DNA of 64,000 nucleotides from Cyclobacteriaceae bacterium (GTDB lineage Bacteria; Bacteroidota; Bacteroidia; Cytophagales; Cyclobacteriaceae): the NCBI GenBank assembly GCA_016787645.1, contig JAEUUF010000013.1:788372-852371 (forward strand). Direction: 5' to 3'. Shown here one piece after another: positions 1 through 64,000 of the stretch (its first letter is position 1; each line of letters starts with the position of its first letter). The notes beneath the pieces are model-generated. The model worked only from the letters and a program-made list of their open reading frames with translations. It searched no databases and was not told the origin of the DNA. The translations under genes were made by a program, and so were the position numbers.

Positions 1-48
1 TTGGGGTTGTCGTATGATAGTCCGGTCAATATCCTCTTTGAAGAGTAG
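1..48 (+). CDS. C-terminal end of an upstream gene (partial)
   Basis: Frame 1 is open from the first base and ends at a TAG at 46-48, giving a 15-residue tail ending in NILFEE. This is too short to identify. It is called because the frame is open to the window edge and the purine-rich repeat bordering the next gene begins right after the stop, as expected for a cassette inserted between two genes. Confidence 0.4.
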   Translation: MGLSYDSPVNILFEE

Positions 49-60
49 GGGTCGAGGGTC

Positions 61-87
61 GGGGTCAGGGGCGAGGGGTTAGGGTTA
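61..87. repeat. Left arm of inverted repeat flanking the four-helix-bundle gene
   Basis: Bases 61-78 (ggggtcaggggcgagggg) are the exact reverse complement of 573-590. The match extends over nine more bases with two mismatches, giving a 27-bp imperfect arm (61-87 with 564-590). The arm itself consists of short G-rich subrepeats of the GGGTYAGG kind. The right arm ends just before the ATG of the ABM gene. Confidence 0.85.
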
Positions 88-191
88 GGGGATAGGTTTG
101 GACACTCGTCAATTAGTCAGGAAAACCGTCAATGACTTACTTGGCAGTTGCCCTTGTTGATTCTTGATTGGATTCGGTAATCCAATCAATT

Positions 192-554
192 ATGAGTTCA
201 ATAAAGAGTTATCAGGATCTGATCGTTTGGCAGAAAGCAATGGAACTGGTGGAGAAGATCTATCTGGAAACCATCCGCTTTCCGAGAACTGAAGTATTCG
301 GTATTACGGCGCAGATGAGGCGTTCTGCTGCCTCTATTCCCTCCAATATCGCAGAGGGTCATGCGAGGAATGGTACAGGTGAATTCAGGCACTTTCTTGG
401 CATATCAAAAGGATCCCTCGCGGAACTAGAGACTCTTATCATTTTATCCGGGAAACTGAATTATCTTAACGCAACAATTTGTGAATCATTGATGAGCAAG
501 TGCTCAGAGGTAAACAAACTCATTAACGGCCTTCTACGATCCCTTTCAAAATAA
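192..554 (+). CDS. Four-helix-bundle protein (23S rRNA intervening-sequence type)
   Basis: This 120-residue protein belongs to the S23/four-helix-bundle family first known from ORFs inside 23S rRNA intervening sequences. The family signature is clear: an early YQDLIVWQKAMEL segment, a central RRSAASIPSNIAEG motif around residues 45-60, then FLGISKGSLAELET. I chose the ATG at 192 over a TTG at 168 because family members begin a few residues before YQDL. The biochemical function of the family is not established; members form pentameric helical bundles. The gene lies alone inside a 27-bp inverted repeat, with no co-directional operon partner within the repeat. That layout resembles a mobile cassette rather than an ordinary operon gene. 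Confidence 0.9.
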   Translation: MSSIKSYQDLIVWQKAMELVEKIYLETIRFPRTEVFGITAQMRRSAASIPSNIAEGHARNGTGEFRHFLGISKGSLAELETLIILSGKLNYLNATICESLMSKCSEVNKLINGLLRSLSK

Positions 555-563
555 CCGATCACT

Positions 564-590
564 TGACCCTGACCCCTCGCCCCTGACCCC
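564..590. repeat. Right arm of inverted repeat flanking the four-helix-bundle gene
   Basis: Inverted copy of 61-87: exact over 573-590 and imperfect (7 of 9) over 564-572. It ends one base before the start codon of the following gene at 592, so the cassette edge sits where the leader of that gene should be. Confidence 0.85.
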
Positions 591-591
591 T

Positions 592-885
592 ATGTACATC
601 CGGATTGTACGCATGCATTTTACCGAAGCCGGGATCGACGAGTTCCTGGAGATCTTCAACGCACACAAGGTGGCCATTCGGAATTTTCCCGGCTGTACCC
701 ATCTTCAGTTGCTGAAAGATCCCGACGACCCGATGTGTTATACGACATTGAGTCATTGGAACCGTCTCGAGGACCTGGAGAACTACCGCAAGTCGGAATT
801 GTTTGGCAGTGTCTGGGGCAGGGTGAAGACCCTGTTCTCCGAAAGGACGCAGGCATTTACGTTGGAGCGGTTTATTGAGGTGTAG
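592..885 (+). CDS. Antibiotic-biosynthesis-monooxygenase (ABM) domain protein
   Basis: This 97-residue single-domain protein has the dimeric alpha-beta barrel pattern of ABM family proteins: an N-terminal strand (MYIRIVRMHF), a helix with the phrase NFPGCTHLQLL, and a central SHWNRLEDLENYRKSELF segment. The family includes small quinol monooxygenases, heme-degrading enzymes and many proteins of unknown substrate; nothing here fixes the substrate. It begins immediately after the right arm of the inverted repeat, so its own leader and promoter may have been displaced by the cassette. Next downstream is a palindrome, then the convergent araA gene. Confidence 0.75.
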   Translation: MYIRIVRMHFTEAGIDEFLEIFNAHKVAIRNFPGCTHLQLLKDPDDPMCYTTLSHWNRLEDLENYRKSELFGSVWGRVKTLFSERTQAFTLERFIEV

Positions 886-906
886 AGTTTGGAGAATGTC
901 TTCGCG

Positions 907-938
907 CCTGCCTGCCAAGGCGCTTTGGCGCAGGCAGG
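907..938. repeat. GC-rich palindromic element
   Basis: A 32-bp inverted repeat with perfect 9-bp arms (CCTGCCTGC / GCAGGCAGG) and a nearly palindromic core. It lies in the 214-bp gap between two convergent genes, where it could also act as a transcript-end hairpin, although no U-tract follows. The CCTGCC...GGCAGG design recalls the insert in front of tRNA-Leu at 14.94 kb. Confidence 0.7.
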
Positions 939-1099
939 GTTTCGGACGTCGCGGCCGAATACCGCGAGCTTCGCACCCTTTAGTTACGTACACCCTGGGC
1001 GAGACTCACAGAATTAATTGAGTGAATCTTCAAAGAATGCACTTCATCGGATAATGCGTAGTTCGCGGCACGCAAGACGCGGCCGTGAAGACAGACGGA

Positions 1100-2593
1100 T
1101 CAACTCTGCAGAGCTGACTCATTCCATCTCAATTCATTCTTCACTGAACGGATCGTGGTGCCCTCCCCAATCCGGATCATCTCGATGTTCGCCATCTCGG
1201 CAAAATCTTCCAGGTGTTCGGTGGTGAGGTTCTGGCTGTAGCACGTGTGGTGGGCGCCACCGGCGTAGATCCACGCCGCGCAGGCCGTGGCCATGTCGGG
1301 AAGTGGTTTCCAGAGGACACGTGCCACAGGCAATTTGGGAAGCGGCTTCTCAGGGGTCACCGCGGTAACTTCATTCACCACCAGCCGGAATCGATGACCG
1401 AGATCGACCAGGGTTGCGTTGAGGGCAGGACCTGCCGCGGAGTTAAAGACCAGCCTAACGGGGTCAGCCTTTCCCCCGATACTCAGCGGATGGATCTCGC
1501 ACGAAGGTTTTCCATCGGCAATCGACGAGCATATCTCCAGCATGTGCGCGCCGAGAACCTGGTTGTTGCCTGGCGCGAAGTGATAGGTGTAATCTTCCAT
1601 GAATGAATTGCCGCCGGGCAATCCGCTTGCCATCACTTTCATCGCGCGAACCAGCGCCGCGGTCTTCCAGTCTCCTTCGGCACCATAGCCGTAGCCGTCG
1701 GCCATAAGTCGCTGGATGCCAATGCCGGGCAAGTGCTTCAACCCATGGAGGTCTTCGAACGTGGTGGTTAACCCTTTGAACCCGCCCGCCTCGAGAAAAT
1801 GCCGGATGCCCAGTTCCAGGCGTGCCGCATCAAGGAGAGAACCCCGGCTCGCTCCATCTTTTCTAAGTGCGGGAGCCATTGTGTATTGCGCTTCGTACTC
1901 CTCCAAGAGGCTGTTAACCTCGCGGTCGCTGACCTCGTTAATCACCTTTGCCAGGTCGCCCACGCCATAGCCATTCACGGAATAGCCAAACTTGATCTGG
2001 GCTTCCACTTTGTCGCCTTCCGTTACCGCCACCTGCCGCATGTTGTCACCGAAGCGGCAGAACTTCGCACCCTGCCAATCGTGCCAGGCCATCGCGGCAC
2101 GCACCCACGTGCTGATGCGGGCGGCAACTCCCGGATCGCTCCAGTGGCCGACCACTACTTTCCGGTTGATGCGCATGCGGGACATGATATAGCCGAACTC
2201 CCGGTCCCCGTGTGCAGACTGGTTGAGGTTCATGAAGTTCATGTCGATTTCACCCCAGGGGATGTCGCGGTTGTATTGGGTATGTAAATGAAGCATCGGG
2301 CGACTGAGCGCCTTCAGTCCGCCGATCCACATCCTGGCCGGCGAGAAGGTGTGCATCCAGGCGATAATACCGATGCAGTCTGGCTGCGCGTTGGCTTCAC
2401 GGCACACCTGGAGAATTTCCTCCGGGGTGGTCAGCACCGGTTTGCAGATCACCTTGACAGGAAGCCGGAGGGATGCCTCAAGGGCTTTGGAGATTTCAGC
2501 GGAATGGGCGGCTACCTGGCGTAGCGTTTCATCGCCATACAGGTGCTGACTTCCCGTGAGGAACCAGAGTTGGAGAGGCTGTTGATTGGTCAT
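1100..2593 (-). CDS. araA: L-arabinose isomerase
   Basis: AraA interconverts L-arabinose and L-ribulose in the cytoplasm. The 497-residue product matches the usual family length and opens with the typical [11 protein letters not shown] segment. It carries the conserved family stretches [18 protein letters not shown] and [33 protein letters not shown], plus GGAHHTCYS near the C-terminus. The ATG at 2593 (MTNQQ) is preferred over a GTG at 2644, which would add 17 unconserved residues. It is the last gene of the arabinan operon, 174 bp after araD, with a palindromic repeat in that gap. Confidence 0.97.
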
Positions 2594-2710
2594 GGTTGAC
2601 AAATTATGAAGCGCCGATGAGTGGAGTGCCAGTAAATATAACACGCGGTTGGTTTGTTTTTGGGCTCCGACAGGGGTTGATCCAATTCACTCTTGAAAGC
2701 TGCCAACTCT

Positions 2711-2737
2711 CGGTGGCTTCGGGAGCCTCAGCCACCG
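2711..2737. repeat. Intercistronic palindrome between araD and araA
   Basis: Arms CGGTGGCT (2711-2718) and AGCCACCG (2730-2737) form a perfect 8-bp stem with an 11-base loop. A few bases further, near 2749-2769, the 9-mer ACTAGTCAC or a near copy occurs twice in direct orientation. The hairpin lies within the transcript between araD and araA, so it could set their relative expression or RNA stability. It also looks like a dispersed palindromic repeat. Confidence 0.6.
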
Positions 2738-2767
2738 GGCTTCGCAAAACTAGTCACGAGCCACTAG

Positions 2768-3466
2768 TCACTGCCCATAATACGCATCCGGCCCGTGCTT
2801 GCGCGTGTAGTGCTTTTTAACCAGCGCATTGCTCAGCGGAGGCGCTGCCGGGTTGATCTGCAGGGTGAGGGTGGCCATGCGGGCGATCTCTTCGAGGATG
2901 GCAGCGTTGTAGATGGCTTTGGCCGAATCCTTTCCCCAGCAAAACGGGGCGTGACTGCCGACGAGCATCATTTCCACCTGGCGGTAATCCAGTTTGCGGT
3001 CGGTGAAGCATTGCGTGATCTGCTTGCCTGTCTCCAGTTCGTAGTTGCCTTTCACCATCTCCGGGCTCATGGGCAGCGCGCAGGGAATATTTCCTGCGAC
3101 ATGATCCGCATGGGTGGTGCCCAGGATGGGTATATCGCGCTGCGCCTGCGCCCAGGCGGTGGCATGGGTGGAATGCGTATGAACAATAGCACCAATCTCA
3201 CTCCACGACTTGTACAAGTATGCGTGCGTCAAGGTATCGGAGGATGGACGAAGTTCTCCTTCGATGGTGTTGCCGTCAATATCAACTATGACCATCATAT
3301 CGGCTTCGAGTTCGCTGTAATGCACACCGCTCGGTTTGATCGCGAAGGCACCCAGCTTGCGATCACACACGCTGACATTGCCGAATGTGAAGATGACCAG
3401 GCCGAGTTCAGGTAATTTCAGGTTAGCCTCCAGGGCGGCCTGCCGGATGGAATCATACTTGCTCAT
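2768..3466 (-). CDS. araD: L-ribulose-5-phosphate 4-epimerase
   Basis: AraD converts L-ribulose-5-phosphate to D-xylulose-5-phosphate, feeding the pentose phosphate pathway. The 232-residue protein is a class II aldolase/epimerase. It shows the metal-binding HTHSTHATAWAQ motif near residues 97-108, the PSGVHYSEL phosphate-site segment, and C-terminal HYTRKHGPDAYYGQ, which is typical of AraD. Its ATG overlaps the araB stop by 4 bases (3463-3466), so the two are probably translationally coupled. Confidence 0.97.
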   Translation of the reverse strand: MSKYDSIRQAALEANLKLPELGLVIFTFGNVSVCDRKLGAFAIKPSGVHYSELEADMMVIVDIDGNTIEGELRPSSDTLTHAYLYKSWSEIGAIVHTHSTHATAWAQAQRDIPILGTTHADHVAGNIPCALPMSPEMVKGNYELETGKQITQCFTDRKLDYRQVEMMLVGSHAPFCWGKDSAKAIYNAAILEEIARMATLTLQINPAAPPLSNALVKKHYTRKHGPDAYYGQ

Positions 3467-5106
3467 ACGTGCGCGGTTGAATGGAACTGTGCCAACTGAT
3501 GATAGCGTGCATAACGCCGGTCATAAAGGTCGCGATTTGCCGCGTTTGGTGCATAGGTCTTTTCGAATCCCCGGCCCATCGCACCCATGGCGGTCTCCAC
3601 GTTCGGGTAAATGCCGGCTACGGTGGCGGCGAACATGGCGGCACCGGCCGCGCACGTCTGGTCCGACGCATGAATCCGCAACGGCATGCCCATCACATCG
3701 GCCATCACCTGCATGACGTAAGGAGATTTTCTCGCCACACCACCCATGCCGATCAGTCCCTTCACCGGAATACCTTCCTCCTCAAATCGTTCCACAATCG
3801 CGCGGGCACCAAAGCAGGTTCCTTCCACCAATGACTTGAACATCGCTGGCGCGTCAGTCGCTAGACTCATGCCGTCGATGGCGGCCTTCACTTCCTGGTT
3901 CGCATCCGGAGTACGACGCCCGTTGAGCCAGTCGAGTGAGATGGGATCGCTCTCCAGTAACGGCAGTTGTTGCGCCTGGCGGGTCAGCTCGGGGATGAGT
4001 TTGCTGATCACTGTTTTCGCCAACTCAGGTTGATCACCCAGCAAAGCCTTCATCGGCCACGCGAGCATGCTCCTGAACCACGCATACGTGTCGCCGAACG
4101 CGGACTGGCCCGCTTCCAGCCCGATCATGCCGGGAATGATGGAGCCATCTACCTGTCCGCAAATGCCGCGCACGAGTTTGCCTTGCATGTCGGCACGCGG
4201 TGCGACCAGCATGTCGCAGGTGGAGGTGCCCATTACTTTGCTGAGGTGGTAAGGTTCAATCTGCCCGCCAACAGCACCCATATGCGCATCGAAAGCGCCG
4301 ACTCCGACGAGAACATCTTCTGACAGTCCCAGTTTGTGGGCCCAATCGGCCGACAGCCGACCGGCGGATTGATCAGCGGTGTATGTCTTTTCAAAAAGTT
4401 GCTTACGAAATCCTTTCAGCCGCGGATCAAGCGACACGAAGAACTCCTCCTGCGGCAGGCCACCAAACTCCTCCGCCCAAAGCGCCTTGTGTCCCGCCGA
4501 GCACACACCACGCTTCATCCGGTGCACGTCGGTTCCTCCCGTCAGCACAAACGGAATCCAGTCGCAATGCTCCACCCACGAGTAGCACGCCTTCCTCACC
4601 GCTTCATCTTCCCGTAGAATGTGCAACAGTTTTGCCCAGAACCACTCAGAAGAATAGATGCCTCCCACGTACTTCAGGAAGTCCGTACTGAACTTCTTCG
4701 CATGCGCGTTGATCTCGGCCGCCTCCTTGGTGGACGTGTGATCCTTCCACAGCACAAACATCGCGTTGGGATTCTCCGCAAACGCGGCGTGCATCGAGAG
4801 CGGTAAACCATTCCGGTCGACCGCGATGGGTGTTGAGCCGGTGGTGTCCACCGAAATGGCCTTGACGGACTTTGCTCCCGCCGGGCCCGCAGACTGGATA
4901 CATTCTTGCACGGCTGCTTCCAGTGTCTCGAGGTAGTCGAGCGGATGTTGACGAAAGCGGTTGGTCGCGGGTTCGCAATAACGGCCGTCTTTCCAGCGGG
5001 GATATTCCCGGACGGCGGCGGCCACTTCATGACCATTTGCTGTGTCGATGAGAACGGCCCGGACTGAATCGGTACCGAAGTCGATGCCAATAACCGATGC
5101 TTTCAT
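3463..5106 (-). CDS. araB: Ribulokinase
   Basis: AraB phosphorylates L-ribulose with ATP. The 547-residue FGGY-family kinase has the N-terminal phosphate-binding loop (IGIDFGTDSVRAVLID), the substrate segment VDTTGSTPIAVD, the MGTSTCDML stretch around residue 290, and the C-terminal ATP site IGMGGVARKSPYVMQV followed by DQTCAAGAAMFAA. It follows the GH127/146-like gene after a 7-bp gap and overlaps araD by 4 bases. No araC- or araR-type regulator is nearby, so control is presumably exerted from elsewhere. Confidence 0.97.
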   Translation of the reverse strand: MKASVIGIDFGTDSVRAVLIDTANGHEVAAAVREYPRWKDGRYCEPATNRFRQHPLDYLETLEAAVQECIQSAGPAGAKSVKAISVDTTGSTPIAVDRNGLPLSMHAAFAENPNAMFVLWKDHTSTKEAAEINAHAKKFSTDFLKYVGGIYSSEWFWAKLLHILREDEAVRKACYSWVEHCDWIPFVLTGGTDVHRMKRGVCSAGHKALWAEEFGGLPQEEFFVSLDPRLKGFRKQLFEKTYTADQSAGRLSADWAHKLGLSEDVLVGVGAFDAHMGAVGGQIEPYHLSKVMGTSTCDMLVAPRADMQGKLVRGICGQVDGSIIPGMIGLEAGQSAFGDTYAWFRSMLAWPMKALLGDQPELAKTVISKLIPELTRQAQQLPLLESDPISLDWLNGRRTPDANQEVKAAIDGMSLATDAPAMFKSLVEGTCFGARAIVERFEEEGIPVKGLIGMGGVARKSPYVMQVMADVMGMPLRIHASDQTCAAGAAMFAATVAGIYPNVETAMGAMGRGFEKTYAPNAANRDLYDRRYARYHQLAQFHSTAHV

Positions 5107-5113
5107 GAGCGTG

Positions 5114-7462
5114 TCAGTTTCGAATGATGCGGCAACCGAAGACGCGGCCGGCGGTCTTGCCGGGATGACCCTGGATCTTCACTTCCACTTTCGACTTGCC
5201 TTTCAACAACTCATTCGGAATCGGGTAAGTGACATCGAAGAACCTGCCGGTAGCGCTGCCCTTCAGTTCCTGGGTACCGATCTTCACGCCGTCGACGAGC
5301 AAATCAAAGGAGCGGTTCTGATCATCGCCGATGTAAGAACAAAGAAGACTGCTGGGCGTGTCGGCGAGCACGGTCATGTCAAAGGAAAAGAACCCGCCAT
5401 TGCGAGCCTCCCGTCCATTGCGACCGAAGGCATCGCTTGTGTAGGATTTTTCACTGGCTTTGAGATTGTGATCGCGCTCGGGCTGCATCTCGCCGAGCCG
5501 CATGATGTCGATGGTCCGCTCGGCGATATCTGCCTCGTACTTGCGCTGCGCCTGGTAATCCCCTTCCCGCTTTTGCCACTGGTCGGTGGTGAAATAGTCC
5601 CAATACACATTATAATACTGATCCACCGTCTTGTAAAAAGGAATCAGGGTGACCGATGAAGGTTTTGAAACATCTGTCTGAAACGTCAAAGGGGCACCGG
5701 TCGGTTTTGCCCACTCATTGATATTGTGGTTGTCCGTGAGTAATACGGTTGTGCCAAAGATCGGATCAGGCATCTCATTTCCAAGCTGGCCGGCCATCAC
5801 CACAGGTCCGTACAACAAGGCAATCCGGTTGGGGTTGTCGGGCATGCTTTCGGAATAGAGGTTCATGGGTGTCACAACTTCCAACTTATCCTTGTCTTTC
5901 CACGTGCGGTCGATGGTCCAGTAGCCGTTCGCATCACGATTCATCTTAACTGGCTTTCCATTTACCGCGATGGCGAGATCTTTTGCCGCCCATTTCGGCT
6001 GACGGACTTTCAGTGTGAGCCTGGAGGGTTTCTTTGCCTGGAAGGAGAACGTAATGCGATTGTCCTCCGGAAATTTCGATTCCTGGCGGATGACCACACC
6101 CTTGTCGCGCCAGTTCAACTCGGAGGGAATGAAGAGGTTCACCAGCAGGCCCCCATCCTTGGCTTCATAGTAAATGCCTTCCGTGTACTTGGAGTGGTTT
6201 TCAATGCCGCTGCCCACGCAGCAGGTAAATGTGTTGAATGGCTCGCTAAAGTGTTTTTTCGTTCCCATGCGCAGCGGCACGAAGTAACACATCATGCCGT
6301 CGCTGGGGTTCTGTGAAGCGAGGATGTGATTATACAATGCCCGCTCATAGTAATCCGCATACGAAGCCTTGGGATCCCACGAATACAGGAACCGGGTCAG
6401 CTTGAGCATGTTGTACGTATTGCATGTCTCGCACGTGTTGTCGCTGATCCGGTCATTGAGCTTGTCGGGCTCACCGAGGTATTCGTAGTTGCTGTTGCCG
6501 CCGATGACGTAGGTGTAATGCCCCACGATCGTATCCCAGAAAAAATTGGCGATGGTCCTGTCGGAGGCAGATCCGGTCAACTCATGGCGGCGGGCACAAC
6601 CGATGGCTTTGGGTACGTTGGTATTGGAATGCTTGCCTTGCAGGGCATCGATCTTCTTCTCCAGTTGCCCCAATACGAACTGGTCATGAAACTTGTAGGA
6701 AAGGTCCAGGTATTTCTTCTCGCCCGTGAGTTCGTAGGTGTGCACGAGGATATCATTCATACCGCCGTACTCACATTTGCGCATCAGTTCCAACTGGTCT
6801 TCATTGAGATCTTTCAGTATCCAGCCCGTCCAGTCGGCCATGCCCGTCAGGATGGTTAGCGCTTGCGCATTGTCGCAGAGCAAATACGCGTCTGCCAGGC
6901 CGGCCATGACTTTGTGTACGGTGTACCAGGGCGACCAACCGCCGTTCAGGTCAAAGCCGGCCGTCTTGATAATGCCGTGCTGCACTTTCCAGAAGATGCT
7001 GTCCTCTTTGGGGATGGCGCCAACGTATCCCGTCTTGCGCGCTTTCTGGCAGCGGTCCAGTTCGGAGATCACATAGTCCACCTTCTCCTTGAACCGCGCA
7101 TCACCGGTAGAGGCATACATCATCGCGCAGGCAGACAGATAATGGCCAAGGGTATGCCCGGAAAGTCCATCGCTCTCCCAGCCGCCGTAGACTTGTGCTT
7201 TAGCAGGCAGCCCGGCATTGGCATGAAAGCGATGCAGCAAGCGATCTGGTTCGAGGGTCAGCAGATAGGCGGCGTCCTTGTCCATCGCGTTTTTGAACGG
7301 GCTTCCATCGAGGAGCCTGACATCGCGAAGGTTAAACGCATATGCGCTGACGTCAACCGCCGGCTTCACTTTGATTTTGCTGTTGTTCTTTTCCGGAAGG
7401 TAACCTTGGCCGAAAGAAGGTACAGCGAACAATCCAGCCACCATGAATGAGATGATCCTCAT
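5114..7462 (-). CDS. Exported beta-L-arabinofuranosidase, GH127/GH146-like (DUF1680)
   Basis: This 782-residue exported glycosidase probably removes beta-L-arabinofuranose from arabinose-rich glycans. An N-terminal signal peptide (cleavage near FGQ-GY) is followed by the DUF1680 (alpha/alpha)6 barrel: YGGWESDGLSGHTLGHYLSA near residues 92-111, the E-T-C motif in NTCETCNTYNML near 350, and a CC pair in TFTCCVGSGIENHSKY near 415. In the characterised GH127 enzyme the E-x-C and CC residues bind the catalytic zinc, and one cysteine is the nucleophile. A C-terminal beta region follows. The length and the HTLGHYLSA segment suggest the GH146-type branch, but the assignment between GH127 and GH146 is inference. 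It follows the second DUF1680 gene by 1 bp. Confidence 0.88.
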   Translation of the reverse strand: MRIISFMVAGLFAVPSFGQGYLPEKNNSKIKVKPAVDVSAYAFNLRDVRLLDGSPFKNAMDKDAAYLLTLEPDRLLHRFHANAGLPAKAQVYGGWESDGLSGHTLGHYLSACAMMYASTGDARFKEKVDYVISELDRCQKARKTGYVGAIPKEDSIFWKVQHGIIKTAGFDLNGGWSPWYTVHKVMAGLADAYLLCDNAQALTILTGMADWTGWILKDLNEDQLELMRKCEYGGMNDILVHTYELTGEKKYLDLSYKFHDQFVLGQLEKKIDALQGKHSNTNVPKAIGCARRHELTGSASDRTIANFFWDTIVGHYTYVIGGNSNYEYLGEPDKLNDRISDNTCETCNTYNMLKLTRFLYSWDPKASYADYYERALYNHILASQNPSDGMMCYFVPLRMGTKKHFSEPFNTFTCCVGSGIENHSKYTEGIYYEAKDGGLLVNLFIPSELNWRDKGVVIRQESKFPEDNRITFSFQAKKPSRLTLKVRQPKWAAKDLAIAVNGKPVKMNRDANGYWTIDRTWKDKDKLEVVTPMNLYSESMPDNPNRIALLYGPVVMAGQLGNEMPDPIFGTTVLLTDNHNINEWAKPTGAPLTFQTDVSKPSSVTLIPFYKTVDQYYNVYWDYFTTDQWQKREGDYQAQRKYEADIAERTIDIMRLGEMQPERDHNLKASEKSYTSDAFGRNGREARNGGFFSFDMTVLADTPSSLLCSYIGDDQNRSFDLLVDGVKIGTQELKGSATGRFFDVTYPIPNELLKGKSKVEVKIQGHPGKTAGRVFGCRIIRN

Positions 7463-7463
7463 A

Positions 7464-9422
7464 CTAGTAATTGATCTTGATGTCCTTGATTTTTCGCGGC
7501 AACCACACCTGCATGGAATTTTGCCCGCGGTTGCACCAGCTGTAATAGGGAATGGCGGTGACCGTTTTCATCTCGGTGGTTACCGAAGTTCCATCTGTCG
7601 TCACCTGCAGCACCGGTGACTGAAAATGGATCGTCGTGATTCCCTCGAGCAGATCGGGGTTGTAGGTCGTTGTGAACGATGTCTTCTCCGGCACGATGAT
7701 ATTCCATGCCTGGTTGTTATTGTCCGCACCTTCCACACAGTACACCAGCGGTCCTCGCTGGAGGGCCACGCGATCCTGGTCTTGCGATACTTCCCCTCGC
7801 GCGACAACCTGTTTCACATCCATCGGCAGGTGGAGGTGCAACACGTCATCCTTCTTCCATTCGCGGTTCACCATGGCATACCCTTTTTCCATTTTATACT
7901 CGACGGGCTTTCCATTCAGTGTTAGCAAGAACGGCTTAGCGGATTTATCGACAAACTGGTACAGCCCGCCGGGGACGGCCTCGCCTGTTGCCCAACCTGG
8001 AATGCGGACGTACATGATGAACCTGGTCTTTGCCTTAGGCTGAACTGTAATTCGAACCGACCCTTCCCAGGGGTAGTTTGTCTCCATTTGAAGGGGCACT
8101 TCATTCTTACCGAATTTCAAATTGGTTTGACTTCCGATGAACAAGTTGACCCACACTCCGTCGGGTGATACACTGTATATATAGTCACCCACGGAGGCCA
8201 CCAGCCGGGCAATGTTTGCGGGACAGCACGCGGTGCCAAACCACTCACGGCGAAAGTGCTGTCCACGCGAGGCCAGCGGGTTTCCATAGAAGAAGCGATC
8301 GCCGGTGAGCGAAAGTCCATCGCGGGCACCGTTGTAAAGACTTCGCTCCAGTACATCCACAAATTTGCTATCGCCGGTCATCAGGTTCATGCGCTGGTTC
8401 CAGAAGACCATACCGACTGATGCGCAGGTCTCGCAGTAGGCCTGTTCATTCGGCAAGTCATAGTCGACGCTGAATCCTTCGTTGCTGCCGGAGGACCCGA
8501 TGCCGCCTGTGAGAAACATGTTGCGATAGACCACATCTTCCCACACGGTATTCATCGCTTTCATGTAGCCCTCGTCGCCCGTCAGCGCGGCCACATCAGC
8601 GGCACCAGTATAGAGATACATGGCACGGACGGCATGGCCTGTTATTTCCTTTTGGTCACGCACCGGAACCACATCCTGCGCATAGGCGGTGTCTTTCCAA
8701 TCCGTCCAGGTGTATCCTTTTGCGTACTTGTGTCCACGTTCCTCGAGTAGCCAGTGCGAGAGGGCGAGATATTTCTTGTCCTGGGTAACCGTGTACAATT
8801 TTACGAGTGCAAGCTCCAGCTCCTGGTGCCCGGTGACCCAATGGCGTTTGCCCGGCCCAAAGAGGTCGTTGAAATGATTCGCAAAGCGGATGGCCACATC
8901 GAGGAGTTTTCGTTTGCCCGTGGCGTTGTAGTAAGCGACAGCCGCCTCGATCAAATGGCCGCCATTGTAATCCTCGTGCATGCTCATGTCGGTCCATCGT
9001 TGGTCAAAATCACCGAGGGTGTAATAAGTGCCAATATATCCGTCAGGCAGTTGGGCCGCGGCGATTTTGTCGATCCATTCGTCGGCTGTCTTTTCAATGG
9101 CTGCATCGGGATGGTTCTTCAGTGAATAGGCGATTGCTTCCAGGGCTTTGTAGACATCCGAGTCATCGTAAAAGATTCCTTCATGCTTCTCTCCTTTTTT
9201 GCGGGCCACCTTCTCAAAATTCCGGATGCGGGGTGTTTTCACTTCCGTCTGGAGAATACAGGCCTGGAGGGTAGCAGTAGCCACCTTGTCCATCGTCGGT
9301 TTCCAGAATTTGTCGTTGATGGTTACCTGCGAGAAGTTCACCGGCTGCATTTTGCGGACCGGAGCCTGGGCGAAAAGTTGCCCGGAGGACAAAAGAATCA
9401 GGAACAGGAATGGTTTCTTCAT
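7464..9422 (-). CDS. Exported beta-L-arabinofuranosidase, GH127 (DUF1680)
   Basis: This 652-residue exported glycosidase belongs to family GH127. The ATG at 9422 gives a good signal peptide (MKKPFLFLILLSSGQLFAQ); a longer reading frame up to 9554 would lack one and overlap the GH51 gene. The zinc/nucleophile set of the family is visible: E-T-C in QAYCETCASVGMVFWNQRMN and the CC pair in GTACCPANIARLVASV. WKPTMDKVATATL near the N-terminus and YNGGHLIEAAVAYYNATGK in the barrel are also typical. It is only distantly similar to the DUF1680 protein encoded next, so the two probably cleave different linkages. It sits 7 bp after GH51. Confidence 0.9.
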   Translation of the reverse strand: MKKPFLFLILLSSGQLFAQAPVRKMQPVNFSQVTINDKFWKPTMDKVATATLQACILQTEVKTPRIRNFEKVARKKGEKHEGIFYDDSDVYKALEAIAYSLKNHPDAAIEKTADEWIDKIAAAQLPDGYIGTYYTLGDFDQRWTDMSMHEDYNGGHLIEAAVAYYNATGKRKLLDVAIRFANHFNDLFGPGKRHWVTGHQELELALVKLYTVTQDKKYLALSHWLLEERGHKYAKGYTWTDWKDTAYAQDVVPVRDQKEITGHAVRAMYLYTGAADVAALTGDEGYMKAMNTVWEDVVYRNMFLTGGIGSSGSNEGFSVDYDLPNEQAYCETCASVGMVFWNQRMNLMTGDSKFVDVLERSLYNGARDGLSLTGDRFFYGNPLASRGQHFRREWFGTACCPANIARLVASVGDYIYSVSPDGVWVNLFIGSQTNLKFGKNEVPLQMETNYPWEGSVRITVQPKAKTRFIMYVRIPGWATGEAVPGGLYQFVDKSAKPFLLTLNGKPVEYKMEKGYAMVNREWKKDDVLHLHLPMDVKQVVARGEVSQDQDRVALQRGPLVYCVEGADNNNQAWNIIVPEKTSFTTTYNPDLLEGITTIHFQSPVLQVTTDGTSVTTEMKTVTAIPYYSWCNRGQNSMQVWLPRKIKDIKINY

Positions 9423-9429
9423 GGATCGT

Positions 9430-10953
9430 TCAGTTAATCTTAATTCGAAGTTGAGTAAAAGAGTGGGCGGGAAACGTATAGTTAAACCCATCCCCGGCCA
9501 CAGTGATCTCCCGGCTAACGCCTTTGACTTTCTGTTCGCGCTCGTTGTTCTCATCCGTAAGCGAGCCCGAATTGACCTCGGTCACCACGGCTTTGCCCGT
9601 CAGCTTGCGCGCCTGGTTGACAATGGACGTCTCAATGGCCTTGTCCTTGTGCCGGTTTACGACGTTCAGGATCAGTTCGCCGGTTTTTTCGTTATGAACC
9701 GCGGTGACATCGAGGTAAGGCACTGATTTGAAATCACCTGCATCATATCGGTCGCATTCTACCCATGCCGCGAGGTTTTGGCCATGACAGTTCTGGGCAA
9801 ACAATTGCAGCGGGTAATAGATCGGCTGTTTCCAGAGTTTGCCGTTGGTGATCATCATCGGCGCAATCACGTTCACCAGCTGAGCCATGTTCGCCATCTT
9901 CACAATATGGGCATTGCGCACAAACACATTCATATATAAAGCCACCACCAGCGCATCTTGCATATTGTAATGCTCTTCCAACTTTCCTTCGTTGAAAGTT
10001 CGATACCAGACATTGTACTCATCGAAGGCGATGTAGATCGGTTTTTTCATCTTGTACTTGCTGCGCACTTCGTTGATAATTCCTTCTGTGATACGAATGG
10101 AATTTTCCACCTGCGTTGTCCGTGCCATGAACGTGTTGTGATCCTTGTCATAGTTGCCCGCATAGTGATGGAGCGAAATGTAGTCGATGTAATCATGGAG
10201 TTTGTTCAGCACGGTCCGGTTCCATTCGGCCCAGTCACGCACATAATTGCTGGATCCTGATGCGATCAGTTTGATGGAGTCATCCGACCACTTCATCAGT
10301 TTGGCCGCCTCGAGCGCATACTTGCTATAGTCTTCGGCATTCTTGTGGCCCATCTGCCACTCGCCGTCCATTTCATTGCCGAGGCCCCAGTACTTTACCA
10401 TGTAGGGTTCGGGATGTCCATTCTTCGCTCTGAGGTCAGAATAATAAAGACCCGTCTTTGCATTACAGTACTCCACCCAGTTGCGTGCTTCATCCAGCGA
10501 GCCCGTACCCATGTTGACGCAGATGTAGGGTTCGGCCCCTGCAGCCTTCGTGAATCGCAGCCATTCATCCGTGCCGACGATATTGGGCTCCACGTCACCC
10601 CATGCAAGATCCTTTCGCCGTGGACGTTTGTCGACCGGCCCGATGCCGTCTTCCCAATGGTAGCCTGAAACAAAATTTCCACCCGGCCACCGGATCACAC
10701 TGACCCCAAGGTCACGGGTAGCCTGGATGACGTCCTTGCGAAAACCGTCGCTGTTGGCTTCTGGTGACTGCGGATCATAAATACCGCCGTAGATGCACCG
10801 GCCGAGGTGTTCGGTAAAATTACCGTACAGCATGCGGTCTAACTCGCCGGTCTTGCGGTCTAGATCAACCTTGATCTTCGCTTTGAGGTTCTGGGGCCAG
10901 GCATTGACCGATAACAGGAGGAGCAGGAACCACAGCAGCAGGTGTTTCTTCAT
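9430..10953 (-). CDS. Exported alpha-L-arabinofuranosidase, GH51
   Basis: GH51 enzymes release terminal alpha-L-arabinofuranosyl residues from arabinan and arabinoxylan. The 507-residue product starts at the ATG at 10953, which yields a hydrophobic signal peptide (MKKHLLLWFLLLLLSVNA). Family residues are visible: YGNFTEHLGRCIYGGIYD near the N-terminus, the acid/base Glu in YWGLGNEMDGEW (near residue 194), and the nucleophile Glu in IAFDEYNVWY (near residue 312). It is the first gene of the minus-strand arabinan operon, so the operon promoter should lie in the 89-bp gap shared with the divergent mobA gene. I did not find an exact TANNTTTG box there on the minus strand. Confidence 0.95.
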   Translation of the reverse strand: MKKHLLLWFLLLLLSVNAWPQNLKAKIKVDLDRKTGELDRMLYGNFTEHLGRCIYGGIYDPQSPEANSDGFRKDVIQATRDLGVSVIRWPGGNFVSGYHWEDGIGPVDKRPRRKDLAWGDVEPNIVGTDEWLRFTKAAGAEPYICVNMGTGSLDEARNWVEYCNAKTGLYYSDLRAKNGHPEPYMVKYWGLGNEMDGEWQMGHKNAEDYSKYALEAAKLMKWSDDSIKLIASGSSNYVRDWAEWNRTVLNKLHDYIDYISLHHYAGNYDKDHNTFMARTTQVENSIRITEGIINEVRSKYKMKKPIYIAFDEYNVWYRTFNEGKLEEHYNMQDALVVALYMNVFVRNAHIVKMANMAQLVNVIAPMMITNGKLWKQPIYYPLQLFAQNCHGQNLAAWVECDRYDAGDFKSVPYLDVTAVHNEKTGELILNVVNRHKDKAIETSIVNQARKLTGKAVVTEVNSGSLTDENNEREQKVKGVSREITVAGDGFNYTFPAHSFTQLRIKIN

Positions 10954-11042
10954 GATCGGCCAGGTTAGGGGAAACAATATAGGAAGCAAATGAGGCAAAA
11001 GACATCAAAAAATACATCACCGGCCTGGACTACCTTTACCTG

Positions 11043-11660
11043 ATGGAACAGCCGGTTGGATTAGTGCTTTGTGGTGGGAAAAGTTCCCGCCTCCGGCAAG
11101 ACAAGAGTCAGATAAACTACCATGGCGCTCCGCAATGGCAGTTTCTCGCGGGGATGCTCAGCGAGCTTTGTCCAAAAGTCATTATCAGTTGCTCCTATTC
11201 CCAGGCTGCCCAGTACTCCAGGGAAGTTGAAGGCACCCATCTGGCTAACCTTTTCTTTTGTGTGGATCAACCTGCTTTGGCCGATAGTGGGCCTGTGAGC
11301 GGAGTGCTCAGCGCATTCGAGACAGTTCCGGCGACCGATCTGCTCAACATCGGGTGTGACTATCCATTGATAAAGAAGGAGGATCTTGAATTCTTGCTTT
11401 CATCCCGGAAACCCGGGACGGATGCAGTTTGCTACCACCTGGAAAAAGAAAACCTCGACCTGCCGTTCCCTGCCATTTACGAGCGAAGCATCCAGAAGAT
11501 ACTGCTGAACCTTTTCCATCAAGGCAAATACTCATTGCGGGAAGGTTTGCGAGAGGGAAATGTGCTACGACTTACTCCCCCACATCCCGAGCGCCTGATT
11601 TCCGCGAATACACCGGAAGAGGTGGAACGGATGAAGGCCAGGATAAGTCAGCAGGCGTAA
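11043..11660 (+). CDS. mobA: Molybdenum cofactor guanylyltransferase-like protein
   Basis: MobA joins GMP to Mo-molybdopterin to make the guanine dinucleotide cofactor used by DMSO-reductase-family enzymes. The 205-residue protein has the nucleotide-binding loop LVLCGGKSSRLRQDKS at its N-terminus, the DQPALADSGPVSGVLSAF segment, and the NIGCDYPLI metal/nucleotide motif near residue 103. This Rossmann-like NTP transferase fold is shared with other cofactor nucleotidyltransferases. The neighbours fdhD and an Mo-enzyme gene make MobA the best reading. It is divergent from the arabinan operon. Confidence 0.85.
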   Translation: MEQPVGLVLCGGKSSRLRQDKSQINYHGAPQWQFLAGMLSELCPKVIISCSYSQAAQYSREVEGTHLANLFFCVDQPALADSGPVSGVLSAFETVPATDLLNIGCDYPLIKKEDLEFLLSSRKPGTDAVCYHLEKENLDLPFPAIYERSIQKILLNLFHQGKYSLREGLREGNVLRLTPPHPERLISANTPEEVERMKARISQQA

Positions 11661-11686
11661 GCTCAAAACTTTGAATAAATTTGGCA

Positions 11687-12499
11687 ATGGCCACACCTTC
11701 TGCCGTTTCCTTTTCTGTCCGCAAGGTTACACCGACCAACACCTTGGAAGAGAAAAACTTCCTGGCTGTAGAAGAGCCGTTGGAAATACGCATCGCCACT
11801 GGTTCCGCTCAAGCTGATTCACCGGTTTCAATCTCGATGCGCACACCGGGGCATGACGAAGAACTGGCTATCGGTTTTCTGTTTACGGAAGGGCTGATCA
11901 GGGATCGTCGCGATGTGAACGCGGTTGAAACACAAGAAAACAGTACAAGGGTTGTGCTTCGCCCTGACTTAGTACCCGATATAAAAAAACTTGATCGCAA
12001 TTTCTACACCACTTCCAGTTGTGGTGTTTGCGGCAAGGCTTCGTTGGATGCCGTCAGCACAAAATCAGCATTCGGTCCTGCAGAAAATACTTTCACCGTT
12101 TCCTCCACGGTATTGAATTCCCTTCAAGAGAAACTCAGCGGCCACCAAAAGATATTCAACATGACCGGTGGTCTGCACGCATCGGCCCTATTTAACAAGG
12201 ATGGAAGCCTCCTGCTGGTTAGGGAGGATGTGGGTCGTCACAATGCGCTGGACAAAGTTATCGGTGCCTCGTTGATGAACCAGCAACTCCCGTTGAGTGA
12301 TTCTATCCTCCTGTTGAGCGGACGTATCAGTTTTGAGTTGGTGCAGAAAGCGTGCATGGCAGGAATCCCGTTCATTGCGGCCATTGGAGCACCTTCCTCC
12401 CTCGCCGTTACGCTGGCTGAAGAGAACAATGTAACGCTGGTCGGTTTTCTTCGCGATAACCGGTATACGATATATAGTGGAGTGCAGCGGATAGCCTGA
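11687..12499 (+). CDS. fdhD: Formate dehydrogenase accessory sulfurtransferase FdhD
   Basis: FdhD carries sulfur from a cysteine desulfurase to the molybdenum cofactor of formate-dehydrogenase-type enzymes. The 270-residue product shows the hallmark CxxC motif in TTSSCGVCGKASLD (near residue 110) and the cofactor-binding stretches HDEELAIGFLFTEGLI, GGLHASALF and VREDVGRHNALDKVIG. The ATG at 11687 is used rather than the TTG at 11681. It lies 26 bp after mobA and 4 bp before the Mo-enzyme gene, so the three are very probably one operon. Confidence 0.95.
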   Translation: MATPSAVSFSVRKVTPTNTLEEKNFLAVEEPLEIRIATGSAQADSPVSISMRTPGHDEELAIGFLFTEGLIRDRRDVNAVETQENSTRVVLRPDLVPDIKKLDRNFYTTSSCGVCGKASLDAVSTKSAFGPAENTFTVSSTVLNSLQEKLSGHQKIFNMTGGLHASALFNKDGSLLLVREDVGRHNALDKVIGASLMNQQLPLSDSILLLSGRISFELVQKACMAGIPFIAAIGAPSSLAVTLAEENNVTLVGFLRDNRYTIYSGVQRIA

Positions 12500-12503
12500 T
12501 GGT

Positions 12504-14807
12504 ATGAAAGAAAATACCCGACCCGATTCAAATCCGGAAAACCCGGAAGAGCTGCTGAACCTGCGGCAGTCAGCACCATCCGATGCGGCGGCAGGGATGA
12601 CGGCCATCTTCTCCGGCGCGAAGCACTTGCTGGAAGAAATGAACGTGGGCCGCGGCATCAAGGCCCTGCGGAAGCTCAATCAAAAGGACGGCTTTGATTG
12701 CCCGGGATGCGCCTGGCCAGACCCCGACGGCGATCGCTCCCAACTTGGGGAGTTCTGCGAAAACGGAGTCAAAGCCATCGCCGAGGAGGCCACGACGAAA
12801 AAACTCAACGCTGAATTTTTTCGCCAACATTCCGTCACCGAACTAGCAGAACTCAATGACTATGAGATCGGCAAGAAGGGACGCGTGGCCGAACCAGTTT
12901 ATTTGGCACCCGGTGCTACCCATTACACGCCCATTTCCTGGGACGATGCCTTCGCCAAGATTGCAGGTCATCTCAATGGATTGGCATCTCCTGACGAAGC
13001 GATCTTCTACACTTCAGGCCGCACCAGCAATGAGGCCGCTTTCCTGTACCAATTGTTCGTACGGGAATTTGGCACTAACAATCTTCCGGATTGTTCCAAC
13101 ATGTGCCACGAATCCAGTGGCGTTGCACTCCTGGAAACCCTGGGCACCGGGAAAGGAAGCGTCACGCTGGATGATTTCAACAAAGCCGAAGTCATCCTGA
13201 TCCTTGGTCAAAACCCTGGGACGAACCATCCGCGGATGCTGACAGCACTTCAGAAAGCGAAGAAAAACGGTGCCAAAATCATCTCCATCAACCCGCTTCC
13301 GGAAACCGGCTTGATCAGCTTTCGCAACCCACAGACCGTTGCGGGGGCATTGGGTATCAAAGCAGCGCTCACCGATCTTTTTCTCCCGGTGAAAATCAAC
13401 GGTGACATGGCACTCCTACGCGGCATTGAAAAAATCTTGCTGGAAGAAGAGCTGCAACAACCGGGCTCGGTGTTTGACCGGGAGTTCATCCAACAGCACA
13501 CGACCGGCTACGAGGACTTGGTTCGCGATCTTAAGGATCAGTCACTCGACCACCTGTCCAAAGTCAGCGGTATCACCCAGTCGCAAATAAGGGAGGCGGC
13601 AGACATGCTCAAGAACAAGTCGCGCATCATCGCCTGCTGGGCCATGGGACTTACCCAACACAAGAATGCTGTCGCCACCATCCAGGAAATTGTCAACCTC
13701 CTTTTGTTGAAGGGTAGCATCGGCAAAGAAGGTGCAGGCGTGTGCCCTGTGCGGGGTCACAGCAATGTGCAAGGCGATCGCACCATGGGCATCAACGAGC
13801 GCCCACCTGCCACGTTTCTCGACCGGCTCGACACGGCGATGGGCATCACTTCGCCGCGCAAAGATGGGCTGGATGTGGTGGATAGCATCAAGGCGATGCA
13901 TGATGGCAGGGCCAAATTATTCATCGCGCTGGGCGGAAATTTTCTTTCCGCGACCCCTGACACGCTTTTTACAGCTGAAGCGCTCCGCAACTGCTCGCTG
14001 ACGGTTCAAGTTTCCACCAAGTTGAATCGCAGTCACCTGGTGCATGGCCGTGAAGCACTGATCCTCCCCTGCCTGGGTCGCAGCGACAAGGATATTCAAA
14101 ACGGCACGGAGCAATTTGTTTCCTGCGAAAATTCCATGAGTGTGGTCCAGTTGTCGAAAGGAAATCTTCATCCGATTTCCGGCTCATTACTGTCTGAACC
14201 TGTGATTGTTTGCCGCCTGGCCAAGGCCACGTTGGGCGGCCGGTCGAAGATTCATTGGGACAAATACTTGAATCATTATGATCATATCCGGGAAGACATT
14301 GAGAAGGCAATTCCAGGATTTGAACAGTACAACAAGCGTGTTCGGGAGCCTGGCGGGTTCTACTTACGCAATGCGGCCCGGGAACGTGAGTTCAGGACCC
14401 TGAGCCAGAAAGCCCACTTCACGGTATCGCCCATCACCGAGCATGTATTAAAGGAGAACGAGTACCTGATGATGACCATCCGGAGTCACGATCAGTTCAA
14501 TACAACCATTTACGGGTTAAACGACCGTTACCGCGGCATCCACCAGGAGCGTCGGGTCATTTTCATGAATGAAAAAGACATGGCCCGTGAGGGATTGGAA
14601 TCGGGCACGATCGTGGATCTGCACAATCATTTTGGGGGTAACCACCGGCAAGCCCGGAAGTTCATCGTGGTACCTTACGCGATCCCTGAAAAGTGTACCG
14701 CCACCTACTTCCCCGAGGCCAATGTGCTGGTGCCCATTGACAGCACGGCCGACAAGAGCAATACGCCTACGTCGAAGACGGTGGTGATTACGCTCAGCCG
14801 TCATTGA
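12504..14807 (+). CDS. FdhF/YdeP-family molybdopterin oxidoreductase
   Basis: This 767-residue catalytic subunit belongs to the DMSO-reductase superfamily, in the branch related to E. coli YdeP and FdhF. The N-terminus carries three cysteines (CPGCAWPDP, then FCENG) rather than the complete CxxCxxxC-Cx(n)C ferredoxin-like set. The Mo ligand position is in LPDCSNMCHESSGVALLE and is Cys, not selenocysteine. Cofactor stretches include ILGQNPGTNHPRML, GHSNVQGDRTMGI and a C-terminal MDNRYRGI-like NDRYRGIHQERRVIFMN domain. No iron-sulfur electron-transfer or membrane subunit is adjacent, so the electron acceptor is unknown. Formate as substrate is only suggested by fdhD; YdeP-type proteins have also been linked to acid resistance. 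Confidence 0.88.
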   Translation: MKENTRPDSNPENPEELLNLRQSAPSDAAAGMTAIFSGAKHLLEEMNVGRGIKALRKLNQKDGFDCPGCAWPDPDGDRSQLGEFCENGVKAIAEEATTKKLNAEFFRQHSVTELAELNDYEIGKKGRVAEPVYLAPGATHYTPISWDDAFAKIAGHLNGLASPDEAIFYTSGRTSNEAAFLYQLFVREFGTNNLPDCSNMCHESSGVALLETLGTGKGSVTLDDFNKAEVILILGQNPGTNHPRMLTALQKAKKNGAKIISINPLPETGLISFRNPQTVAGALGIKAALTDLFLPVKINGDMALLRGIEKILLEEELQQPGSVFDREFIQQHTTGYEDLVRDLKDQSLDHLSKVSGITQSQIREAADMLKNKSRIIACWAMGLTQHKNAVATIQEIVNLLLLKGSIGKEGAGVCPVRGHSNVQGDRTMGINERPPATFLDRLDTAMGITSPRKDGLDVVDSIKAMHDGRAKLFIALGGNFLSATPDTLFTAEALRNCSLTVQVSTKLNRSHLVHGREALILPCLGRSDKDIQNGTEQFVSCENSMSVVQLSKGNLHPISGSLLSEPVIVCRLAKATLGGRSKIHWDKYLNHYDHIREDIEKAIPGFEQYNKRVREPGGFYLRNAAREREFRTLSQKAHFTVSPITEHVLKENEYLMMTIRSHDQFNTTIYGLNDRYRGIHQERRVIFMNEKDMAREGLESGTIVDLHNHFGGNHRQARKFIVVPYAIPEKCTATYFPEANVLVPIDSTADKSNTPTSKTVVITLSRH

Positions 14808-14871
14808 GCACTAAACTTTAACCCCGACAGACAAGAAAAAAAGGCTGGAAATCAGCAATGACAAGGTCTTC

Positions 14872-14902
14872 TTGTGGAGAAATCAAAGTTTATTCATCTT
14901 TG
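14872..14902 (+). promoter_or_regulatory. Promoter of the tRNA-Leu locus
   Basis: CATCTTTG at 14895-14902 matches the Bacteroidota -7 box TANNTTTG at 7 of 8 positions. A TTG at 14872-14874 lies 20 bases upstream as the -33 element. Only about 11 bases separate the -7 box from the truncated tRNA 5' half at 14913, so the promoter is placed for that copy and not for the intact tRNA 88 bp further on. Confidence 0.6.
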
Positions 14903-14912
14903 CGGTCCTTAA

Positions 14913-14936
14913 CCCAAAGTGGCGGAACTGGTAGAC
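14913..14936 (+). pseudogene. tRNA-Leu 5' half, truncated duplicate
   Basis: Bases 14914-14936 repeat exactly the first part of the intact tRNA-Leu (15002-15024): acceptor 5' strand, D-stem 5' strand and D-loop including the GG pair, ending at GGTAGAC. No matching anticodon, T-arm or 3' acceptor strand follows before the intact copy, so this is a fragment and not a tRNA. Confidence 0.85.
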
Positions 14937-15000
14937 CCTCCTCCGCTACGCTTCGGCGGGCAGGCGCGCAACACGCCTTCGAAAAATAAGTTGCCCACTA
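14937..15000. repeat. GC-rich insert between the tRNA-Leu fragment and the intact tRNA
   Basis: About 64 bp fill the space. The left part (cctcctccgctacgcttc, then ggcgggcagg) has CCGC...GCGG-type inverted symmetry and resembles dispersed palindromic repeats. The right part holds short stems GGCG/CGCC (14963-14977) and GCAAC/GTTGC (14968-14994). It contains no credible ORF. Confidence 0.6.
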
Positions 15001-15082
15001 GCCAAAGTGGCGGAACTGGTAGACGCGCACGACTCAAAATCGTGTACCTTCGGGTGTGCGGGTTCGATTCCCGCCTTTGGTA
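15001..15082 (+). tRNA. tRNA-Leu (anticodon CAA)
   Basis: A complete class II tRNA of 82 nt. The acceptor stem GCCAAAG pairs with CTTTGGT (one G-U). The anticodon stem CACGA/TCGTG encloses the loop CTCAAAA with CAA at 15035-15037. The long variable arm ACC-TTCG-GGT is typical of Leu, and the T-arm is GCGGG TTCGATT CCCGC. The discriminator is A and CCA is not encoded. It decodes UUG. A terminator follows 3 bases later. Confidence 0.95.
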
Positions 15083-15085
15083 CGA

Positions 15086-15117
15086 AAGCAGGCAAGAATG
15101 CCTGCTTTTTTGTTTTT
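15086..15117 (+). terminator. Rho-independent terminator after tRNA-Leu
   Basis: A perfect 9-bp stem, AAGCAGGCA / TGCCTGCTT, with the loop AGAA is followed by a T-rich run (tttttgttttt). It closes the tRNA transcript ahead of the convergent L,D-transpeptidase gene. Confidence 0.85.
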
Positions 15118-15139
15118 ATGGCAACAGTTACCCGCCCTC

Positions 15140-16531
15140 CTAAAATGCCTCGTCTCCATCTTTTTGATAGAGGTCCGGATAGATCATCAGCTTGCCACCC
15201 CTCACCTCCGCGGTAAAATACCGCACATAAATAGGGATGGGCTCTGACAGGCGCAGCACATGCTTCTCCTGCTTCATTAGCAACTCGGTCAATTTCTTTG
15301 ACTTCTCGTTTAGGTTTCCGGTCACTAGGTAGTGGGCCAAGGCTTCCGCTTTCTCCATCCGGATGCACCCGTGACTGAATGCCCTGACGGATTGTTGGAA
15401 TAATTTGCGCGCATTGGTGTCGTGCAGAAAGACTGCGTAAGGATTGCTGAACTCAAACTTGATCACCCCGAGCGCATTCTCCCTTCCTTCCCGCTGGCGG
15501 AGGGATACCGGAAAATAATCGGGGGTGTAAGAAGACCAGGGCACGCTGTCAGGATTGAGCAATCGGCCCTGGCGATCGAGCACATCGAAGTTGTTCCTCT
15601 TGAGTATGGAAGTGTCCTGCTGAATCGCAGGCAGGTATTCTTTCACCGCGATCTTGCGCGGCACGTGCCAGTACGGGTAAGTCACCAACCGGGTGATGCG
15701 GCTGCTGAGTTCAGGCGTTGGTGTTTGGGTCTCCCCCACAATTATCCTTGACGCCAGTACCACGTTATCGTCTTGCATCACGTAAAGCATGAACGATGGA
15801 ACGTTAACGAGGATGTACCGGCCATGAAATGACAAACGCTCCTGCCGCCACCGATCCAGGTTGGCTTCGATATGAGCGATCCTTGCGGTGGTGTCCTTAT
15901 GTTGAAGGACGCTCAAGCGCTGCGATGGTTCGAGGGAATCAATCACATGGCGGAGGGCTAGTCGAAGTTCCCTGTACCCGGAATAAGGAGGCTGACAGAG
16001 CCGGAGGTATTCAACGGCCTGCTCCGATCCCCTTGATTGAACCAGCGCCTTCAAACGGATCGAGTCCTCCTTCACACTTTTCACGGGATTCCTCGTTCCA
16101 TAGCGGAGGTCATGGGCCAATGACAGGAACGCATCGGTCAGCAATACATCGGTACGTGACCGGGAAGTTGTGGCATCAAGGAGTTCATCGATATGATAGT
16201 CCTTCGGCGCCAGCCCGTAATACCGGGCCTGTTGAATGAACCCCAAGAGAGAATCGCAGGAAGTCGAAGTACGTTGCCCCTCCACCCAAGAGGCGCGAAA
16301 ATCGGTTTGCTGGTAATACTGTATGACCAGCTCCGGGTTTGTCAGGCCCAGGAATATGGAATCCTGTATGCCCGTTGCGATTCGCGGAGCGGCTGTTGCC
16401 TCCTCCGTTACCTCACTAACAGAAGGGACGACTACCTTCTGCTGGCATCCGGAGGAGATCAAGAGCAACGCAATCCCAATAAGAAAAGGAAATCTTACTC
16501 GCCTTATTGCATATCGAACTATCGAGGCCAT
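15140..16531 (-). CDS. L,D-transpeptidase lipoprotein (YcbB-like)
   Basis: L,D-transpeptidases make 3-3 cross-links in peptidoglycan or attach proteins to it. The 463-residue product begins with a lipoprotein signal (LLLISSGC lipobox near residue 29), so it is probably membrane-anchored and periplasmic. An N-terminal scaffold region (residues about 60-220, with GLAPKDYHIDELLD) precedes the YkuD catalytic domain. That domain carries the active-site HDTNARKLFQ and SHGCIRMEKAEALA motifs, with the nucleophile Cys near residue 396. This layout is that of YcbB/LdtD-like enzymes. It is convergent with tRNA-Leu. Confidence 0.9.
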   Translation of the reverse strand: MASIVRYAIRRVRFPFLIGIALLLISSGCQQKVVVPSVSEVTEEATAAPRIATGIQDSIFLGLTNPELVIQYYQQTDFRASWVEGQRTSTSCDSLLGFIQQARYYGLAPKDYHIDELLDATTSRSRTDVLLTDAFLSLAHDLRYGTRNPVKSVKEDSIRLKALVQSRGSEQAVEYLRLCQPPYSGYRELRLALRHVIDSLEPSQRLSVLQHKDTTARIAHIEANLDRWRQERLSFHGRYILVNVPSFMLYVMQDDNVVLASRIIVGETQTPTPELSSRITRLVTYPYWHVPRKIAVKEYLPAIQQDTSILKRNNFDVLDRQGRLLNPDSVPWSSYTPDYFPVSLRQREGRENALGVIKFEFSNPYAVFLHDTNARKLFQQSVRAFSHGCIRMEKAEALAHYLVTGNLNEKSKKLTELLMKQEKHVLRLSEPIPIYVRYFTAEVRGGKLMIYPDLYQKDGDEAF

Positions 16532-16566
16532 ACCTGCATGTGACGCCTCGTCTTCAAGGGCGCCAA

Positions 16567-16830
16567 CTATTCCGGAATCTCCTCCGGAATTGGTCCATCG
16601 TGTGCGTCGGCCGGAAAAGCCGGTTCAGATTCCTCTTTCAGCAACGAACCCTTATCGTCAAATTCAAACGTGTATACCACATCATCCTTTGACACCTCTA
16701 TGGTATAGTGCCACCGGTCACCCACTTGTTTGCGCTCCTTCAGGTCGAAGAGAAAATCTTCGCGAAACCGGTCAATTACATACTCGGAAATCGCGTAAGG
16801 CAGTTTTTGATTCCCTGTGGTCGTTTTCAT
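16567..16830 (-). CDS. Small acidic protein of unknown function
   Basis: An 87-residue protein starting at the ATG at 16830, which overlaps the TGA of the YbhB-like gene by 4 bases (ATGA), a sign of translational coupling. The central part alternates hydrophobic and charged residues as in a small beta-sheet (WHYTIEVSKDDVVYTFEFDDKG). The C-terminus is proline- and acid-rich. No signal peptide or membrane segment is seen and I do not recognise a family. Confidence 0.65.
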   Translation of the reverse strand: MKTTTGNQKLPYAISEYVIDRFREDFLFDLKERKQVGDRWHYTIEVSKDDVVYTFEFDDKGSLLKEESEPAFPADAHDGPIPEEIPE

Positions 16831-17306
16831 GATTCCCATTGTTTGGTTCGTTTATACAACCCAACTAATTCCCCGTACGCCAGCACGTGGCCGCGCATGG
16901 CCGCTTCCAACTGTTTTCTTCCCGCTCCCTGGGCAAGGCCAATTGGATTATCCAAGGCAAAGACCTTGAAGAAATACCGGTGTGCGCCCGAGGGTGGGCA
17001 TGGCCCTCCATAATTAAGTTGACCGAAATCGTTTATTCCCTGCGTACCCGGAATACTATTTTCTTTCAGGTAATCCTTGATCGGAATATCCCAGACCAGC
17101 CAGTGCAACCAAATGCCGCGCGCAGCGTCCGGGTCATCTACAATTATCGCCAGGCACTTTGCTCCGTCGGGAATACCATGGATGGCCAGTGGTGGATTGA
17201 TATTGATGCCATCACAGGTGTACTTGCCTGGGATGAGTCCGTTGTTGGCAAACGCTTCGCTTTGAACCGTCAACGTCTTTTGGTCCATTTGGGTCACCAC
17301 GTTCAT
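16827..17306 (-). CDS. YbhB/YbcL family (PEBP, Raf-kinase-inhibitor-like) protein
   Basis: A 159-residue cytoplasmic member of the phosphatidylethanolamine-binding-protein fold, with the ligand-pocket signature AIIVDDPDAARGIWLHWLVWDIP and the later GGPCPPSGAHRYFFKVFAL. Bacterial members bind small anionic ligands; their role is poorly known. The start is taken at the ATG at 17306 (MNVVTQ), with the ATG at 17288 (MDQKTL) as an alternative; the TTG at 17360 adds residues with no family support. It is coupled to the small downstream gene by a 4-base overlap. Confidence 0.88.
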   Translation of the reverse strand: MNVVTQMDQKTLTVQSEAFANNGLIPGKYTCDGININPPLAIHGIPDGAKCLAIIVDDPDAARGIWLHWLVWDIPIKDYLKENSIPGTQGINDFGQLNYGGPCPPSGAHRYFFKVFALDNPIGLAQGAGRKQLEAAMRGHVLAYGELVGLYKRTKQWES

Positions 17307-17412
17307 ACCGGCGCTGCTTCTTGGCACTATAAAATGAGCAGGAAACAGCCGTCTTACCAATGATTTTCGTCACTGCAACTGGAAAAACAAGAAGGCCTTG
17401 TTGGGTGTAATT

Positions 17413-18477
17413 TCAGTGTGCCAGGGTGCGAAAAGAGCGTATTGTGACAACGATCATCAGCACAAAATATAACAGGATCGATCCCATGGTAATCCAACCA
17501 CTCCATGCCCGGTACGTCAAGGAGATTAATCCACCATCAGCTGCCAGTCGTAGCGCTAGGGATGCCCACAAGGCAGTAACCGGCAAGTAAAGCGCAACAT
17601 GGTAAGGCTTAACCGACAGTCCCAGCACGCCCGGAAGAATAATCGGGCCATGCGCGAAAATCATGGAGAAGACAAAGCCCAGGAAGAACGTATGCACAAT
17701 CATGTCGTAAGCGAAGGGCTGATCTCGAAGTGCCACCAGTAAAACGCCTTCGATAACCAGGGCGATGTACCCGCACAATAACGACACCGCCGTGAATCGC
17801 GCCAACCCCTCTTTGTGCAACGTAATACGAATGAGGTCATACCGTAACAGCCATGCGCTCGTGAAGACCAATGAAAAACCAGCCAGAAACTTTCCCACGA
17901 TATGAAAGGGAATGAGCAGCGACACCACAAAGACAACCAGGAAGCCGTAGAGCCAACGGCGGTTGGCGGCAGTGACCGGCAAGAAGCGACTGAGTTCAAG
18001 GCGTTCAGAAACGATCGTAAAAAGCAGGAAGCCCATCCACCAGGGCAACACCATCGGGTAGAATTGTTTCCAGAAGAGCAGCACCGTGCCGACTAACCAA
18101 CAGGCCACACCCGCCAGCGCGAGCAGGAGCAACTCGCTGAACTGCACCTTAAGGTAAGTGACGTAAACGGCTGCAAAAATTAGCCCGGCCACAACCAGCA
18201 TAGCCACGGCAAAATGGAAGTCGCCGAACAGAAAGACAACGATACTGGAAGCACTCAGGAGCGGGCCTGCGTAAAAGTAGATCCGTTTGAGTGGAATCAC
18301 TTTCTCAAGAGCGATAAGGCTGCCCAGGAACCCACCTACCATAATGGCACCGTGATGGGCATAGGCTTCCGGGATGGGAACTGCCCAGCCGAGGCGACCA
18401 AGCCCTGATAACATTCCTGTAACCAGGTTGATTAGGGCAAATACCAACAAAGCAGGTTTGAGAAAACGCATCATCAA
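17413..18477 (-). CDS. Polytopic membrane protein, NnrS-like
   Basis: A 354-residue protein that is almost wholly hydrophobic, with about 11-12 predicted membrane helices. Conserved-looking histidines sit in membrane segments (AYAHHGAIMVGGFLG near residue 40, IVHTFFLGFVFSMIFAHGPIILPG near 240-263). This arrangement recalls NnrS-family heme-copper membrane proteins involved in the nitric-oxide/low-oxygen response. The family call is by pattern only. It is divergent from a phosphoribosyltransferase gene across a 171-bp region that holds a TGAC-N4-GTCA palindrome. Confidence 0.55.
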   Translation of the reverse strand: MMMRFLKPALLVFALINLVTGMLSGLGRLGWAVPIPEAYAHHGAIMVGGFLGSLIALEKVIPLKRIYFYAGPLLSASSIVVFLFGDFHFAVAMLVVAGLIFAAVYVTYLKVQFSELLLLALAGVACWLVGTVLLFWKQFYPMVLPWWMGFLLFTIVSERLELSRFLPVTAANRRWLYGFLVVFVVSLLIPFHIVGKFLAGFSLVFTSAWLLRYDLIRITLHKEGLARFTAVSLLCGYIALVIEGVLLVALRDQPFAYDMIVHTFFLGFVFSMIFAHGPIILPGVLGLSVKPYHVALYLPVTALWASLALRLAADGGLISLTYRAWSGWITMGSILLYFVLMIVVTIRSFRTLAH

Positions 18478-18537
18478 GCCATTTGATCAGTAATTACCAC
18501 GTCAGTTTACGATGAACCAAAGAAATATTCCAACCTA

Positions 18538-18572
18538 GTGCCCTTGTGGGCACCAAACTATGACGCAGGTCA
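18538..18572. promoter_or_regulatory. Candidate operator region between divergent genes
   Basis: Two symmetric motifs lie side by side: GTGCCC-TTGT-GGGCAC at 18538-18553 and TGAC-GCAG-GTCA at 18561-18572. The second has the half-site symmetry of CRP/FNR-family regulators. The flanking NnrS-like gene would fit a low-oxygen regulon. No regulator gene is adjacent, so the assignment is inference. Confidence 0.35.
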
Positions 18573-18648
18573 GTAATCCAACTTGGAGGAATCATTGAGG
18601 AATTGAGCGCATTCTCGCACCTTGAACACCTGATTTTACCACACCCTC

Positions 18649-19299
18649 ATGTTTTTAAATCGAAAAGATGCGGGAGAGAAATTGGGGCGGGCGCTCGAAC
18701 GTTATCGCCATCAAGGGGTCCTCGTGCTGGGTATTCCGAGAGGTGGAGTGGAAACGGCGTATTATGTCGCGGACTACCTGGATGCTGAACTTTCGGTGGT
18801 GATATGCCGAAAACTCGGCTACCCGATCAATCCTGAAGCAGCCTTCGGCGCGCTGGCAGAAGACGGGAGCCTGTACCTCGATGCGATGGCGCTGGAATAC
18901 CTGACGGATGCGGAGTTTCAAAGAGTATTGGACGATCAGCAGCGGGAAATTCAGCGAAGGGTTATAACATTCAGGCAGGGAAAGCCTTTGCCCCGGATGA
19001 AAGGAAGAACAGTAATTATTGTGGATGACGGTGTCGCTACCGGCGCGACTTTGTTTGCCGCAATCAAGCTGTGTAAGAAAAGTGAGGTTGGAAAATTGGT
19101 GGTGGCTGCTCCCCTATCCGGGAGCGCCATGGTGCATACCCTTCACAAAATGGTCGATGACGTTGTCATTTTGGAAAACCCCTACGACTTTCATGCTGTT
19201 TCACAAGGATATGCGGAATTCAATAACCTCACCGATGAAGAAGCGCTCTTGTTCCTTAGTCGATGGCATGAGCACCACAAGACAACGCTTGAGAACTAA
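18649..19299 (+). CDS. Phosphoribosyltransferase-domain protein
   Basis: A 216-residue type I phosphoribosyltransferase fold. The PRPP-binding loop is VIIVDDGVATGATLFAAI (near residues 122-139), and the N-terminal IPRGGVETAYYVADYL segment carries the pyrophosphate-binding region. Proteins of this subgroup are widespread and are often next to stress genes. The substrate base is not known, and no purine or pyrimidine gene is adjacent. Confidence 0.85.
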   Translation: MFLNRKDAGEKLGRALERYRHQGVLVLGIPRGGVETAYYVADYLDAELSVVICRKLGYPINPEAAFGALAEDGSLYLDAMALEYLTDAEFQRVLDDQQREIQRRVITFRQGKPLPRMKGRTVIIVDDGVATGATLFAAIKLCKKSEVGKLVVAAPLSGSAMVHTLHKMVDDVVILENPYDFHAVSQGYAEFNNLTDEEALLFLSRWHEHHKTTLEN

Positions 19300-19401
19300 C
19301 TCTGGACGGTATCCGACAAAGCGTCCACCGATCACCAAAGAGTCGTTGATTTTTTACAGGCCCTTGGATGAAATTGTTACCTTGCCGCAAATATTGATAT
19401 C

Positions 19402-19872
19402 ATGAAAATCACCAAACACACCGTCGCAGCGATCCATTATACGCTTACCGACAACAGCGGAAATATACTGGACAGCAGCGCCGGCCGCGATCCACTCTAC
19501 TACCTCCATGGCGAGGGTAACCTCATCCCGGGAATGGAAGAAGGGCTGGAAGGCCAGGAAAAAGGAAACAAACTCAAACTGAAGATAAGCCCCGAAAAAG
19601 GATATGGTGTTCGCGATGAGCGGCTCATCCAACAAGTGCCACGTACGGCCTTTGGAGATCAGAAAGTGGAAAAGGGTATGCAGTTTCATGCCAACAATGG
19701 CATGGTGGTTACGGTAACCAACGTCGGGCTAGAGCAAGTGACGGTCGATGCCAATCATGCCCTGGCCGGTGTAGATCTCAATTTCGATGTGGAGGTGTTG
19801 GAAGTACGCCAGGCCACGGAAGAAGAAATCAGTCACGGTCACGTTCACGGACCGGGTGGCGCTCATCATTAA
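19402..19872 (+). CDS. FKBP-type peptidyl-prolyl isomerase, SlyD-like
   Basis: A 156-residue protein with the SlyD layout: an FKBP domain split by an IF chaperone insert. Visible segments are YTLTDNSGNILDSS, the active-site LIPGMEEGLEGQEKGNKLKL, an insert with PEKGYGVRDERLIQQVPRTAF, and DANHALAGVDLNFDVEVLEVR. The His-rich tail (HGHVHGPGGAHH) could bind nickel or other metals, as in E. coli SlyD. It acts in the cytoplasm as a folding helper. It stands alone, 102 bp after the phosphoribosyltransferase gene. Confidence 0.93.
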   Translation: MKITKHTVAAIHYTLTDNSGNILDSSAGRDPLYYLHGEGNLIPGMEEGLEGQEKGNKLKLKISPEKGYGVRDERLIQQVPRTAFGDQKVEKGMQFHANNGMVVTVTNVGLEQVTVDANHALAGVDLNFDVEVLEVRQATEEEISHGHVHGPGGAHH

Positions 19873-20017
19873 AGTGGCCTTCTGGTTGAAGCAACGCTTT
19901 AGTGCTTTGACCGAATTGATTTGCGTTTTTCCGTAAACAATTCCAGGAGTTATTGGGATTTTCCAGCTTGAACGGTTAACGGGTCTGGTACTTTTACTTT
20001 CGACCAAATTCCCAACC

Positions 20018-20485
20018 ATGAAGCATCCAGTCCTCCTCCCCGCGTTGGCGATCGCATTGCTGATTGCCAACAGCTGCAAGAAAGATGAGGTTACCCCCAA
20101 GATTGACCTGATCACGTTAAGTGGAACATGGACAGGACTTTCAACAATCAATAAGAAAGGCACCTGCACCTACACGGATTCCATCGCCACGATTACTCAG
20201 GTTTGGTCGGTAACCTCCGCCGGAGCAGTATCCATTCAAGAGTCCTTTAGTTACAACACCTTCTCCAGCACGACCAGTTGGACCGGCTCAGTGGATCAAT
20301 CCCTCCAACTGACCATCACCCGATCGGAAAACACGAACTGTTTTGGAACCGTGGAAACAAAATCGTTTACCCTGAGTGGCCAAATTCAGAAGACACCAAC
20401 GGGGTATAACCTCGATCAGAAAATGGACTTTTCGATTTGTCCCCCAAACTGCTTGTTTGACATACACTACGTCCTTTGGAAGTGA
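20018..20485 (+). CDS. Lipoprotein of unknown function
   Basis: A 155-residue lipoprotein: the signal peptide ends in LLIANSC followed by KKDE, a typical Bacteroidota export signal after the lipidated Cys. The mature part is rich in Thr and Ser beta-strand pattern (SGTWTGLSTINKKGTCTYTD), with several further cysteines (near residues 52, 110, 141 and 145) that could form disulfides. The small beta-barrel look resembles lipocalin-like Bacteroidota lipoproteins, but I do not recognise a family. A weak promoter (TTG at 19968, TACTTTTA at 19989) precedes it. Confidence 0.7.
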   Translation: MKHPVLLPALAIALLIANSCKKDEVTPKIDLITLSGTWTGLSTINKKGTCTYTDSIATITQVWSVTSAGAVSIQESFSYNTFSSTTSWTGSVDQSLQLTITRSENTNCFGTVETKSFTLSGQIQKTPTGYNLDQKMDFSICPPNCLFDIHYVLWK

Positions 20486-20559
20486 CCTTCCGGGCAACTT
20501 CTGCCCAACATTCTCGATCAATTCTTTGTTATCTTTACCCGAAGCAAACGAATTGACAC

Positions 20560-21546
20560 ATGTACGGCGGTGGCAACACATTTGAAGGCATCAAGACAGA
20601 CAGCGTAGCGCAAGAGGATCCCCAGAAACTGGCCGAATTCGAAGCACGCATCGCCCGTGGCGAGAAAATCGAGCCCACCGACTGGATGCCCCAGCTCTAC
20701 CGCAAGCAGCTTATCCGGATGATTGAGCAGCATGCCCACAGCGAAATCATTGGCGCCCTGCCGGAAGGAACCTGGATCACCCGTGCGCCGGGCTTCAAGC
20801 GCAAGATGTCATTGATGGCCAAGGTCCAGGATGAGGTGGGTCACGCTCAACTACTCTATAGCGCCGCTGAAACACTCGGAAAATCGCGCGAGCAGATGAT
20901 TGATGACCTCATTACCGGCAAATCCAAATATTCCAACATTTTCAATTACCCCACGTTTACCTGGGCGGATTGTTGCTTCATCTCCTGGCTGGTAGATGCA
21001 GGTGCAATCGTCAACCAACTGGCCAACGCCAAGGGAAGCTATGGCCCCTATTGTCGTGCGCTAGATCGCATTTGTGCCGAAGAATCCTTTCATCTCAAGT
21101 ATGGTCACCATTGTGTCATCTACCTGGCCGCAGGCACGGCCAAACAACGGTCCATGTTCCAGGAAGCACTCAATCGCTGGTGGCCTCCCATGATGCACTT
21201 CTTTGGGCCTTCCGATAAGATTTCTGTTCATACAGAAGTGCTGATGCGCTGGAAAGTGAAGATGGGTACCAACGACGATATGCGTAACCAGTTCCTGGAT
21301 ATGTACGTGCCGAAAATCCTTGAACTGGGTTTCACAATCCCTGATCCCAAATTGAAAAAGAACCCGGATACTGGACGTTGGGACTATACGGAACCTGACT
21401 GGGAAGAATTCAAAAGGGTGATCAACGGCGATGGCCCCTGCAACAAGGAGCGGCTCGAAGTGAGAAGGATTGCCGAGGAGCGTGGTCGTTGGGTGCGGGA
21501 AGCGCTTAAGTCGCCTAAGGCTGCGTATGTGACTCCATTAGCGTAA
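20560..21546 (+). CDS. paaA: Phenylacetyl-CoA epoxidase catalytic subunit PaaA
   Basis: PaaA is the di-iron subunit of the multicomponent monooxygenase that converts phenylacetyl-CoA to its 1,2-epoxide. The 328-residue product has the carboxylate/His iron ligands of the family: [32 protein letters not shown] (E-x2-H) and [14 protein letters not shown] (E-x2-H). Length is normal. It starts the paaABC cluster. A near-consensus -7 element, TATCTTTA, lies at 20530-20537, about 20 bases before the ATG. Confidence 0.96.
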
Positions 21547-21633
21547 GGCAGAATGCCCATATGCCAATGCGTTTGGTGCCCGGGCGTTTGCTTGTCAACT
21601 TGTTTACGAGGTTAATTGGTTGAATACAATCAA

Positions 21634-22239
21634 ATGAAATCCCTTGATCCGAGAGTGAATCGATTACCGGTACCGGGTACCCCCGGAACAATCGTGCCTA
21701 AGGTACCCCTGGATCAATTCGGATCTTTTGAGGTTTTTGTTCAGGCTAAAGAAGGAAAACCATTTCAACACGAGGGCATCGTACACGCGCCTAACCTGGA
21801 GCTGGCTTTTGTGCTTGCCAAAGAGGCATTCACCAGGAGATTTACTTGCCATTCGCTTTATGTCACCGAAACGCGCGACGTCTTCGTGAGTCCAACTACC
21901 GAGGCAGAACAAAACGCTTATGACCTGATCGAGGAGGCCACATCCCCCGCAGCAAAAGAACCATACGAAATTTATCACCTGCCCCGACGAGGCAAACAGC
22001 ATATACATGCCGGCACGGTAACCGCGGGAAGCCCCGAGGAGGCCATGTGGCTGGCGAAACAGTCACTCAATACCAAGGCAGTATTCAACGTGTGGGCTGT
22101 TCGCAGCGCCGCTATCCGTCGCACCACACCTGAAGAAGCTATTCTTTGGCAGACCTTGCCAGACAAGAAATTCAGGGATGCCTCCGATTATAAAGGAGGC
22201 GACAAACTCAAGGAATTCCTCGAACGCAGAAACGCATGA
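21634..22239 (+). CDS. paaB: Double-length PaaB, phenylacetyl-CoA epoxidase subunit
   Basis: PaaB normally has about 95 residues and bridges the PaaA-PaaC complex. This protein has about 201 residues and seems to hold two PaaB-like units. The first (residues about 30-95) has FGSFEVFVQAKEGKPFQHEG, NLELAFVLAKEAFTRR and SLYVTETRDVFV. The second (about 112-175) has YEIYHLPRRGKQHIHAG, SPEEAMWLAKQSLNTK and NVWAVRSAAIRRT. The repeated order strand, AxxxLAKxxxxxR/K, VW/LYV is visible directly. The start is the ATG at 21634, not the TTG at 21616. It overlaps paaC by 4 bases. Confidence 0.88.
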   Translation: MKSLDPRVNRLPVPGTPGTIVPKVPLDQFGSFEVFVQAKEGKPFQHEGIVHAPNLELAFVLAKEAFTRRFTCHSLYVTETRDVFVSPTTEAEQNAYDLIEEATSPAAKEPYEIYHLPRRGKQHIHAGTVTAGSPEEAMWLAKQSLNTKAVFNVWAVRSAAIRRTTPEEAILWQTLPDKKFRDASDYKGGDKLKEFLERRNA

Positions 22240-22991
22240 ACGAACTCGCGCTCAAAGAGCTGTTGTACAAAATGGCGGATGACCTGCTCATCCTGGGGCA
22301 TCGCAATTCCGAATGGACGGGGATGGGACCCATCCTGGAAGAGGACATCGCCTTCTCTTCGATGGCCCAGGACAAGATCGGGCAAAGCCACGCGCTCTTC
22401 CAACTCCTCCACCAACTCGGTGAACAAGCACCCGATACCGTAGCCTTTACACGCAACGCAGAACAGTTTCACAATTGCGTCCTCGTCGAATTGCCCAACC
22501 AGGAGTATGACTTCAGTTTGATTCGTCATTTCCTTTTTGATACCGCCGACGCGCTACGCTGGGAAATGTTGTCCCGCTCTTCGTATGAACCGCTCGCTCA
22601 GCTGGCCCGAAAGATCCATGGTGAGTTGCGCTACCATACCCTGCATGCCAACACCTGGGTGAAGCAGCTCGGATCCGCCACCGAAGACAGCATCGGAAGA
22701 CTCCAGCGATCGCTGGACGAAGCCATTCCGTTTGCTCTCGGCATGTTTGAAGAATCTCCGTATGAGTCCGATTTAGTCACCGACAAGGTATTCGAGGGTG
22801 AAGCGATGCTCAAGTCATTGTGGATGGCGCAGGTGGAAAAAGTGATATCCGCTACCCGCCTTCACCTTCCTGACTGGAAACTGATCAACCCCGTACGGGG
22901 AGGAAGAATGGGTAAACACAGCCCGCACCTTCAACCGATGCTGGATGAAATGAGCGAAGTGTTTCGTATGGACCCCACTGCGGAGTGGTGA
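22236..22991 (+). CDS. paaC: Phenylacetyl-CoA epoxidase structural subunit PaaC
   Basis: PaaC is the non-catalytic ferritin-like partner of PaaA. The 251-residue product matches family length and shows LGHRNSEWTGMGPILEEDIAFSSMAQDKIGQ, ALRWEMLSR, HGELRYHTLHANTWVKQL and a C-terminal GRMGKHSPHLQPML segment. Its ATG overlaps the paaB stop (ATGA at 22236). paaD and paaE, needed for cluster insertion and electron delivery, do not follow; a convergent protease gene ends only 3 bases away. Confidence 0.95.
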   Translation: MNELALKELLYKMADDLLILGHRNSEWTGMGPILEEDIAFSSMAQDKIGQSHALFQLLHQLGEQAPDTVAFTRNAEQFHNCVLVELPNQEYDFSLIRHFLFDTADALRWEMLSRSSYEPLAQLARKIHGELRYHTLHANTWVKQLGSATEDSIGRLQRSLDEAIPFALGMFEESPYESDLVTDKVFEGEAMLKSLWMAQVEKVISATRLHLPDWKLINPVRGGRMGKHSPHLQPMLDEMSEVFRMDPTAEW

Positions 22992-22994
22992 TCA

Positions 22995-25900
22995 CTACCG
23001 CGCAACAACCAACCGGCCAGTCTGGGTGTACGTATTTCCAGCCACCACGGCCCTGAACCGGAAAAGGTAGACTCCGACTGGCAAAAGATTACCAGCTACA
23101 TCCCTGGCCTCCACCGTTAGATCATTTGTTCCCACATGGAGTAAGCCCAGCGACTCATTCCCAACGCGCTGAACCAAAGAGCCCATAGATGAAAATACCT
23201 CCAATTGAAAATCTGTGGGTACTTCCGCTCCTATGAACAACCGGAAGTTAAATCGCTCCGTTGATGGATTAGGGTACACCGCCTGGACAGTGAAGTTCGG
23301 CTCATCACTTACCACAAACTGGACCTCATACGGCAGCACGCCGCTGGGGTTACCCGTGGCGTCCGTTGCGGACACTCTCAAAAGGTAACTGCCCACTTCG
23401 AGATTGGTGGGATGGTACTCCACGCTGAAATCTGATGTCGCACTGGCCGGATGCCAGGTAAGCCCTGGTTCGGAGAAAGTAATTCTTCGGAAGGGGCAAT
23501 TGAATTTGTCTGCACACGGGTATTGTACAAACAAGTCAAAACCCGTTGTGTCGGTCTTGAGCAAGAACGGGTTGCGGTCAATTACGGAAGCAACAATCGT
23601 TGGCGAGCGGGAAACAACGTCACCGTTCACGATACGACGACCGTCGATCGTGACATCAAGCAAGGGACCGGTCTTGTCAGCTTGCACTTCCAGCCTTGCG
23701 TACAAGGGAAGTACATTATTATCGTAGTAGGGTTCCGGCAATAGCCTTGGGTTGACGAAGACGGTAAGGTCATTGATGCCCGCCTTCCCTCGGGTATCCA
23801 CTTTAGCAGCAAACCATGTGGTATCACCAGGCATAGGTCCGCGAATCTTGAAAACCTTTCGTTCCAGGGAACGTCCGATCCGGGTAAATGCATCAACCTG
23901 TACCGTGAGCGAATCTGGAAAAGGTTGGTTGGAAATGTTCACAAAACCATACCGCTCCTGCCATACTTCGCCCTCCTGTACTTGCTGGGTTTCTTTCGAC
24001 CCCGGATAAGTGAGCACACCTTCTGCCATGGGTTGGTAAGTGACCAGCCATTTTCTTAACTGGGCCGGCGTCAAATCGATGCTGTCGATGGTTTGAAAGA
24101 CGAGTTTCAGGTAAGGATAGGATTGAGGGTCAATATCCGCCAGCAGGTGAGTTCCGGTGGTGAGTGTCTTGAGCTTAGTCTCCTGACCGGCCAGGGTTAC
24201 ACCAAACATCTCAATTGACACACTGTCGGAAGTGGCAACGCCTGTGGCAGCGGATGACAAGCTTCCCCATTGTATGGCAGGTCCGATCAACCCCGTGCTA
24301 ACAGAACCATTTGAATATCGCCCGGTGATCGTAGCATTCACGGTCAGTGATTGCGCATTAACCGGGGAATTGGCTGTACGAACCACGGCAGCTGTTCCGG
24401 GCGAACTGCCTTTGCGTGCCAGGATTACGAATGGTTCACCTGGCTGAAGGGTACTTAGCTGGGTAGAACTGACGCCCAACTGCTCCAGGGCAAACTTTAT
24501 GCCCGTCGTCCAAGAAGAATAACCCGCATCGCCGATGGAAAAGATCACGACCGAGTCGCTGGGCTTTATGTTGGCTACAAACTGCCCGATCCCATCCACC
24601 GCCTGGTCCATTTCCGCCAGGGTGAAACTATTAATCATTTGCGGCTCCCTCCCGCACGTCCTGGGGTCAAACAAGCTAAAGGGTATTCCGGCATAGGGCG
24701 CACTCGAGTTCTTGTCAAAGGCCAGCAAGTTGAGTGTATTGTTGCGGCACTGCTGTCCCTGTGTGGCGATGTTGAATTCATCACCATTAATCTTCAGCGA
24801 CACTCCGGATGGTGCATTGGGATTGGCGCTTCCATACGTTATCACATCAACGGTGGAGGTAGTTCCAAGAAATTCCAGCCGCCGGGTGGATCGATTCCAT
24901 GTAAGGCCGGAGGTATCGTTGTCATTGAGCTGATCAAATTTTAACTGGGCCCACCCCTGTGGCGAATTGGCCACCCGGGTAAATGTAGAACTTGTCCATT
25001 CACTGCTTTCACCGGGCAGCGGATTAGCAAGCCGTGTGCGCCAGTAATAGGCCAGCGAATCAGCTGGCAACAAAGTAAAAGTCCGTCGTCCGAGTCCGTT
25101 GGCGGTTACCGTGCTGCGACTGAGGTACGGACTGCCAAACGCGGCCGCGGTATCAACTTCCACGATAAAGTCTCGGGGCCCTGCAGCAATATCGGAGTGT
25201 TGGAACGACAACTCGGTGGAACTGCCCGGAACGATCGCATAAGGAGGTGGAAAAACATTCTTTGACCCATTGCTCGGGATGAAAAAGCTTGCGGCCGAAA
25301 CGTTGTTCGATTCGGAAAGTTCCGCCACGGTGTTCGATGGATCAATCACCACAGTGAACAAAGTATTTCCCGCCGGGCTATCAGGACTCTTCCGGATGAT
25401 CATTCTAAGTGTTTCGCTGTAACGAACTGCGGAGTATGTAGAATCATAGGTGATTTCTGCGCCATCGCTGAACGTGCGGCGAACCTTGACGTGAAGGGGG
25501 TCGCTTTGCGCACGGCCAAAATTCCGAACCCTGAATTCAATCGCGAAAGAATCGGATTGTGCCGTCACCGGTGTTTGATCAAACGAAACGACCGAGATCG
25601 AACCGGGGCTGACTTCGAAGTCAGGTTTACTGGCTCCGAAAAGAGATACCGCAGGATCGCCCAGCAGCACCATCTGTTGTATCTGCGTAACAGAGAACAT
25701 GGAACTTCCATAGGTAGCCAGGTAACGTCGGGCTGTTTCCTTCTGCACCTCGCCAATGCCTTTATGGAGATAGGTCGAGTCGCCGAACGCGATCTTGTAG
25801 AATTCTTCGGTATATCTCCTCAGCGCGCCAACAAAACCGAAGGAGCTGTGAGCAATGAATGCCTTGGCTCCTTTGTTCGGAGTAAGCATCCAGTCTTCGC

Positions 25901-27965
25901 CAAACGTCACCCGATTATCAAAGAACCGTCCCGCGTTGCAGCCATTGATCAGGAAGCCCGGATACTTGCCGGCATTCTGGTAGCCCAATGTAGGATCGCT
26001 CACATAACCAATGTCAATGTCAATCGTTCCGGGGCCCGAATGGCCATAAAAGGTTATCAGGTTGAGACCCTTGTTGACCTGGTCTTTTACATTGATCAGT
26101 TCAACGTTAAGCGTTTGCTTGGAGATGGTCTGAACATTCCCACCAAGGTAGATGTCTTCCGCAATAACCTTAAACCCATCGACAAACTGGCGGAACAGTT
26201 GGGGTTCACCCGCGTTGATGCCGCCGCTCAAATGGAGGAGGTCCTTCTTCCACAACGCATCAAACGGCTGCACTTCTGCTTCCTTCACCTTATTCAAATA
26301 GGCAGCTACTTGCACGGGATCACTGGCGGTCAATCGACCCGTTGGGACCCCTGGCTCCTTCGTGGTTCCCGCCAGTCCTGCCGTAAAGGCCATATCACTC
26401 CCGGGAACTCCCGCGGAAGGAACGAGGTCACGAAAATCACCAGGCGCATGCGTGGTCTTGCGATGATCATTGAGTGTTACCTCCAGGCCTTTGCCTATGA
26501 GAAAGAGAAATCGAGGGTCGCCACCGGCGTCCAGGAATTTCATGAATTGAAAAATCGCACGGGGTGAAGTCTCACCATAGTTAAACTGGTTATAGAGTTG
26601 ATCCATCTCTACCACCAGGGTATCGTAAGTGCCGCCAGCCGGTGAGGCTCTGTAGGCCGCGTAGGCCTGCACTGCATTGCTATATCCCAACGCCGGCTTC
26701 ATGAGCGTCCGGTGGGTGATGATGATGAAGTCGTGCGCGGAAGGTGAAATCGAACGAAACGTCACCTTCTTGAGTGAGGCCGTTCGCGTGGTCTTGTTCA
26801 CCAGCAGAGTACGTCCAGCCACCGCATTATTTACCACGGCTGAAAATCCACCCGAAATGGCCGAAGTACCAATTATCCTGACATTATTGACATCGGTAAT
26901 GTCATAGAGGGTTGATCCCGCCACCGGGTTTTGAATCTCCACAAAAGATTTTCCACCCGCATTGGGCACCACCTCGAATCGCTTCCCGTCAATTCCGCGG
27001 GCGTTGTAATCCTGGGGCATGGTCACCCGGATATACGAGACGCTGACGGCATCACGATCAGCACCCGCAATGATCTTCACACGAACCGTAATCTTTCCAT
27101 CCGCACCAATGTCCCCTGCGTTGAGCGGGACACTCAGCGTCGGCGTTTCAAACATGAAGAAACTAAGACTTCCCAGGAGCCGGAGAGCGCCTGCATTCGC
27201 TCCCGCATAGACCTCAACATTGTGGAACATCTCTCCTCTCCCATTGACCATCACTTCCAGTGAGGGATTGCCGGCAAGGGGCACTTGCCCCAAAAGGTTG
27301 TCAATAATAAAATCTTGTTGCCCTGTACATCCCGAAGAGACAGTGCAAATGGTTGTGCCTGTCCAACACTCCCCCTTGGTAAACGTGGTGGTTTGCAGGT
27401 CGCCGACGTAGGCGAACTCGTTGGTGAAGAGTTGCAACGACCTATACTGATGGGCTGGCTCAGCCGTCAAACCCAGGTTGTTGACTTCGAAGAACGTCTC
27501 CATTCTTTTTCCGGGCACCGGCATGGGGTTCCAGGTCAGGAAGTAGGCTGTGGTGTCGCTGAACAGGTTATAGTATGCATGCGGTTGATCCGACGGCGGC
27601 TCATACAGATCAGCATCCAATGCGCCGTCATTTCGTTTTCCATAAAACTCGATGACATCCGCTGGATCGAATACCGCGTCATTCTGACCGGTTACCACGA
27701 TCGCCTGCTCGACGCCGCGATGATAGAGGTTGAAACGTCGGGGGTCAACCGAACCGACGGGCACGCCGGCCGCAACGAGGTCAGCATACGTCAGCCGATA
27801 GATGCCTTCCTGGGCAACCGGAATTTTGTAATAAGCCTGGCCAAAATTGATCCATGCATTCGGGGACTGGGCCTGAAGGCTGGTCGGAAGCAAGAGTGCC
27901 ACCGTAAGAACCAGTGCGGTTATCCCTGCCTTGAAATACCTCAGATCCATCCTCTTGCTGCGCAT
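22995..27965 (-). CDS. Gingipain-like C25 protease with T9SS sorting domain
   Basis: A secreted cysteine protease of about 1656 residues. The ATG at 27965 (or 27950) gives a signal peptide ending in LQAQ; the TTG at 28010 is unlikely. The C25 catalytic dyad is visible: His in ITFYGHSGPGTID (near residue 640) and Cys in LINGCNAGRFF (near 675). After the protease domain come CARDB/Ig-like beta regions (LHVKVRRTF..., NTVAELSESNNVSA). The C-terminus is a type IX secretion sorting domain beginning at VQAVYPNPSTERFNF and ending in TGRLVVAR. It is larger than PorU but of the same family. It is likely secreted to, or attached at, the cell surface. It is not in an operon. Confidence 0.9.
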   Translation of the reverse strand: MRSKRMDLRYFKAGITALVLTVALLLPTSLQAQSPNAWINFGQAYYKIPVAQEGIYRLTYADLVAAGVPVGSVDPRRFNLYHRGVEQAIVVTGQNDAVFDPADVIEFYGKRNDGALDADLYEPPSDQPHAYYNLFSDTTAYFLTWNPMPVPGKRMETFFEVNNLGLTAEPAHQYRSLQLFTNEFAYVGDLQTTTFTKGECWTGTTICTVSSGCTGQQDFIIDNLLGQVPLAGNPSLEVMVNGRGEMFHNVEVYAGANAGALRLLGSLSFFMFETPTLSVPLNAGDIGADGKITVRVKIIAGADRDAVSVSYIRVTMPQDYNARGIDGKRFEVVPNAGGKSFVEIQNPVAGSTLYDITDVNNVRIIGTSAISGGFSAVVNNAVAGRTLLVNKTTRTASLKKVTFRSISPSAHDFIIITHRTLMKPALGYSNAVQAYAAYRASPAGGTYDTLVVEMDQLYNQFNYGETSPRAIFQFMKFLDAGGDPRFLFLIGKGLEVTLNDHRKTTHAPGDFRDLVPSAGVPGSDMAFTAGLAGTTKEPGVPTGRLTASDPVQVAAYLNKVKEAEVQPFDALWKKDLLHLSGGINAGEPQLFRQFVDGFKVIAEDIYLGGNVQTISKQTLNVELINVKDQVNKGLNLITFYGHSGPGTIDIDIGYVSDPTLGYQNAGKYPGFLINGCNAGRFFDNRVTFGEDWMLTPNKGAKAFIAHSSFGFVGALRRYTEEFYKIAFGDSTYLHKGIGEVQKETARRYLATYGSSMFSVTQIQQMVLLGDPAVSLFGASKPDFEVSPGSISVVSFDQTPVTAQSDSFAIEFRVRNFGRAQSDPLHVKVRRTFSDGAEITYDSTYSAVRYSETLRMIIRKSPDSPAGNTLFTVVIDPSNTVAELSESNNVSAASFFIPSNGSKNVFPPPYAIVPGSSTELSFQHSDIAAGPRDFIVEVDTAAAFGSPYLSRSTVTANGLGRRTFTLLPADSLAYYWRTRLANPLPGESSEWTSSTFTRVANSPQGWAQLKFDQLNDNDTSGLTWNRSTRRLEFLGTTSTVDVITYGSANPNAPSGVSLKINGDEFNIATQGQQCRNNTLNLLAFDKNSSAPYAGIPFSLFDPRTCGREPQMINSFTLAEMDQAVDGIGQFVANIKPSDSVVIFSIGDAGYSSWTTGIKFALEQLGVSSTQLSTLQPGEPFVILARKGSSPGTAAVVRTANSPVNAQSLTVNATITGRYSNGSVSTGLIGPAIQWGSLSSAATGVATSDSVSIEMFGVTLAGQETKLKTLTTGTHLLADIDPQSYPYLKLVFQTIDSIDLTPAQLRKWLVTYQPMAEGVLTYPGSKETQQVQEGEVWQERYGFVNISNQPFPDSLTVQVDAFTRIGRSLERKVFKIRGPMPGDTTWFAAKVDTRGKAGINDLTVFVNPRLLPEPYYDNNVLPLYARLEVQADKTGPLLDVTIDGRRIVNGDVVSRSPTIVASVIDRNPFLLKTDTTGFDLFVQYPCADKFNCPFRRITFSEPGLTWHPASATSDFSVEYHPTNLEVGSYLLRVSATDATGNPSGVLPYEVQFVVSDEPNFTVQAVYPNPSTERFNFRLFIGAEVPTDFQLEVFSSMGSLVQRVGNESLGLLHVGTNDLTVEARDVAGNLLPVGVYLFRFRAVVAGNTYTQTGRLVVAR

Positions 27966-28122
27966 TAAAAAAGTGAATACGACGTGGGGTATTGATAGTA
28001 AATGGCCCAAATCGGGTAAAATTCAGGGGTACCCAAAAATAGTTGAAATAATTTCAATAGTACTTGGCCATGCATAGTACCTTTTGCGTATAACTGGCTA
28101 ACAGTGCTAAAAACATGGATGT

Positions 28123-28464
28123 ATGAACCTTGAGAACACGCAGGTGCAGATGAGGAAGGGAATACTGGAGTACTGCATCCTCCATATTATATCCCGGGGT
28201 GAGGTGTACGCGTCCGACATGCTGGACGAACTCACCGCCGCCCGCATGATCGTCGTGGAAGGGACCCTGTATCCCCTCCTCACCCGCCTTAAAAATGCAG
28301 GACTCGTAGAGTACAAGTGGGTGGAGTCCAAGTCGGGGCCGCCCCGAAAATATTATACGCTTACTCCAACCGGGTCCCGCTTTCTGTCGGGCCTGACTGA
28401 TACCTGGGAAGAGTTGATCCACTCCACCACCCAGATCACCCAGAAATCTAAAACCGTCATTTAG
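28123..28464 (+). CDS. PadR-family transcriptional regulator
   Basis: A 113-residue winged-helix protein with the PadR pattern: MRKGILEYCILHIISRGEVYASDMLDEL, then VVEGTLYPLLTRLKNAGLVEYKW (recognition helix) and a wing GPPRKYYTLTPTG. PadR proteins of this short type usually repress a neighbouring membrane-stress gene and themselves. The next gene, 24 bp downstream, encodes a PspC protein, a pairing common in Bacteroidota, so it probably controls that operon. Confidence 0.93.
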   Translation: MNLENTQVQMRKGILEYCILHIISRGEVYASDMLDELTAARMIVVEGTLYPLLTRLKNAGLVEYKWVESKSGPPRKYYTLTPTGSRFLSGLTDTWEELIHSTTQITQKSKTVI

Positions 28465-28488
28465 TTTACCCCAGCTATTCGAAGCGAT

Positions 28489-30858
28489 ATGAAAAAGACC
28501 ATTAGCATCAACATCAGCGGCATCATCTTCCACATCGAGGAAGACGGGTATGATACCCTGCGCAAATACCTCGATTCGGTAAACCGCTATTTCGCCTCCT
28601 TTGAAGACAGCGCTGAAATTCTCGCTGACATCGAAGGCCGCATCGCGGAGATTTTTCTCGCCCGGCTCAATGAGGGTAAACAAGTGATTACGGCCGAAGA
28701 CGTTGCCGCACTCATTGCCACTATGGGTAGTGTGAGTGACTTCAAGGCTGCTGAACAAGAGGACGCGGTTCCTACCAGTCAACCGGCGGGAGAATCCCGG
28801 CAGCAGCAGCAGGAATACACGCACCACGCCAATACGAGTCCTCGGCGCTTGTTCCGTGACCGTTCCCGGAAGATTCTCGGGGGCGTTTGTGCCGGCCTCG
28901 GCAACTATTTCAACCTGGATCCCGCCTGGCCACGGCTGCTCTTTGCGCTTCTCGTATTGGGCACCTCCGGCGTATTCCTTCTGATCTATATCGTGATGTG
29001 GATCGTTGTGCCCGAGGCTGACCTCGAGGAGACGTCCGTGAAGAAGATGTACCGCGACCCGGATCGCAAAGTACTCGGGGGTGTTGCCGCTGGCATCGCT
29101 GCCTTTTTTAATGGTGACCTTGCGCTCATCCGCTTCCTGTTCGTGATCATGGGCTTCCTTGGGTTTGGTATAGTGATATATATCGTCCTCTGGATCGTAT
29201 TGCCGGAAGCCAAAACCATCACGGATAAAATGAAGATGCAGGGGGAGCCCGTCACCCTTTCCAACATTGAATCCTCCGTAAAGAAAAGCCTCAACGAACG
29301 AGAAGCCACGGAAGAAAGCCTGCTGACCCGGATTATTCTTTTCCCTTTCCGCGCAATTGCGGCAGTGTTCCAATTGTTGAGCCCAGTGTTCCGCACCCTG
29401 GTGGATGTGTTGCGGGTGGCCATCGGGATTGTCATTTCCCTAACCGGGTTCTTCATGATCATTGCCTTGCTGATTGGCTTTGGAATCATAGCAGGACTCT
29501 TTTCTCCGCCCGATTGGCAGCTGTTCTCTGATGGTTTCATCTCGGCTCCTAACCTGCCGTTGAGCGCCCTCCGCAACAGCGTACCTACGTGGATGGTCAT
29601 TGCGGCATTCTTCACCCTGGTGATTCCCTTCCTCTATCTGATCCTCCTGGGTAGTTCCATCATCGCGCGTCGCATTGTGTTCAATGCCACCGCAGGCTGG
29701 TCCCTCTTCGTTCTTTTCTTTATATCTGTGGCAGCACTCAGCTTCAGCCTTCCCCAGTTTGTTTATGGGTTCAAGGAAGAAGGAGAATATCGGGATGAAC
29801 AGGTATTTGATATTGCCAAGGGAACACCCGTGCTGCGAATTCATGAGACAGGAATGGATGACTACAACGTCACGTCGCTCTACCTGCGCGGCTATGAAGG
29901 CAAAGGAATCAAAGTCCTGAAACGTTTTCAGTCACAGGGTTCGTCCCGCAAAGTGGCCGCCGAGAACGCCATGATGGTCGAATACGCGGTGACACAATCC
30001 GACAGTGTCATCAGTTTCGATTCCAACCTCACCTTCAAACCGGATGCAAAATTTCGTGCCCAACGCCTGGACGTGGATATCTATGTGCCCTACGATCAGA
30101 CGATCATCGTGGAAGGTGGACTCTGGCGCATCATCGACAACCGCGACCGCCTGGATTTCTGGCACCAGAACGAGACGCATCCGGTCCGCATCACGCGTGA
30201 AGGATGGGATTGCCTGGATTGTCCTGCACTCCGCCATGACGAACCCATGCATTTACAGGATCAATTCGGACTCGAGGGTTTCACCGCGGTAGACCTTGAA
30301 GGGCTGTTCGACGCCCGTATCGAAAAGGGCGACTCCTTTGCCGTTGAAATTGACGGGGAAGAAAAAGAACGGGAACGCTATGATGTATATGTCAATGGTT
30401 CGACCCTCGTGATCGACTACGACGATAACCGCCGATACTTCTGGAAAAGGGATTTCACCCGAGATCATGATGTGCAGATCAGGATCATCATGCCTGAACT
30501 TCACGAATTGGAAGTTCGGGGAGCCGGCAAACTGGTCTTCAAGGGTTTTGATGAGGACAACGTGGACATGAAACTCACCGGGGCCGTCATGGCCACCGGT
30601 GATCTAAATGCCGACCGGTTTGATCTAACCCTGACCGGCGCATCCATGCTCGACCTGGAAGGAAGTGGTCGCTACCTGCAGGCAGACATCACCGGTGCTT
30701 CGAGCCTTCGCGCTTACGGGTACGAAGTGGCTCATGCCATTATCGAAGCGCATGGCGCCTCCATGGCCCGCGTTAATGTATCGGAGACATTGGAGATCAA
30801 GAAAGGCGTGGCCAGTTCGGTGTCCCATCGTGGCAATGCAGAAGTAGTCAGGCGCTAG
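28489..30858 (+). CDS. PspC-domain membrane protein with C-terminal DUF2807 head
   Basis: A 789-residue envelope protein. An N-terminal cytoplasmic region (residues 1-115) precedes two PspC domains in tandem: RRLFRDRSRKILGGVCAGLG near 120 and KKMYRDPDRKVLGGVAAGIA near 185, each followed by a membrane helix pair. Further helices lie at about 285-430. The rest is extracytoplasmic and ends in a DUF2807-type beta-helix (residues about 650-785, with MKLTGAVMATGDLNADRFDLTLTGAS repeats). PspC relays membrane stress in the phage-shock response. The fused beta-helix suggests that it also senses or binds something outside the membrane. It is paired with PadR. Confidence 0.88.
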   Translation: MKKTISINISGIIFHIEEDGYDTLRKYLDSVNRYFASFEDSAEILADIEGRIAEIFLARLNEGKQVITAEDVAALIATMGSVSDFKAAEQEDAVPTSQPAGESRQQQQEYTHHANTSPRRLFRDRSRKILGGVCAGLGNYFNLDPAWPRLLFALLVLGTSGVFLLIYIVMWIVVPEADLEETSVKKMYRDPDRKVLGGVAAGIAAFFNGDLALIRFLFVIMGFLGFGIVIYIVLWIVLPEAKTITDKMKMQGEPVTLSNIESSVKKSLNEREATEESLLTRIILFPFRAIAAVFQLLSPVFRTLVDVLRVAIGIVISLTGFFMIIALLIGFGIIAGLFSPPDWQLFSDGFISAPNLPLSALRNSVPTWMVIAAFFTLVIPFLYLILLGSSIIARRIVFNATAGWSLFVLFFISVAALSFSLPQFVYGFKEEGEYRDEQVFDIAKGTPVLRIHETGMDDYNVTSLYLRGYEGKGIKVLKRFQSQGSSRKVAAENAMMVEYAVTQSDSVISFDSNLTFKPDAKFRAQRLDVDIYVPYDQTIIVEGGLWRIIDNRDRLDFWHQNETHPVRITREGWDCLDCPALRHDEPMHLQDQFGLEGFTAVDLEGLFDARIEKGDSFAVEIDGEEKERERYDVYVNGSTLVIDYDDNRRYFWKRDFTRDHDVQIRIIMPELHELEVRGAGKLVFKGFDEDNVDMKLTGAVMATGDLNADRFDLTLTGASMLDLEGSGRYLQADITGASSLRAYGYEVAHAIIEAHGASMARVNVSETLEIKKGVASSVSHRGNAEVVRR

Positions 30859-30892
30859 CCTGGAAAAAACAAATTTGTCTTACCTTCAAGGG

Positions 30893-32026
30893 ATGGATAG
30901 TCAGCGACTTCCGTCCCTTGACTTTTTCAGAGGGGCTACAGTGATGGCCATGATTACGGTGAACAATCCGGGAACATGGGAATCCATATTCGCCCCGTTG
31001 CGCCACGCCGCGTGGAACGGATGCACGCCCACCGACCTCATCTTCCCCTTCTTCCTGTTTATCGTTGGCGTCTCGATTCACTTCGCATACCGGGGCAAGA
31101 AATCAGATGGACTGAGTAGGCGGAACGTGGTCAAAATTCTTCGCCGAACCATCATCATATTTCTACTGGGAATTCTACTGGCCTGGTTCACCCTGCCACC
31201 CGAGAGAATGGTCGATCTTGACCGCCTCGCCACTTTGCGAATTCCCGGTGTGCTGCAGCGGATAAGCATGGTATTTATGTGTTGTTCAGTGATGTATCTC
31301 TCTACCTCGTGGATAACTCAAGTGAGAACAGCCGCACTTCTGTTGGTCGGCTATTACCTCCTGATGACGCTTGTGCCGGTTCCTGGATTCGGCGCACCCA
31401 ACCTGGAGCCGGGCACTAACCTGGCCGCATGGACTGATCGGCTGTTCTTTGAAGGTCATCTTTGGTCGCAGTCAAAGACGTGGGATCCGGAAGGCGTACT
31501 CAGTACCTTCCCGGCCATCGCAACCGGAATCCTCGGGATGCTCACCGGCCAACTGATGGACCGGGTGGAAAATCCCTCTGAACGCGTTAGTTGGCTTTTC
31601 TTATTTGGATTGATTTTGATTCTGGGGGGTCTTGCCTGGGACATGGCGTTTCCAATCAATAAATCACTATGGACCAGTAGTTATGTACTGTACACTGGGG
31701 GATGGGCCATGCAGGCGCTGGCCGCGAGTCACTGGCTCATCGATATCCGGAGGTACCAATCGTGGACAAAACCTTTTCTTTATTTCGGAATGAATGCCAT
31801 TTTTGCATTCGTCGCGTCGGGGCTGATCGCAAAGATATTGCTGCGTACCCAGTGGACTACCGAAACCGGAACTGAAGAGTCACTATGGAATTTTCTTTAC
31901 CAACATCTGTATGCCAGTTGGATGGAGCCCCGGGTAGCTTCGTTGTCTTTTGCACTCACACTGGTACTGGGGTTCACCCTCGTGCTGGCCTTGATGTATC
32001 GGCGAAAGTGGTTTATCAAAGTCTGA
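30893..32026 (+). CDS. Membrane acyltransferase, heparan-glucosaminide N-acetyltransferase-like (DUF5009)
   Basis: A 377-residue polytopic membrane protein with about 10 helices. It opens with SLDFFRGATVMAMITVNNPG, followed by AAWNGCTPTDLIFPFFLFIVGVSI, the signature of bacterial homologues of lysosomal HGSNAT (DUF5009/DUF1624). These proteins are thought to move acetyl groups across the membrane to extracytoplasmic sugars; the bacterial substrate is unknown. The ATG at 30893 is used rather than the TTG at 30875. It is 34 bp after the PspC gene and may share its transcript. Confidence 0.85.
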   Translation: MDSQRLPSLDFFRGATVMAMITVNNPGTWESIFAPLRHAAWNGCTPTDLIFPFFLFIVGVSIHFAYRGKKSDGLSRRNVVKILRRTIIIFLLGILLAWFTLPPERMVDLDRLATLRIPGVLQRISMVFMCCSVMYLSTSWITQVRTAALLLVGYYLLMTLVPVPGFGAPNLEPGTNLAAWTDRLFFEGHLWSQSKTWDPEGVLSTFPAIATGILGMLTGQLMDRVENPSERVSWLFLFGLILILGGLAWDMAFPINKSLWTSSYVLYTGGWAMQALAASHWLIDIRRYQSWTKPFLYFGMNAIFAFVASGLIAKILLRTQWTTETGTEESLWNFLYQHLYASWMEPRVASLSFALTLVLGFTLVLALMYRRKWFIKV

Positions 32027-32057
32027 CCCACACCTGGTCATCCTGACCCCGCCGAGT

Positions 32058-32486
32058 ATGCGACCTGCGCTCTTCTTGCTCCTGTTCTCCCTGTCGCTAT
32101 CGGCTTACAGCCAGAAGCAAGGATTGAAGGGACAGGTATTTTGGGTATCCGGTAACCAAATGCCGGGACCTGAAGCTGTCCTCTCTCCCAACCAGGGTGC
32201 GATACGGGATGTACTGATCTACGAAATCACCAATGTCACGGATGCCACCCAGGTAGGCCCGTTCTTCCGCGACATCAAGACCAGGCTTATTGCTACCATC
32301 CAAACCAAACCGGATGGCACTTTCAAGGTCAAATTACCGGTCGGCTCCTACTCTGTCTTTACGAAGGAGCGCAATGGGCTTTACGCCAACCTCTTCGACG
32401 GCAAGGGTTATATCAACCCCGTAGTCATCAAGGAAGGCCAGTGGGGTTGGAAGACCATTACCATCGATTACGACGCAGCCTACTAG
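32058..32486 (+). CDS. Small exported protein of unknown function
   Basis: A 142-residue protein with a signal peptide (MRPALFLLLFSLSLSAYSQ). The mature part looks like a single carboxypeptidase-regulatory-like beta-sandwich (TIQTKPDGTFKVKLPVGSYSVFTKERNGLY), as used in many Bacteroidota periplasmic and surface proteins. It lies 31 bp after the acyltransferase gene. The function is unknown. Confidence 0.7.
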   Translation: MRPALFLLLFSLSLSAYSQKQGLKGQVFWVSGNQMPGPEAVLSPNQGAIRDVLIYEITNVTDATQVGPFFRDIKTRLIATIQTKPDGTFKVKLPVGSYSVFTKERNGLYANLFDGKGYINPVVIKEGQWGWKTITIDYDAAY

Positions 32487-32487
32487 C

Positions 32488-32524
32488 GTTCAAGGTTACA
32501 AGGTTCAAAGTCTATAAGGTCCAG
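32488..32524. repeat. GTTCAAGGTT-type simple repeat, possible empty cassette site
   Basis: Directly after the stop codon of the previous gene the sequence reads gttcaaggttacaaggttc and continues with aaagtctataaggtcc, a degenerate run of AAGGTT-like units. Similar low-complexity runs border the four-helix-bundle gene at 0.06 kb and the GxxExxY gene at 56.2 kb, but no gene sits here. The rest of the 184-bp gap up to 32671 shows nothing else I can name. Confidence 0.5.
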
Positions 32525-32670
32525 ATAGGCTCCGGACGACCATTCATTAGAATGGGCCCATTACTCCCGATTTGACACCCAAAAGGGCCAATTTCCGTAT
32601 ACCCCACTGATATTTATTACCCAATGCAACCTCTGGCAAGGGGTTGGCATCTTATTCACGAATCGACGAA

Positions 32671-33246
32671 ATGCATTTCCAGATTTACCGCGCTAGGGAG
32701 ACGGAACTGATCGAGGCCTGTCGGCGGAACGACCGCTCGGCACAAAAGGCCCTGTTCGACCGGATGGCATCGAAAATGCTGTCCGTGTGCCGTCGCTACG
32801 TGCGCGATCGGATGGAGGCAGAGGACATCCTCGTGGTTTCGTTCACCAAGGTATTCGAACGGATCGGGCAGTTCAAAGGCGACGGCAGCTTTGAAGGCTG
32901 GGTCCGGCGGATCGTGGTGAACGAATCACTGACCTTCCTCCGAAAGAACAAGAACATGTACCTCGAAACTGACCTGGAAGCGGCCGACCGGGAAACCAAG
33001 GGTACCGTTTTGGAAACTGATCTCGAGGCGGAAGACTTGATGAAACTGATTCACGAACTGCCGGCGGGATACCGGATGGTGTTCAACCTGTATGCCATCG
33101 ACGGCTTCTCGCACAAGGAGATCGCCGAGCAAATTGGGATCACCGAAAGTACTTCGAAATCACAACTCAGCCGGGCCCGAACGCACCTGCAGGCACGACT
33201 GGAACAAATGCAAAAAGACAGGAGCGTAAAACAGCAAGCACAATGA
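32671..33246 (+). CDS. Sigma-70 family (ECF-type) RNA polymerase sigma factor
   Basis: A 191-residue sigma factor. Region 2 is at residues about 10-85 (ACRRNDRSAQKALFDRMASKM, DRMEAEDILVVSFTKVFERI, FEGWVRRIVVNESLTFLRKN). Region 4 is at about 135-180 (ELPAGYRMVFNLYAIDGFSHKEIAEQIGITEST), ending in a positively charged tail. The ATG at 32671 fits the start of region 2. The next gene overlaps it by 4 bases and encodes a membrane protein likely to be its anti-sigma factor. Confidence 0.94.
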   Translation: MHFQIYRARETELIEACRRNDRSAQKALFDRMASKMLSVCRRYVRDRMEAEDILVVSFTKVFERIGQFKGDGSFEGWVRRIVVNESLTFLRKNKNMYLETDLEAADRETKGTVLETDLEAEDLMKLIHELPAGYRMVFNLYAIDGFSHKEIAEQIGITESTSKSQLSRARTHLQARLEQMQKDRSVKQQAQ

Positions 33247-33896
33247 ATCACGTAGACCAACTATTCAGCGAAAAGCTTGGCGGACACAGCACCACCCCTT
33301 CTGCCGGTGCCTGGGAGAAAGTCGAAACGGGGCTGTCCACCGGGACAAACTCGTTCGCCTGGATGCGTTGGGCCGCCGTGCTTATCCCGGCTATCGCTGC
33401 TGCTTCATTCTGGTACAGCTCTTCTTCTGAAACTCCTGCCCTGGCTGTACAGTCCCATAAGCCAGCACCCGCAAGCCCTGCAGTGGTTGCACCCGTGAAG
33501 ACTGCCGTGCCTGAGCCTGCTGTGAAGCCCACAATAGCTTCCAAGAAAGTTGCCAGGAAGAATAGCGTGGTGCCCGCCGTACCCGCACCCATGCCAGACC
33601 CTGAAGTAGTAAGTATCCTGCCGGAAACCGTCCTACTGGAAGACATTACCATCGAACCCGTTGAACCCGCGGTACCAACCCAAGAGGTGGCTGAGACACA
33701 ACAGCCCATCGTGTTGGTCTATACCCTGGAAAGCGCGGTGACGAATATCGCTGAAGAAGACAAACCCACCTCCCTCGAACGAGTAGTGGAATTTGCCCGG
33801 ACAGTAAAGCACAGCGATCCCATCAGCGACCTGCGGGGATGGAAAGATGATCTTCTTGCCATGGACTTACGCAAGAAATCAACCAAAAGAAACTAA
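33243..33896 (+). CDS. Putative anti-sigma factor, single-pass membrane protein
   Basis: A 217-residue protein whose ATG overlaps the sigma-factor stop (33243-33246). It has a short cytoplasmic N-terminus (about 40 residues, MNHVDQLFSEKLGGHS...), one membrane helix (AAVLIPAIAAASFWYS) and a Pro/Ala/Val-rich extracytoplasmic segment of the TonB-like spacer kind. No zinc-binding anti-sigma motif (HxxxCxxC) is seen. Position and topology support an anti-sigma or accessory role, not sequence identity. Confidence 0.6.
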   Translation: MNHVDQLFSEKLGGHSTTPSAGAWEKVETGLSTGTNSFAWMRWAAVLIPAIAAASFWYSSSSETPALAVQSHKPAPASPAVVAPVKTAVPEPAVKPTIASKKVARKNSVVPAVPAPMPDPEVVSILPETVLLEDITIEPVEPAVPTQEVAETQQPIVLVYTLESAVTNIAEEDKPTSLERVVEFARTVKHSDPISDLRGWKDDLLAMDLRKKSTKRN

Positions 33897-33900
33897 TCCC

Positions 33901-34947
33901 ATGAACCTCACCCCAAAATACATACTGACCCTGTTATTTCTTCTCGTTGCCGCTGCGGTTGGCGCACAGCCCGCCGACACCTTGGTGGTAAAAGTCGGCA
34001 AGGAATCCAAAGTGATCTTTGCCATCAAGGATAAACAGGACCTTGAAACGCTGAAGCATTACAACTTCCAGGCCCTGATGGACGATATGCTCAAGAAACT
34101 CGAGCAGCGGGATACTAGCGCGTTGACCAAGTCATCTTCCACCTACCTGAAAGACACGACCCAGGCAACACCTGCAAAGCCCGCCCCGGAAGATACCTGG
34201 ATTCGCGACCGTCGCGATGACAACACGTGGCGCTGGGACGACGATCGGGATTTCCGGCGAGAGTCACGTCGTGACCGGTACTCCCGTCGACCTTATCACT
34301 CTTTTAACATTGATCTTGGGATGAACAACTACCTGGAGAACGGGCATTTCCCGGATGGCGGTAACCAACTGTATACCGTTAAGCCCTGGGGCTCCTGGTA
34401 TGTCGGGCTGACCTCCACACTCCGTACCCGCATCTCCAACAAGTTCTTTCTCGAATGGGGCGCCGGCGTGTCGTGGTACAACTTCAAGTTTGCCAATTAC
34501 AAAGTGGGCATATCCAAAGACGATACGGGCGTAATCTTCTACGAGAATCCACGGACCGATGTCGAGTTTACCAAGAGCAAACTCACGGTGGCTTACGTCA
34601 ACCTGTCCATGGTCCCGATGTTTGACTTTGGCGGTTATGGTCGAAAGCCGATGGTCTTCAACGGCGACCGACTCAACTTTGACTGCCGCGGTTCCTTCCG
34701 GTTCGGTGTAGGACCCTATGTAGGGTATCGCCTCGACAGTTACACGAAGCAGGTTTGGGAAGAAAACGGCGACAAGCAGAAGTCACATTACCACGATAAT
34801 TATTACCTGAATAACCTTCGCTATGGAATTCGTGCCCAGATCGGTTTCCGCGACACGGATATCTTCTTCAATTACGACCTCAACGGGCTGTTCATTGACG
34901 GCAAAGGGCCAAAGCTCAATGCCTTCAGTTTTGGGATTACGCTCTAG
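33901..34947 (+). CDS. Outer-membrane beta-barrel protein
   Basis: A 348-residue protein starting at the ATG at 33901, which gives a signal peptide (ending VGAQPAD). A charged region follows, with a strongly Arg/Asp-rich stretch around residues 105-135 (DTWIRDRRDDNTWRWDDD). The C-terminal two thirds alternate aromatic and polar residues in barrel style (FFLEWGAGVSWYNFKFANY, FRFGVGPYVGYRLDSY) and end in a hydrophobic strand, FSFGITL. It is the third gene of the sigma/anti-sigma operon, 4 bp downstream. It is perhaps the envelope component whose state that system reports. Confidence 0.75.
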   Translation: MNLTPKYILTLLFLLVAAAVGAQPADTLVVKVGKESKVIFAIKDKQDLETLKHYNFQALMDDMLKKLEQRDTSALTKSSSTYLKDTTQATPAKPAPEDTWIRDRRDDNTWRWDDDRDFRRESRRDRYSRRPYHSFNIDLGMNNYLENGHFPDGGNQLYTVKPWGSWYVGLTSTLRTRISNKFFLEWGAGVSWYNFKFANYKVGISKDDTGVIFYENPRTDVEFTKSKLTVAYVNLSMVPMFDFGGYGRKPMVFNGDRLNFDCRGSFRFGVGPYVGYRLDSYTKQVWEENGDKQKSHYHDNYYLNNLRYGIRAQIGFRDTDIFFNYDLNGLFIDGKGPKLNAFSFGITL

Positions 34948-34962
34948 GCAATTCTGACAGAC

Positions 34963-35472
34963 CTAATTCCTGGTCCTGCTCTTCCGGGGAAGATCCTGGT
35001 TGTGCAGGACCAGGTCTTTTTCAGGGCCCCTGAGTTCGAAGGTCATGCAAAAACGGGCCGGGCCGGGCCATTGCGCAATAAGGGCAAGAACCACCACCAT
35101 ATAAACTCCACTGAAGTAAATGCTGTGCGTCAGGTAATAGCCGCCCGCCAGCAGCAACAAGCCAGCCGCGTAAACACCCTGGCGGACTACCACCAGCACA
35201 AAGTACCCATCCATTTTCCTGGACAACTCGCCCAGAACTTTCAGTTGCCTGATTCTGGATCGCCAGAAAAGGTTAACAGTCGTTAGGGCAACTGCCACAA
35301 AAACACAACCAATGATGAGCAGTACATCATGCTGACGCTCGTCGATGATCATCGGAATCGATTTCAGCGCGGCAATGTGCAGATAAAGGAACACTATCAC
35401 CGGCAGCAGTAGGAGGATGAAGCCGATAGTGTTAAGTTTGTAAAAGAATTCCTTGATCGATAGGAAGTTCAT
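34963..35472 (-). CDS. Four-helix membrane protein of unknown function
   Basis: A 169-residue protein with four likely membrane helices: IGFILLLLPVIVFLYLHIAA, VLLIIGCVFVAVALTTVNLF, YFVLVVVRQGVYAAGLLLLA and a later IYFSGVYMVVVLALIAQW. The C-terminus is polar (RGPEKDLVLHNQDLPRKSRTRN) and probably cytoplasmic. I do not recognise a family. It is convergent with the OMP gene and divergent from the TetR gene across only 35 bp. Confidence 0.65.
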   Translation of the reverse strand: MNFLSIKEFFYKLNTIGFILLLLPVIVFLYLHIAALKSIPMIIDERQHDVLLIIGCVFVAVALTTVNLFWRSRIRQLKVLGELSRKMDGYFVLVVVRQGVYAAGLLLLAGGYYLTHSIYFSGVYMVVVLALIAQWPGPARFCMTFELRGPEKDLVLHNQDLPRKSRTRN

Positions 35473-35507
35473 AGGTATCGCGAAGGCTAAGGTAGCAAGT
35501 TAATCAG

Positions 35508-36092
35508 ATGGAAACGATCACCACGCTATCCAGGAAAGAACAGGTAATCCGGAATGCCGCTGAACTATTCAGGGAGAAGGGTTATGCTGCTTCCTCCATG
35601 CGTGACCTCGCCCAGAAAATGGGCATCGAAGCCGCCAGTCTTTATTCCCACATCCGGTCCAAGGAAGAGATTCTTCAGCACCTCTGCTTTGATATGGCGG
35701 CAGAATTCCGGAAGTCATTGGACGAAGTTGAAAAACAAAAGCTTCCGGCCAGCGAAAAACTCCGTAAGGGGATTGTAGGCCACATCAAGGTGATGGCCAA
35801 AGATCTCATCGCCTCAGCGGTTTTCATGAACGAACACCGGCACCTGAGTCAGCCGTACCTGCGCGAGTTCCTGCTGCTTCGCATCAACTACATCAATCGC
35901 TTCAAAGACATCATCGAGGAAGGCATCCAATCCGGCGAATTCAAAGAGACCATCGACAAGAAGCTCGCCGTGATGACGTTGTTCTCCTCCCTCAACTGGA
36001 TGCCCCAGTGGTACGATCCGCACAACAATATCGTGCCGGATGACCTCGGCCAGCAGCTATCCGACATGCTGGTCAATGGGTTGAAGAAGTAA
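35508..36092 (+). CDS. TetR/AcrR-family transcriptional regulator
   Basis: A 194-residue regulator. The N-terminal helix-turn-helix is classical (RKEQVIRNAAELFREKGYAASSMRDLAQKMGIEAASLYSHIRSKEEIL). The ligand domain is of the TetR_C type seen in fatty-acid-responsive regulators (FMNEHRHLSQPYLREFLLLRINYINRFKDIIEEGI). A sugar transporter gene follows 83 bp downstream on the same strand, but the ligand is unknown. Confidence 0.93.
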   Translation: METITTLSRKEQVIRNAAELFREKGYAASSMRDLAQKMGIEAASLYSHIRSKEEILQHLCFDMAAEFRKSLDEVEKQKLPASEKLRKGIVGHIKVMAKDLIASAVFMNEHRHLSQPYLREFLLLRINYINRFKDIIEEGIQSGEFKETIDKKLAVMTLFSSLNWMPQWYDPHNNIVPDDLGQQLSDMLVNGLKK

Positions 36093-36175
36093 TCTTCCCT
36101 TCAGGATTTGACAATTTCCGACTGGTGCAGACCGATCGGGAAGTTTTTTTGTAATATGTGCGAAATCCCAAAACG

Positions 36176-37513
36176 ATGAGCACATCGCCATCTTTTTCCC
36201 CGGCCGCCATGCGCAGCGCCCTGGCTGCCTCCCTGGGCGGTTTTCTGTTCGGCTTCGATACCGCCGTTATCTCCGGGGTGGAGAAATCCATACAGCAATT
36301 GTGGTCGCTCGACAGCTTTTCTCACGGCTTCACTGTAGCGGCTGCCTTGATCGGCACCGTCATCGGTTCGCTCATCGCGGGGCTTCCTGCCGAGCGGTTC
36401 GGACGGAAGCGCATGCTGCAGGCCATAGGTCTTCTCTACCTGGTCACTTCGCTGGTGACTGCGTTGACCAATGCGTGGTTGCCTTTTGTATTCTTCCGGA
36501 TGCTGGGTGGTATCGGCGTCGGAGCCTCCTCGGTAGTGGGGCCCATGTACATTTCTGAAATCGCGCCGGCCCATAACCGCGGCCGGCTGGTGGCCATGTT
36601 TCAATTCAACATTGTGAGTGGCATTCTGATTGCATTCATCTCCAATTATTTGCTAAGCGACCTCGGCGCTGATGCCTGGCGTTGGATGCTGGGCGTGCAA
36701 GCTTTTCCTTCGCTCCTGTTCCTGGTCCTGGCCTTCTTCCTTCCGGAGAGCCCCCGTTGGCTCGCCGCACACGGTAAAGAGGACGAAGCGAGGGTCGTGC
36801 TTCAACGGGTAGGCGAGCCGGAACCCGATACCGCGCTTGCCCAAATCCGTGAGTCAATGGTAGAAACCACACACGAGCCCTTGTTTTCAGCCAAGTATGC
36901 CAAACCAATCTTCCTCGCCATGTCCCTGGCCGTCTTTAACCAGGTGTCGGGCATCAACGCAATTATGTACTACGCGCCCCGGATTTTTGAAATGTCCGGC
37001 TTGTCGAAATCAGGGGCGTTGCTGCAGGCCATTTCAATCGGCGTCACCAACATGATCTTTACGTTGTTGGCGATACAGGTCATCGATCGCTTCGGGCGAC
37101 GAACACTCTTGCTCATCGGCTCCATCGGTATGGTGGCCTTCCTCGGGCTGGTGTCTGGGGTATTTTTTGCTGGTACCTCCGGGGGATACCTGGTGATGGT
37201 CTGCCTGATCGGTTTTATCGCCTTCTTCGCTTTCTCCCAGGGGGCCGTCATTTGGGTGTTTATTTCTGAGATCTTCCCGAACCGGGTTCGGTCCGCGGGT
37301 CAGACACTGGGAAGTTCGACCCATTGGGTTATGGCCGCTTTGATATCCTGGACATTTCCCATCATTGCGGAAAGCAGCGACCAGGGAGGAGCATGGGCTT
37401 TCGCCTTCTTTAGCACCATGATGCTGGTGCAATTCTTCTTTGCCTGGAAGGTGCTTCCTGAAACCAAGGGGCAATCATTGGAAGGCATCCAGAAGACGTT
37501 GGGGATCCACTGA
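36176..37513 (+). CDS. Sugar:H+ symporter, MFS sugar-porter family
   Basis: A 445-residue transporter with 12 helices and the sugar-porter signatures: GFLFGFDTAVISGVEKSI in helix 1, LPAERFGRKRML between helices 2 and 3, SPRWLAAHGKEDEA after helix 6, FNQVSGINAIMYYAP in helix 7 and PETKGQSLEGIQ at the end. The QVSGINAIMYYAP segment is typical of XylE/AraE/GalP-like proteins. It could import arabinose or xylose for the AraBAD pathway, but it is unlinked to that operon and the specificity is not proven. The start is the ATG at 36176. Confidence 0.9.
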   Translation: MSTSPSFSPAAMRSALAASLGGFLFGFDTAVISGVEKSIQQLWSLDSFSHGFTVAAALIGTVIGSLIAGLPAERFGRKRMLQAIGLLYLVTSLVTALTNAWLPFVFFRMLGGIGVGASSVVGPMYISEIAPAHNRGRLVAMFQFNIVSGILIAFISNYLLSDLGADAWRWMLGVQAFPSLLFLVLAFFLPESPRWLAAHGKEDEARVVLQRVGEPEPDTALAQIRESMVETTHEPLFSAKYAKPIFLAMSLAVFNQVSGINAIMYYAPRIFEMSGLSKSGALLQAISIGVTNMIFTLLAIQVIDRFGRRTLLLIGSIGMVAFLGLVSGVFFAGTSGGYLVMVCLIGFIAFFAFSQGAVIWVFISEIFPNRVRSAGQTLGSSTHWVMAALISWTFPIIAESSDQGGAWAFAFFSTMMLVQFFFAWKVLPETKGQSLEGIQKTLGIH

Positions 37514-37519
37514 GAACGA

Positions 37520-37930
37520 CTACTTCGTTCGCAGCTTGACCGGGATAACCAGCTTCAATCCCGACCAGACTTCATCTACTGCGCACACCTTTACGTCTAC
37601 CAGGCCATTTTTGAGCGCAAAATCACGGATCACATTTTCGTCCAAGTCGGTGGGGACTTTGGAGGATTTCTTCGGCCAGGAAATCCAGATCATTCCATCC
37701 TGAACCAATGATTTTCTTGCCGCAAGCACCTCGCTTTTGTACGAAGCTTGCGAGGTTACGAACAGGTGAATAAAGTTGATCTGACCGCCGTAGCGCGACT
37801 TTACTTTCACTCCTTCCGGCAGTGGACTGATCCAATCCCAATACGCCGTCGGCGCATGGCTCACGAGCATTGAAAATCCAGGCTGGATGCCCAGTTTCTT
37901 GAGTAAAGGAGTGCCTGAATAGCCTGCCAT
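37520..37930 (-). CDS. DUF3052 family protein
   Basis: A 136-residue protein with the DUF3052 pattern: AGYSGTPLLKKLGIQPG at the N-terminus, a central FIHLFVTSQASYKSEVLAAR, then DGMIWISWPKKSSKVPTDLDENVIRDFALKNGLVDVKVCAVDEVWSGLKLVI. The function is unknown. It is a soluble protein without signal or membrane segment, and it is convergent with the MFS gene 6 bp away. Confidence 0.85.
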   Translation of the reverse strand: MAGYSGTPLLKKLGIQPGFSMLVSHAPTAYWDWISPLPEGVKVKSRYGGQINFIHLFVTSQASYKSEVLAARKSLVQDGMIWISWPKKSSKVPTDLDENVIRDFALKNGLVDVKVCAVDEVWSGLKLVIPVKLRTK

Positions 37931-37982
37931 AAAACGCGGGGTTGATTATCCCAATACGCACAACCGGACGAATTGTTTACAC

Positions 37983-38014
37983 AAAAAAAGCGCCCCTCCG
38001 TCTGGAAGGGCGCC
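37983..38014 (-). terminator. Rho-independent terminator
   Basis: On the minus strand a 10-bp stem (GCGCCCTTCC / GGAGGGGCGC, with one G-U pair) and an AGAC loop precede seven T residues. It lies 22 bases after the stop codon of the lipoprotein gene at 38036. Confidence 0.85.
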
Positions 38015-38035
38015 CACTGTTATTAACAGAAAGGA

Positions 38036-38602
38036 TTAGTTCTTCTCCCGCTTGGCCATTTCGGCGTCGAAGGTAGCCTTGAACTTTTCGTAATCGTAGT
38101 CAATCTTGAGGCGCTCGTCTTTGCTGAGACGCTCGTTGTACTGCTTCACCAGGTCATCCGCCGACAGTTCAATGGCGATGTAGGTCTTGTAGTTACCCTC
38201 TTTGGTCTGCACCAGTTTTTCGCAGATGGTGCGAACACCCTGGAGCGTCTGGTCTACCACCTCGCGGTTGAGTTGCTCGAAACGCTGCTCGAGTTCTTCG
38301 CGGCGGTTCATCTCGCGCGAATTGGTATAGTTATCCGTTACCGTCTTCACCGTGGTCTGAATCGACTGGGCCAGCTCGTTACGGGCATTGGTAAGCGCCT
38401 TCTTCTTGGACGTTACCTGGTCCATGCTTTCCCCGATGGAATTGGCACGGAACACTTTGGCGTTGGTGAAATAGTCAGGGCCCGAGCAGGGTACGACCAC
38501 TTCTTTTTCTCCTTCGGGAATGGGAGCCTTGGACTTACAGCCAGGTATCACGATCGCTGCCATGATAACCAGCACACTGGAAAGACGCATTACAGTTTTC
38601 AT
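38036..38602 (-). CDS. LPP20-like lipoprotein, short form
   Basis: A 188-residue lipoprotein starting at the ATG at 38602 (signal MKTVMRLSSVLVIMAAIVIPGC, lipobox IPGC). The mature part has the pattern of LPP20/LpxP20-type lipoproteins: FRANSIGESMDQVTSKKKALTNARNELAQSIQTTV followed by a coiled segment (NRREELEQRFEQLNREVVDQ) and KTYIAIELSADDLVKQYNERL. It comes 101 bp after a larger related lipoprotein gene on the same strand, and the terminator at 37983 ends the unit. Confidence 0.75.
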   Translation of the reverse strand: MKTVMRLSSVLVIMAAIVIPGCKSKAPIPEGEKEVVVPCSGPDYFTNAKVFRANSIGESMDQVTSKKKALTNARNELAQSIQTTVKTVTDNYTNSREMNRREELEQRFEQLNREVVDQTLQGVRTICEKLVQTKEGNYKTYIAIELSADDLVKQYNERLSKDERLKIDYDYEKFKATFDAEMAKREKN

Positions 38603-38702
38603 ATCATATTCACGTTTGGTTACGCAAGTTACACAATGCAATTAACAGGCCACACTGTTATTTGCTCATTATCGTCCAAAATGCCCTCAAAAACACGGTT
38701 TT

Positions 38703-40070
38703 TTACTGCAATATGGCATTGAGTAATTCCGGGAGTTTTTCTTTCTCCAAAATCTCCAGTGACTTGGTATACGCCTCCTGGCTGGCCCGCTCGTGGTCAA
38801 GGCTGAAGCCCTTGACCCGGTCCAGCGTAGTCGCGTAAATCTCCTTATTGTCCTTGGCCGTGCTGACATGGATAACGCTGGTTACATAGCTTATATAGAT
38901 GCTTCCTGAAACAGCGCCTTTCTCGGAATCCGAAGTAATGTTCATGACCAATTCTGCTTTTGACTTATCCTCGGTAAACTCAAACCCCTCCGTAGACAGG
39001 AAGTTCTTGATCTTATTAGTGATTTGCAGTGTCGATCGCGGGTTACCAAAATTCTTTTCCACTGAAGTGACAAATACGACCGGTCGCTGCACCGCCATCA
39101 AAATTGACACTTTCGGCAGGGTCATTTTGGATGAGATCAAGGCGAAGATCGGTGATGGATTTTGCCCCGCGAAAGCCAGCAGGTTGACGCTCACCCCGAC
39201 CGACTGTTCCAGCTCCCTGGACCCGATCTTGGTCAGCAATATTTTGGCTTGCCCGTCCTGGGTGGTCTTGTAGTCGGGGAAAACATCCCCAGATCCCTTT
39301 TCAAAAGCGGCCTTCAGGGGCAAATCGGCCATGGCCTTCTTGGTAGACTTGCTGGTCGCATGAATCATCACCGATTGGCTTCCCTGGGCCACACGCCGGT
39401 TGAGGGTAAGTTGTGATGGCGTTGCATTTAACTGAATGTCATCCAGCAGTTTTTGCATGCTGGCATATATCTCGTTGGTCAGGATCATCTCCTTGCCTTC
39501 AAAGGTGAGGGTAATCGGCTCCGCCAGGTATTTTTCAACGGCCCTGAATCCCTGGTAATAAAATCCAAGCGCCTGGATTGGGTTGGACTCCCGCTCGGAT
39601 TGCTTCGCTTTGGTAAAATAGTCCATCGCCAGCGTCACAGCATCCCGTTTTTGCTGTTCCTTGATCTCCCGGTACCGCATTTTGGAAAGCCGGTAGTAGA
39701 CCCAGTAATTCTTATCATCCTCCCAGGAGTCAACCGTCTCAAATTCCTCGATTTCGTCGGCCGCCGTGGTCTGGATCATCTGCTCGTACCGCTCCCGGAA
39801 TTCTTTGTTATTGTCGATCTGCGTGAGGACGGAAGTGGATGATATATTGACCTTGATTTCCGAAACCAAGTCCTCCAGCGCGCTCTTTTTGGCCTCCTGG
39901 ACGTAATTATTGGTGCCCGTCTTGGCCGCGTGCCCAATGCCCACAAAATAGGAATCCGCCATGGGTTTGGCACTCATCCACGATGGCTTCGGATTGGGAT
40001 CTACCGGTTGCTTGGTAACAGAAGGACTGCAGGCAAACAGAAGCAGGAAGGGAACGTACGCGTATTTCAC
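38703..40070 (-). CDS. LPP20-family lipoprotein, long form
   Basis: A 455-residue lipoprotein (lipobox LLFAC near residue 14). The N-terminal half is LPP20-like: KPSWMSAKPMADSYFVGIGHAAKTGTNNYVQEAKKSALEDLVSEIKVNIS and WVYYRLSKMRYREIKEQQKR. The C-terminal half (residues about 230-450) has beta-rich repeats and a region recalling a tubulin-binding or glycosyl-type fold that I cannot name. LPP20 proteins are outer-membrane lipoproteins of unknown role. It probably forms a two-gene unit with the shorter lipoprotein. Confidence 0.78.
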   Translation of the reverse strand: MKYAYVPFLLLFACSPSVTKQPVDPNPKPSWMSAKPMADSYFVGIGHAAKTGTNNYVQEAKKSALEDLVSEIKVNISSTSVLTQIDNNKEFRERYEQMIQTTAADEIEEFETVDSWEDDKNYWVYYRLSKMRYREIKEQQKRDAVTLAMDYFTKAKQSERESNPIQALGFYYQGFRAVEKYLAEPITLTFEGKEMILTNEIYASMQKLLDDIQLNATPSQLTLNRRVAQGSQSVMIHATSKSTKKAMADLPLKAAFEKGSGDVFPDYKTTQDGQAKILLTKIGSRELEQSVGVSVNLLAFAGQNPSPIFALISSKMTLPKVSILMAVQRPVVFVTSVEKNFGNPRSTLQITNKIKNFLSTEGFEFTEDKSKAELVMNITSDSEKGAVSGSIYISYVTSVIHVSTAKDNKEIYATTLDRVKGFSLDHERASQEAYTKSLEILEKEKLPELLNAILQ

Positions 40071-40200
40071 GACAGGAGGGCTTTGTATTTATCTAACCCA
40101 GATTCATGCCAAAAATAGCGGTATTTCATGCAATCGTTAGGAAAAGCCGCAAGGAAAGATGAAGGTTTTCGTTATAACTTCGACTCAAAATTGAAAGACA

Positions 40201-40710
40201 ATGAAGGGCTTGGGCATTTTGCTGGTTCTGGCTACGATGTTGGCCTGCCAGCCCTCTTCACAGGATGTAGTATCGGAATTTACCGGCAACGAGACCACCT
40301 ATGATCTTCAATCCGGATCTGCCCACGGCGTGACGGGAACCGTGGTGTTCAAAGAGCGTCGCGATGGCAAAGTCACTGCCGTTATTCAGCTCAAGGGTAC
40401 TAGTGGCAACCTAAAACATCCCGTGCACCTTCACCTGGGTGACCTTGCCACTGCTGACGCGGATATTGCCCTTCTGCTTACACCGGTTGATGCCAACACG
40501 GGTCGCAGCGAAACCACATTCAATATGCTTTCAGATGAATCCGTTATCACCTACCCTCAATTGATCCAGCTTGCTGCTTCCGTGAAGATTCACCTTGGCG
40601 AAGTGGGCGAAGCCCGAAACGTCATTATTGCCGCCGGAAACATCGGGTCTTCGTTCACCAAAGCAACGCCAACCGGTCGCACCGGAATTGCGACGTGCAA
40701 GAGCGAATAG
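40201..40710 (+). CDS. CHRD-like lipoprotein
   Basis: A 169-residue lipoprotein (signal MKGLGILLVLATMLAC). The mature part has a small beta-domain with KHPVHLHLGDLATADADIALLL followed by VKIHLGEVGEARNVIIAAGNIG, similar in pattern to the CHRD domain, whose HxHxG motif is only partly kept here (VHLHLG). The function is unknown. It is a single gene between divergent LPP20 and convergent sdhB. Confidence 0.6.
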   Translation: MKGLGILLVLATMLACQPSSQDVVSEFTGNETTYDLQSGSAHGVTGTVVFKERRDGKVTAVIQLKGTSGNLKHPVHLHLGDLATADADIALLLTPVDANTGRSETTFNMLSDESVITYPQLIQLAASVKIHLGEVGEARNVIIAAGNIGSSFTKATPTGRTGIATCKSE

Positions 40711-40742
40711 ATTTTTTTGAATTCCTGATCTAGTAAGCAGTA

Positions 40743-41513
40743 TTACTCGCCTCCCCCACCCGAGGCAATCTCGTAAGAGGAGACCATCGCGGAGTAGTAC
40801 TCGCGGTTTAGCCGGGCGATATTGGTGATCTTGATTGACTTCGGGCACTCCGCCTCGCAGGCGCGGGTGTTGGTGCAGGCGCCAAATCCTTCGTCATCCA
40901 TCTGGGCCACCATTTTCTCCACTCGTTCCTTCCGCTCGGACTGTCCCTGGGGCAACAAGGCGTATTGGGAAACTTTAGCACTTACAAACAACATGGCGCT
41001 GGCGTTCTTGCAGGCGGCCACGCAGGCGCCACAACCAATGCACGACGCCGCATCCATGGCCTCGTCTGCTACTTTCTTCGGAATCAGAATCGCGTTGGCA
41101 TCAGGTGCCGCTCCCGTATTGACGGAGACGTAACCACCTGCTTGCTGAATGCGCTCAAACGCCGTGCGATCCACCACCAGGTCCTTGATGACCGGGAATG
41201 CCGTAGCTCTCCAGGGTTCGACCGTTATCGTATCTCCATCTTTGAAGCTGCGCATATGGAGCTGGCACGTGGTGGTCTGCAAAGGGCCGTGAGGCCTGCC
41301 ATTGATCACCATGCTGCACATTCCGCAAATGCCTTCGCGGCAGTCGTGGTCAAACGCCACCGGCTCCTCGCCTTTCTTGATGAGGTCGGCATTGAGAATG
41401 TCGAACATCTCCAGGAAAGACATATCCGGTGAAACATGAGGCAATGAATAGGTTTTGAACCCTCCTTTAGTGTTGCCGTTCTTTTGTCTCCAAACCTTCA
41501 GTGTAATCTTCAT
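40743..41513 (-). CDS. sdhB: Succinate dehydrogenase iron-sulfur subunit
   Basis: SdhB passes electrons from FAD to the quinone site of complex II. The 256-residue product carries the 2Fe-2S ligands in [20 protein letters not shown]...TTC (near residues 58-80), and the 4Fe-4S and 3Fe-4S ligands in [11 protein letters not shown] and [15 protein letters not shown]. It is the last gene of sdhCAB, 42 bp after sdhA. The sequence resembles the Bacteroidota/epsilon-type fumarate reductase and succinate dehydrogenase. Confidence 0.96.
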
Positions 41514-41555
41514 GGTCGGTATTCAGTATCGGTGGTCAGTAAAATCAGTTGAAGT

Positions 41556-43481
41556 TTATTTATAGCTGCGCTGGGTGAGCTTGACGTTCTCAAACACGAG
41601 CGGCTCTTTGTGGAGTTCTTCAGGCATGCCATCCCCTTTGTACTCCCAGGCTGCCACGTAAGCAAACTCATTGTCTTTGCGCATGGCCTCCCCATCCGGG
41701 GTGGAGGATTCTTCGCGGAAGTGACCTCCACAGGATTCAGAGCGGTTCAACGCATCGTCGACCATCAACTCGCCGAGTTCCATGAAATCGGCCAGTCGTC
41801 CGGCTTTCTCCAATTCCATGTTGAGTTCGTTGCCACTGCCGAGGACATTCACATTCTCCCAGAACTCTTTTCGCAGCGCCTGGATTTTCTCCTTGGCTTT
41901 CTTCAGGCCCGCTTCGTTGCGCGACATCCCGCAATATTCCCACATCGTCAGTCCTAACTCGCGATGCAATTCGTCAACGGTCTTCTTGCCCTTGATCGAC
42001 AACAATTTGTTAACCCGGTTCTGCACGGCGTCCATCGCCTCCTTGAATTCGGGTCGGTCGGTTCCCATTTTCTCCCACGGCATGCCCGCCAGGTAATCGC
42101 CAATGGTATATGGAATTACAAAATAGCCATCGGCCAAACCCTGCATCAGGGCGCTGGCCCCAAGTCGGTTCGCGCCGTGGTCAGAGAAATTGCACTCACC
42201 GAGCGAATACAATCCCGGAACCGTTGTCATCAGGTTGTAATCCACCCACAAGCCACCCATGGTATAGTGAACCGCGGGATAGATCATCATCGGCATTTCA
42301 TACGGATTGTCGCCGGTGATCTGCTTGTACATATCGAACAGGTTGCCATACTTCGCTTCGATCACGCTGCGACCGTCACGTTTGATGGCATCCGCAAAGT
42401 CAAGGAAAACAGCCAGACCGGTGGCTCCTACTCCACGGCCTTCATCACAAATCATCTTGGCATTGCGCGAGGCCACGTCACGAGGAACGAGGTTACCGAA
42501 TGACGGGTACCTGCGTTCCAGGAAGTAGTCGCGGTCTCCTTCTGGGATCTTTACAGCATCTTTTGCCTTCAATCCTTTCACAGCCACCTTGGGTGCCCAC
42601 ACCCTTCCGTCGTTGCGAAGGGACTCAGACATCAGGGTCAGTTTGGATTGGTGATCGCCGGAAACCGGGATACACGTGGGGTGAATTTGGGTGAAACAAG
42701 GATTGCCAAAGACTGCCCCTTTCTTGTGCGCGCGCCAGATGGCTGTTGCATTGCAGTTCTTAGCGCTCGTGGACAAGTAGAATACGTTGCTATAACCGCC
42801 GGTGCACAATAGGACTGCATGTGCAGCATGCGCCTCAATCTTTCCGGTAACCATGTCACGGGTGATAATACCTCGTGCCTTTCCATCCACGATCACCACC
42901 TCCAGCATTTCGGTGCGGTTGTACATCTTCACCTTGCCGTTGGCAATTTGCCGGTTGAGGGCTGAGTAGGCTCCCAAGAGGAGTTGCTGCCCGGTCTGTC
43001 CGCGGGCGTAGAAAGTGCGGGATACTTGTGCTCCTCCAAAAGACCGGTTGGCCAGTGTACCGCCGTATTCACGGGCAAAGGGCACACCCTGGGCCACGCA
43101 TTGGTCAATGATATCGACACTGACTTCGGCGAGGCGGTGAACGTTGGCTTCACGCGCGCGGTAATCGCCACCTTTGATGGTGTCATAGAACAGGCGGTAG
43201 ACACTGTCACCGTCGTTCTGATAATTTTTTGCAGCGTTGATACCGCCTTGCGCGGCGATGGAGTGCGCGCGGCGTGGGCTGTCCTGGTGGCAGAAGGCCT
43301 TCACGTTATATCCCAACTCACCGAGTGAGGCAGCGGCGGAAGCACCGGCCAAACCAGTACCCACTACGATGATGTCGTACTTCCTCTTGTTCGCCGGGTT
43401 GACCAGTTTGAGGTTGAACTTATGCTTTGACCACTTTTCGGCCAGCGGTCCTTCAGGAATTTTCGATTCGAGTTTCGTCAT
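41556..43481 (-). CDS. sdhA: Succinate dehydrogenase/fumarate reductase flavoprotein subunit
   Basis: SdhA oxidises succinate to fumarate with covalent FAD. The 641-residue protein shows the Rossmann FAD site ([24 protein letters not shown]), the flavin-attachment region [20 protein letters not shown], the substrate segment [20 protein letters not shown] and [26 protein letters not shown]. Its length and the long N-terminus match the Bacteroidota enzyme. It lies between sdhC and sdhB. Confidence 0.97.
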
Positions 43482-43502
43482 GTTCTTGGGGTCGTTACGT
43501 AC

Positions 43503-44180
43503 TCAGGACAAATACATCATGATGGGAATCAGGGCAAACAGGGCAGGCACGAGGATAGAGAAAGCTTTCCCCACGAAACCAATCAGCCCATTATACTTGA
43601 GGTGATTGAGGCCCAGCGTCTGGAAGGCGCTGATGAAACCATGCCACAGGTGGAAGGCCACGCCAATCATGCAGAACACATAGAGGGCCACATACCAGCC
43701 CACATGAAACCATTCGTTGACCAGCGCATAGAGGTCGCGGACTTGCTTGCCGTCATGATCCTGGGTCGGCAAATTTCCCCAGTGCATTTGTGCCCAGAAA
43801 TCTTTTAAATGAATCACGATGAAAACCAGGATGATGGTACCGAGGATTCCCATGTTACGGCTGGACCAGATGCTGGAGGTGCTGTTGCTCACCGCATAAC
43901 CTTCCGGGCCACGGGCCTTGCGGTTGCGGATGGTCAGCATGGCCGAAATGAAGATGTGCCCGAGGATCAGCGCAAAGTTGACTTTCGAAACGGTCTGAAT
44001 GAGCGGGTTGGTGCTCATAAACTCGGCGTAAACGTTGAACGCGTGACCTCCGTCGTTCTTCAGAAGTTGGAGGTTACCGATCAGGTGGACCAGCAGGAAA
44101 GTGATGAGAAACAAGCCGGTCAGGGCCATCAGTAGTTTTCTCCCCAGCGTGCTGGAGAACAGTTCTAGAAACCACTTCAT
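43503..44180 (-). CDS. sdhC: Succinate dehydrogenase cytochrome b subunit (class B)
   Basis: A 225-residue membrane anchor with five helices, the diheme type-B form that needs no SdhD. Heme-ligand histidines are visible in FLITFLLVHLIGNLQLL, LILGHIFISAMLTI, ILVFIVIHLKDFWAQMH and MIGVAFHLWHGFISAFQTLG. The ATG at 44180 (MKWFLELF) is used, since the longer frame from 44240 runs through the promoter. It is the first gene of sdhCAB. Confidence 0.94.
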   Translation of the reverse strand: MKWFLELFSSTLGRKLLMALTGLFLITFLLVHLIGNLQLLKNDGGHAFNVYAEFMSTNPLIQTVSKVNFALILGHIFISAMLTIRNRKARGPEGYAVSNSTSSIWSSRNMGILGTIILVFIVIHLKDFWAQMHWGNLPTQDHDGKQVRDLYALVNEWFHVGWYVALYVFCMIGVAFHLWHGFISAFQTLGLNHLKYNGLIGFVGKAFSILVPALFALIPIMMYLS

Positions 44181-44209
44181 AAAGGTGTTTTGGGGTTTTT
44201 CAAGAGAAC

Positions 44210-44237
44210 CAAAAATACTTCCGGCAGGTTTAACAAA
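44210..44237 (-). promoter_or_regulatory. Promoter of sdhCAB
   Basis: On the minus strand TATTTTTG (44210-44217) is an exact TANNTTTG -7 box and TTTG (44234-44237) is a -33 box, with 16 bases between them. The -7 box lies 30 bases before the chosen sdhC ATG, which supports that start over the upstream one. Confidence 0.65.
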
Positions 44238-44323
44238 CAAACCACAACTTTGTCCTGATCACCGTACAAAATTTGTTTTGAGCCTGATTGTCATGGGACT
44301 ATTTTTACCCACCACTACGACGC

Positions 44324-47300
44324 ATGTATCTCATTTTTGACACGGAAACCACCGGTGTTCCGCACAACAAGACTGCTCCCTTAACTGACCTCGAAAACTG
44401 GCCCCGCGTGGTTCAGATTGCCTGGCAGCTTCACGATGCCCGGGGCAAGCTCCTCTCCCAGGCCAACTACATTATCCGGCCGGACGGGTTCGATATCCCC
44501 TTCAAGGCGGAACAAGTACACGGCATTTCCACCCGCCGTGCGATGGAAGAAGGAACACCGCTCGCCGAAGTCCTTGAGCTGTTCCGCTCCGACCTCGACA
44601 AGACCTCCGTACTCATCGGGCATAACATCGAGTTTGACATCAACATCCTCGGTGCCGAATTCATCCGGCAGTCCCTGTCGCCGGATCCTTTGCTCCAGGC
44701 AACCAAGGTAGATACCGGGATAGTTTCTGTGGACTTCTGCCAGCTTACCGGCGGACCGGGTGGAAAACTGAAGATGCCTCGCCTGAGTGAGCTCCATCAA
44801 AAGTTGTTTGGAAAGGATTTCGACGATGCCCACGATGCCTCTTATGACGTCGCTGCTACCGCCCGATCGTTTTTCGGGCTGATCAAAAAGAAGGTCATCT
44901 CGCCTTTCGACAGCACGCCCATAGAAGAAATTACGTACGAAGAGCCCAACCTGGAGGCAGGAAATCAAAGCAAGCGCGACAAAAAGAAAAAATCGGGCGC
45001 CGGCGAAAGTGAGGAGTTGGTCGGGTTATCCGATAAGCCCTTTGCACACCTGCATTTGCATTCGCAATACTCCGTGTTGCAAGCCACCGCCGATGTGGAG
45101 GAGATCGTTGCGAAGGCAAAAGAATCCGGCATGCCCGCAGTTGCGCTAACGGATCTGGGGAATCTTTTTGGCGCATTCAAGTTTGTGACAGAGGCCAACA
45201 AACAAGGGATCAAGGCCATTGTAGGCTGCGAATTCTTCGTGGCGGAAGAACGCAAGAAAACAAAGTTCACCAAGGACAACCCCGATAAACGCTTCCAACA
45301 GGTGTTAATCGCCAAATCGGAAGAAGGATACCAGAACCTCGCCAAGCTCAGCTCCTTGGGATTCATCGAAGGGCTTTACGGCATCTATCCCCGTATCGAT
45401 AAGGCGCTGATCCAGGAATACCGGAAGGGACTCATGGCTACCACAGGCGGACTGCATTCTGAAGTGAATCACCTGATCCTCCACGTGGGCGAACGGCAGG
45501 CCGAAGAAGTCTTCGCGTGGTATCACAAGGTGTTTGGGAAAGACTTCTACGCTGAACTCAATCGCCATGGTATCCCGGAAGAAGATCACGTCAACCAGGT
45601 ACTCCTGAAGTTCTGTGCGAAATACAAAGTGAAATATTTTGCCGCCAACGAAGTGTATTACTTGCAGAAGTCGCAAGCCAACGCCCACGACGTGCTCTTG
45701 TGCATCAAGGAAGGCGAATTCCAGTCCACCCCGATCGGTGAAGGGCGAGGGAAGCGTTATGGCCTGCCCAACAGCGAGTATTATTTCAAGTCGCAGGACG
45801 AAATGAAGGCATTGTTCCGCGACCTGCCGGAGGCGATTGAGACCATTTCAGAGATCGTCGAAACAGTTGAGGTCTATAAACTGGAGCGCAAGGTGATGCT
45901 TCCCAAGTTTGACATCCCGAAAGGATTCAAAACGGAAGATGACTACTTGCGCTATCTCACGATGGAAGGCGCCAAGCGTCGGTACCCGGAACTTACACAA
46001 GAGATCAAGGACCGGCTGGACTTTGAGCTGGAGACGATCAAGAAGACGGGGTATCCCGGCTATTTCCTTATTGTCCAGGATTTTACTTCCAAGGCACGAG
46101 AGATGGGCGTCAGCGTCGGGCCGGGACGAGGCTCCGCCGCAGGATCCGCAGTAGCATATTGCATCGGCATCACCAACGTGGACCCGATTGCATACGACTT
46201 ACTGTTTGAGCGTTTCCTCAATCCCGATCGCGTCTCCCTGCCCGATATTGACATTGACTTCGATGACGAGGGACGCGACAAGGTGCTTCAATATGTCATC
46301 GAGAAATATGGTCATACGCAGGTAGCCCAGATCATTACTTACGGTACGATGGCAGCTAAATCTTCGATCCGCGACTGTGCCCGTGTGATGGAGTTGCCCC
46401 TCGCCGATGCCAACAACCTCGCCAAAATGGTTCCGGAACGTCCGGGCACAACGTTGTCCAAGGCGTTTGAAGAAGTCCGCGAACTCGATGACATCCGCAA
46501 AGGCAATGACAAGCGCGCCGAAGTGCTTAAGCAGGCCATCGTCATCGAAGGCTCGCTGCGGAATACGGGCACACACGCCTGCGGGGTAATCATCACACCC
46601 CAGGACATGACGACCCTCATCCCGGTGTCGACGGCGAAAGACTCTACCATGCTGGTCACCCAGTTCGACAACAGCGTCGTGGAAAATGCGGGGATGCTGA
46701 AAATGGACTTCCTCGGGCTTACAACGCTCACCATCATCAAGACCGCGCTGAAGAACATCAAACGGCGGCACGGGGTCGACATTGACATGGAAAAAATTCC
46801 ACTGGATGATGCGAAGACATACCAGCTCTACCAGCGGGGTGAGGTGACGGGAACGTTCCAGTTTGAAAGTGAGGGCATGCAAACTTACCTCCGCGCGCTC
46901 AAGCCCGACAAGTTTGAAGACCTCATCGCCATGAACGCCCTCTATCGTCCGGGGCCCATGGAATACATCCCCAACTTTATCGCCCGCAAGAACGGTCGTG
47001 AACAAATCCGCTACGACCTCCCCGAAATGGAGGAATACCTGAAAGACACGTACGGCATCACGGTGTACCAGGAGCAGGTGATGTTGCTGTCGCAGAAGCT
47101 GGCCAACTTCTCCAAGGGCGACGCCGACATCCTGCGGAAGGCCATGGGCAAGAAACAGAAGGACGTCCTGGACAAGATGAAGGACAAGTTCATTGCCGGA
47201 TGTAAAAAGAACGGCCACGATGAACGTATCGCCGACAAGGTCTGGAAAGACTGGGAAGCCTTTGCCCAATATGCCTTTAACAAATCACACTCCACCTGCT

Positions 47301-48514
47301 ACTCGCTGGTAGCTTATCACACGGCCTACCTGAAAGCCAATTATCCCGCCGAGTACATGGCAGCGGTGCTCACCCACTCGCAGAGCAACCTCGAGAATGT
47401 GACCTTCTTCACAGAAGAATGCCGCAAGATGGGCCTCGAGGTACTGGGGCCACATGTAAACGAATCAGGTGTGTTCTTCGAGGTGAACAAGGACGGCGCC
47501 ATTCGTTTCGGGTTGGGAGCCATCAAGGGGGCTGGTGACGCAGCGGTGGAATCCATCATCCAGGAACGCGACGCGCACGGGCCTTACAAAGACATTTTCG
47601 ATTTCGCTTCGAGATTAAGCCAGCGGGCGGTGAACAAGAAAACTTTCGAGTGCCTGGCGCTATCCGGCGCGTTTGACTGTTTCACCGAGTATCATCGTCG
47701 GCAATACGTGTACGCAAAAGAAGGCGACATCAACCTGACCGAAAAGGTGACCCGCTTCGCCGCGAAGATGCAGCAGGAATCACTCAGTTCGCAGGTGAGC
47801 CTCTTCGGCGGATCGTCCGGCAGTGAAGTGCCCCGGCCCAAGGTGGATCAAGTAGAACCCTTTAGTGAGATTGAAAAGTTGCACTTCGAGAAAGAGGTAG
47901 TCGGCGTTTATATCTCCGGGCATCCCCTGGACAATTTCAAGTTCGAGATGGACACGTTCTGCACTGCCCCCATTGCGGCGCTGAATGATTTGCAGGGCGC
48001 CGAGGGCAAGGAGTTCAAAATGGGAGGAATCGTGGCCTCGGTGGAGCACAAGATGACGAAGACAGGGAAGCCGTTCGGGAAATTGGTACTGGAAGACTAC
48101 AGTGGCAAGTTTGAGTTCGTGATGTGGAGCGACGATTACCTCAAGTTCAAGTCATTTCTCATGCCCGGACTTTTCCTTTTTGTGGAGGGCAATGTGCTTC
48201 GCAAGACCTGGGGCGAGCAGAACCTGGAGTTCAAAATCCGCTCGATCGACTTGCTGAACGAAATCGGGGTCAAGCGGGCAAAAGGTCTGGAAGTCCGTGT
48301 GGCCACGGACGTGCTGAACGCCGACCTGGTCAAGCAGATGGAGTCCATTTTCTCCGAATACAATGGGTCCACCCCCCTTTACCTCAAGCTCCGCGACGAC
48401 AAGGAGAATATCACGGTGGACATGCTTTCCCGGAAGTTCCGGGTGAAACCCGTAAATGACATGGTGAAGCGGATGAAGAAGCTGCCTTTGGTGGACGTGA
48501 GCGTGGTATATTGA
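44324..48514 (+). CDS. dnaE: DNA polymerase III alpha subunit with fused DnaQ-like exonuclease
   Basis: The replicative polymerase, 1396 residues. Residues 1-200 form a DEDD exonuclease domain (IFDTETTG, IGHNIEFDINILG, HDASYDVAATARS) like the epsilon subunit. After a charged linker (about 210-240, rich in K, D and E) comes the PHP domain (FAHLHLHSQYSVLQ, VALTDLGNLFGAFKFV). The polymerase core has GPGRGSAAGSAVAYC and the catalytic aspartates in LPDIDIDFDDEGRD. It is followed by GRPG/YRPGPMEYIPNFIARK, a helix-hairpin-helix region, an OB fold (GGIVASVEHKMTKTGKPFGKLVLED) and the C-terminal domain. The start is the ATG at 44324. The fusion puts proofreading in the same chain as synthesis. Confidence 0.95.
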   Translation: MYLIFDTETTGVPHNKTAPLTDLENWPRVVQIAWQLHDARGKLLSQANYIIRPDGFDIPFKAEQVHGISTRRAMEEGTPLAEVLELFRSDLDKTSVLIGHNIEFDINILGAEFIRQSLSPDPLLQATKVDTGIVSVDFCQLTGGPGGKLKMPRLSELHQKLFGKDFDDAHDASYDVAATARSFFGLIKKKVISPFDSTPIEEITYEEPNLEAGNQSKRDKKKKSGAGESEELVGLSDKPFAHLHLHSQYSVLQATADVEEIVAKAKESGMPAVALTDLGNLFGAFKFVTEANKQGIKAIVGCEFFVAEERKKTKFTKDNPDKRFQQVLIAKSEEGYQNLAKLSSLGFIEGLYGIYPRIDKALIQEYRKGLMATTGGLHSEVNHLILHVGERQAEEVFAWYHKVFGKDFYAELNRHGIPEEDHVNQVLLKFCAKYKVKYFAANEVYYLQKSQANAHDVLLCIKEGEFQSTPIGEGRGKRYGLPNSEYYFKSQDEMKALFRDLPEAIETISEIVETVEVYKLERKVMLPKFDIPKGFKTEDDYLRYLTMEGAKRRYPELTQEIKDRLDFELETIKKTGYPGYFLIVQDFTSKAREMGVSVGPGRGSAAGSAVAYCIGITNVDPIAYDLLFERFLNPDRVSLPDIDIDFDDEGRDKVLQYVIEKYGHTQVAQIITYGTMAAKSSIRDCARVMELPLADANNLAKMVPERPGTTLSKAFEEVRELDDIRKGNDKRAEVLKQAIVIEGSLRNTGTHACGVIITPQDMTTLIPVSTAKDSTMLVTQFDNSVVENAGMLKMDFLGLTTLTIIKTALKNIKRRHGVDIDMEKIPLDDAKTYQLYQRGEVTGTFQFESEGMQTYLRALKPDKFEDLIAMNALYRPGPMEYIPNFIARKNGREQIRYDLPEMEEYLKDTYGITVYQEQVMLLSQKLANFSKGDADILRKAMGKKQKDVLDKMKDKFIAGCKKNGHDERIADKVWKDWEAFAQYAFNKSHSTCYSLVAYHTAYLKANYPAEYMAAVLTHSQSNLENVTFFTEECRKMGLEVLGPHVNESGVFFEVNKDGAIRFGLGAIKGAGDAAVESIIQERDAHGPYKDIFDFASRLSQRAVNKKTFECLALSGAFDCFTEYHRRQYVYAKEGDINLTEKVTRFAAKMQQESLSSQVSLFGGSSGSEVPRPKVDQVEPFSEIEKLHFEKEVVGVYISGHPLDNFKFEMDTFCTAPIAALNDLQGAEGKEFKMGGIVASVEHKMTKTGKPFGKLVLEDYSGKFEFVMWSDDYLKFKSFLMPGLFLFVEGNVLRKTWGEQNLEFKIRSIDLLNEIGVKRAKGLEVRVATDVLNADLVKQMESIFSEYNGSTPLYLKLRDDKENITVDMLSRKFRVKPVNDMVKRMKKLPLVDVSVVY

Positions 48515-48606
48515 AAAGTGGATGCTGGGTACCCGATACTTGGCGCAGTGGCCGGGGATGTAGGAGGAACTTTAGAATTGGCCCCCTAACATTGAACTAA
48601 CGCAGC

Positions 48607-48614
48607 TATATTTG
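48607..48614 (+). promoter_or_regulatory. -7 promoter element before trxA
   Basis: TATATTTG matches TANNTTTG exactly and lies 38 bases before the trxA ATG. No -33 TTTG stands at the usual spacing; the nearest TTG motifs are 12 and 26 bases upstream. Confidence 0.45.
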
Positions 48615-48652
48615 TGTTCTGACAGTAAATCTCTTAAAAACGCATTATTCTC

Positions 48653-48976
48653 ATGGGAAAGACACTCGAACTAACTGACGCGACGTTTGACGCGACGATT
48701 AAATCAGACAAACCGGTATTAGTTGACTTTTGGGCAGAATGGTGCGGTCCGTGCAAAATGATCGGTCCCGCCGTTGAAGAATTGGCAAAGGATTACGAAG
48801 GCAGGGCCGTTGTCGCCAAGCTGAATGTTGACGAAAATCCGCAGGTGACCGCCCGCTTTGGTGTGCGTTCCATTCCTACCCTTTTGGTTTTCAAGAATGG
48901 CCAAATCGTTGACAAGCAGATTGGTGCAGTGCCGAAGTCGGTATTGGCCGGCAAACTCAACGCACAAGTAGGCTAA
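48653..48976 (+). CDS. trxA: Thioredoxin
   Basis: A 107-residue thioredoxin with the active site [13 protein letters not shown] (near residues 27-39), the cis-Pro segment [13 protein letters not shown] and the helix [12 protein letters not shown] at the end. It reduces protein disulfides in the cytoplasm. It is a single gene with its own -7 element and a terminator downstream. Confidence 0.97.
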
Positions 48977-49024
48977 AACCCTTCGCCCCTCTTTGCGCCT
49001 TACGCCTTTGCGTGAACCTATTAT

Positions 49025-49067
49025 AAGCCTGTGAACGAGCACCCCTCCTTCACAGGTTTATTTTTTT
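49025..49067 (+). terminator. Rho-independent terminator after trxA
   Basis: AAGCCTGTGAA pairs with TTCACAGGTTT over 11 bp (one G-U) around a 13-base loop, followed by ATTTTTTT. It overlaps the last codons of the convergent YkgJ-type gene. Confidence 0.75.
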
Positions 49068-49535
49068 AAGCCTTTCCACCATCTCCAACACGGCAGGACA
49101 GACCTGCGTGTTTTTGGCAGTGAGGTCCATGATCTGGACCATCTTCTTGCGGTCCGTGTGCGGGTATTCGCGGCAAGCTTTCGGCCGGTCAGCGTACACT
49201 TTGCAATAATTGTCCTCATCCAGGAACGGGCAAGGTGAGGACTTTAGCACATAATCCTTGTCTTCGTCGATCCGGAGATATTTCTCAATGAATTCTCCCG
49301 GCTTCATCCGCAGGGCTTTTGCTACGCGTTCGATGTCGGTCGGATAGAAGATGGGGCTTGTTGTCTTGCAACAATTGGCGCAGGTGAGGCAGTCGATTTC
49401 TTCAAAGACCTCTTCATGGACGGCATGGAAGGCGTCATCCACTTTGCGGGGATCCTTCTTCTTCAAACTCTGCAGGAACTTCCGGTGGTCCGCCTTCTTG
49501 TCGGCAGCGCGCTTGCGGAAAGCGTCGAGGTTCAT
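49050..49535 (-). CDS. YkgJ-family cysteine-cluster protein
   Basis: A 161-residue protein with the zinc- or iron-binding cysteine pattern of the family: CLTCANCCKT (near residues 49-57), then SPCPFLDEDNYCKVYADRPKACREYP (near 100-125). These proteins are annotated as putative Fe-S or Zn oxidoreductase-like proteins; no activity is known for this type. The N-terminus is basic and helical. Nothing in the neighbourhood suggests a pathway. Confidence 0.88.
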   Translation of the reverse strand: MNLDAFRKRAADKKADHRKFLQSLKKKDPRKVDDAFHAVHEEVFEEIDCLTCANCCKTTSPIFYPTDIERVAKALRMKPGEFIEKYLRIDEDKDYVLKSSPCPFLDEDNYCKVYADRPKACREYPHTDRKKMVQIMDLTAKNTQVCPAVLEMVERLKKINL

Positions 49536-49557
49536 CGCACAAAGATAGGCTGGCGTC

Positions 49558-51465
49558 TTACTTGAAGGTTGCCTGGCGCAAAATTGTCTTCCCGAACGGG
49601 ATCAATTCCACCTTTTCCTTCTTGCCGGAGCTTGTGTTCGTCAATTCGGTGGTGATTATCCCGTCTTTGAATACCGGTTTAGGGCTTTTCGAAAAGGAGT
49701 ACCGTGTTAGGCCAACGGGTTTATAGAAGAGATCAGCCAATTGATTGGCATACACTTTTCCCGGCACTTCTTCGGCCTCGATAGGTTTTGCGTACAACAA
49801 AGCTCCATATGAAAAGTAGTGCTCCTGGTTGTTGTCGACCTGCACTTCTACCTGGCTTTGAAAGGAAATTTTCACCTCATCTGCAGCGGAAAACATGCGA
49901 TGAATGACAATAAAGTCCTTTTCGATGGTGTAGCGCTCGCGGGTGTCCACACGCTTCACCCACCCCGGCTTTCTTATCTTCAGTGTGAACAAGGTTGGTT
50001 TGTCCAGCTGTATGCGGAAGTTGAGATTGTTTTCATAGGGATAGTTTGTCCGATTCTCGATGGTGACTGGGGAGCCACTCACTGAAGTCTGCAACCGGTT
50101 CGGCATCAGGAGTGTGGCCACCAAGGTGGTCTCATTTTCTTTCATCCAGGAATTCTGAACGAAGTAGGGTGAAATTCTTCCTGCGTTTGGGTTACAGCAT
50201 ACCGCAACATCCTGGTGCGCGGGCGAATACTTGTAGCGGGTTTGCTTTCTATCGGGTTCCACCTCGCCATTCCGGGTGCCCATCATTTCATACGAATTAT
50301 CCGTCTTCAGGTAGGCGATACAGGAATGTGTGGGGTTTCGGGAGCCTTGTGCGGCGTTGTAGAAGATCCGCTCCACGTCATCCCCGGTTTTTGCATTTCC
50401 TGTTTTCTGCAAGAGCAGGCAATAGCTGTCCAGCAGTTCATGCAGCGAGCAGTATTCATACCCGGTTCGGGTAGCGTTCGGGGTTCGCTCAGCAATCCAC
50501 TCATCCCCGATCGCGCCGCCGCTCGGAGATATAACTGCCTTGATTCTGTCCAGGTAGATTTTCAGTGCTTTCTCCAGCACGGTATCCGAAGAAGCGTAGT
50601 TGGCAATGATTACTGTCCGGAGGTGCTCAAACGTGTGGACGCCATGGGACTTCAGTTTATAATTCGGATTCAATATGCTCTTCAACTGCGCGTCGCTCTC
50701 CGACTGGAACGTCTGGGAAAAGTCACGGTACAAGAACAAGGCATAGGCCCTGTATTTTTCTTCCTTCGTACAGTAATACATTCGTTCCAGTACATCGGTA
50801 AATGTCAACCCGTGTGATACGCCCCCATTGAATTTCGTCCCTGAGCTGAACGGGCTGGAGGCGTTGATCGGGTAATTGCGCATTACATTTTCGACGGCTC
50901 TCTTTACTGCATTCAATACCCTTTCATCTTTAGTGAACTCATAATAGCCCAGCAAGGCCCTGTACAAAGTTGCTTTTGACCAGAGTTCGCCGTTTTCAGA
51001 CTTGAAGGCATAGCGCGACTCCTTGTCATAAATCCCGAGGTATCCATCCTCATCCTGGGTAGCCAGGATAGCCTGGACATAACGCTTTGCCTTTTCAATA
51101 CCTGGGCCATTATTGGTCAGGGCCGCGTTTCTGATAAAGCCGTCCCACCAGTTGGATTGTGTTTCACTGTTCCACCACTTGTATTGATCCTCCCCTTCCA
51201 TATCACCTTCTTTCAAGTTGCCCAGGTCCTTGGCTTTTGAGTTTTTTCCCAATCGACCCGAACCATAGATGGGATCATTGATCAGGTCAGGGACAAGGAT
51301 ATCCAGGTTGCCCACAAAACCCTGCACGTCCTTTTCCATCTGCACTTTCAGCCAGCCAGTAGGTTGAATGCTTCCAAGGGGTATGGGTTGCAGCGCTTCG
51401 GGACGTTGTTGTGCCTCAGCACCCAACGAAATTCCCAAAAGCAGTAAACAAGAAATTATTCTCAT
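49558..51465 (-). CDS. Exported DUF1680 glycosidase (GH127-like)
   Basis: A 635-residue protein with a signal peptide (MRIISCLLLLGISLGAEAQ). The barrel is DUF1680-like: GTKFNGGVSHGLTFTDVLERMYY, YEYCSLHELLDSYCLLL (the E-x-C zinc motif) and DVAVCCNPNAGRISPYF (the CC pair). The putative zinc and nucleophile residues of GH127 are therefore kept. It is clearly divergent from the two DUF1680 enzymes in the arabinan operon, so beta-L-arabinofuranosidase activity is only one option. Its ATG overlaps the stop of the GH92 gene by 4 bases. Confidence 0.82.
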   Translation of the reverse strand: MRIISCLLLLGISLGAEAQQRPEALQPIPLGSIQPTGWLKVQMEKDVQGFVGNLDILVPDLINDPIYGSGRLGKNSKAKDLGNLKEGDMEGEDQYKWWNSETQSNWWDGFIRNAALTNNGPGIEKAKRYVQAILATQDEDGYLGIYDKESRYAFKSENGELWSKATLYRALLGYYEFTKDERVLNAVKRAVENVMRNYPINASSPFSSGTKFNGGVSHGLTFTDVLERMYYCTKEEKYRAYALFLYRDFSQTFQSESDAQLKSILNPNYKLKSHGVHTFEHLRTVIIANYASSDTVLEKALKIYLDRIKAVISPSGGAIGDEWIAERTPNATRTGYEYCSLHELLDSYCLLLQKTGNAKTGDDVERIFYNAAQGSRNPTHSCIAYLKTDNSYEMMGTRNGEVEPDRKQTRYKYSPAHQDVAVCCNPNAGRISPYFVQNSWMKENETTLVATLLMPNRLQTSVSGSPVTIENRTNYPYENNLNFRIQLDKPTLFTLKIRKPGWVKRVDTRERYTIEKDFIVIHRMFSAADEVKISFQSQVEVQVDNNQEHYFSYGALLYAKPIEAEEVPGKVYANQLADLFYKPVGLTRYSFSKSPKPVFKDGIITTELTNTSSGKKEKVELIPFGKTILRQATFK

Positions 51466-53630
51466 CGGTCAGGGATTTCAAAAGTCAAGATTCCTCCCTT
51501 CATGATATCCTGATAGGATATGGCGGGCTTACTGATCAGTCGATCATTCAACGTTCTTTGCTGGGATTGCAGGGAGGTCCCGGGTGACTTCTTTACAGTA
51601 ACGATCAATTCTCTTTCCGTATCTAAATGTATTACGGCGCGTTTCACTTGTGGACTTCCCAAGATGAATTCTCCGCTTACCGGATTTACCGGGTAAAAAC
51701 CCAAAGACGAAAATATATACCAAGCGCTCATTTGTCCGCAGTCGTCATTGCCAATCATTCCAGTTGGGGTGTTGTTGTAAAACGCATTGCAGATTTGGGT
51801 AACCAGCTCACCGGTCCGATAGGGTCTATCCGAATAACTGTAAAGGTAGGCAACATGATGGCTCGGCTCATTCCCGTGTGCATACTGACCAATCATGGCC
51901 TCCTGGCCCAAATGCTTGTTGGCGTTAATTGCCTTGATGCTGAAAAAGCTATCGAGTTGAGCAGTGAACTGTTCCTTGCCGCCCACCAATTGGATCATGC
52001 CATTCACATCATACTGTGCCGGCGTCCAGAAATACTGCCAGGCATTCGCTTCCGTATAATCGCCCGGGTTATTCATTGGTGAGGTTGCCATCAGCGGATC
52101 AAATGGTTCCCGCCAGCGCCCTTTGCTGTTCTTGCCCCGCATTTGTCTCGTGGTCCCGTCATAGAGATTTTTGTAATAGCCAGCGCGTTTGTAATACGTG
52201 GCCGCGATATCCTTTCTGCCCATCTTCTCCGCCATGAGCGCCAGGCAATAGTCATCGACGCCATGCTCCAGGACTCTTGAAACGGATTCATTTTCCAGGC
52301 TGTCATAGGGATAATAACCATATCGATTCAATAGCGACCAATCGCTATTGAAATGATTCTCTGTGGTTGACTTTACCATTTGCTTCAGCGCTTCTTCGGG
52401 ATCGAAGCCGGCAAAGCCTTTTAAGTATGCATCGGCAATTACCGGTATGGCATGGTTGCCGATCATGCAATAATTGTCCTTGCCCCAAGCCGTCCAGATC
52501 GGAAGAAATCCGGCCGCCTTGCTGTGCTCAATCATACTGTAGATGAATCCATTCACCCTTTCCGGCGCAATCAACGTATACAAAGGATGCGCAGCCCGGT
52601 ATGTATCCCACAATGAAAGTGTGGAATAATACTGGCCATCCTTTGCGGTTCTGATGGAATCATCGGCACCCCTGTACTTCCCATCGACATCCGCAATGTT
52701 CGAAGGCTGAATAAAAAGGCGATACAGGCAACTGTAAAAGATTTCCGTTTGCTCTTGCTCTGCTTCAATGTCTATCCTGCTTAAATACGTGTTCCATGTT
52801 TTCCTGGCATTGGCTACCACCGCGTTAAAATCCCAGCCAGGCAATTCCTTTCGCAAATTTTCCTTTGCTCCCTCTACACTGACGGTGGACAAGGCAATTT
52901 TCGTTTGAAGCACATTATCTTTCAAATCAAAACTCAACAGATAACGCGGCGCCGCTTCCTTTGCTTTTCGTTCCAATACAATGGATGAAGCAAAGGGCTG
53001 ATTGAATTGAATGGTGAAGAAGTATTTTCGTTCCACCCAGTTCTTTGTATGGCAATATCCCCGGATGGTCTTGTTGTCTTCTATCGCTACGTCGCTTTCC
53101 AGGACGAGGGAGTCCGTCAGGAATCGAAGACCATGCTGCAAGTCCACCAACAGTTTTGCCGTGGATACCGGGTAGGTGTATTGATGAAGTGCCACTCGTT
53201 CGGTACAGGTCAATTCAACTTTCACCTGGTTGCTCAAGGTAACGGTATAGTAACCCGGAAAAGCCTTCTCGCTTTCCTTTTCATACGACATTCCGAAATT
53301 TTCCTTTCTTTCATCCGTTACCGGTTGCAGGAGCACATCGCCGAATTCATTGATACCGGTGCCATTGGCTCTTGTTTGGGAAAAGCCAAGAATGACGGTG
53401 TCCTTGTATTGATAGCCACTGGTATAATCCCAACCGATGTCCACATTATCGGGGCCGGGCTGCACCATGCCAAACGGCATGCACGGTCCTGGGAAAGTGT
53501 GGCCAGTGCCGTCGGTACCGATGAAGGGATTTACATATTGCGTGTAATCCGGAACGTCTCCGGTACTACAACCAAACAGGAAAGCGAACAAAAAAAAGAT
53601 TGCCCAAGGAAGTATTGGTTTGCGGCTCAT
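51462..53630 (-). CDS. GH92 alpha-mannosidase lipoprotein
   Basis: A 722-residue calcium-dependent alpha-mannosidase. The ATG at 53630 (MSRKPILPW) gives a lipoprotein signal with lipobox LFGC, so it is probably attached to the outer membrane. Family segments include YVNPFIGTDGTGHTFPGPCMPFGMVQPGPDN at the start, LGFSQTRANGTGINEFGDVLL, SLWDTYRAAHPLYTL, EANAWQYFWTPAQYD and the calcium-site/catalytic NDDCGQMSAWYIFSSLGFYPVNP near the C-terminus. GH92 enzymes trim N-glycans and yeast mannan. It overlaps the DUF1680 gene by 4 bases, so the two act as a unit. Confidence 0.94.
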   Translation of the reverse strand: MSRKPILPWAIFFLFAFLFGCSTGDVPDYTQYVNPFIGTDGTGHTFPGPCMPFGMVQPGPDNVDIGWDYTSGYQYKDTVILGFSQTRANGTGINEFGDVLLQPVTDERKENFGMSYEKESEKAFPGYYTVTLSNQVKVELTCTERVALHQYTYPVSTAKLLVDLQHGLRFLTDSLVLESDVAIEDNKTIRGYCHTKNWVERKYFFTIQFNQPFASSIVLERKAKEAAPRYLLSFDLKDNVLQTKIALSTVSVEGAKENLRKELPGWDFNAVVANARKTWNTYLSRIDIEAEQEQTEIFYSCLYRLFIQPSNIADVDGKYRGADDSIRTAKDGQYYSTLSLWDTYRAAHPLYTLIAPERVNGFIYSMIEHSKAAGFLPIWTAWGKDNYCMIGNHAIPVIADAYLKGFAGFDPEEALKQMVKSTTENHFNSDWSLLNRYGYYPYDSLENESVSRVLEHGVDDYCLALMAEKMGRKDIAATYYKRAGYYKNLYDGTTRQMRGKNSKGRWREPFDPLMATSPMNNPGDYTEANAWQYFWTPAQYDVNGMIQLVGGKEQFTAQLDSFFSIKAINANKHLGQEAMIGQYAHGNEPSHHVAYLYSYSDRPYRTGELVTQICNAFYNNTPTGMIGNDDCGQMSAWYIFSSLGFYPVNPVSGEFILGSPQVKRAVIHLDTERELIVTVKKSPGTSLQSQQRTLNDRLISKPAISYQDIMKGGILTFEIPDR

Positions 53631-53827
53631 CGTGTTAGGTGCCGAGGGGGTGTTCGTGGAAGGAGTCAGGGTCCATCCGACAAAGATACGGCTAGCGTGG
53701 TTGCGAGGACAACGTTTGGCAATTTTCAGTTGCGAGTCATAGAAGGGCTTGCCAGGTGCTATCCTGAACTTCGTCGAAGGAGCCGCTGGCTTGCCCTCAT
53801 GCACAATGTTGTAAGCCGTTTCTGAGG

Positions 53828-55051
53828 TTAGTCGATACTGATGTTAATTTCCCTGCTTTGATTTCCATTTACACGTCCTTGGGAGAACGTTAATGCCTGC
53901 GTATACTTTTTCCCAGTGGACTCGTCAATCAGGTGTACCAAGAATCTAAAATCGGTTAGATCCTTATTGGTTTTACTATAGTTCTTGCTCCAAAGGTCGA
54001 TTGATTTCTTGTCATCCAGTACTTTGTCCTGTGAGTTGATTGAAATGAATTCCATATCTGGAACATATCTTAGAATATCTGAAAACTTCTGTTTTTCTTT
54101 CGTTATGAAATTGATCGAATGGATTACTACTTCCCCATCAGTAAGAGATAAAGTCCCTATTATACCATCACGATTCTCCCTGTACTTTGGCTGATATCCA
54201 ATAAAGCCTTCAATGTTTGAGTTAGGGATTCTTAGATGATAGAGTGTTGTGTTGTATTCCATTATTTTGCTCAAAGTACTTGTGTTATAGAGTTGATACG
54301 TATCTTCACCAGCACAGCAACCATATTGGACCGCAGTTATCAAATTGCCTTTAATTTCGATTTTGTCTGCTTTAGCAGAAAATTTCCGAACGTGTTGGTT
54401 GACACTGTTGTAATCCTCAACTATTTCAAGATCTATTTGCGAGTCCTGACCTTCACCGCCCCAAATCCACCTAGTTCGTTGCCTTTCTCTAATAATCACA
54501 TTTTGGTAAATACCATTTTGCAAAATAGAAGCCATGTAAATATTACACTTATCAGTTAGTGTGAACTTCAATCCGGCCTCTTGCGTGATTTTGTATTTTG
54601 TTTGGCAACTGTCAGAATAAATCAAATTGCTATCCTTAATCTCCAGATAACTATTTTCTATCCTTATGTTTGATTTGTGAGTGTACCCTCTTAGTGAAAT
54701 GTATACCTTGTCCAATTCATTATACTTGTCATACATCTCATTGAAGTTCTCATTCAATCTGAATTGAGCAGAGGTATAGCCAATACTATCACCATTGACC
54801 GTTGAGAGTGTAGTCGATGCCTTAATAACTTTCTTATCAAGGATTCTGTCCGCCCCTACATAGCACATCAATTCAATTTGGTACCAATCATTTGACTCAT
54901 TTGGCTTGTGAAGTGCGACTTTTACACTATCCATGATTGTAAAAAGTCTTTTGCCATTTGGCTGATCCCTGATGTTAGCTGGTCCATTTATATATTGACC
55001 AAGTGTATTGGTGAATGCGATTATGAATAATAGATGTAATATCAACCTCAT
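53828..55051 (-). CDS. AT-rich exported protein of unknown function
   Basis: A 407-residue protein with a signal peptide (MRLILHLLFIIAFTNTLGQ). An SH3-like start follows (YINGPANIRDQPNGKRLFTIMDSVKV, near residues 19-45). The rest is rich in Asn, Ile, Lys, Asp, Ser and Tyr and has no motif I recognise; two adjacent Cys occur in QYGCCAGEDTYQLYN. Codon and base use is clearly more AT-rich than in the flanking genes, suggesting recent transfer. No partner gene is adjacent. Confidence 0.7.
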   Translation of the reverse strand: MRLILHLLFIIAFTNTLGQYINGPANIRDQPNGKRLFTIMDSVKVALHKPNESNDWYQIELMCYVGADRILDKKVIKASTTLSTVNGDSIGYTSAQFRLNENFNEMYDKYNELDKVYISLRGYTHKSNIRIENSYLEIKDSNLIYSDSCQTKYKITQEAGLKFTLTDKCNIYMASILQNGIYQNVIIRERQRTRWIWGGEGQDSQIDLEIVEDYNSVNQHVRKFSAKADKIEIKGNLITAVQYGCCAGEDTYQLYNTSTLSKIMEYNTTLYHLRIPNSNIEGFIGYQPKYRENRDGIIGTLSLTDGEVVIHSINFITKEKQKFSDILRYVPDMEFISINSQDKVLDDKKSIDLWSKNYSKTNKDLTDFRFLVHLIDESTGKKYTQALTFSQGRVNGNQSREINISID

Positions 55052-55148
55052 TGTGCACTTTCTTAGAAATGGCTAACAACAACCTATGTCGGACACAAAT
55101 TGTCCGCCACTCTCCCAATTTATGAAACAGGATTGATTTTCGCCTGCC

Positions 55149-55334
55149 CTACCTCCCCAGTATCCGCGCAGGGAGCAGGAAGAGCGCACCGATGAAGCGG
55201 AAGACGCCTTCCACGGCGAAGCCCACCAGCCGGAACGGCAGGAGGAACAGCCAGATGATCGGGTACAGGAACAACAGGGCAATGGCCAGCGGCCAGCAGA
55301 GCACCAACAGGATGAACCAGAGAAGTATCTTCAT
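55149..55334 (-). CDS. Small hydrophobic membrane protein
   Basis: A 61-residue protein from the ATG at 55334: MKILLWFILLVLCWPLAIALLFLYPIIW and so on. It has one or two membrane helices and ends in PARILGR. A longer frame up to 55484 gives a start with no signal character. I do not recognise a family. Confidence 0.55.
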   Translation of the reverse strand: MKILLWFILLVLCWPLAIALLFLYPIIWLFLLPFRLVGFAVEGVFRFIGALFLLPARILGR

Positions 55335-55496
55335 GCACCGGTAAATACAAATACCCGGCCATTTACGAATGAGCAGGCGGTTGGCTACTGGCTGGCTCCC
55401 CCAACAGCCAGAAACCAGTTTCCAACCGGCCCGCTCAAAATTGGCTATACGAAAGTGTACATCCCCGTGTCCGAAGGTGTACACTCCCGCTATCCC

Positions 55497-55994
55497 TTAG
55501 CGGCTCGAAACCGAATACGGCCTCGGTTTGCCGTCGCCCGTGGATTTGATCTGGGCAAAGAACGCGTTGTTGAGCGCGCGGATAATGCAGGCGATATATT
55601 CCTTCCGCCGGCTCACCACCACCCGCTGCTCTCCTTCCTCCGTCGTGATGCTCACCGCGTAACGCTCCGTGACCGTCAGCATAATGCCGATCGATGTCAG
55701 CGCTATCACCGAGCCCGACAGCGCTGTCAACAAATTCTCCGTGAGCCGCACATCGCCCCAATAGGTTTCTTCCATCCAACCAGCAGGCACCTGTTTGGTA
55801 ATCCCAAGCACCAGGAGTGCGATGCCCACTGCGAGGATAACCAGCCAGGGAAGGCGGGACGGTTGTAAGATAATCAGCCCGTACTTTGAAACAGCCCTCA
55901 GGTCATACCACTTCTTCTTCACCTGCAACGCCGACTCCGTCACGGTTACCTCACTTCCATCCGTGTACAGCACTTTCTCATCTTCACGTTTCAT
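55497..55994 (-). CDS. Two-helix membrane protein (DUF6232-like)
   Basis: A 165-residue protein. The N-terminus is soluble (MKREDEKVLYTDGSEVTVTESALQVKKKWYDLRAVSKYGLIIL), as in small PH-like domains. Two membrane helices follow (LPWLVILAVGIALLVLGI and LLTALSGSVIALTSIGIMLTV), then a soluble tail with RYAVSITTEEGEQRVVVSRRKEYIACIIRALNNAF. The pattern resembles the DUF6232 group. The ATG at 55994 is used. Confidence 0.65.
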   Translation of the reverse strand: MKREDEKVLYTDGSEVTVTESALQVKKKWYDLRAVSKYGLIILQPSRLPWLVILAVGIALLVLGITKQVPAGWMEETYWGDVRLTENLLTALSGSVIALTSIGIMLTVTERYAVSITTEEGEQRVVVSRRKEYIACIIRALNNAFFAQIKSTGDGKPRPYSVSSR

Positions 55995-56138
55995 ATGCAA
56001 TGGTTTAGTTGCTACCGATTAATACGGCTCGTCATTGGCTTGGTGAAGTCTGTTAGCATCAATAACCGACAATGAGCAGGGACAGGCGACGAGGGGTCAC
56101 TTTGAGGTGATGGATAGCAGGTTAGGAATTCCGGACCC

Positions 56139-56242
56139 AGGATGGGAAGGAATATAGGATTTTAGGATGATGGGTTGGATGAAAATAGGATTATAGGAAT
56201 TCCTCGGTATGATTTGCGGAAAAAGGGTTGTAGGATTTGGGA
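56139..56242. repeat. AGGAT-type simple repeats, left flank of the GxxExxY gene
   Basis: The sequence holds repeated AGGAT/AGGAA units (caggatgggaaggaatataggattttaggatga starts the run, in two parts), with more near 56187 and 56232. With the run of ATCCT units at 56722-56750 it forms a loose inverted arrangement around the gene; direct AGGAT copies also follow the stop codon at 56653-56690. Confidence 0.55.
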
Positions 56243-56257
56243 TTGATTGAGGAGCAT

Positions 56258-56653
56258 ATGATTCACAAAGAATTGACTTATCGCATTCTTGGTTGTGCCA
56301 TGAAAGTGCACTCCAAGTTGGGCAGCGGGTTTCAGGAGGTTATCTATCAGCGCGCACTGAAGATCGAATTCAAACTGCAAGAGATTCAGAACGAGCGCGA
56401 AATGGAGATGAATATCTATTACGAGGGCTTTGAAATTGGGACCCGGAGAGTCGATTTTTTCGTCGAACACAAAATCATGGTGGAACTCAAGGCCGTCAGT
56501 GAACTGAACGATCTGCATTTGAACCAGGCGATCAACTACCTGGAAGCCTACAATCTACCCGTTGGGTTACTTATTAATTTTGGGAATAGAAGGCTCGAGT
56601 ATAAGCGAGTTTATAATACCAAACATTCCCAGAGCAAAAACCAGGATGGGTAG
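56258..56653 (+). CDS. GxxExxY protein (PD-(D/E)XK-like)
   Basis: A 131-residue protein of the GxxExxY family. The signature is in the segment KLGSGFQEVIYQRAL (G-F-Q-E-V-I-Y). It is followed by YYEGFEIGTRRVDFFVEHKIMVELKAV, where D and E-x-K fit a PD-(D/E)XK nuclease-like core, and NQAINYLEAYNLPVGLLINFG. The biological role of the family is not established. The ATG at 56258 is used instead of a TTG at 56237. It stands alone between AGGAT-type repeats, a setting like that of the four-helix-bundle gene at 0.2 kb. Confidence 0.9.
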   Translation: MIHKELTYRILGCAMKVHSKLGSGFQEVIYQRALKIEFKLQEIQNEREMEMNIYYEGFEIGTRRVDFFVEHKIMVELKAVSELNDLHLNQAINYLEAYNLPVGLLINFGNRRLEYKRVYNTKHSQSKNQDG

Positions 56654-56750
56654 GATTTTGGGATTTATAGGATGTAGGGATTAGTTGGATCTGTATTGAC
56701 GTCAACACCAACGCCGTACTTAATCCTGTCATCCTTCAATCCTGCTTATC
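56653..56750. repeat. AGGAT/ATCCT repeats, right flank of the GxxExxY gene
   Basis: Right after the stop codon come direct units (taggattttgggatttatag, then gatgtagggatt), and at 56722-56750 the inverted form atcctgtcatccttcaatcc continues to the stop codon of the AddB-like gene. Confidence 0.55.
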
Positions 56751-59618
56751 CTAGCGGTAACAGATGGCTTTGAAGGGGCAGTACTCACAACTCTGGGTGT
56801 TTTCGGTCTGCACAAACGGTTTGTCGGGATTGAAGATATCTTCCAGTAATTGTTTCAATCGCTCCTGGAACTGGGGCAACAAAGCCCGGGCATCCGTCAC
56901 CTCCTCTTTGTCCATCCACAGGTGCGGCCGGAATGTATCATCAAAAAGATTCTTGCGACTGACCAGCCCCGGCACGAGGGCCACAGCTTCCGTGTGGTTG
57001 GACTTGTATAGCAAGGAATAGATCAAGGTCTGAAACACCGCCTTGTTCCGTTTGCCGCTTCCGTCAAACAAGGATTCAATGTCCTTGAAATCAACGTCTC
57101 CCTTTCCCGTCTTATAGTCGAGAATCCTCACCGTGTTATCCTTCCGGTCGAGCCGGTCGATTTTGCCGCTCAGCACGGCCTGGCCCGGGGAATTGGAGAT
57201 TGGCACATAGGCCAGCATTTCTCCGCGCTCGAGTCCCTCAATGGTGAACGGTGCGTAGGCCTTATCGTGCTCCAGCACTTTCTGGGCAAAGCTCCGGATC
57301 ACTTCGCGCACCACCAGCCACTGTCCTTCATAGATCACCTTCTTTCCTGGACTTAACCCATACTGCCGGATAAATGCCTCATCAATCAGCTTGCTCACCG
57401 TCACTTCAAAGTGATCAAAATCCGACGATTGAATCAGGCAGCTCTTCTTCCGTTCCTGGATGCGCCGATAGAAGGTTTCCATTACCTCATGGAGTAGATT
57501 TCCAAACAATCGCGGGTCGAGGTAGTCTTCAATCTCGTTGGGCTCGCGGAGCCGGGCCACATACCGGAAGTAGAATTGGAGCGAGCAGTCAATGTAGGAG
57601 TTCAGCGCTGACGGCGAAATTCCCTTTGAGCGCACCGATCCTTCGTTCAATCGGGTTAGCCCGGAGAGCACCCGTTCGTCTTTTTGAATGACGATGGGCA
57701 ACAGGGCCTTGGGCTGAATCGGGGTGTGTAATATCTCCGGCTTCACGCTCCAGCCCGACTCAAAGAGAAGTTGCTGCAAGAACCGGCTCATCTCGCCCTG
57801 GCCAAGGATGTCGGGCTCAGTGTTGTAGAACAGGTGGACATGCTCAGCGCGCTGCAGCACACGGTAAAACAGGTAGGCATACATCGCATCCTGGTGTTCA
57901 GTTGTGGGAAGGGAGTACGCCTTGCGGATATTATACGGGATATAAGACCCTTTGCCACCGGATGAAGGCAAAGCGCCTTCGTTTAACGACAAGATGAATA
58001 CGTTCTTGAAGTCGAGGTTGCGGGTTTCCAACACACCCATAATCTGAAGGCCTTTCAGCGGCTCTCCTGTAAAGGGAATCTTTTGTGTGCGACCCAGCTG
58101 GCGGAAAAGTCGGATAAAAGATTTGAGCGATTCTTTCTGTTGTTTCGCCACATCGTCACCCACGATTTCCTCCGCTCCCATGACCTCTCGCAGGCGGTTG
58201 ATCAATTGGAGTGCCTGATGCACATACTCCCGGTCGAGTGGTGTAAGAGATTCGATGGCACCAATCTCCAACATGACTTCCCGCAGGTAAACCAGGATAT
58301 GCTTCCGCTCCAGCGGAATGAAAATTTGCTGGTAGGCCGCTGGACCAGCCACCAAAAACTCGGCAGGAACGGAAACCTGGTTCTTTTCCAGGATAGTCTT
58401 TCGCGTCTTGTGGGCATGCGAAGGATCGGCTCCGATCACATACGGATGGGCCAGGATCGCCAGCACCTGCCGATGATTGAAGTGGCCATTTCGATGGAAT
58501 TGCTGAAGCTCCACGAGGAACTCCACCAGGTTGAACACCGGTGTGCTGGCCAGGGGCAGTCCCATCGTTACATTCATCTTATCAACGTGGCCTGCTACGC
58601 TATGAAGAACCGGCAACAACAATTTCTCGTCCGGCAAAACAATCAGGGTGTCCTCCGGGTCGATACCCTTGTCTAACTCTTCTCCCAACAGCATGCTCAT
58701 CAGCTTGGCCTGGCCAATGTGTTGGGCCGACCCCATGACCTTGACTTTCTTAGGCCGATTGAAATTGGCGGGGATGTCGGGTGGAAAAGTTGCCTTCAGC
58801 ACAGGGTGATCCTGGTACTGCCGGAAGAATCGACCCGCTTCCTGTGCATTGTTGTTTACATAGTATGCATCCATGTCCCAATGCACCTCAGCACCTTCGC
58901 GGGCCACGAAGTAGCTGATGATCTGTTCCTCAACCCCGGTAAGCGCGTTGAAGCCTGCGAAAATTACTTTCCCCTTGATTTTTCGTTCTGCGCTGTTGTC
59001 CAGCATTTCACCCACCTGGCGGTGCAGCATCCCATCGTAAGCCATGCCGAGGTCAAGCAAGTGCGCCCGGTATTTTTCATAGACCAACGGAAGCAAACGC
59101 CATACCCGCAAAAACTTACGTTTGTTTTCGTTCAGGCCAGACGTAAAGTTGCCCCAGAAAGTCTTGAGATAGTTGAGCTGTTCATCGGTGAGAAAATCGA
59201 AGCCGGAATCAAGCTCCTTCTGATTACTGAGATCGCGGAATAACTGGTCGGCCTGGACACGGTACTTGTCTATTTCATCGAAATCGCGCAGGAGCATGTC
59301 ACCCCAGAAATAGAATTGATCGAACGGCTCCTGGAAGCTTTCCTCGCCATCCTGCCGGGCATTCATCACCTCGTTATAAATCGAGTAGAGGCGGTGAATG
59401 AGCTCCAACCGATCCGGCACGTAAAGGGTCGACAGCCCCGAGACAAACTCTTCGATAGTAAGAATACGGGGGGCGAAGGCCGGCTTATGCAACAAATCCC
59501 CCAGGTGTTTTCTGAAGTACAACACAGCGCGACGGTTCGGAAACACGATGGTTAGCCCATCGAGTGAAGGATTGTCCCGGCAGACCCGTTCGGCTAGTTG
59601 TTGTAGAAACGTCTGCAT
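56751..59618 (-). CDS. AddB-like PD-(D/E)XK nuclease subunit
   Basis: A 955-residue partner of the AddA-like helicase, for processing double-strand ends before recombination. The N-terminal region (TIVFPNRRAVLYFRKHLGD) is the degenerate helicase-like domain typical of AddB/RexB. The C-terminal nuclease has VRILDYKTGKGD (the D-x-K motif, near residue 840). The four Fe-S cysteines are at YIDCSLQFYFRY (near 690) and in SCEYCPFKAICYR at the very end. It begins 1 base after the end of AddA, which indicates an operon. Confidence 0.85.
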   Translation of the reverse strand: MQTFLQQLAERVCRDNPSLDGLTIVFPNRRAVLYFRKHLGDLLHKPAFAPRILTIEEFVSGLSTLYVPDRLELIHRLYSIYNEVMNARQDGEESFQEPFDQFYFWGDMLLRDFDEIDKYRVQADQLFRDLSNQKELDSGFDFLTDEQLNYLKTFWGNFTSGLNENKRKFLRVWRLLPLVYEKYRAHLLDLGMAYDGMLHRQVGEMLDNSAERKIKGKVIFAGFNALTGVEEQIISYFVAREGAEVHWDMDAYYVNNNAQEAGRFFRQYQDHPVLKATFPPDIPANFNRPKKVKVMGSAQHIGQAKLMSMLLGEELDKGIDPEDTLIVLPDEKLLLPVLHSVAGHVDKMNVTMGLPLASTPVFNLVEFLVELQQFHRNGHFNHRQVLAILAHPYVIGADPSHAHKTRKTILEKNQVSVPAEFLVAGPAAYQQIFIPLERKHILVYLREVMLEIGAIESLTPLDREYVHQALQLINRLREVMGAEEIVGDDVAKQQKESLKSFIRLFRQLGRTQKIPFTGEPLKGLQIMGVLETRNLDFKNVFILSLNEGALPSSGGKGSYIPYNIRKAYSLPTTEHQDAMYAYLFYRVLQRAEHVHLFYNTEPDILGQGEMSRFLQQLLFESGWSVKPEILHTPIQPKALLPIVIQKDERVLSGLTRLNEGSVRSKGISPSALNSYIDCSLQFYFRYVARLREPNEIEDYLDPRLFGNLLHEVMETFYRRIQERKKSCLIQSSDFDHFEVTVSKLIDEAFIRQYGLSPGKKVIYEGQWLVVREVIRSFAQKVLEHDKAYAPFTIEGLERGEMLAYVPISNSPGQAVLSGKIDRLDRKDNTVRILDYKTGKGDVDFKDIESLFDGSGKRNKAVFQTLIYSLLYKSNHTEAVALVPGLVSRKNLFDDTFRPHLWMDKEEVTDARALLPQFQERLKQLLEDIFNPDKPFVQTENTQSCEYCPFKAICYR

Positions 59619-59619
59619 A

Positions 59620-62600
59620 TCAGAAGTCCAGGCCCAGTTGATTCTTGTTCTTTCCCTTCACCGGCTTTGGTTTGGCACCGCCAACCGGGATGATTTCTGC
59701 GTCGCGGGTGTAAAGCAAGTAACCTTCTACCTCGGTAAATCCCATTTGTTTGAGGATATCAAGGTAATCCGCGACTTGCTGCTGGTCCGTTTTCGACTTT
59801 TCACCGGTCTTGAAATCCACCACTACCGCTTTCTTTCCATCGAGCATAAGGCGGTCGATGCGATTGGTTGCGCCGCCAGGGAGAAGAATCGGCACTTCGG
59901 TCCTCACATCCCACGAGTTCTCAAACCATTTTCCAACCAACGGGTTCGTCATTAGCTCTTCGAGCTGAGTAGCCAGACCATGTCGCTCCTCGGCAGTCAT
60001 TACGCCCTCTTGTACAAGGCGGGTCAGTACTGGGTGGATGTCGTCGCGCGTACGAATCCGAGACAACACGGCATGGAGATAAATGCCATAGCTGATTCGC
60101 TCCCTCGTTTCGGGATTCATACCTTCAAAGAAGTGGTTACCCGACTGGCGGATCACCAATTTTTCTCTCCATCGGTCGGTGCGGTAAGCTGTGAGCTGCA
60201 GCGGCGCGGAAGTTGACGTGGGCGACGCTTCCTTATCCACTTTCAACTCACCGATTTCCAATTCCATAGCCGCCTCCGACCAAGCGGCATTCAGATCGTC
60301 TTGTTGCTGGATGGAATCATAAAGCCAGGCGGCCACCGAGGTGGAATGGCCATACGTTTTCGGGGCCGGCGCAGTGATGATCATGCCAACTTCCGCACGC
60401 GTAAGGGCCACATACAGTACGTTGAGGTTGTCCAGGTAGACCTTGATCCGCTCCTCGCTGTACGCAGAGCTAAAATAAGACTGCTCCAGCGCCTTGCCAT
60501 ACTTCACGGGCATTGGACCGGCGTGCGCATAGGGCTCATGCTCTGACGACACCCACAGGTTGGGTGGCTTGAATCCTTCGTGGTCGACATTCCATGAGCA
60601 GAACGGAATGAGAACGTATTTGAACTGCAGCCCTTTGGCTTTATGAATCGTCAAAATATTGATGGCGTTGACTTCACCTGACAGTTTGATTGAAGTTTTG
60701 TCGGTGTTCTTGTTCTCCTCCCACCAGAGCAGGAAGGAGGCCAGGTCATTTCGTTCGCGTGTGTAGAAGTCAAGAACGATATCCTGGAAAGCCTGGAGGT
60801 AGGCCAGTTCACCTTTTTCCCGGCCAAGATCAAAAAGACCAATAAGGGTTTCTGTCAGCTCGAAAAGCGGCAGCTTCTTGAGCGATAGTTTGTGCTTGGT
60901 AAATGACTCCGGAAGATGGCTTTCGAAGAACACCTGGTTCGTTACGTCAAAAATCTCCGACCTCGGTCGCTTCGGCTGATGCAAGCGCGTGTATTCGTAG
61001 GACAGTTGCGCACGAGCAATGGGATCATCGGCATTGACCAGGTGACGGAGAGCGGCAAGCAGAAGGTTGACGGTACTGGCACCGTCAATACGGAGAGACT
61101 CATTGGAAACCACCTCATAGCTCACCCCCTTCTTAGCCTCGGAGGAGAACTTGTAGTCCAAGAGGTGAGCGGCGATGTCCTGGCCTTCGCTATTGGCCCG
61201 AACCAGGATAGCAATCTCGCCGGGTGCTACACCCTGCATTTGAAGCCGTTCAACATCCTTCGCCAAGGTAGCAAGCGACTGCGCCTTCCATTTCTGTTCC
61301 TCATTATCCTTCAGGAACCGAACACGCACAAATCCAGCAATCTCCCGACGTGCGGATTGCCGTACATCACGATACACGTCCGAGGGCAATTCAGAACTGA
61401 TCTTGGCGGAGGCGAGTCGCGAGGCACTGGCGAAGACCAGGTTATTGAAATGAACCACCTCGCGGGTGCTTCGGAAGTTGTCCGCGAGTTCTTTTACCTC
61501 CACGCGCATCTTGCCAATGTCCTTTTCCAGTTGATGCTCGAGCAGATTGAGGTCGCCACCGCGCCACCGGTAAATAGCCTGTTTCACATCGCCTACCACC
61601 ATGCTGGGGTACCCTTGGTCGAGACTGTTGGTGAGTAGCGGAAGGAAGTTCTTCCATTGAAATCCAGAGGTATCCTGGAATTCGTCGATGAGGTAGTTCC
61701 TGTAGAATGAACCCACCTTTTCATACACAAAGGGCGTATCGCTTTCGCCAATGATGTGGTGGAGGAATTTCGGCGCATCGGCGAGGAGCATGACGTTATG
61801 CTCGCCCTTGTATTCGTTCAGTTTACGGCCGATGTCGGCCATCAGGCCGAAAACATAAAAATTCTGGAGGGCCAGTTCAGCGGACAGGGCACGGGTGTAT
61901 TCCGCATCAAATGTTTCGTTGATGAATGTGATTCTTGGAATGAACTCTTTTTCAGCCACCGCCATGATTTCCTTGGCGAGCAAGGGATAGTCTTTTCCCG
62001 GCCAGTTCCTTGCCACGAGGAAGTCATTCCGCATTCGCGGCTTTATTTCAAGGGATTTTAACTCACTGGCATTGACGAAGTTGTTGAGATAAGACTCCAG
62101 TCCACTTCCTTTTCCGTATTTAAAGTACGAGACATCCCATCCTTTCGCTTGCATGATGGAAAGAATCTCTTTGGCTGGCTTTGATACCTTGCTCGCGAAA
62201 GCGCTCTTGACTTTGTACAACTCTGTTTGAAGTTCTGCAAAGAATTTGGGCGAGCCGGTACGCTCGTAAACTTCCTCCTCGATGAGTTTGAATTCATCCC
62301 GGAAGATTTCCTGCGAGAACTCCACCAGGCGTTTGCGGATGTCCCAGGTTTTGTCAGACTCCATGCTTTCCTGGGCGAAGCGAACCACCCAATCTGTGAG
62401 CTCCTGGCTTTCTTTCAGTTCGTCGATCAGGTTGTTGACCACTTCGGTGAGCACCGCTTCCTGGTCCACTTCAAGCCGGTAGTCACCGATCAGTCCAGAT
62501 TCACGGGTGAAGGCCCGGATGACCCGTTGGAAAAAGGCGTCAATGGTGCTGATGGAAAACTGGTCGTATTGATGCAGAATGAGCGTAAGCAGTTCATTGC

Positions 62601-62883
62601 TGTTCTGGCGGAATGCCAGGTCGTCCAGTCCCAATTCAGCTTTCAGGTCTGCGGCCAGGTGCTCCGCGTCCGGCCAGGGTTTATCGTTCTTCCCCGAGAA
62701 AGCGCCGAGGTAGGCCAATACCCGGTCTTTCATTTCCTGCGTGGCCTTGTTGGTGAACGTCACGGCGAGGACGTGGCGGAAGTAATGCGCCTTGTTTTGC
62801 AGTGCCCACTTGAGGTACTCCCGGGCGAGGGTGCGTGTCTTGCCGGAGCCGGCGGAGGATCGGTATAGCGTGAACGTTTTCAG
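59620..62883 (-). CDS. AddA-like UvrD-family helicase-nuclease, CTG start
   Basis: A helicase-nuclease of about 1087 residues. Walker A (YRSSAGSGKTRTLAREYL) lies at residues 7-24, upstream of the first GTG at 62763. In that frame the only plausible start after the in-frame TAG (62895-62893) is CTG at 62883, which gives (M)KTFTLYRSSAGSGKT, a very common N-terminus for this family. Other motifs follow: VTFTNKATQEMKDR, LIDEFQDTSGFQW (Walker B), VGDVKQAIYRWRGGD, ILTIHKAKGLQFKYVLIPF and LYVALTRAE. The C-terminal PD-(D/E)XK nuclease has NRIDRLMLDGKKAVVVDFKTGE. It pairs with the AddB-like gene. Confidence 0.88.
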   Translation of the reverse strand: MKTFTLYRSSAGSGKTRTLAREYLKWALQNKAHYFRHVLAVTFTNKATQEMKDRVLAYLGAFSGKNDKPWPDAEHLAADLKAELGLDDLAFRQNSNELLTLILHQYDQFSISTIDAFFQRVIRAFTRESGLIGDYRLEVDQEAVLTEVVNNLIDELKESQELTDWVVRFAQESMESDKTWDIRKRLVEFSQEIFRDEFKLIEEEVYERTGSPKFFAELQTELYKVKSAFASKVSKPAKEILSIMQAKGWDVSYFKYGKGSGLESYLNNFVNASELKSLEIKPRMRNDFLVARNWPGKDYPLLAKEIMAVAEKEFIPRITFINETFDAEYTRALSAELALQNFYVFGLMADIGRKLNEYKGEHNVMLLADAPKFLHHIIGESDTPFVYEKVGSFYRNYLIDEFQDTSGFQWKNFLPLLTNSLDQGYPSMVVGDVKQAIYRWRGGDLNLLEHQLEKDIGKMRVEVKELADNFRSTREVVHFNNLVFASASRLASAKISSELPSDVYRDVRQSARREIAGFVRVRFLKDNEEQKWKAQSLATLAKDVERLQMQGVAPGEIAILVRANSEGQDIAAHLLDYKFSSEAKKGVSYEVVSNESLRIDGASTVNLLLAALRHLVNADDPIARAQLSYEYTRLHQPKRPRSEIFDVTNQVFFESHLPESFTKHKLSLKKLPLFELTETLIGLFDLGREKGELAYLQAFQDIVLDFYTRERNDLASFLLWWEENKNTDKTSIKLSGEVNAINILTIHKAKGLQFKYVLIPFCSWNVDHEGFKPPNLWVSSEHEPYAHAGPMPVKYGKALEQSYFSSAYSEERIKVYLDNLNVLYVALTRAEVGMIITAPAPKTYGHSTSVAAWLYDSIQQQDDLNAAWSEAAMELEIGELKVDKEASPTSTSAPLQLTAYRTDRWREKLVIRQSGNHFFEGMNPETRERISYGIYLHAVLSRIRTRDDIHPVLTRLVQEGVMTAEERHGLATQLEELMTNPLVGKWFENSWDVRTEVPILLPGGATNRIDRLMLDGKKAVVVDFKTGEKSKTDQQQVADYLDILKQMGFTEVEGYLLYTRDAEIIPVGGAKPKPVKGKNKNQLGLDF

Positions 62884-63029
62884 GCGACGAAGTTGCGTGG
62901 ACTATTTACAACTTTTCTGGTGGACAGGAAAGATGAGGGGGTCCGTGTGCCAGTTTGTGTCGCACGCCAAAGCCGGTCCTTGCTGGGTTCCCGGGCAGAT
63001 AATGGTTAACTTTAAGAAACCATTCTACT

Positions 63030-63731
63030 ATGAAAGCCGGTTTTCTCGTGCTTCTGCTATTGGTAGACAAGTCCTGCCAATCAGTCCGGTTTGAAACTCC
63101 CCAGCCGGAAGGTGTTCGAAATGAAAAGTCTGTCCCTAAGAAGATGCAGGGGACCTTTTATGAAGTCAGCAAGGACAAATCGAAGTCGGAACAAGAGGAA
63201 TACCTTAACATAAAATCTGACCTTATCCTTAAACACACCAAGGACGTTGAAGTCATTGCCCTTTCGACATTCAAGGAAACTGATCGACGGGAGATGGACT
63301 CCATCCGCCGTTTGGCCGGACAAGACAGCGTTTATAGGTTCAGCGAAAGCAAAGGGAAGGACACCGTGACCGTTAGGTTCATGGGTGACAGTATTTCTGT
63401 AAAAACTACCGATGTAGATACCTTGTATTCTCCTTCTCCTCATCAGCTCCTGCGCAAATACAAGGGGGAATACTACATCAGCACGCAACAGACCAAGCTT
63501 TGGCACGTGGTTCGTATTCGGGTAAAAGGCGATTCACTATTCGTCAGGACTGACTCCAGCGATGACGCCGAGAAACTCCGCCAAATCATGGGGATCAAGA
63601 ATGATTCCATCACCACTTTTCGCCCCGACCGCAAGCAATGGGGGACATTTATCAAGGGCGGGGGATTTCGGTCGACGAAGAAATATGTCCGAGATCCAAC
63701 CGCCAACCGGCAGCGCAAAGGATCGAAATGA
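63030..63731 (+). CDS. Exported protein of unknown function
   Basis: A 233-residue protein with a short hydrophobic N-terminus (MKAGFLVLLLLVDKSC), perhaps a lipoprotein signal. The mature part is rich in charged and beta-strand residues, with repeated patterns around aspartate and serine (VTVRFMGDSISVKTTDVDTLY and VVRIRVKGDSLFVRTDSSDD look like two copies of one strand-turn unit). The C-terminus is basic. I do not recognise a family. Confidence 0.65.
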   Translation: MKAGFLVLLLLVDKSCQSVRFETPQPEGVRNEKSVPKKMQGTFYEVSKDKSKSEQEEYLNIKSDLILKHTKDVEVIALSTFKETDRREMDSIRRLAGQDSVYRFSESKGKDTVTVRFMGDSISVKTTDVDTLYSPSPHQLLRKYKGEYYISTQQTKLWHVVRIRVKGDSLFVRTDSSDDAEKLRQIMGIKNDSITTFRPDRKQWGTFIKGGGFRSTKKYVRDPTANRQRKGSK

Positions 63732-63769
63732 TCACCCCTCACTGCGTCAAATTTTTCCCCGGTGCTCCT

Positions 63770-63797
63770 TTTGAATTCGTCTGAAATGATATCTTTG
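63770..63797 (+). promoter_or_regulatory. tRNA-type promoter before the terminal tRNA fragments
   Basis: TTTG at 63770-63773 and an exact TATCTTTG (63790-63797) are separated by 16 bases. The following GCAGCCC matches the layout of the tRNA-Leu promoter at 14.9 kb (ATCTTTGCGGTCC). The first tRNA 5' half begins 12 bases downstream. Confidence 0.7.
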
Positions 63798-63809
63798 CAG
63801 CCCATACTC

Positions 63810-63897
63810 GGGGTCATAGCTCAGCTGGTCCCGTCCCGAAACGGGACGAGGATCCTCGTGCCGCCGGCGCGGGACTAGAGCGAGTCTCCGATCGAAG
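63810..63897 (+). pseudogene. tRNA 5' half plus palindromic insert, unit 1
   Basis: Bases 63810-63829 (ggggtcatagctcagctggt) are the first 20 nt of a tRNA, Ala-like in the acceptor and D-arm but with isotype not decidable. Then comes a GC-rich insert: a perfect CGTCCCG-AAA-CGGGACG hairpin, a 12-bp palindrome CGAGGATCCTCG, then ccgccggcgcgg and tagagcgagtctccgatcg. GAGC at 63878-63881 could pair with the D-stem GCTC, but no anticodon or T-arm follows. The 103-bp unit repeats at 63913. Confidence 0.85.
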
Positions 63898-63912
63898 GGG
63901 TAGTTAAAATTT

Positions 63913-64000
63913 GGGGTCATAGCTCAGCTGGTCCCGTCCCGAAACGGGACGAGGATCCTCGCGCCGCCGGCGCGGGACTAGAGCGAGTCTCCGATCGAAG
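63913..64000 (+). pseudogene. tRNA 5' half plus palindromic insert, unit 2 (runs to the window edge)
   Basis: This unit is identical to 63810-63897 over 88 bp except for one base (T at 63859, C at 63962). A 15-base AT-rich linker, gggtagttaaaattt, separates the units. The window ends inside it, so whether an intact tRNA follows is not visible. Confidence 0.85.

Follow-up and report, generated by a model that had tools for sequence, protein, structure and literature searches.

Hairpin-interrupted partial tRNA copies at tRNA genes of Bacteroidota: a tandem tRNA-Ala array and a candidate homing-type GIY-YIG element

The published mechanism closest to the element proposed below is that of SegB, a free-standing GIY-YIG homing endonuclease encoded beside tRNA genes in T-even phages (PMC13096335). 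SegB has been implicated in cutting tRNA-containing sequence, and it drives the tandem amplification, through recombination, of segments comprising tRNA and nuclease genes (PMC13096335). The loci studied here share with this case the GIY-YIG gene beside tRNA genes and the tandem units. They differ in their location on Bacteroidota chromosomes, the many isotype-specific clades, the partial tRNA copies on two sides, the hairpins replacing tRNA arms, and the size of the protein, which has ∼80 residues and little past the catalytic domain.

Tyrosine-integrase elements integrate at tRNA genes and leave a working tRNA. Here, too, a tRNA gene is the target and a working tRNA remains, but there is no integrase and there are no identical att sites, the copies are altered by hairpins, and the only gene is that of the nuclease. 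Group I introns with GIY-YIG genes occur in bacterial tRNA genes, so that in both cases a GIY-YIG gene is tied to a break in a tRNA gene; in our loci, however, the intact tRNA is unbroken, and no Rfam intron was matched in ten loci at E 0.5. The rtT repeats of E. coli tyrT are tandem, lie downstream, and contain the 3' end of the neighboring tRNA gene. The repeats described here also hold a piece of the adjacent tRNA gene, but this is mainly the 5' part, and they lie upstream, bear hairpins, and are linked to a nuclease. REP/BIME and Rickettsia palindromic elements are short palindromic inserts found, among other places, in structured RNA genes; by contrast, the otherwise similar inserts considered here are few per genome, concentrated at tRNAs, and replace arms precisely. 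Finally, type III toxin-antitoxin systems also pair a nuclease gene with short structured RNA units repeated in tandem, whereas here the units are tRNA-derived and the intact tRNA lies between them and the nuclease gene. Among open-licence PubMed Central papers, preprints excluded, we did not find this arrangement described.

The window, that is, the whole stretch of 64,000 nucleotides analyzed here, stops at position 64000 because contig C15 (852371 bases) ends within a 103-bp tandem array. The sequence-only reading had reported two 88-nt copies spaced by 103 with one mismatch, and we confirmed them at 63810-63897 and 63913-64000 (99% identity, period 103). Unit 1 (63810..63912, plus strand, 103 bp) is comprised of a displaced copy of the tRNA-Ala 5' end with an insert in the D-loop and a 30-nt tail; unit 2 (63913..64000, plus strand) is cut after 88 nt by the end of C15. 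In unit 1, sequence comparison shows that the first 19 nt (63810..63828, plus strand) are identical to the 5' end of tRNA-Ala(GGC) on contig C4. They are followed by a palindromic insert of 46 nt (63829..63874, plus strand), by 8 nt of further tRNA-Ala sequence (CTAGAGCG; 63875..63882, plus strand), and by the tail, which has no tRNA match. The insert of unit 2 (63932..63977, plus strand) is also 46 nt long, and the two units represent the T and the C variant, respectively. The copies had been thought to start with the first 20 nt of a tRNA, which was correct as to the tRNA 5' end, although the identity extends over 19 nt. Similarly, the tRNA is interrupted in the D-loop, as had been proposed, but it does not end there: since the tRNA sequence resumes as CTAGAGCG, comparison with the intact tRNA places the insert in the D-loop, precisely at the junction of GG and CTAGAGCG. 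A promoter-like stretch read by eye, TTTG (63770) and TATCTTTG (63790-63797), occupies 63770..63797 on the plus strand; we take it to resemble the Bacteroidota-type promoter motif. It stands ahead of the first unit only, and none is seen within a unit.

The array continues on the minus strand of C4, where the final 19 nt of a unit are followed by one complete unit and then by an intact, uninterrupted tRNA-Ala(GGC). This is the downstream tRNA with the same 5' end that had been anticipated. The array hence contains at least two units, or at least three if the C4 unit is a separate one, these numbers being lower bounds because the array is broken by the contig end. Past the intact tRNA come a terminator, then a partial copy of this tRNA's 3' part whose T arm holds a different palindromic insert, and then a second terminator. 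No GIY-YIG gene was found at the window locus (L199).

The insert has the form TCCCG[TCCCGAAACGGGA][CGAGGATCCTCG][YGCCGCCGGCG]CGGGA. It is strongly palindromic, as had been noted, and its two variants fold better than dinucleotide shuffles (z of -3.1 and -3.8). A four-way junction with an outer stem and three hairpins was considered and rejected, as the minimum-energy fold consists of two side-by-side hairpins. No insert was matched in Rfam in ten loci at E up to 0.5, where the matches were to tRNA plus five below threshold; we therefore rejected a known structured RNA as the identity of the insert.

The sequence-only reading had left room for an ordinary REP element, moved by a RAYT into the tRNA D-loop. 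The inserts are palindromic, and the source genome has four matches to Y1_Tnp (PF01797), the Pfam family that includes RAYTs; any link of these matches to the window locus would be conjectural, and the companion gene of such loci is a small GIY-YIG nuclease. The insert core CGAGGATCCTCG occurs at three sites in the genome, all of them within the array, so that the REP/RAYT explanation is not supported. Moreover, the related palindrome TCCCGAN{2,8}TCGGGA occurs at 4–16 sites per genome in eight genomes, including seven in the source genome (G000). On these counts we rejected a generic REP. Nor is the D-loop a general target, as had been suggested, since related loci have the hairpin in the D, anticodon, or T arm. 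Given these counts and the use of all three arms, we regard transposition of REP elements by a RAYT as hardly credible.

A DNA search of 196 genomes of the family yielded three that match. The array was found in the source genome only, the matches in the other two being of just 19 and 24 nt. We also scanned 84,980 species genomes, a collection that may omit the source genome and its close relatives, for TCCCGA...TCGGGA palindromes preceded by a tRNA D-arm. Of the 15 loci found, 11 were from Bacteroidota; a tRNA-Ala(GGC) was called in ten of these, and the remaining one (L055) had masked tRNA-Ala(GGC) fragments. Two loci (L059 and L062) had no tRNA and looked like chance matches, and L053 was ambiguous. 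One further locus (L057), outside Bacteroidota, came from Chitinispirillaceae and involved tRNA-Asn: a full-length tRNA-Asn copy with palindromes in the D and T arms follows straight after the intact gene, and a simple motif scan found no GIY-YIG there.

The common layout is an intact tRNA flanked by partial copies scarred by hairpins, usually with a GIY-YIG gene of ∼80 residues just downstream of the tRNA. At several of the scan loci and of the tRNA-Ala loci from the family and genus, this ORF lies between the intact tRNA and a displaced 3' copy. A search with the GIY-YIG protein in 63 genomes of the genus found relatives in 48. Among 30 genus loci fetched by protein alone, 28 had a called tRNA, and partial copies were present in 26 of these 28 (the exceptions are L085 and L087). 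By anticodon, these tRNAs are of ten kinds, Ala, Gly, Leu-UAA, Leu-CAA, His, Asp, Val, Met, Thr, and Asn. A Val-clade protein had matches in 53 of 395 genomes of the class, and in 26 of 30 fetched loci a same-strand tRNA lay within 700 bp. The nearest tRNA was Val in 17 of them and also in L158, where a displaced copy had received the call Glu; Arg, Pro, and Ala were nearest in the rest. Pooling the loci retrieved by protein similarity alone, we found a tRNA within 700 bp in 52 of 60 and displaced copies in 47 of these 52, with the qualification that in two of the 52 (L086 and L158) what the program treated as the tRNA is a hairpin copy. At L078, L080, and L086, the GIY-YIG frame enters a tRNA remnant and its stop codon lies within the hairpin.

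All three proteins searched against PF01541 (GIY-YIG) scored above the cut-off. They are comprised of the GIY-YIG catalytic domain with little else and retain the conserved residues. The dN/dS ratio was 0.06–0.13 in four of ten pairs, those with measurable dS, which indicates that the nuclease, where this can be measured, evolves under purifying selection. GIY-YIG enzymes are known as DNA nucleases, SLX1 being a structure-specific one, and by sequence the closest solved structures are those of UPF0213 proteins and of SLX1. In a tree built from 29 nucleases (L050 was left out as truncated; L064, L073, L076, and L084 are absent), the tRNA isotype is clustered, with 11 changes against a mean of 18.5 after shuffling and none of 200 shuffles as low. 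Val, Gly, and His require one change each and Ala three, while the two Asn nucleases do not group. On this tree, nuclease clades track the tRNA isotype, Asn excepted.

Based on these comparisons, we think it somewhat probable that these are homing-type elements that insert at tRNA genes, keep one tRNA intact, and leave displaced pieces sealed by hairpins, the nuclease gene being missing at the window locus. The array would then be the upstream scar of a tRNA-gene-invading element of Bacteroidota, comprised of a small GIY-YIG endonuclease gene and pieces of the target tRNA gene. The nuclease would break a tRNA gene of the isotype matching it, in an arm characteristic of its clade, and repair against an element-bearing copy would insert the element while one complete tRNA stays. 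The displaced 5' piece would remain upstream under the old promoter, and the 3' piece would follow the nuclease gene. A stable hairpin, commonly TCCCG...CGGGA, interrupts or replaces an arm in the displaced pieces and would seal them; with the arm interrupted or replaced, we propose, the pieces are neither tRNA nor target. Repeated rounds or unequal exchange could produce tandem arrays. The window locus has no nuclease gene now, presumably through loss; what remains there is the array on the 5' side, the intact tRNA-Ala, and a single 3' scar.

Presence and absence of the element at fixed places are in favor of this proposal. L045 has a tRNA-Ala without the element, while L041 and L076 share its downstream gene and carry the element; in them the tRNA is followed by ∼325 extra bases, which hold a terminator and the nuclease gene, and preceded by one or two units. 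Upstream, the flanks of L045 and of L041/L076 lose colinearity before they reach the tRNA, so that only the downstream side of the empty site is clean. At one chromosomal place, L036 has no copy, L038 has a remnant, and L030 and L032 have copies of different kinds; the L030 unit is 96% identical over 51 nt to units elsewhere (L041, L068, and L076). The arms of the intact tRNA have the same sequence in filled and unfilled genomes.

Of the properties expected from homing, the loci thus provide a homing-type endonuclease gene beside its presumed target in the 52 pooled loci, although not at the window locus; alternative alleles at one place; and target specificity by clade, with the exception of Asn. 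As to the immunity of the element-bearing allele, the displaced copies are altered, yet the intact tRNA keeps its native arms. A nuclease cutting such an arm should therefore cut its own host, and no protection is visible. The numbers of upstream and downstream scars often differ (four upstream and two downstream in L090; two upstream and no 3' scar in L068), unlike the prediction of simple nested insertion. Other points against homing are the gene order at the Gly loci, where the nuclease gene lies ahead of the intact tRNA, the Asn nucleases that form no clade, the three changes in Ala, the same hairpins away from tRNA genes, the lack of a nuclease gene at the window locus itself, and the empty site of L045 that is clean on one side.

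The displaced copies are rich in hairpins, which also favors the homing-type reading. A hairpin of at least six pairs that is absent from the tRNA was present in 67 of 77 copies against 9.6 expected from mononucleotide shuffles, ∼15 of the 67 being neighboring terminators or AT-rich as judged by eye; for at least seven pairs, there were 59 copies against 2.4 expected. The C(C)CG...CGG(G) type accounts for 52 of the hairpins. Their stems vary while remaining paired (TCCCGAC/GTCGGGA, TCCCGCC/GGCGGGA, TTCCGAT/ATCGGAA, and TCCCGGC/GCCGGGA) and their loops are of differing lengths; this speaks for the formation of a hairpin as such and against a fixed sequence. Among the 36 hairpins scored in tRNA-Val copies, 23, from 13 loci, exactly replace the anticodon arm, as the tRNA flanks stop at position 28 and resume at 46; this scoring covers C-rich hairpins with a recognizable tRNA flank, and the positions in other copies were assigned by eye. 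The anticodon arm is also the site in all three Gly, three Arg, and several Ala copies, while other Ala copies have hairpins in the D and T arms and His copies in the T arm. An anticodon split as the general breakpoint, considered on the basis of L049 and the 3' scar of the source genome, was dropped as breakpoints differ among clades. A sister of the window insert, TGCCG[TGCCGAAACGGCA][CGAGCATGCTCG][...]CGGCA, interrupts the T arm of copies of tRNA-His, both in the source genome and in G231, and is also found in a downstream array of tRNA-Gly in G215.

Genome-wide, TCCCGAN{2,8}TCGGGA has 75 sites in the eight genomes, compared to seven for the reversed control. Forty of these lie within ∼450 bp of a tRNA and 35 away from it, where chance nearness is estimated at ∼1% (assuming ∼40 tRNAs per 4 Mb). 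The proportion near tRNAs varies, from 8/10 in G222, 7/9 in G198, 6/10 in G217, and 13/16 in G215 to 5/13 in G208, 1/6 in G247, 0/4 in G205, and 0/7 in the source genome. Among the sites off tRNA, RNase P RNA accounts for two and a SAM riboswitch for one, and another adjoins 5S rRNA in G208; 20 further palindrome loci had no match in Rfam. The RNase P RNA sites belong to two genomes (L106 and L118) and have the palindrome TCCCGATAGCTATCGGGA. At the 5S site (L129; G208 C1:1694020-1695620, minus strand), a partial 5' copy of 5S lies between 23S and the intact 5S and has the hairpin TCCCGATAGCGATCGGGA where CTATAG stood, the same layout outside tRNA genes. A second G208 site (L131) has the same flanks as the L129 copy; of these two, the Rfam run covered L129.

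Such sites could be expected if the copies arose by tandem duplication and decay, with slippage or unequal exchange copying a part of the tRNA, the redundant copy tolerating a palindrome, and the nuclease a bystander that favors tRNA surroundings. The presence of TCCCG...CGGGA hairpins in RNase P RNA and in the 5S copy agrees with this, as do near-identical units in which the last part of the native leader is included (L101, L107, L114, and L138) and the lack of a nuclease gene beside the window array. On the other hand, at least two thirds of displaced copies have a hairpin, the tRNA-Val hairpins have the same two junctions across genomes of many families, more than half of the palindrome sites are close to a tRNA, and the nuclease clades match the tRNA isotype. 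We consider duplication and decay a possible but rather unlikely origin.

Another explanation would place the action at the RNA level. The nuclease would cut its cognate tRNA, the transcribed hairpin-armed copies would serve as uncleavable decoys or inhibitors, like type III antitoxin repeats, and addiction would keep the module. The nuclease is small and isotype-matched, the copies retain tRNA parts while the anticodon arm is swapped for a stable hairpin with varied but paired stems, arrays of up to six units are probably transcribed along with the tRNA, and at several Val loci the copy comes right after the ORF, whose stop codon is inside the hairpin. However, the nearest solved relatives are the UPF0213 proteins and the DNA nuclease SLX1, arrays remain without a nuclease gene (in the window array and at L138), and the 5' units would be poor tRNA mimics, since the 3' strand of the acceptor stem is missing from most of them and a proper T arm is often missing as well. 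Decoys of this kind seem improbable to us. We give as little credence to a wider form, tRNA-parasitic addiction, in which a minimal isotype-specific GIY-YIG enzyme would attack either the tRNA or its gene and the co-transcribed hairpin-armed arrays would act as decoys or guides.

The hairpins might also have evolved solely as insulation against misfolding of the cut-down copies with the intact tRNA in a shared precursor. In an energy model without a multiloop length cost, restoring the native arm in place of the real hairpin worsened the predicted native acceptor stem in 7 of 18 precursors, improved it in one, and left it unchanged in ten. In the same model, the mean pairing probability of this stem was 0.93 for the tRNA alone, 0.21 with the real leader, 0.06 with the reverted one, and 0.39 with shuffled leaders. 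As pairing in this model is lower with real than with shuffled leaders, the real leaders would not insulate. Given the missing length cost, this result is not fatal to the explanation, which we nevertheless consider very improbable.

If the homing-type reading is correct, tRNA genes of Bacteroidota, a major bacterial phylum, would house a large class of minimal mobile elements that has been overlooked and whose enzyme clades are matched to isotypes. This would account for broken tRNA copies and for assembly-breaking tandem repeats at tRNA genes, and would provide dozens of natural nuclease-target pairs for studying how an 80-residue enzyme recognizes one tRNA gene. It would also raise the question why displaced tRNA arms become hairpins instead of vanishing.

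Displaced copies are also present at tRNA loci that were not selected for the element, a further point in favor of the homing-type reading. Same-strand copies were found at 6 of 30 loci in the source genome and at 7 of 30 in G217 (30 of the 39 and 36 tRNA matches, respectively, were sampled), and opposite-strand copies at none of the 60. For tRNA-Ala loci of the family and the genus, displaced partial copies were found in 9 of 30, the source locus included. One of the six loci of the source genome lies in the window (L203), where a displaced 5' copy of tRNA-Leu(CAA), positions 2–24 (14914..14936, plus strand), stands 87 nt ahead of the intact gene (15001..15083, plus strand). The copy contains a GC-rich, imperfectly palindromic insert, read by eye (14937..14964, plus strand), of a sequence class different from that of the array insert. 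Also in the source genome, tRNA-His and tRNA-Met (L143 and L089 on C26; L142 on C22) each have a GIY-YIG gene and a hairpin-scarred 3' copy, and the tRNA-His locus carries a long insert like that of the window array. In G247, L138 has six 78-bp units upstream of tRNA-Thr as well as a 3' scar, and a short apparent remnant is present at the place expected for the nuclease gene.
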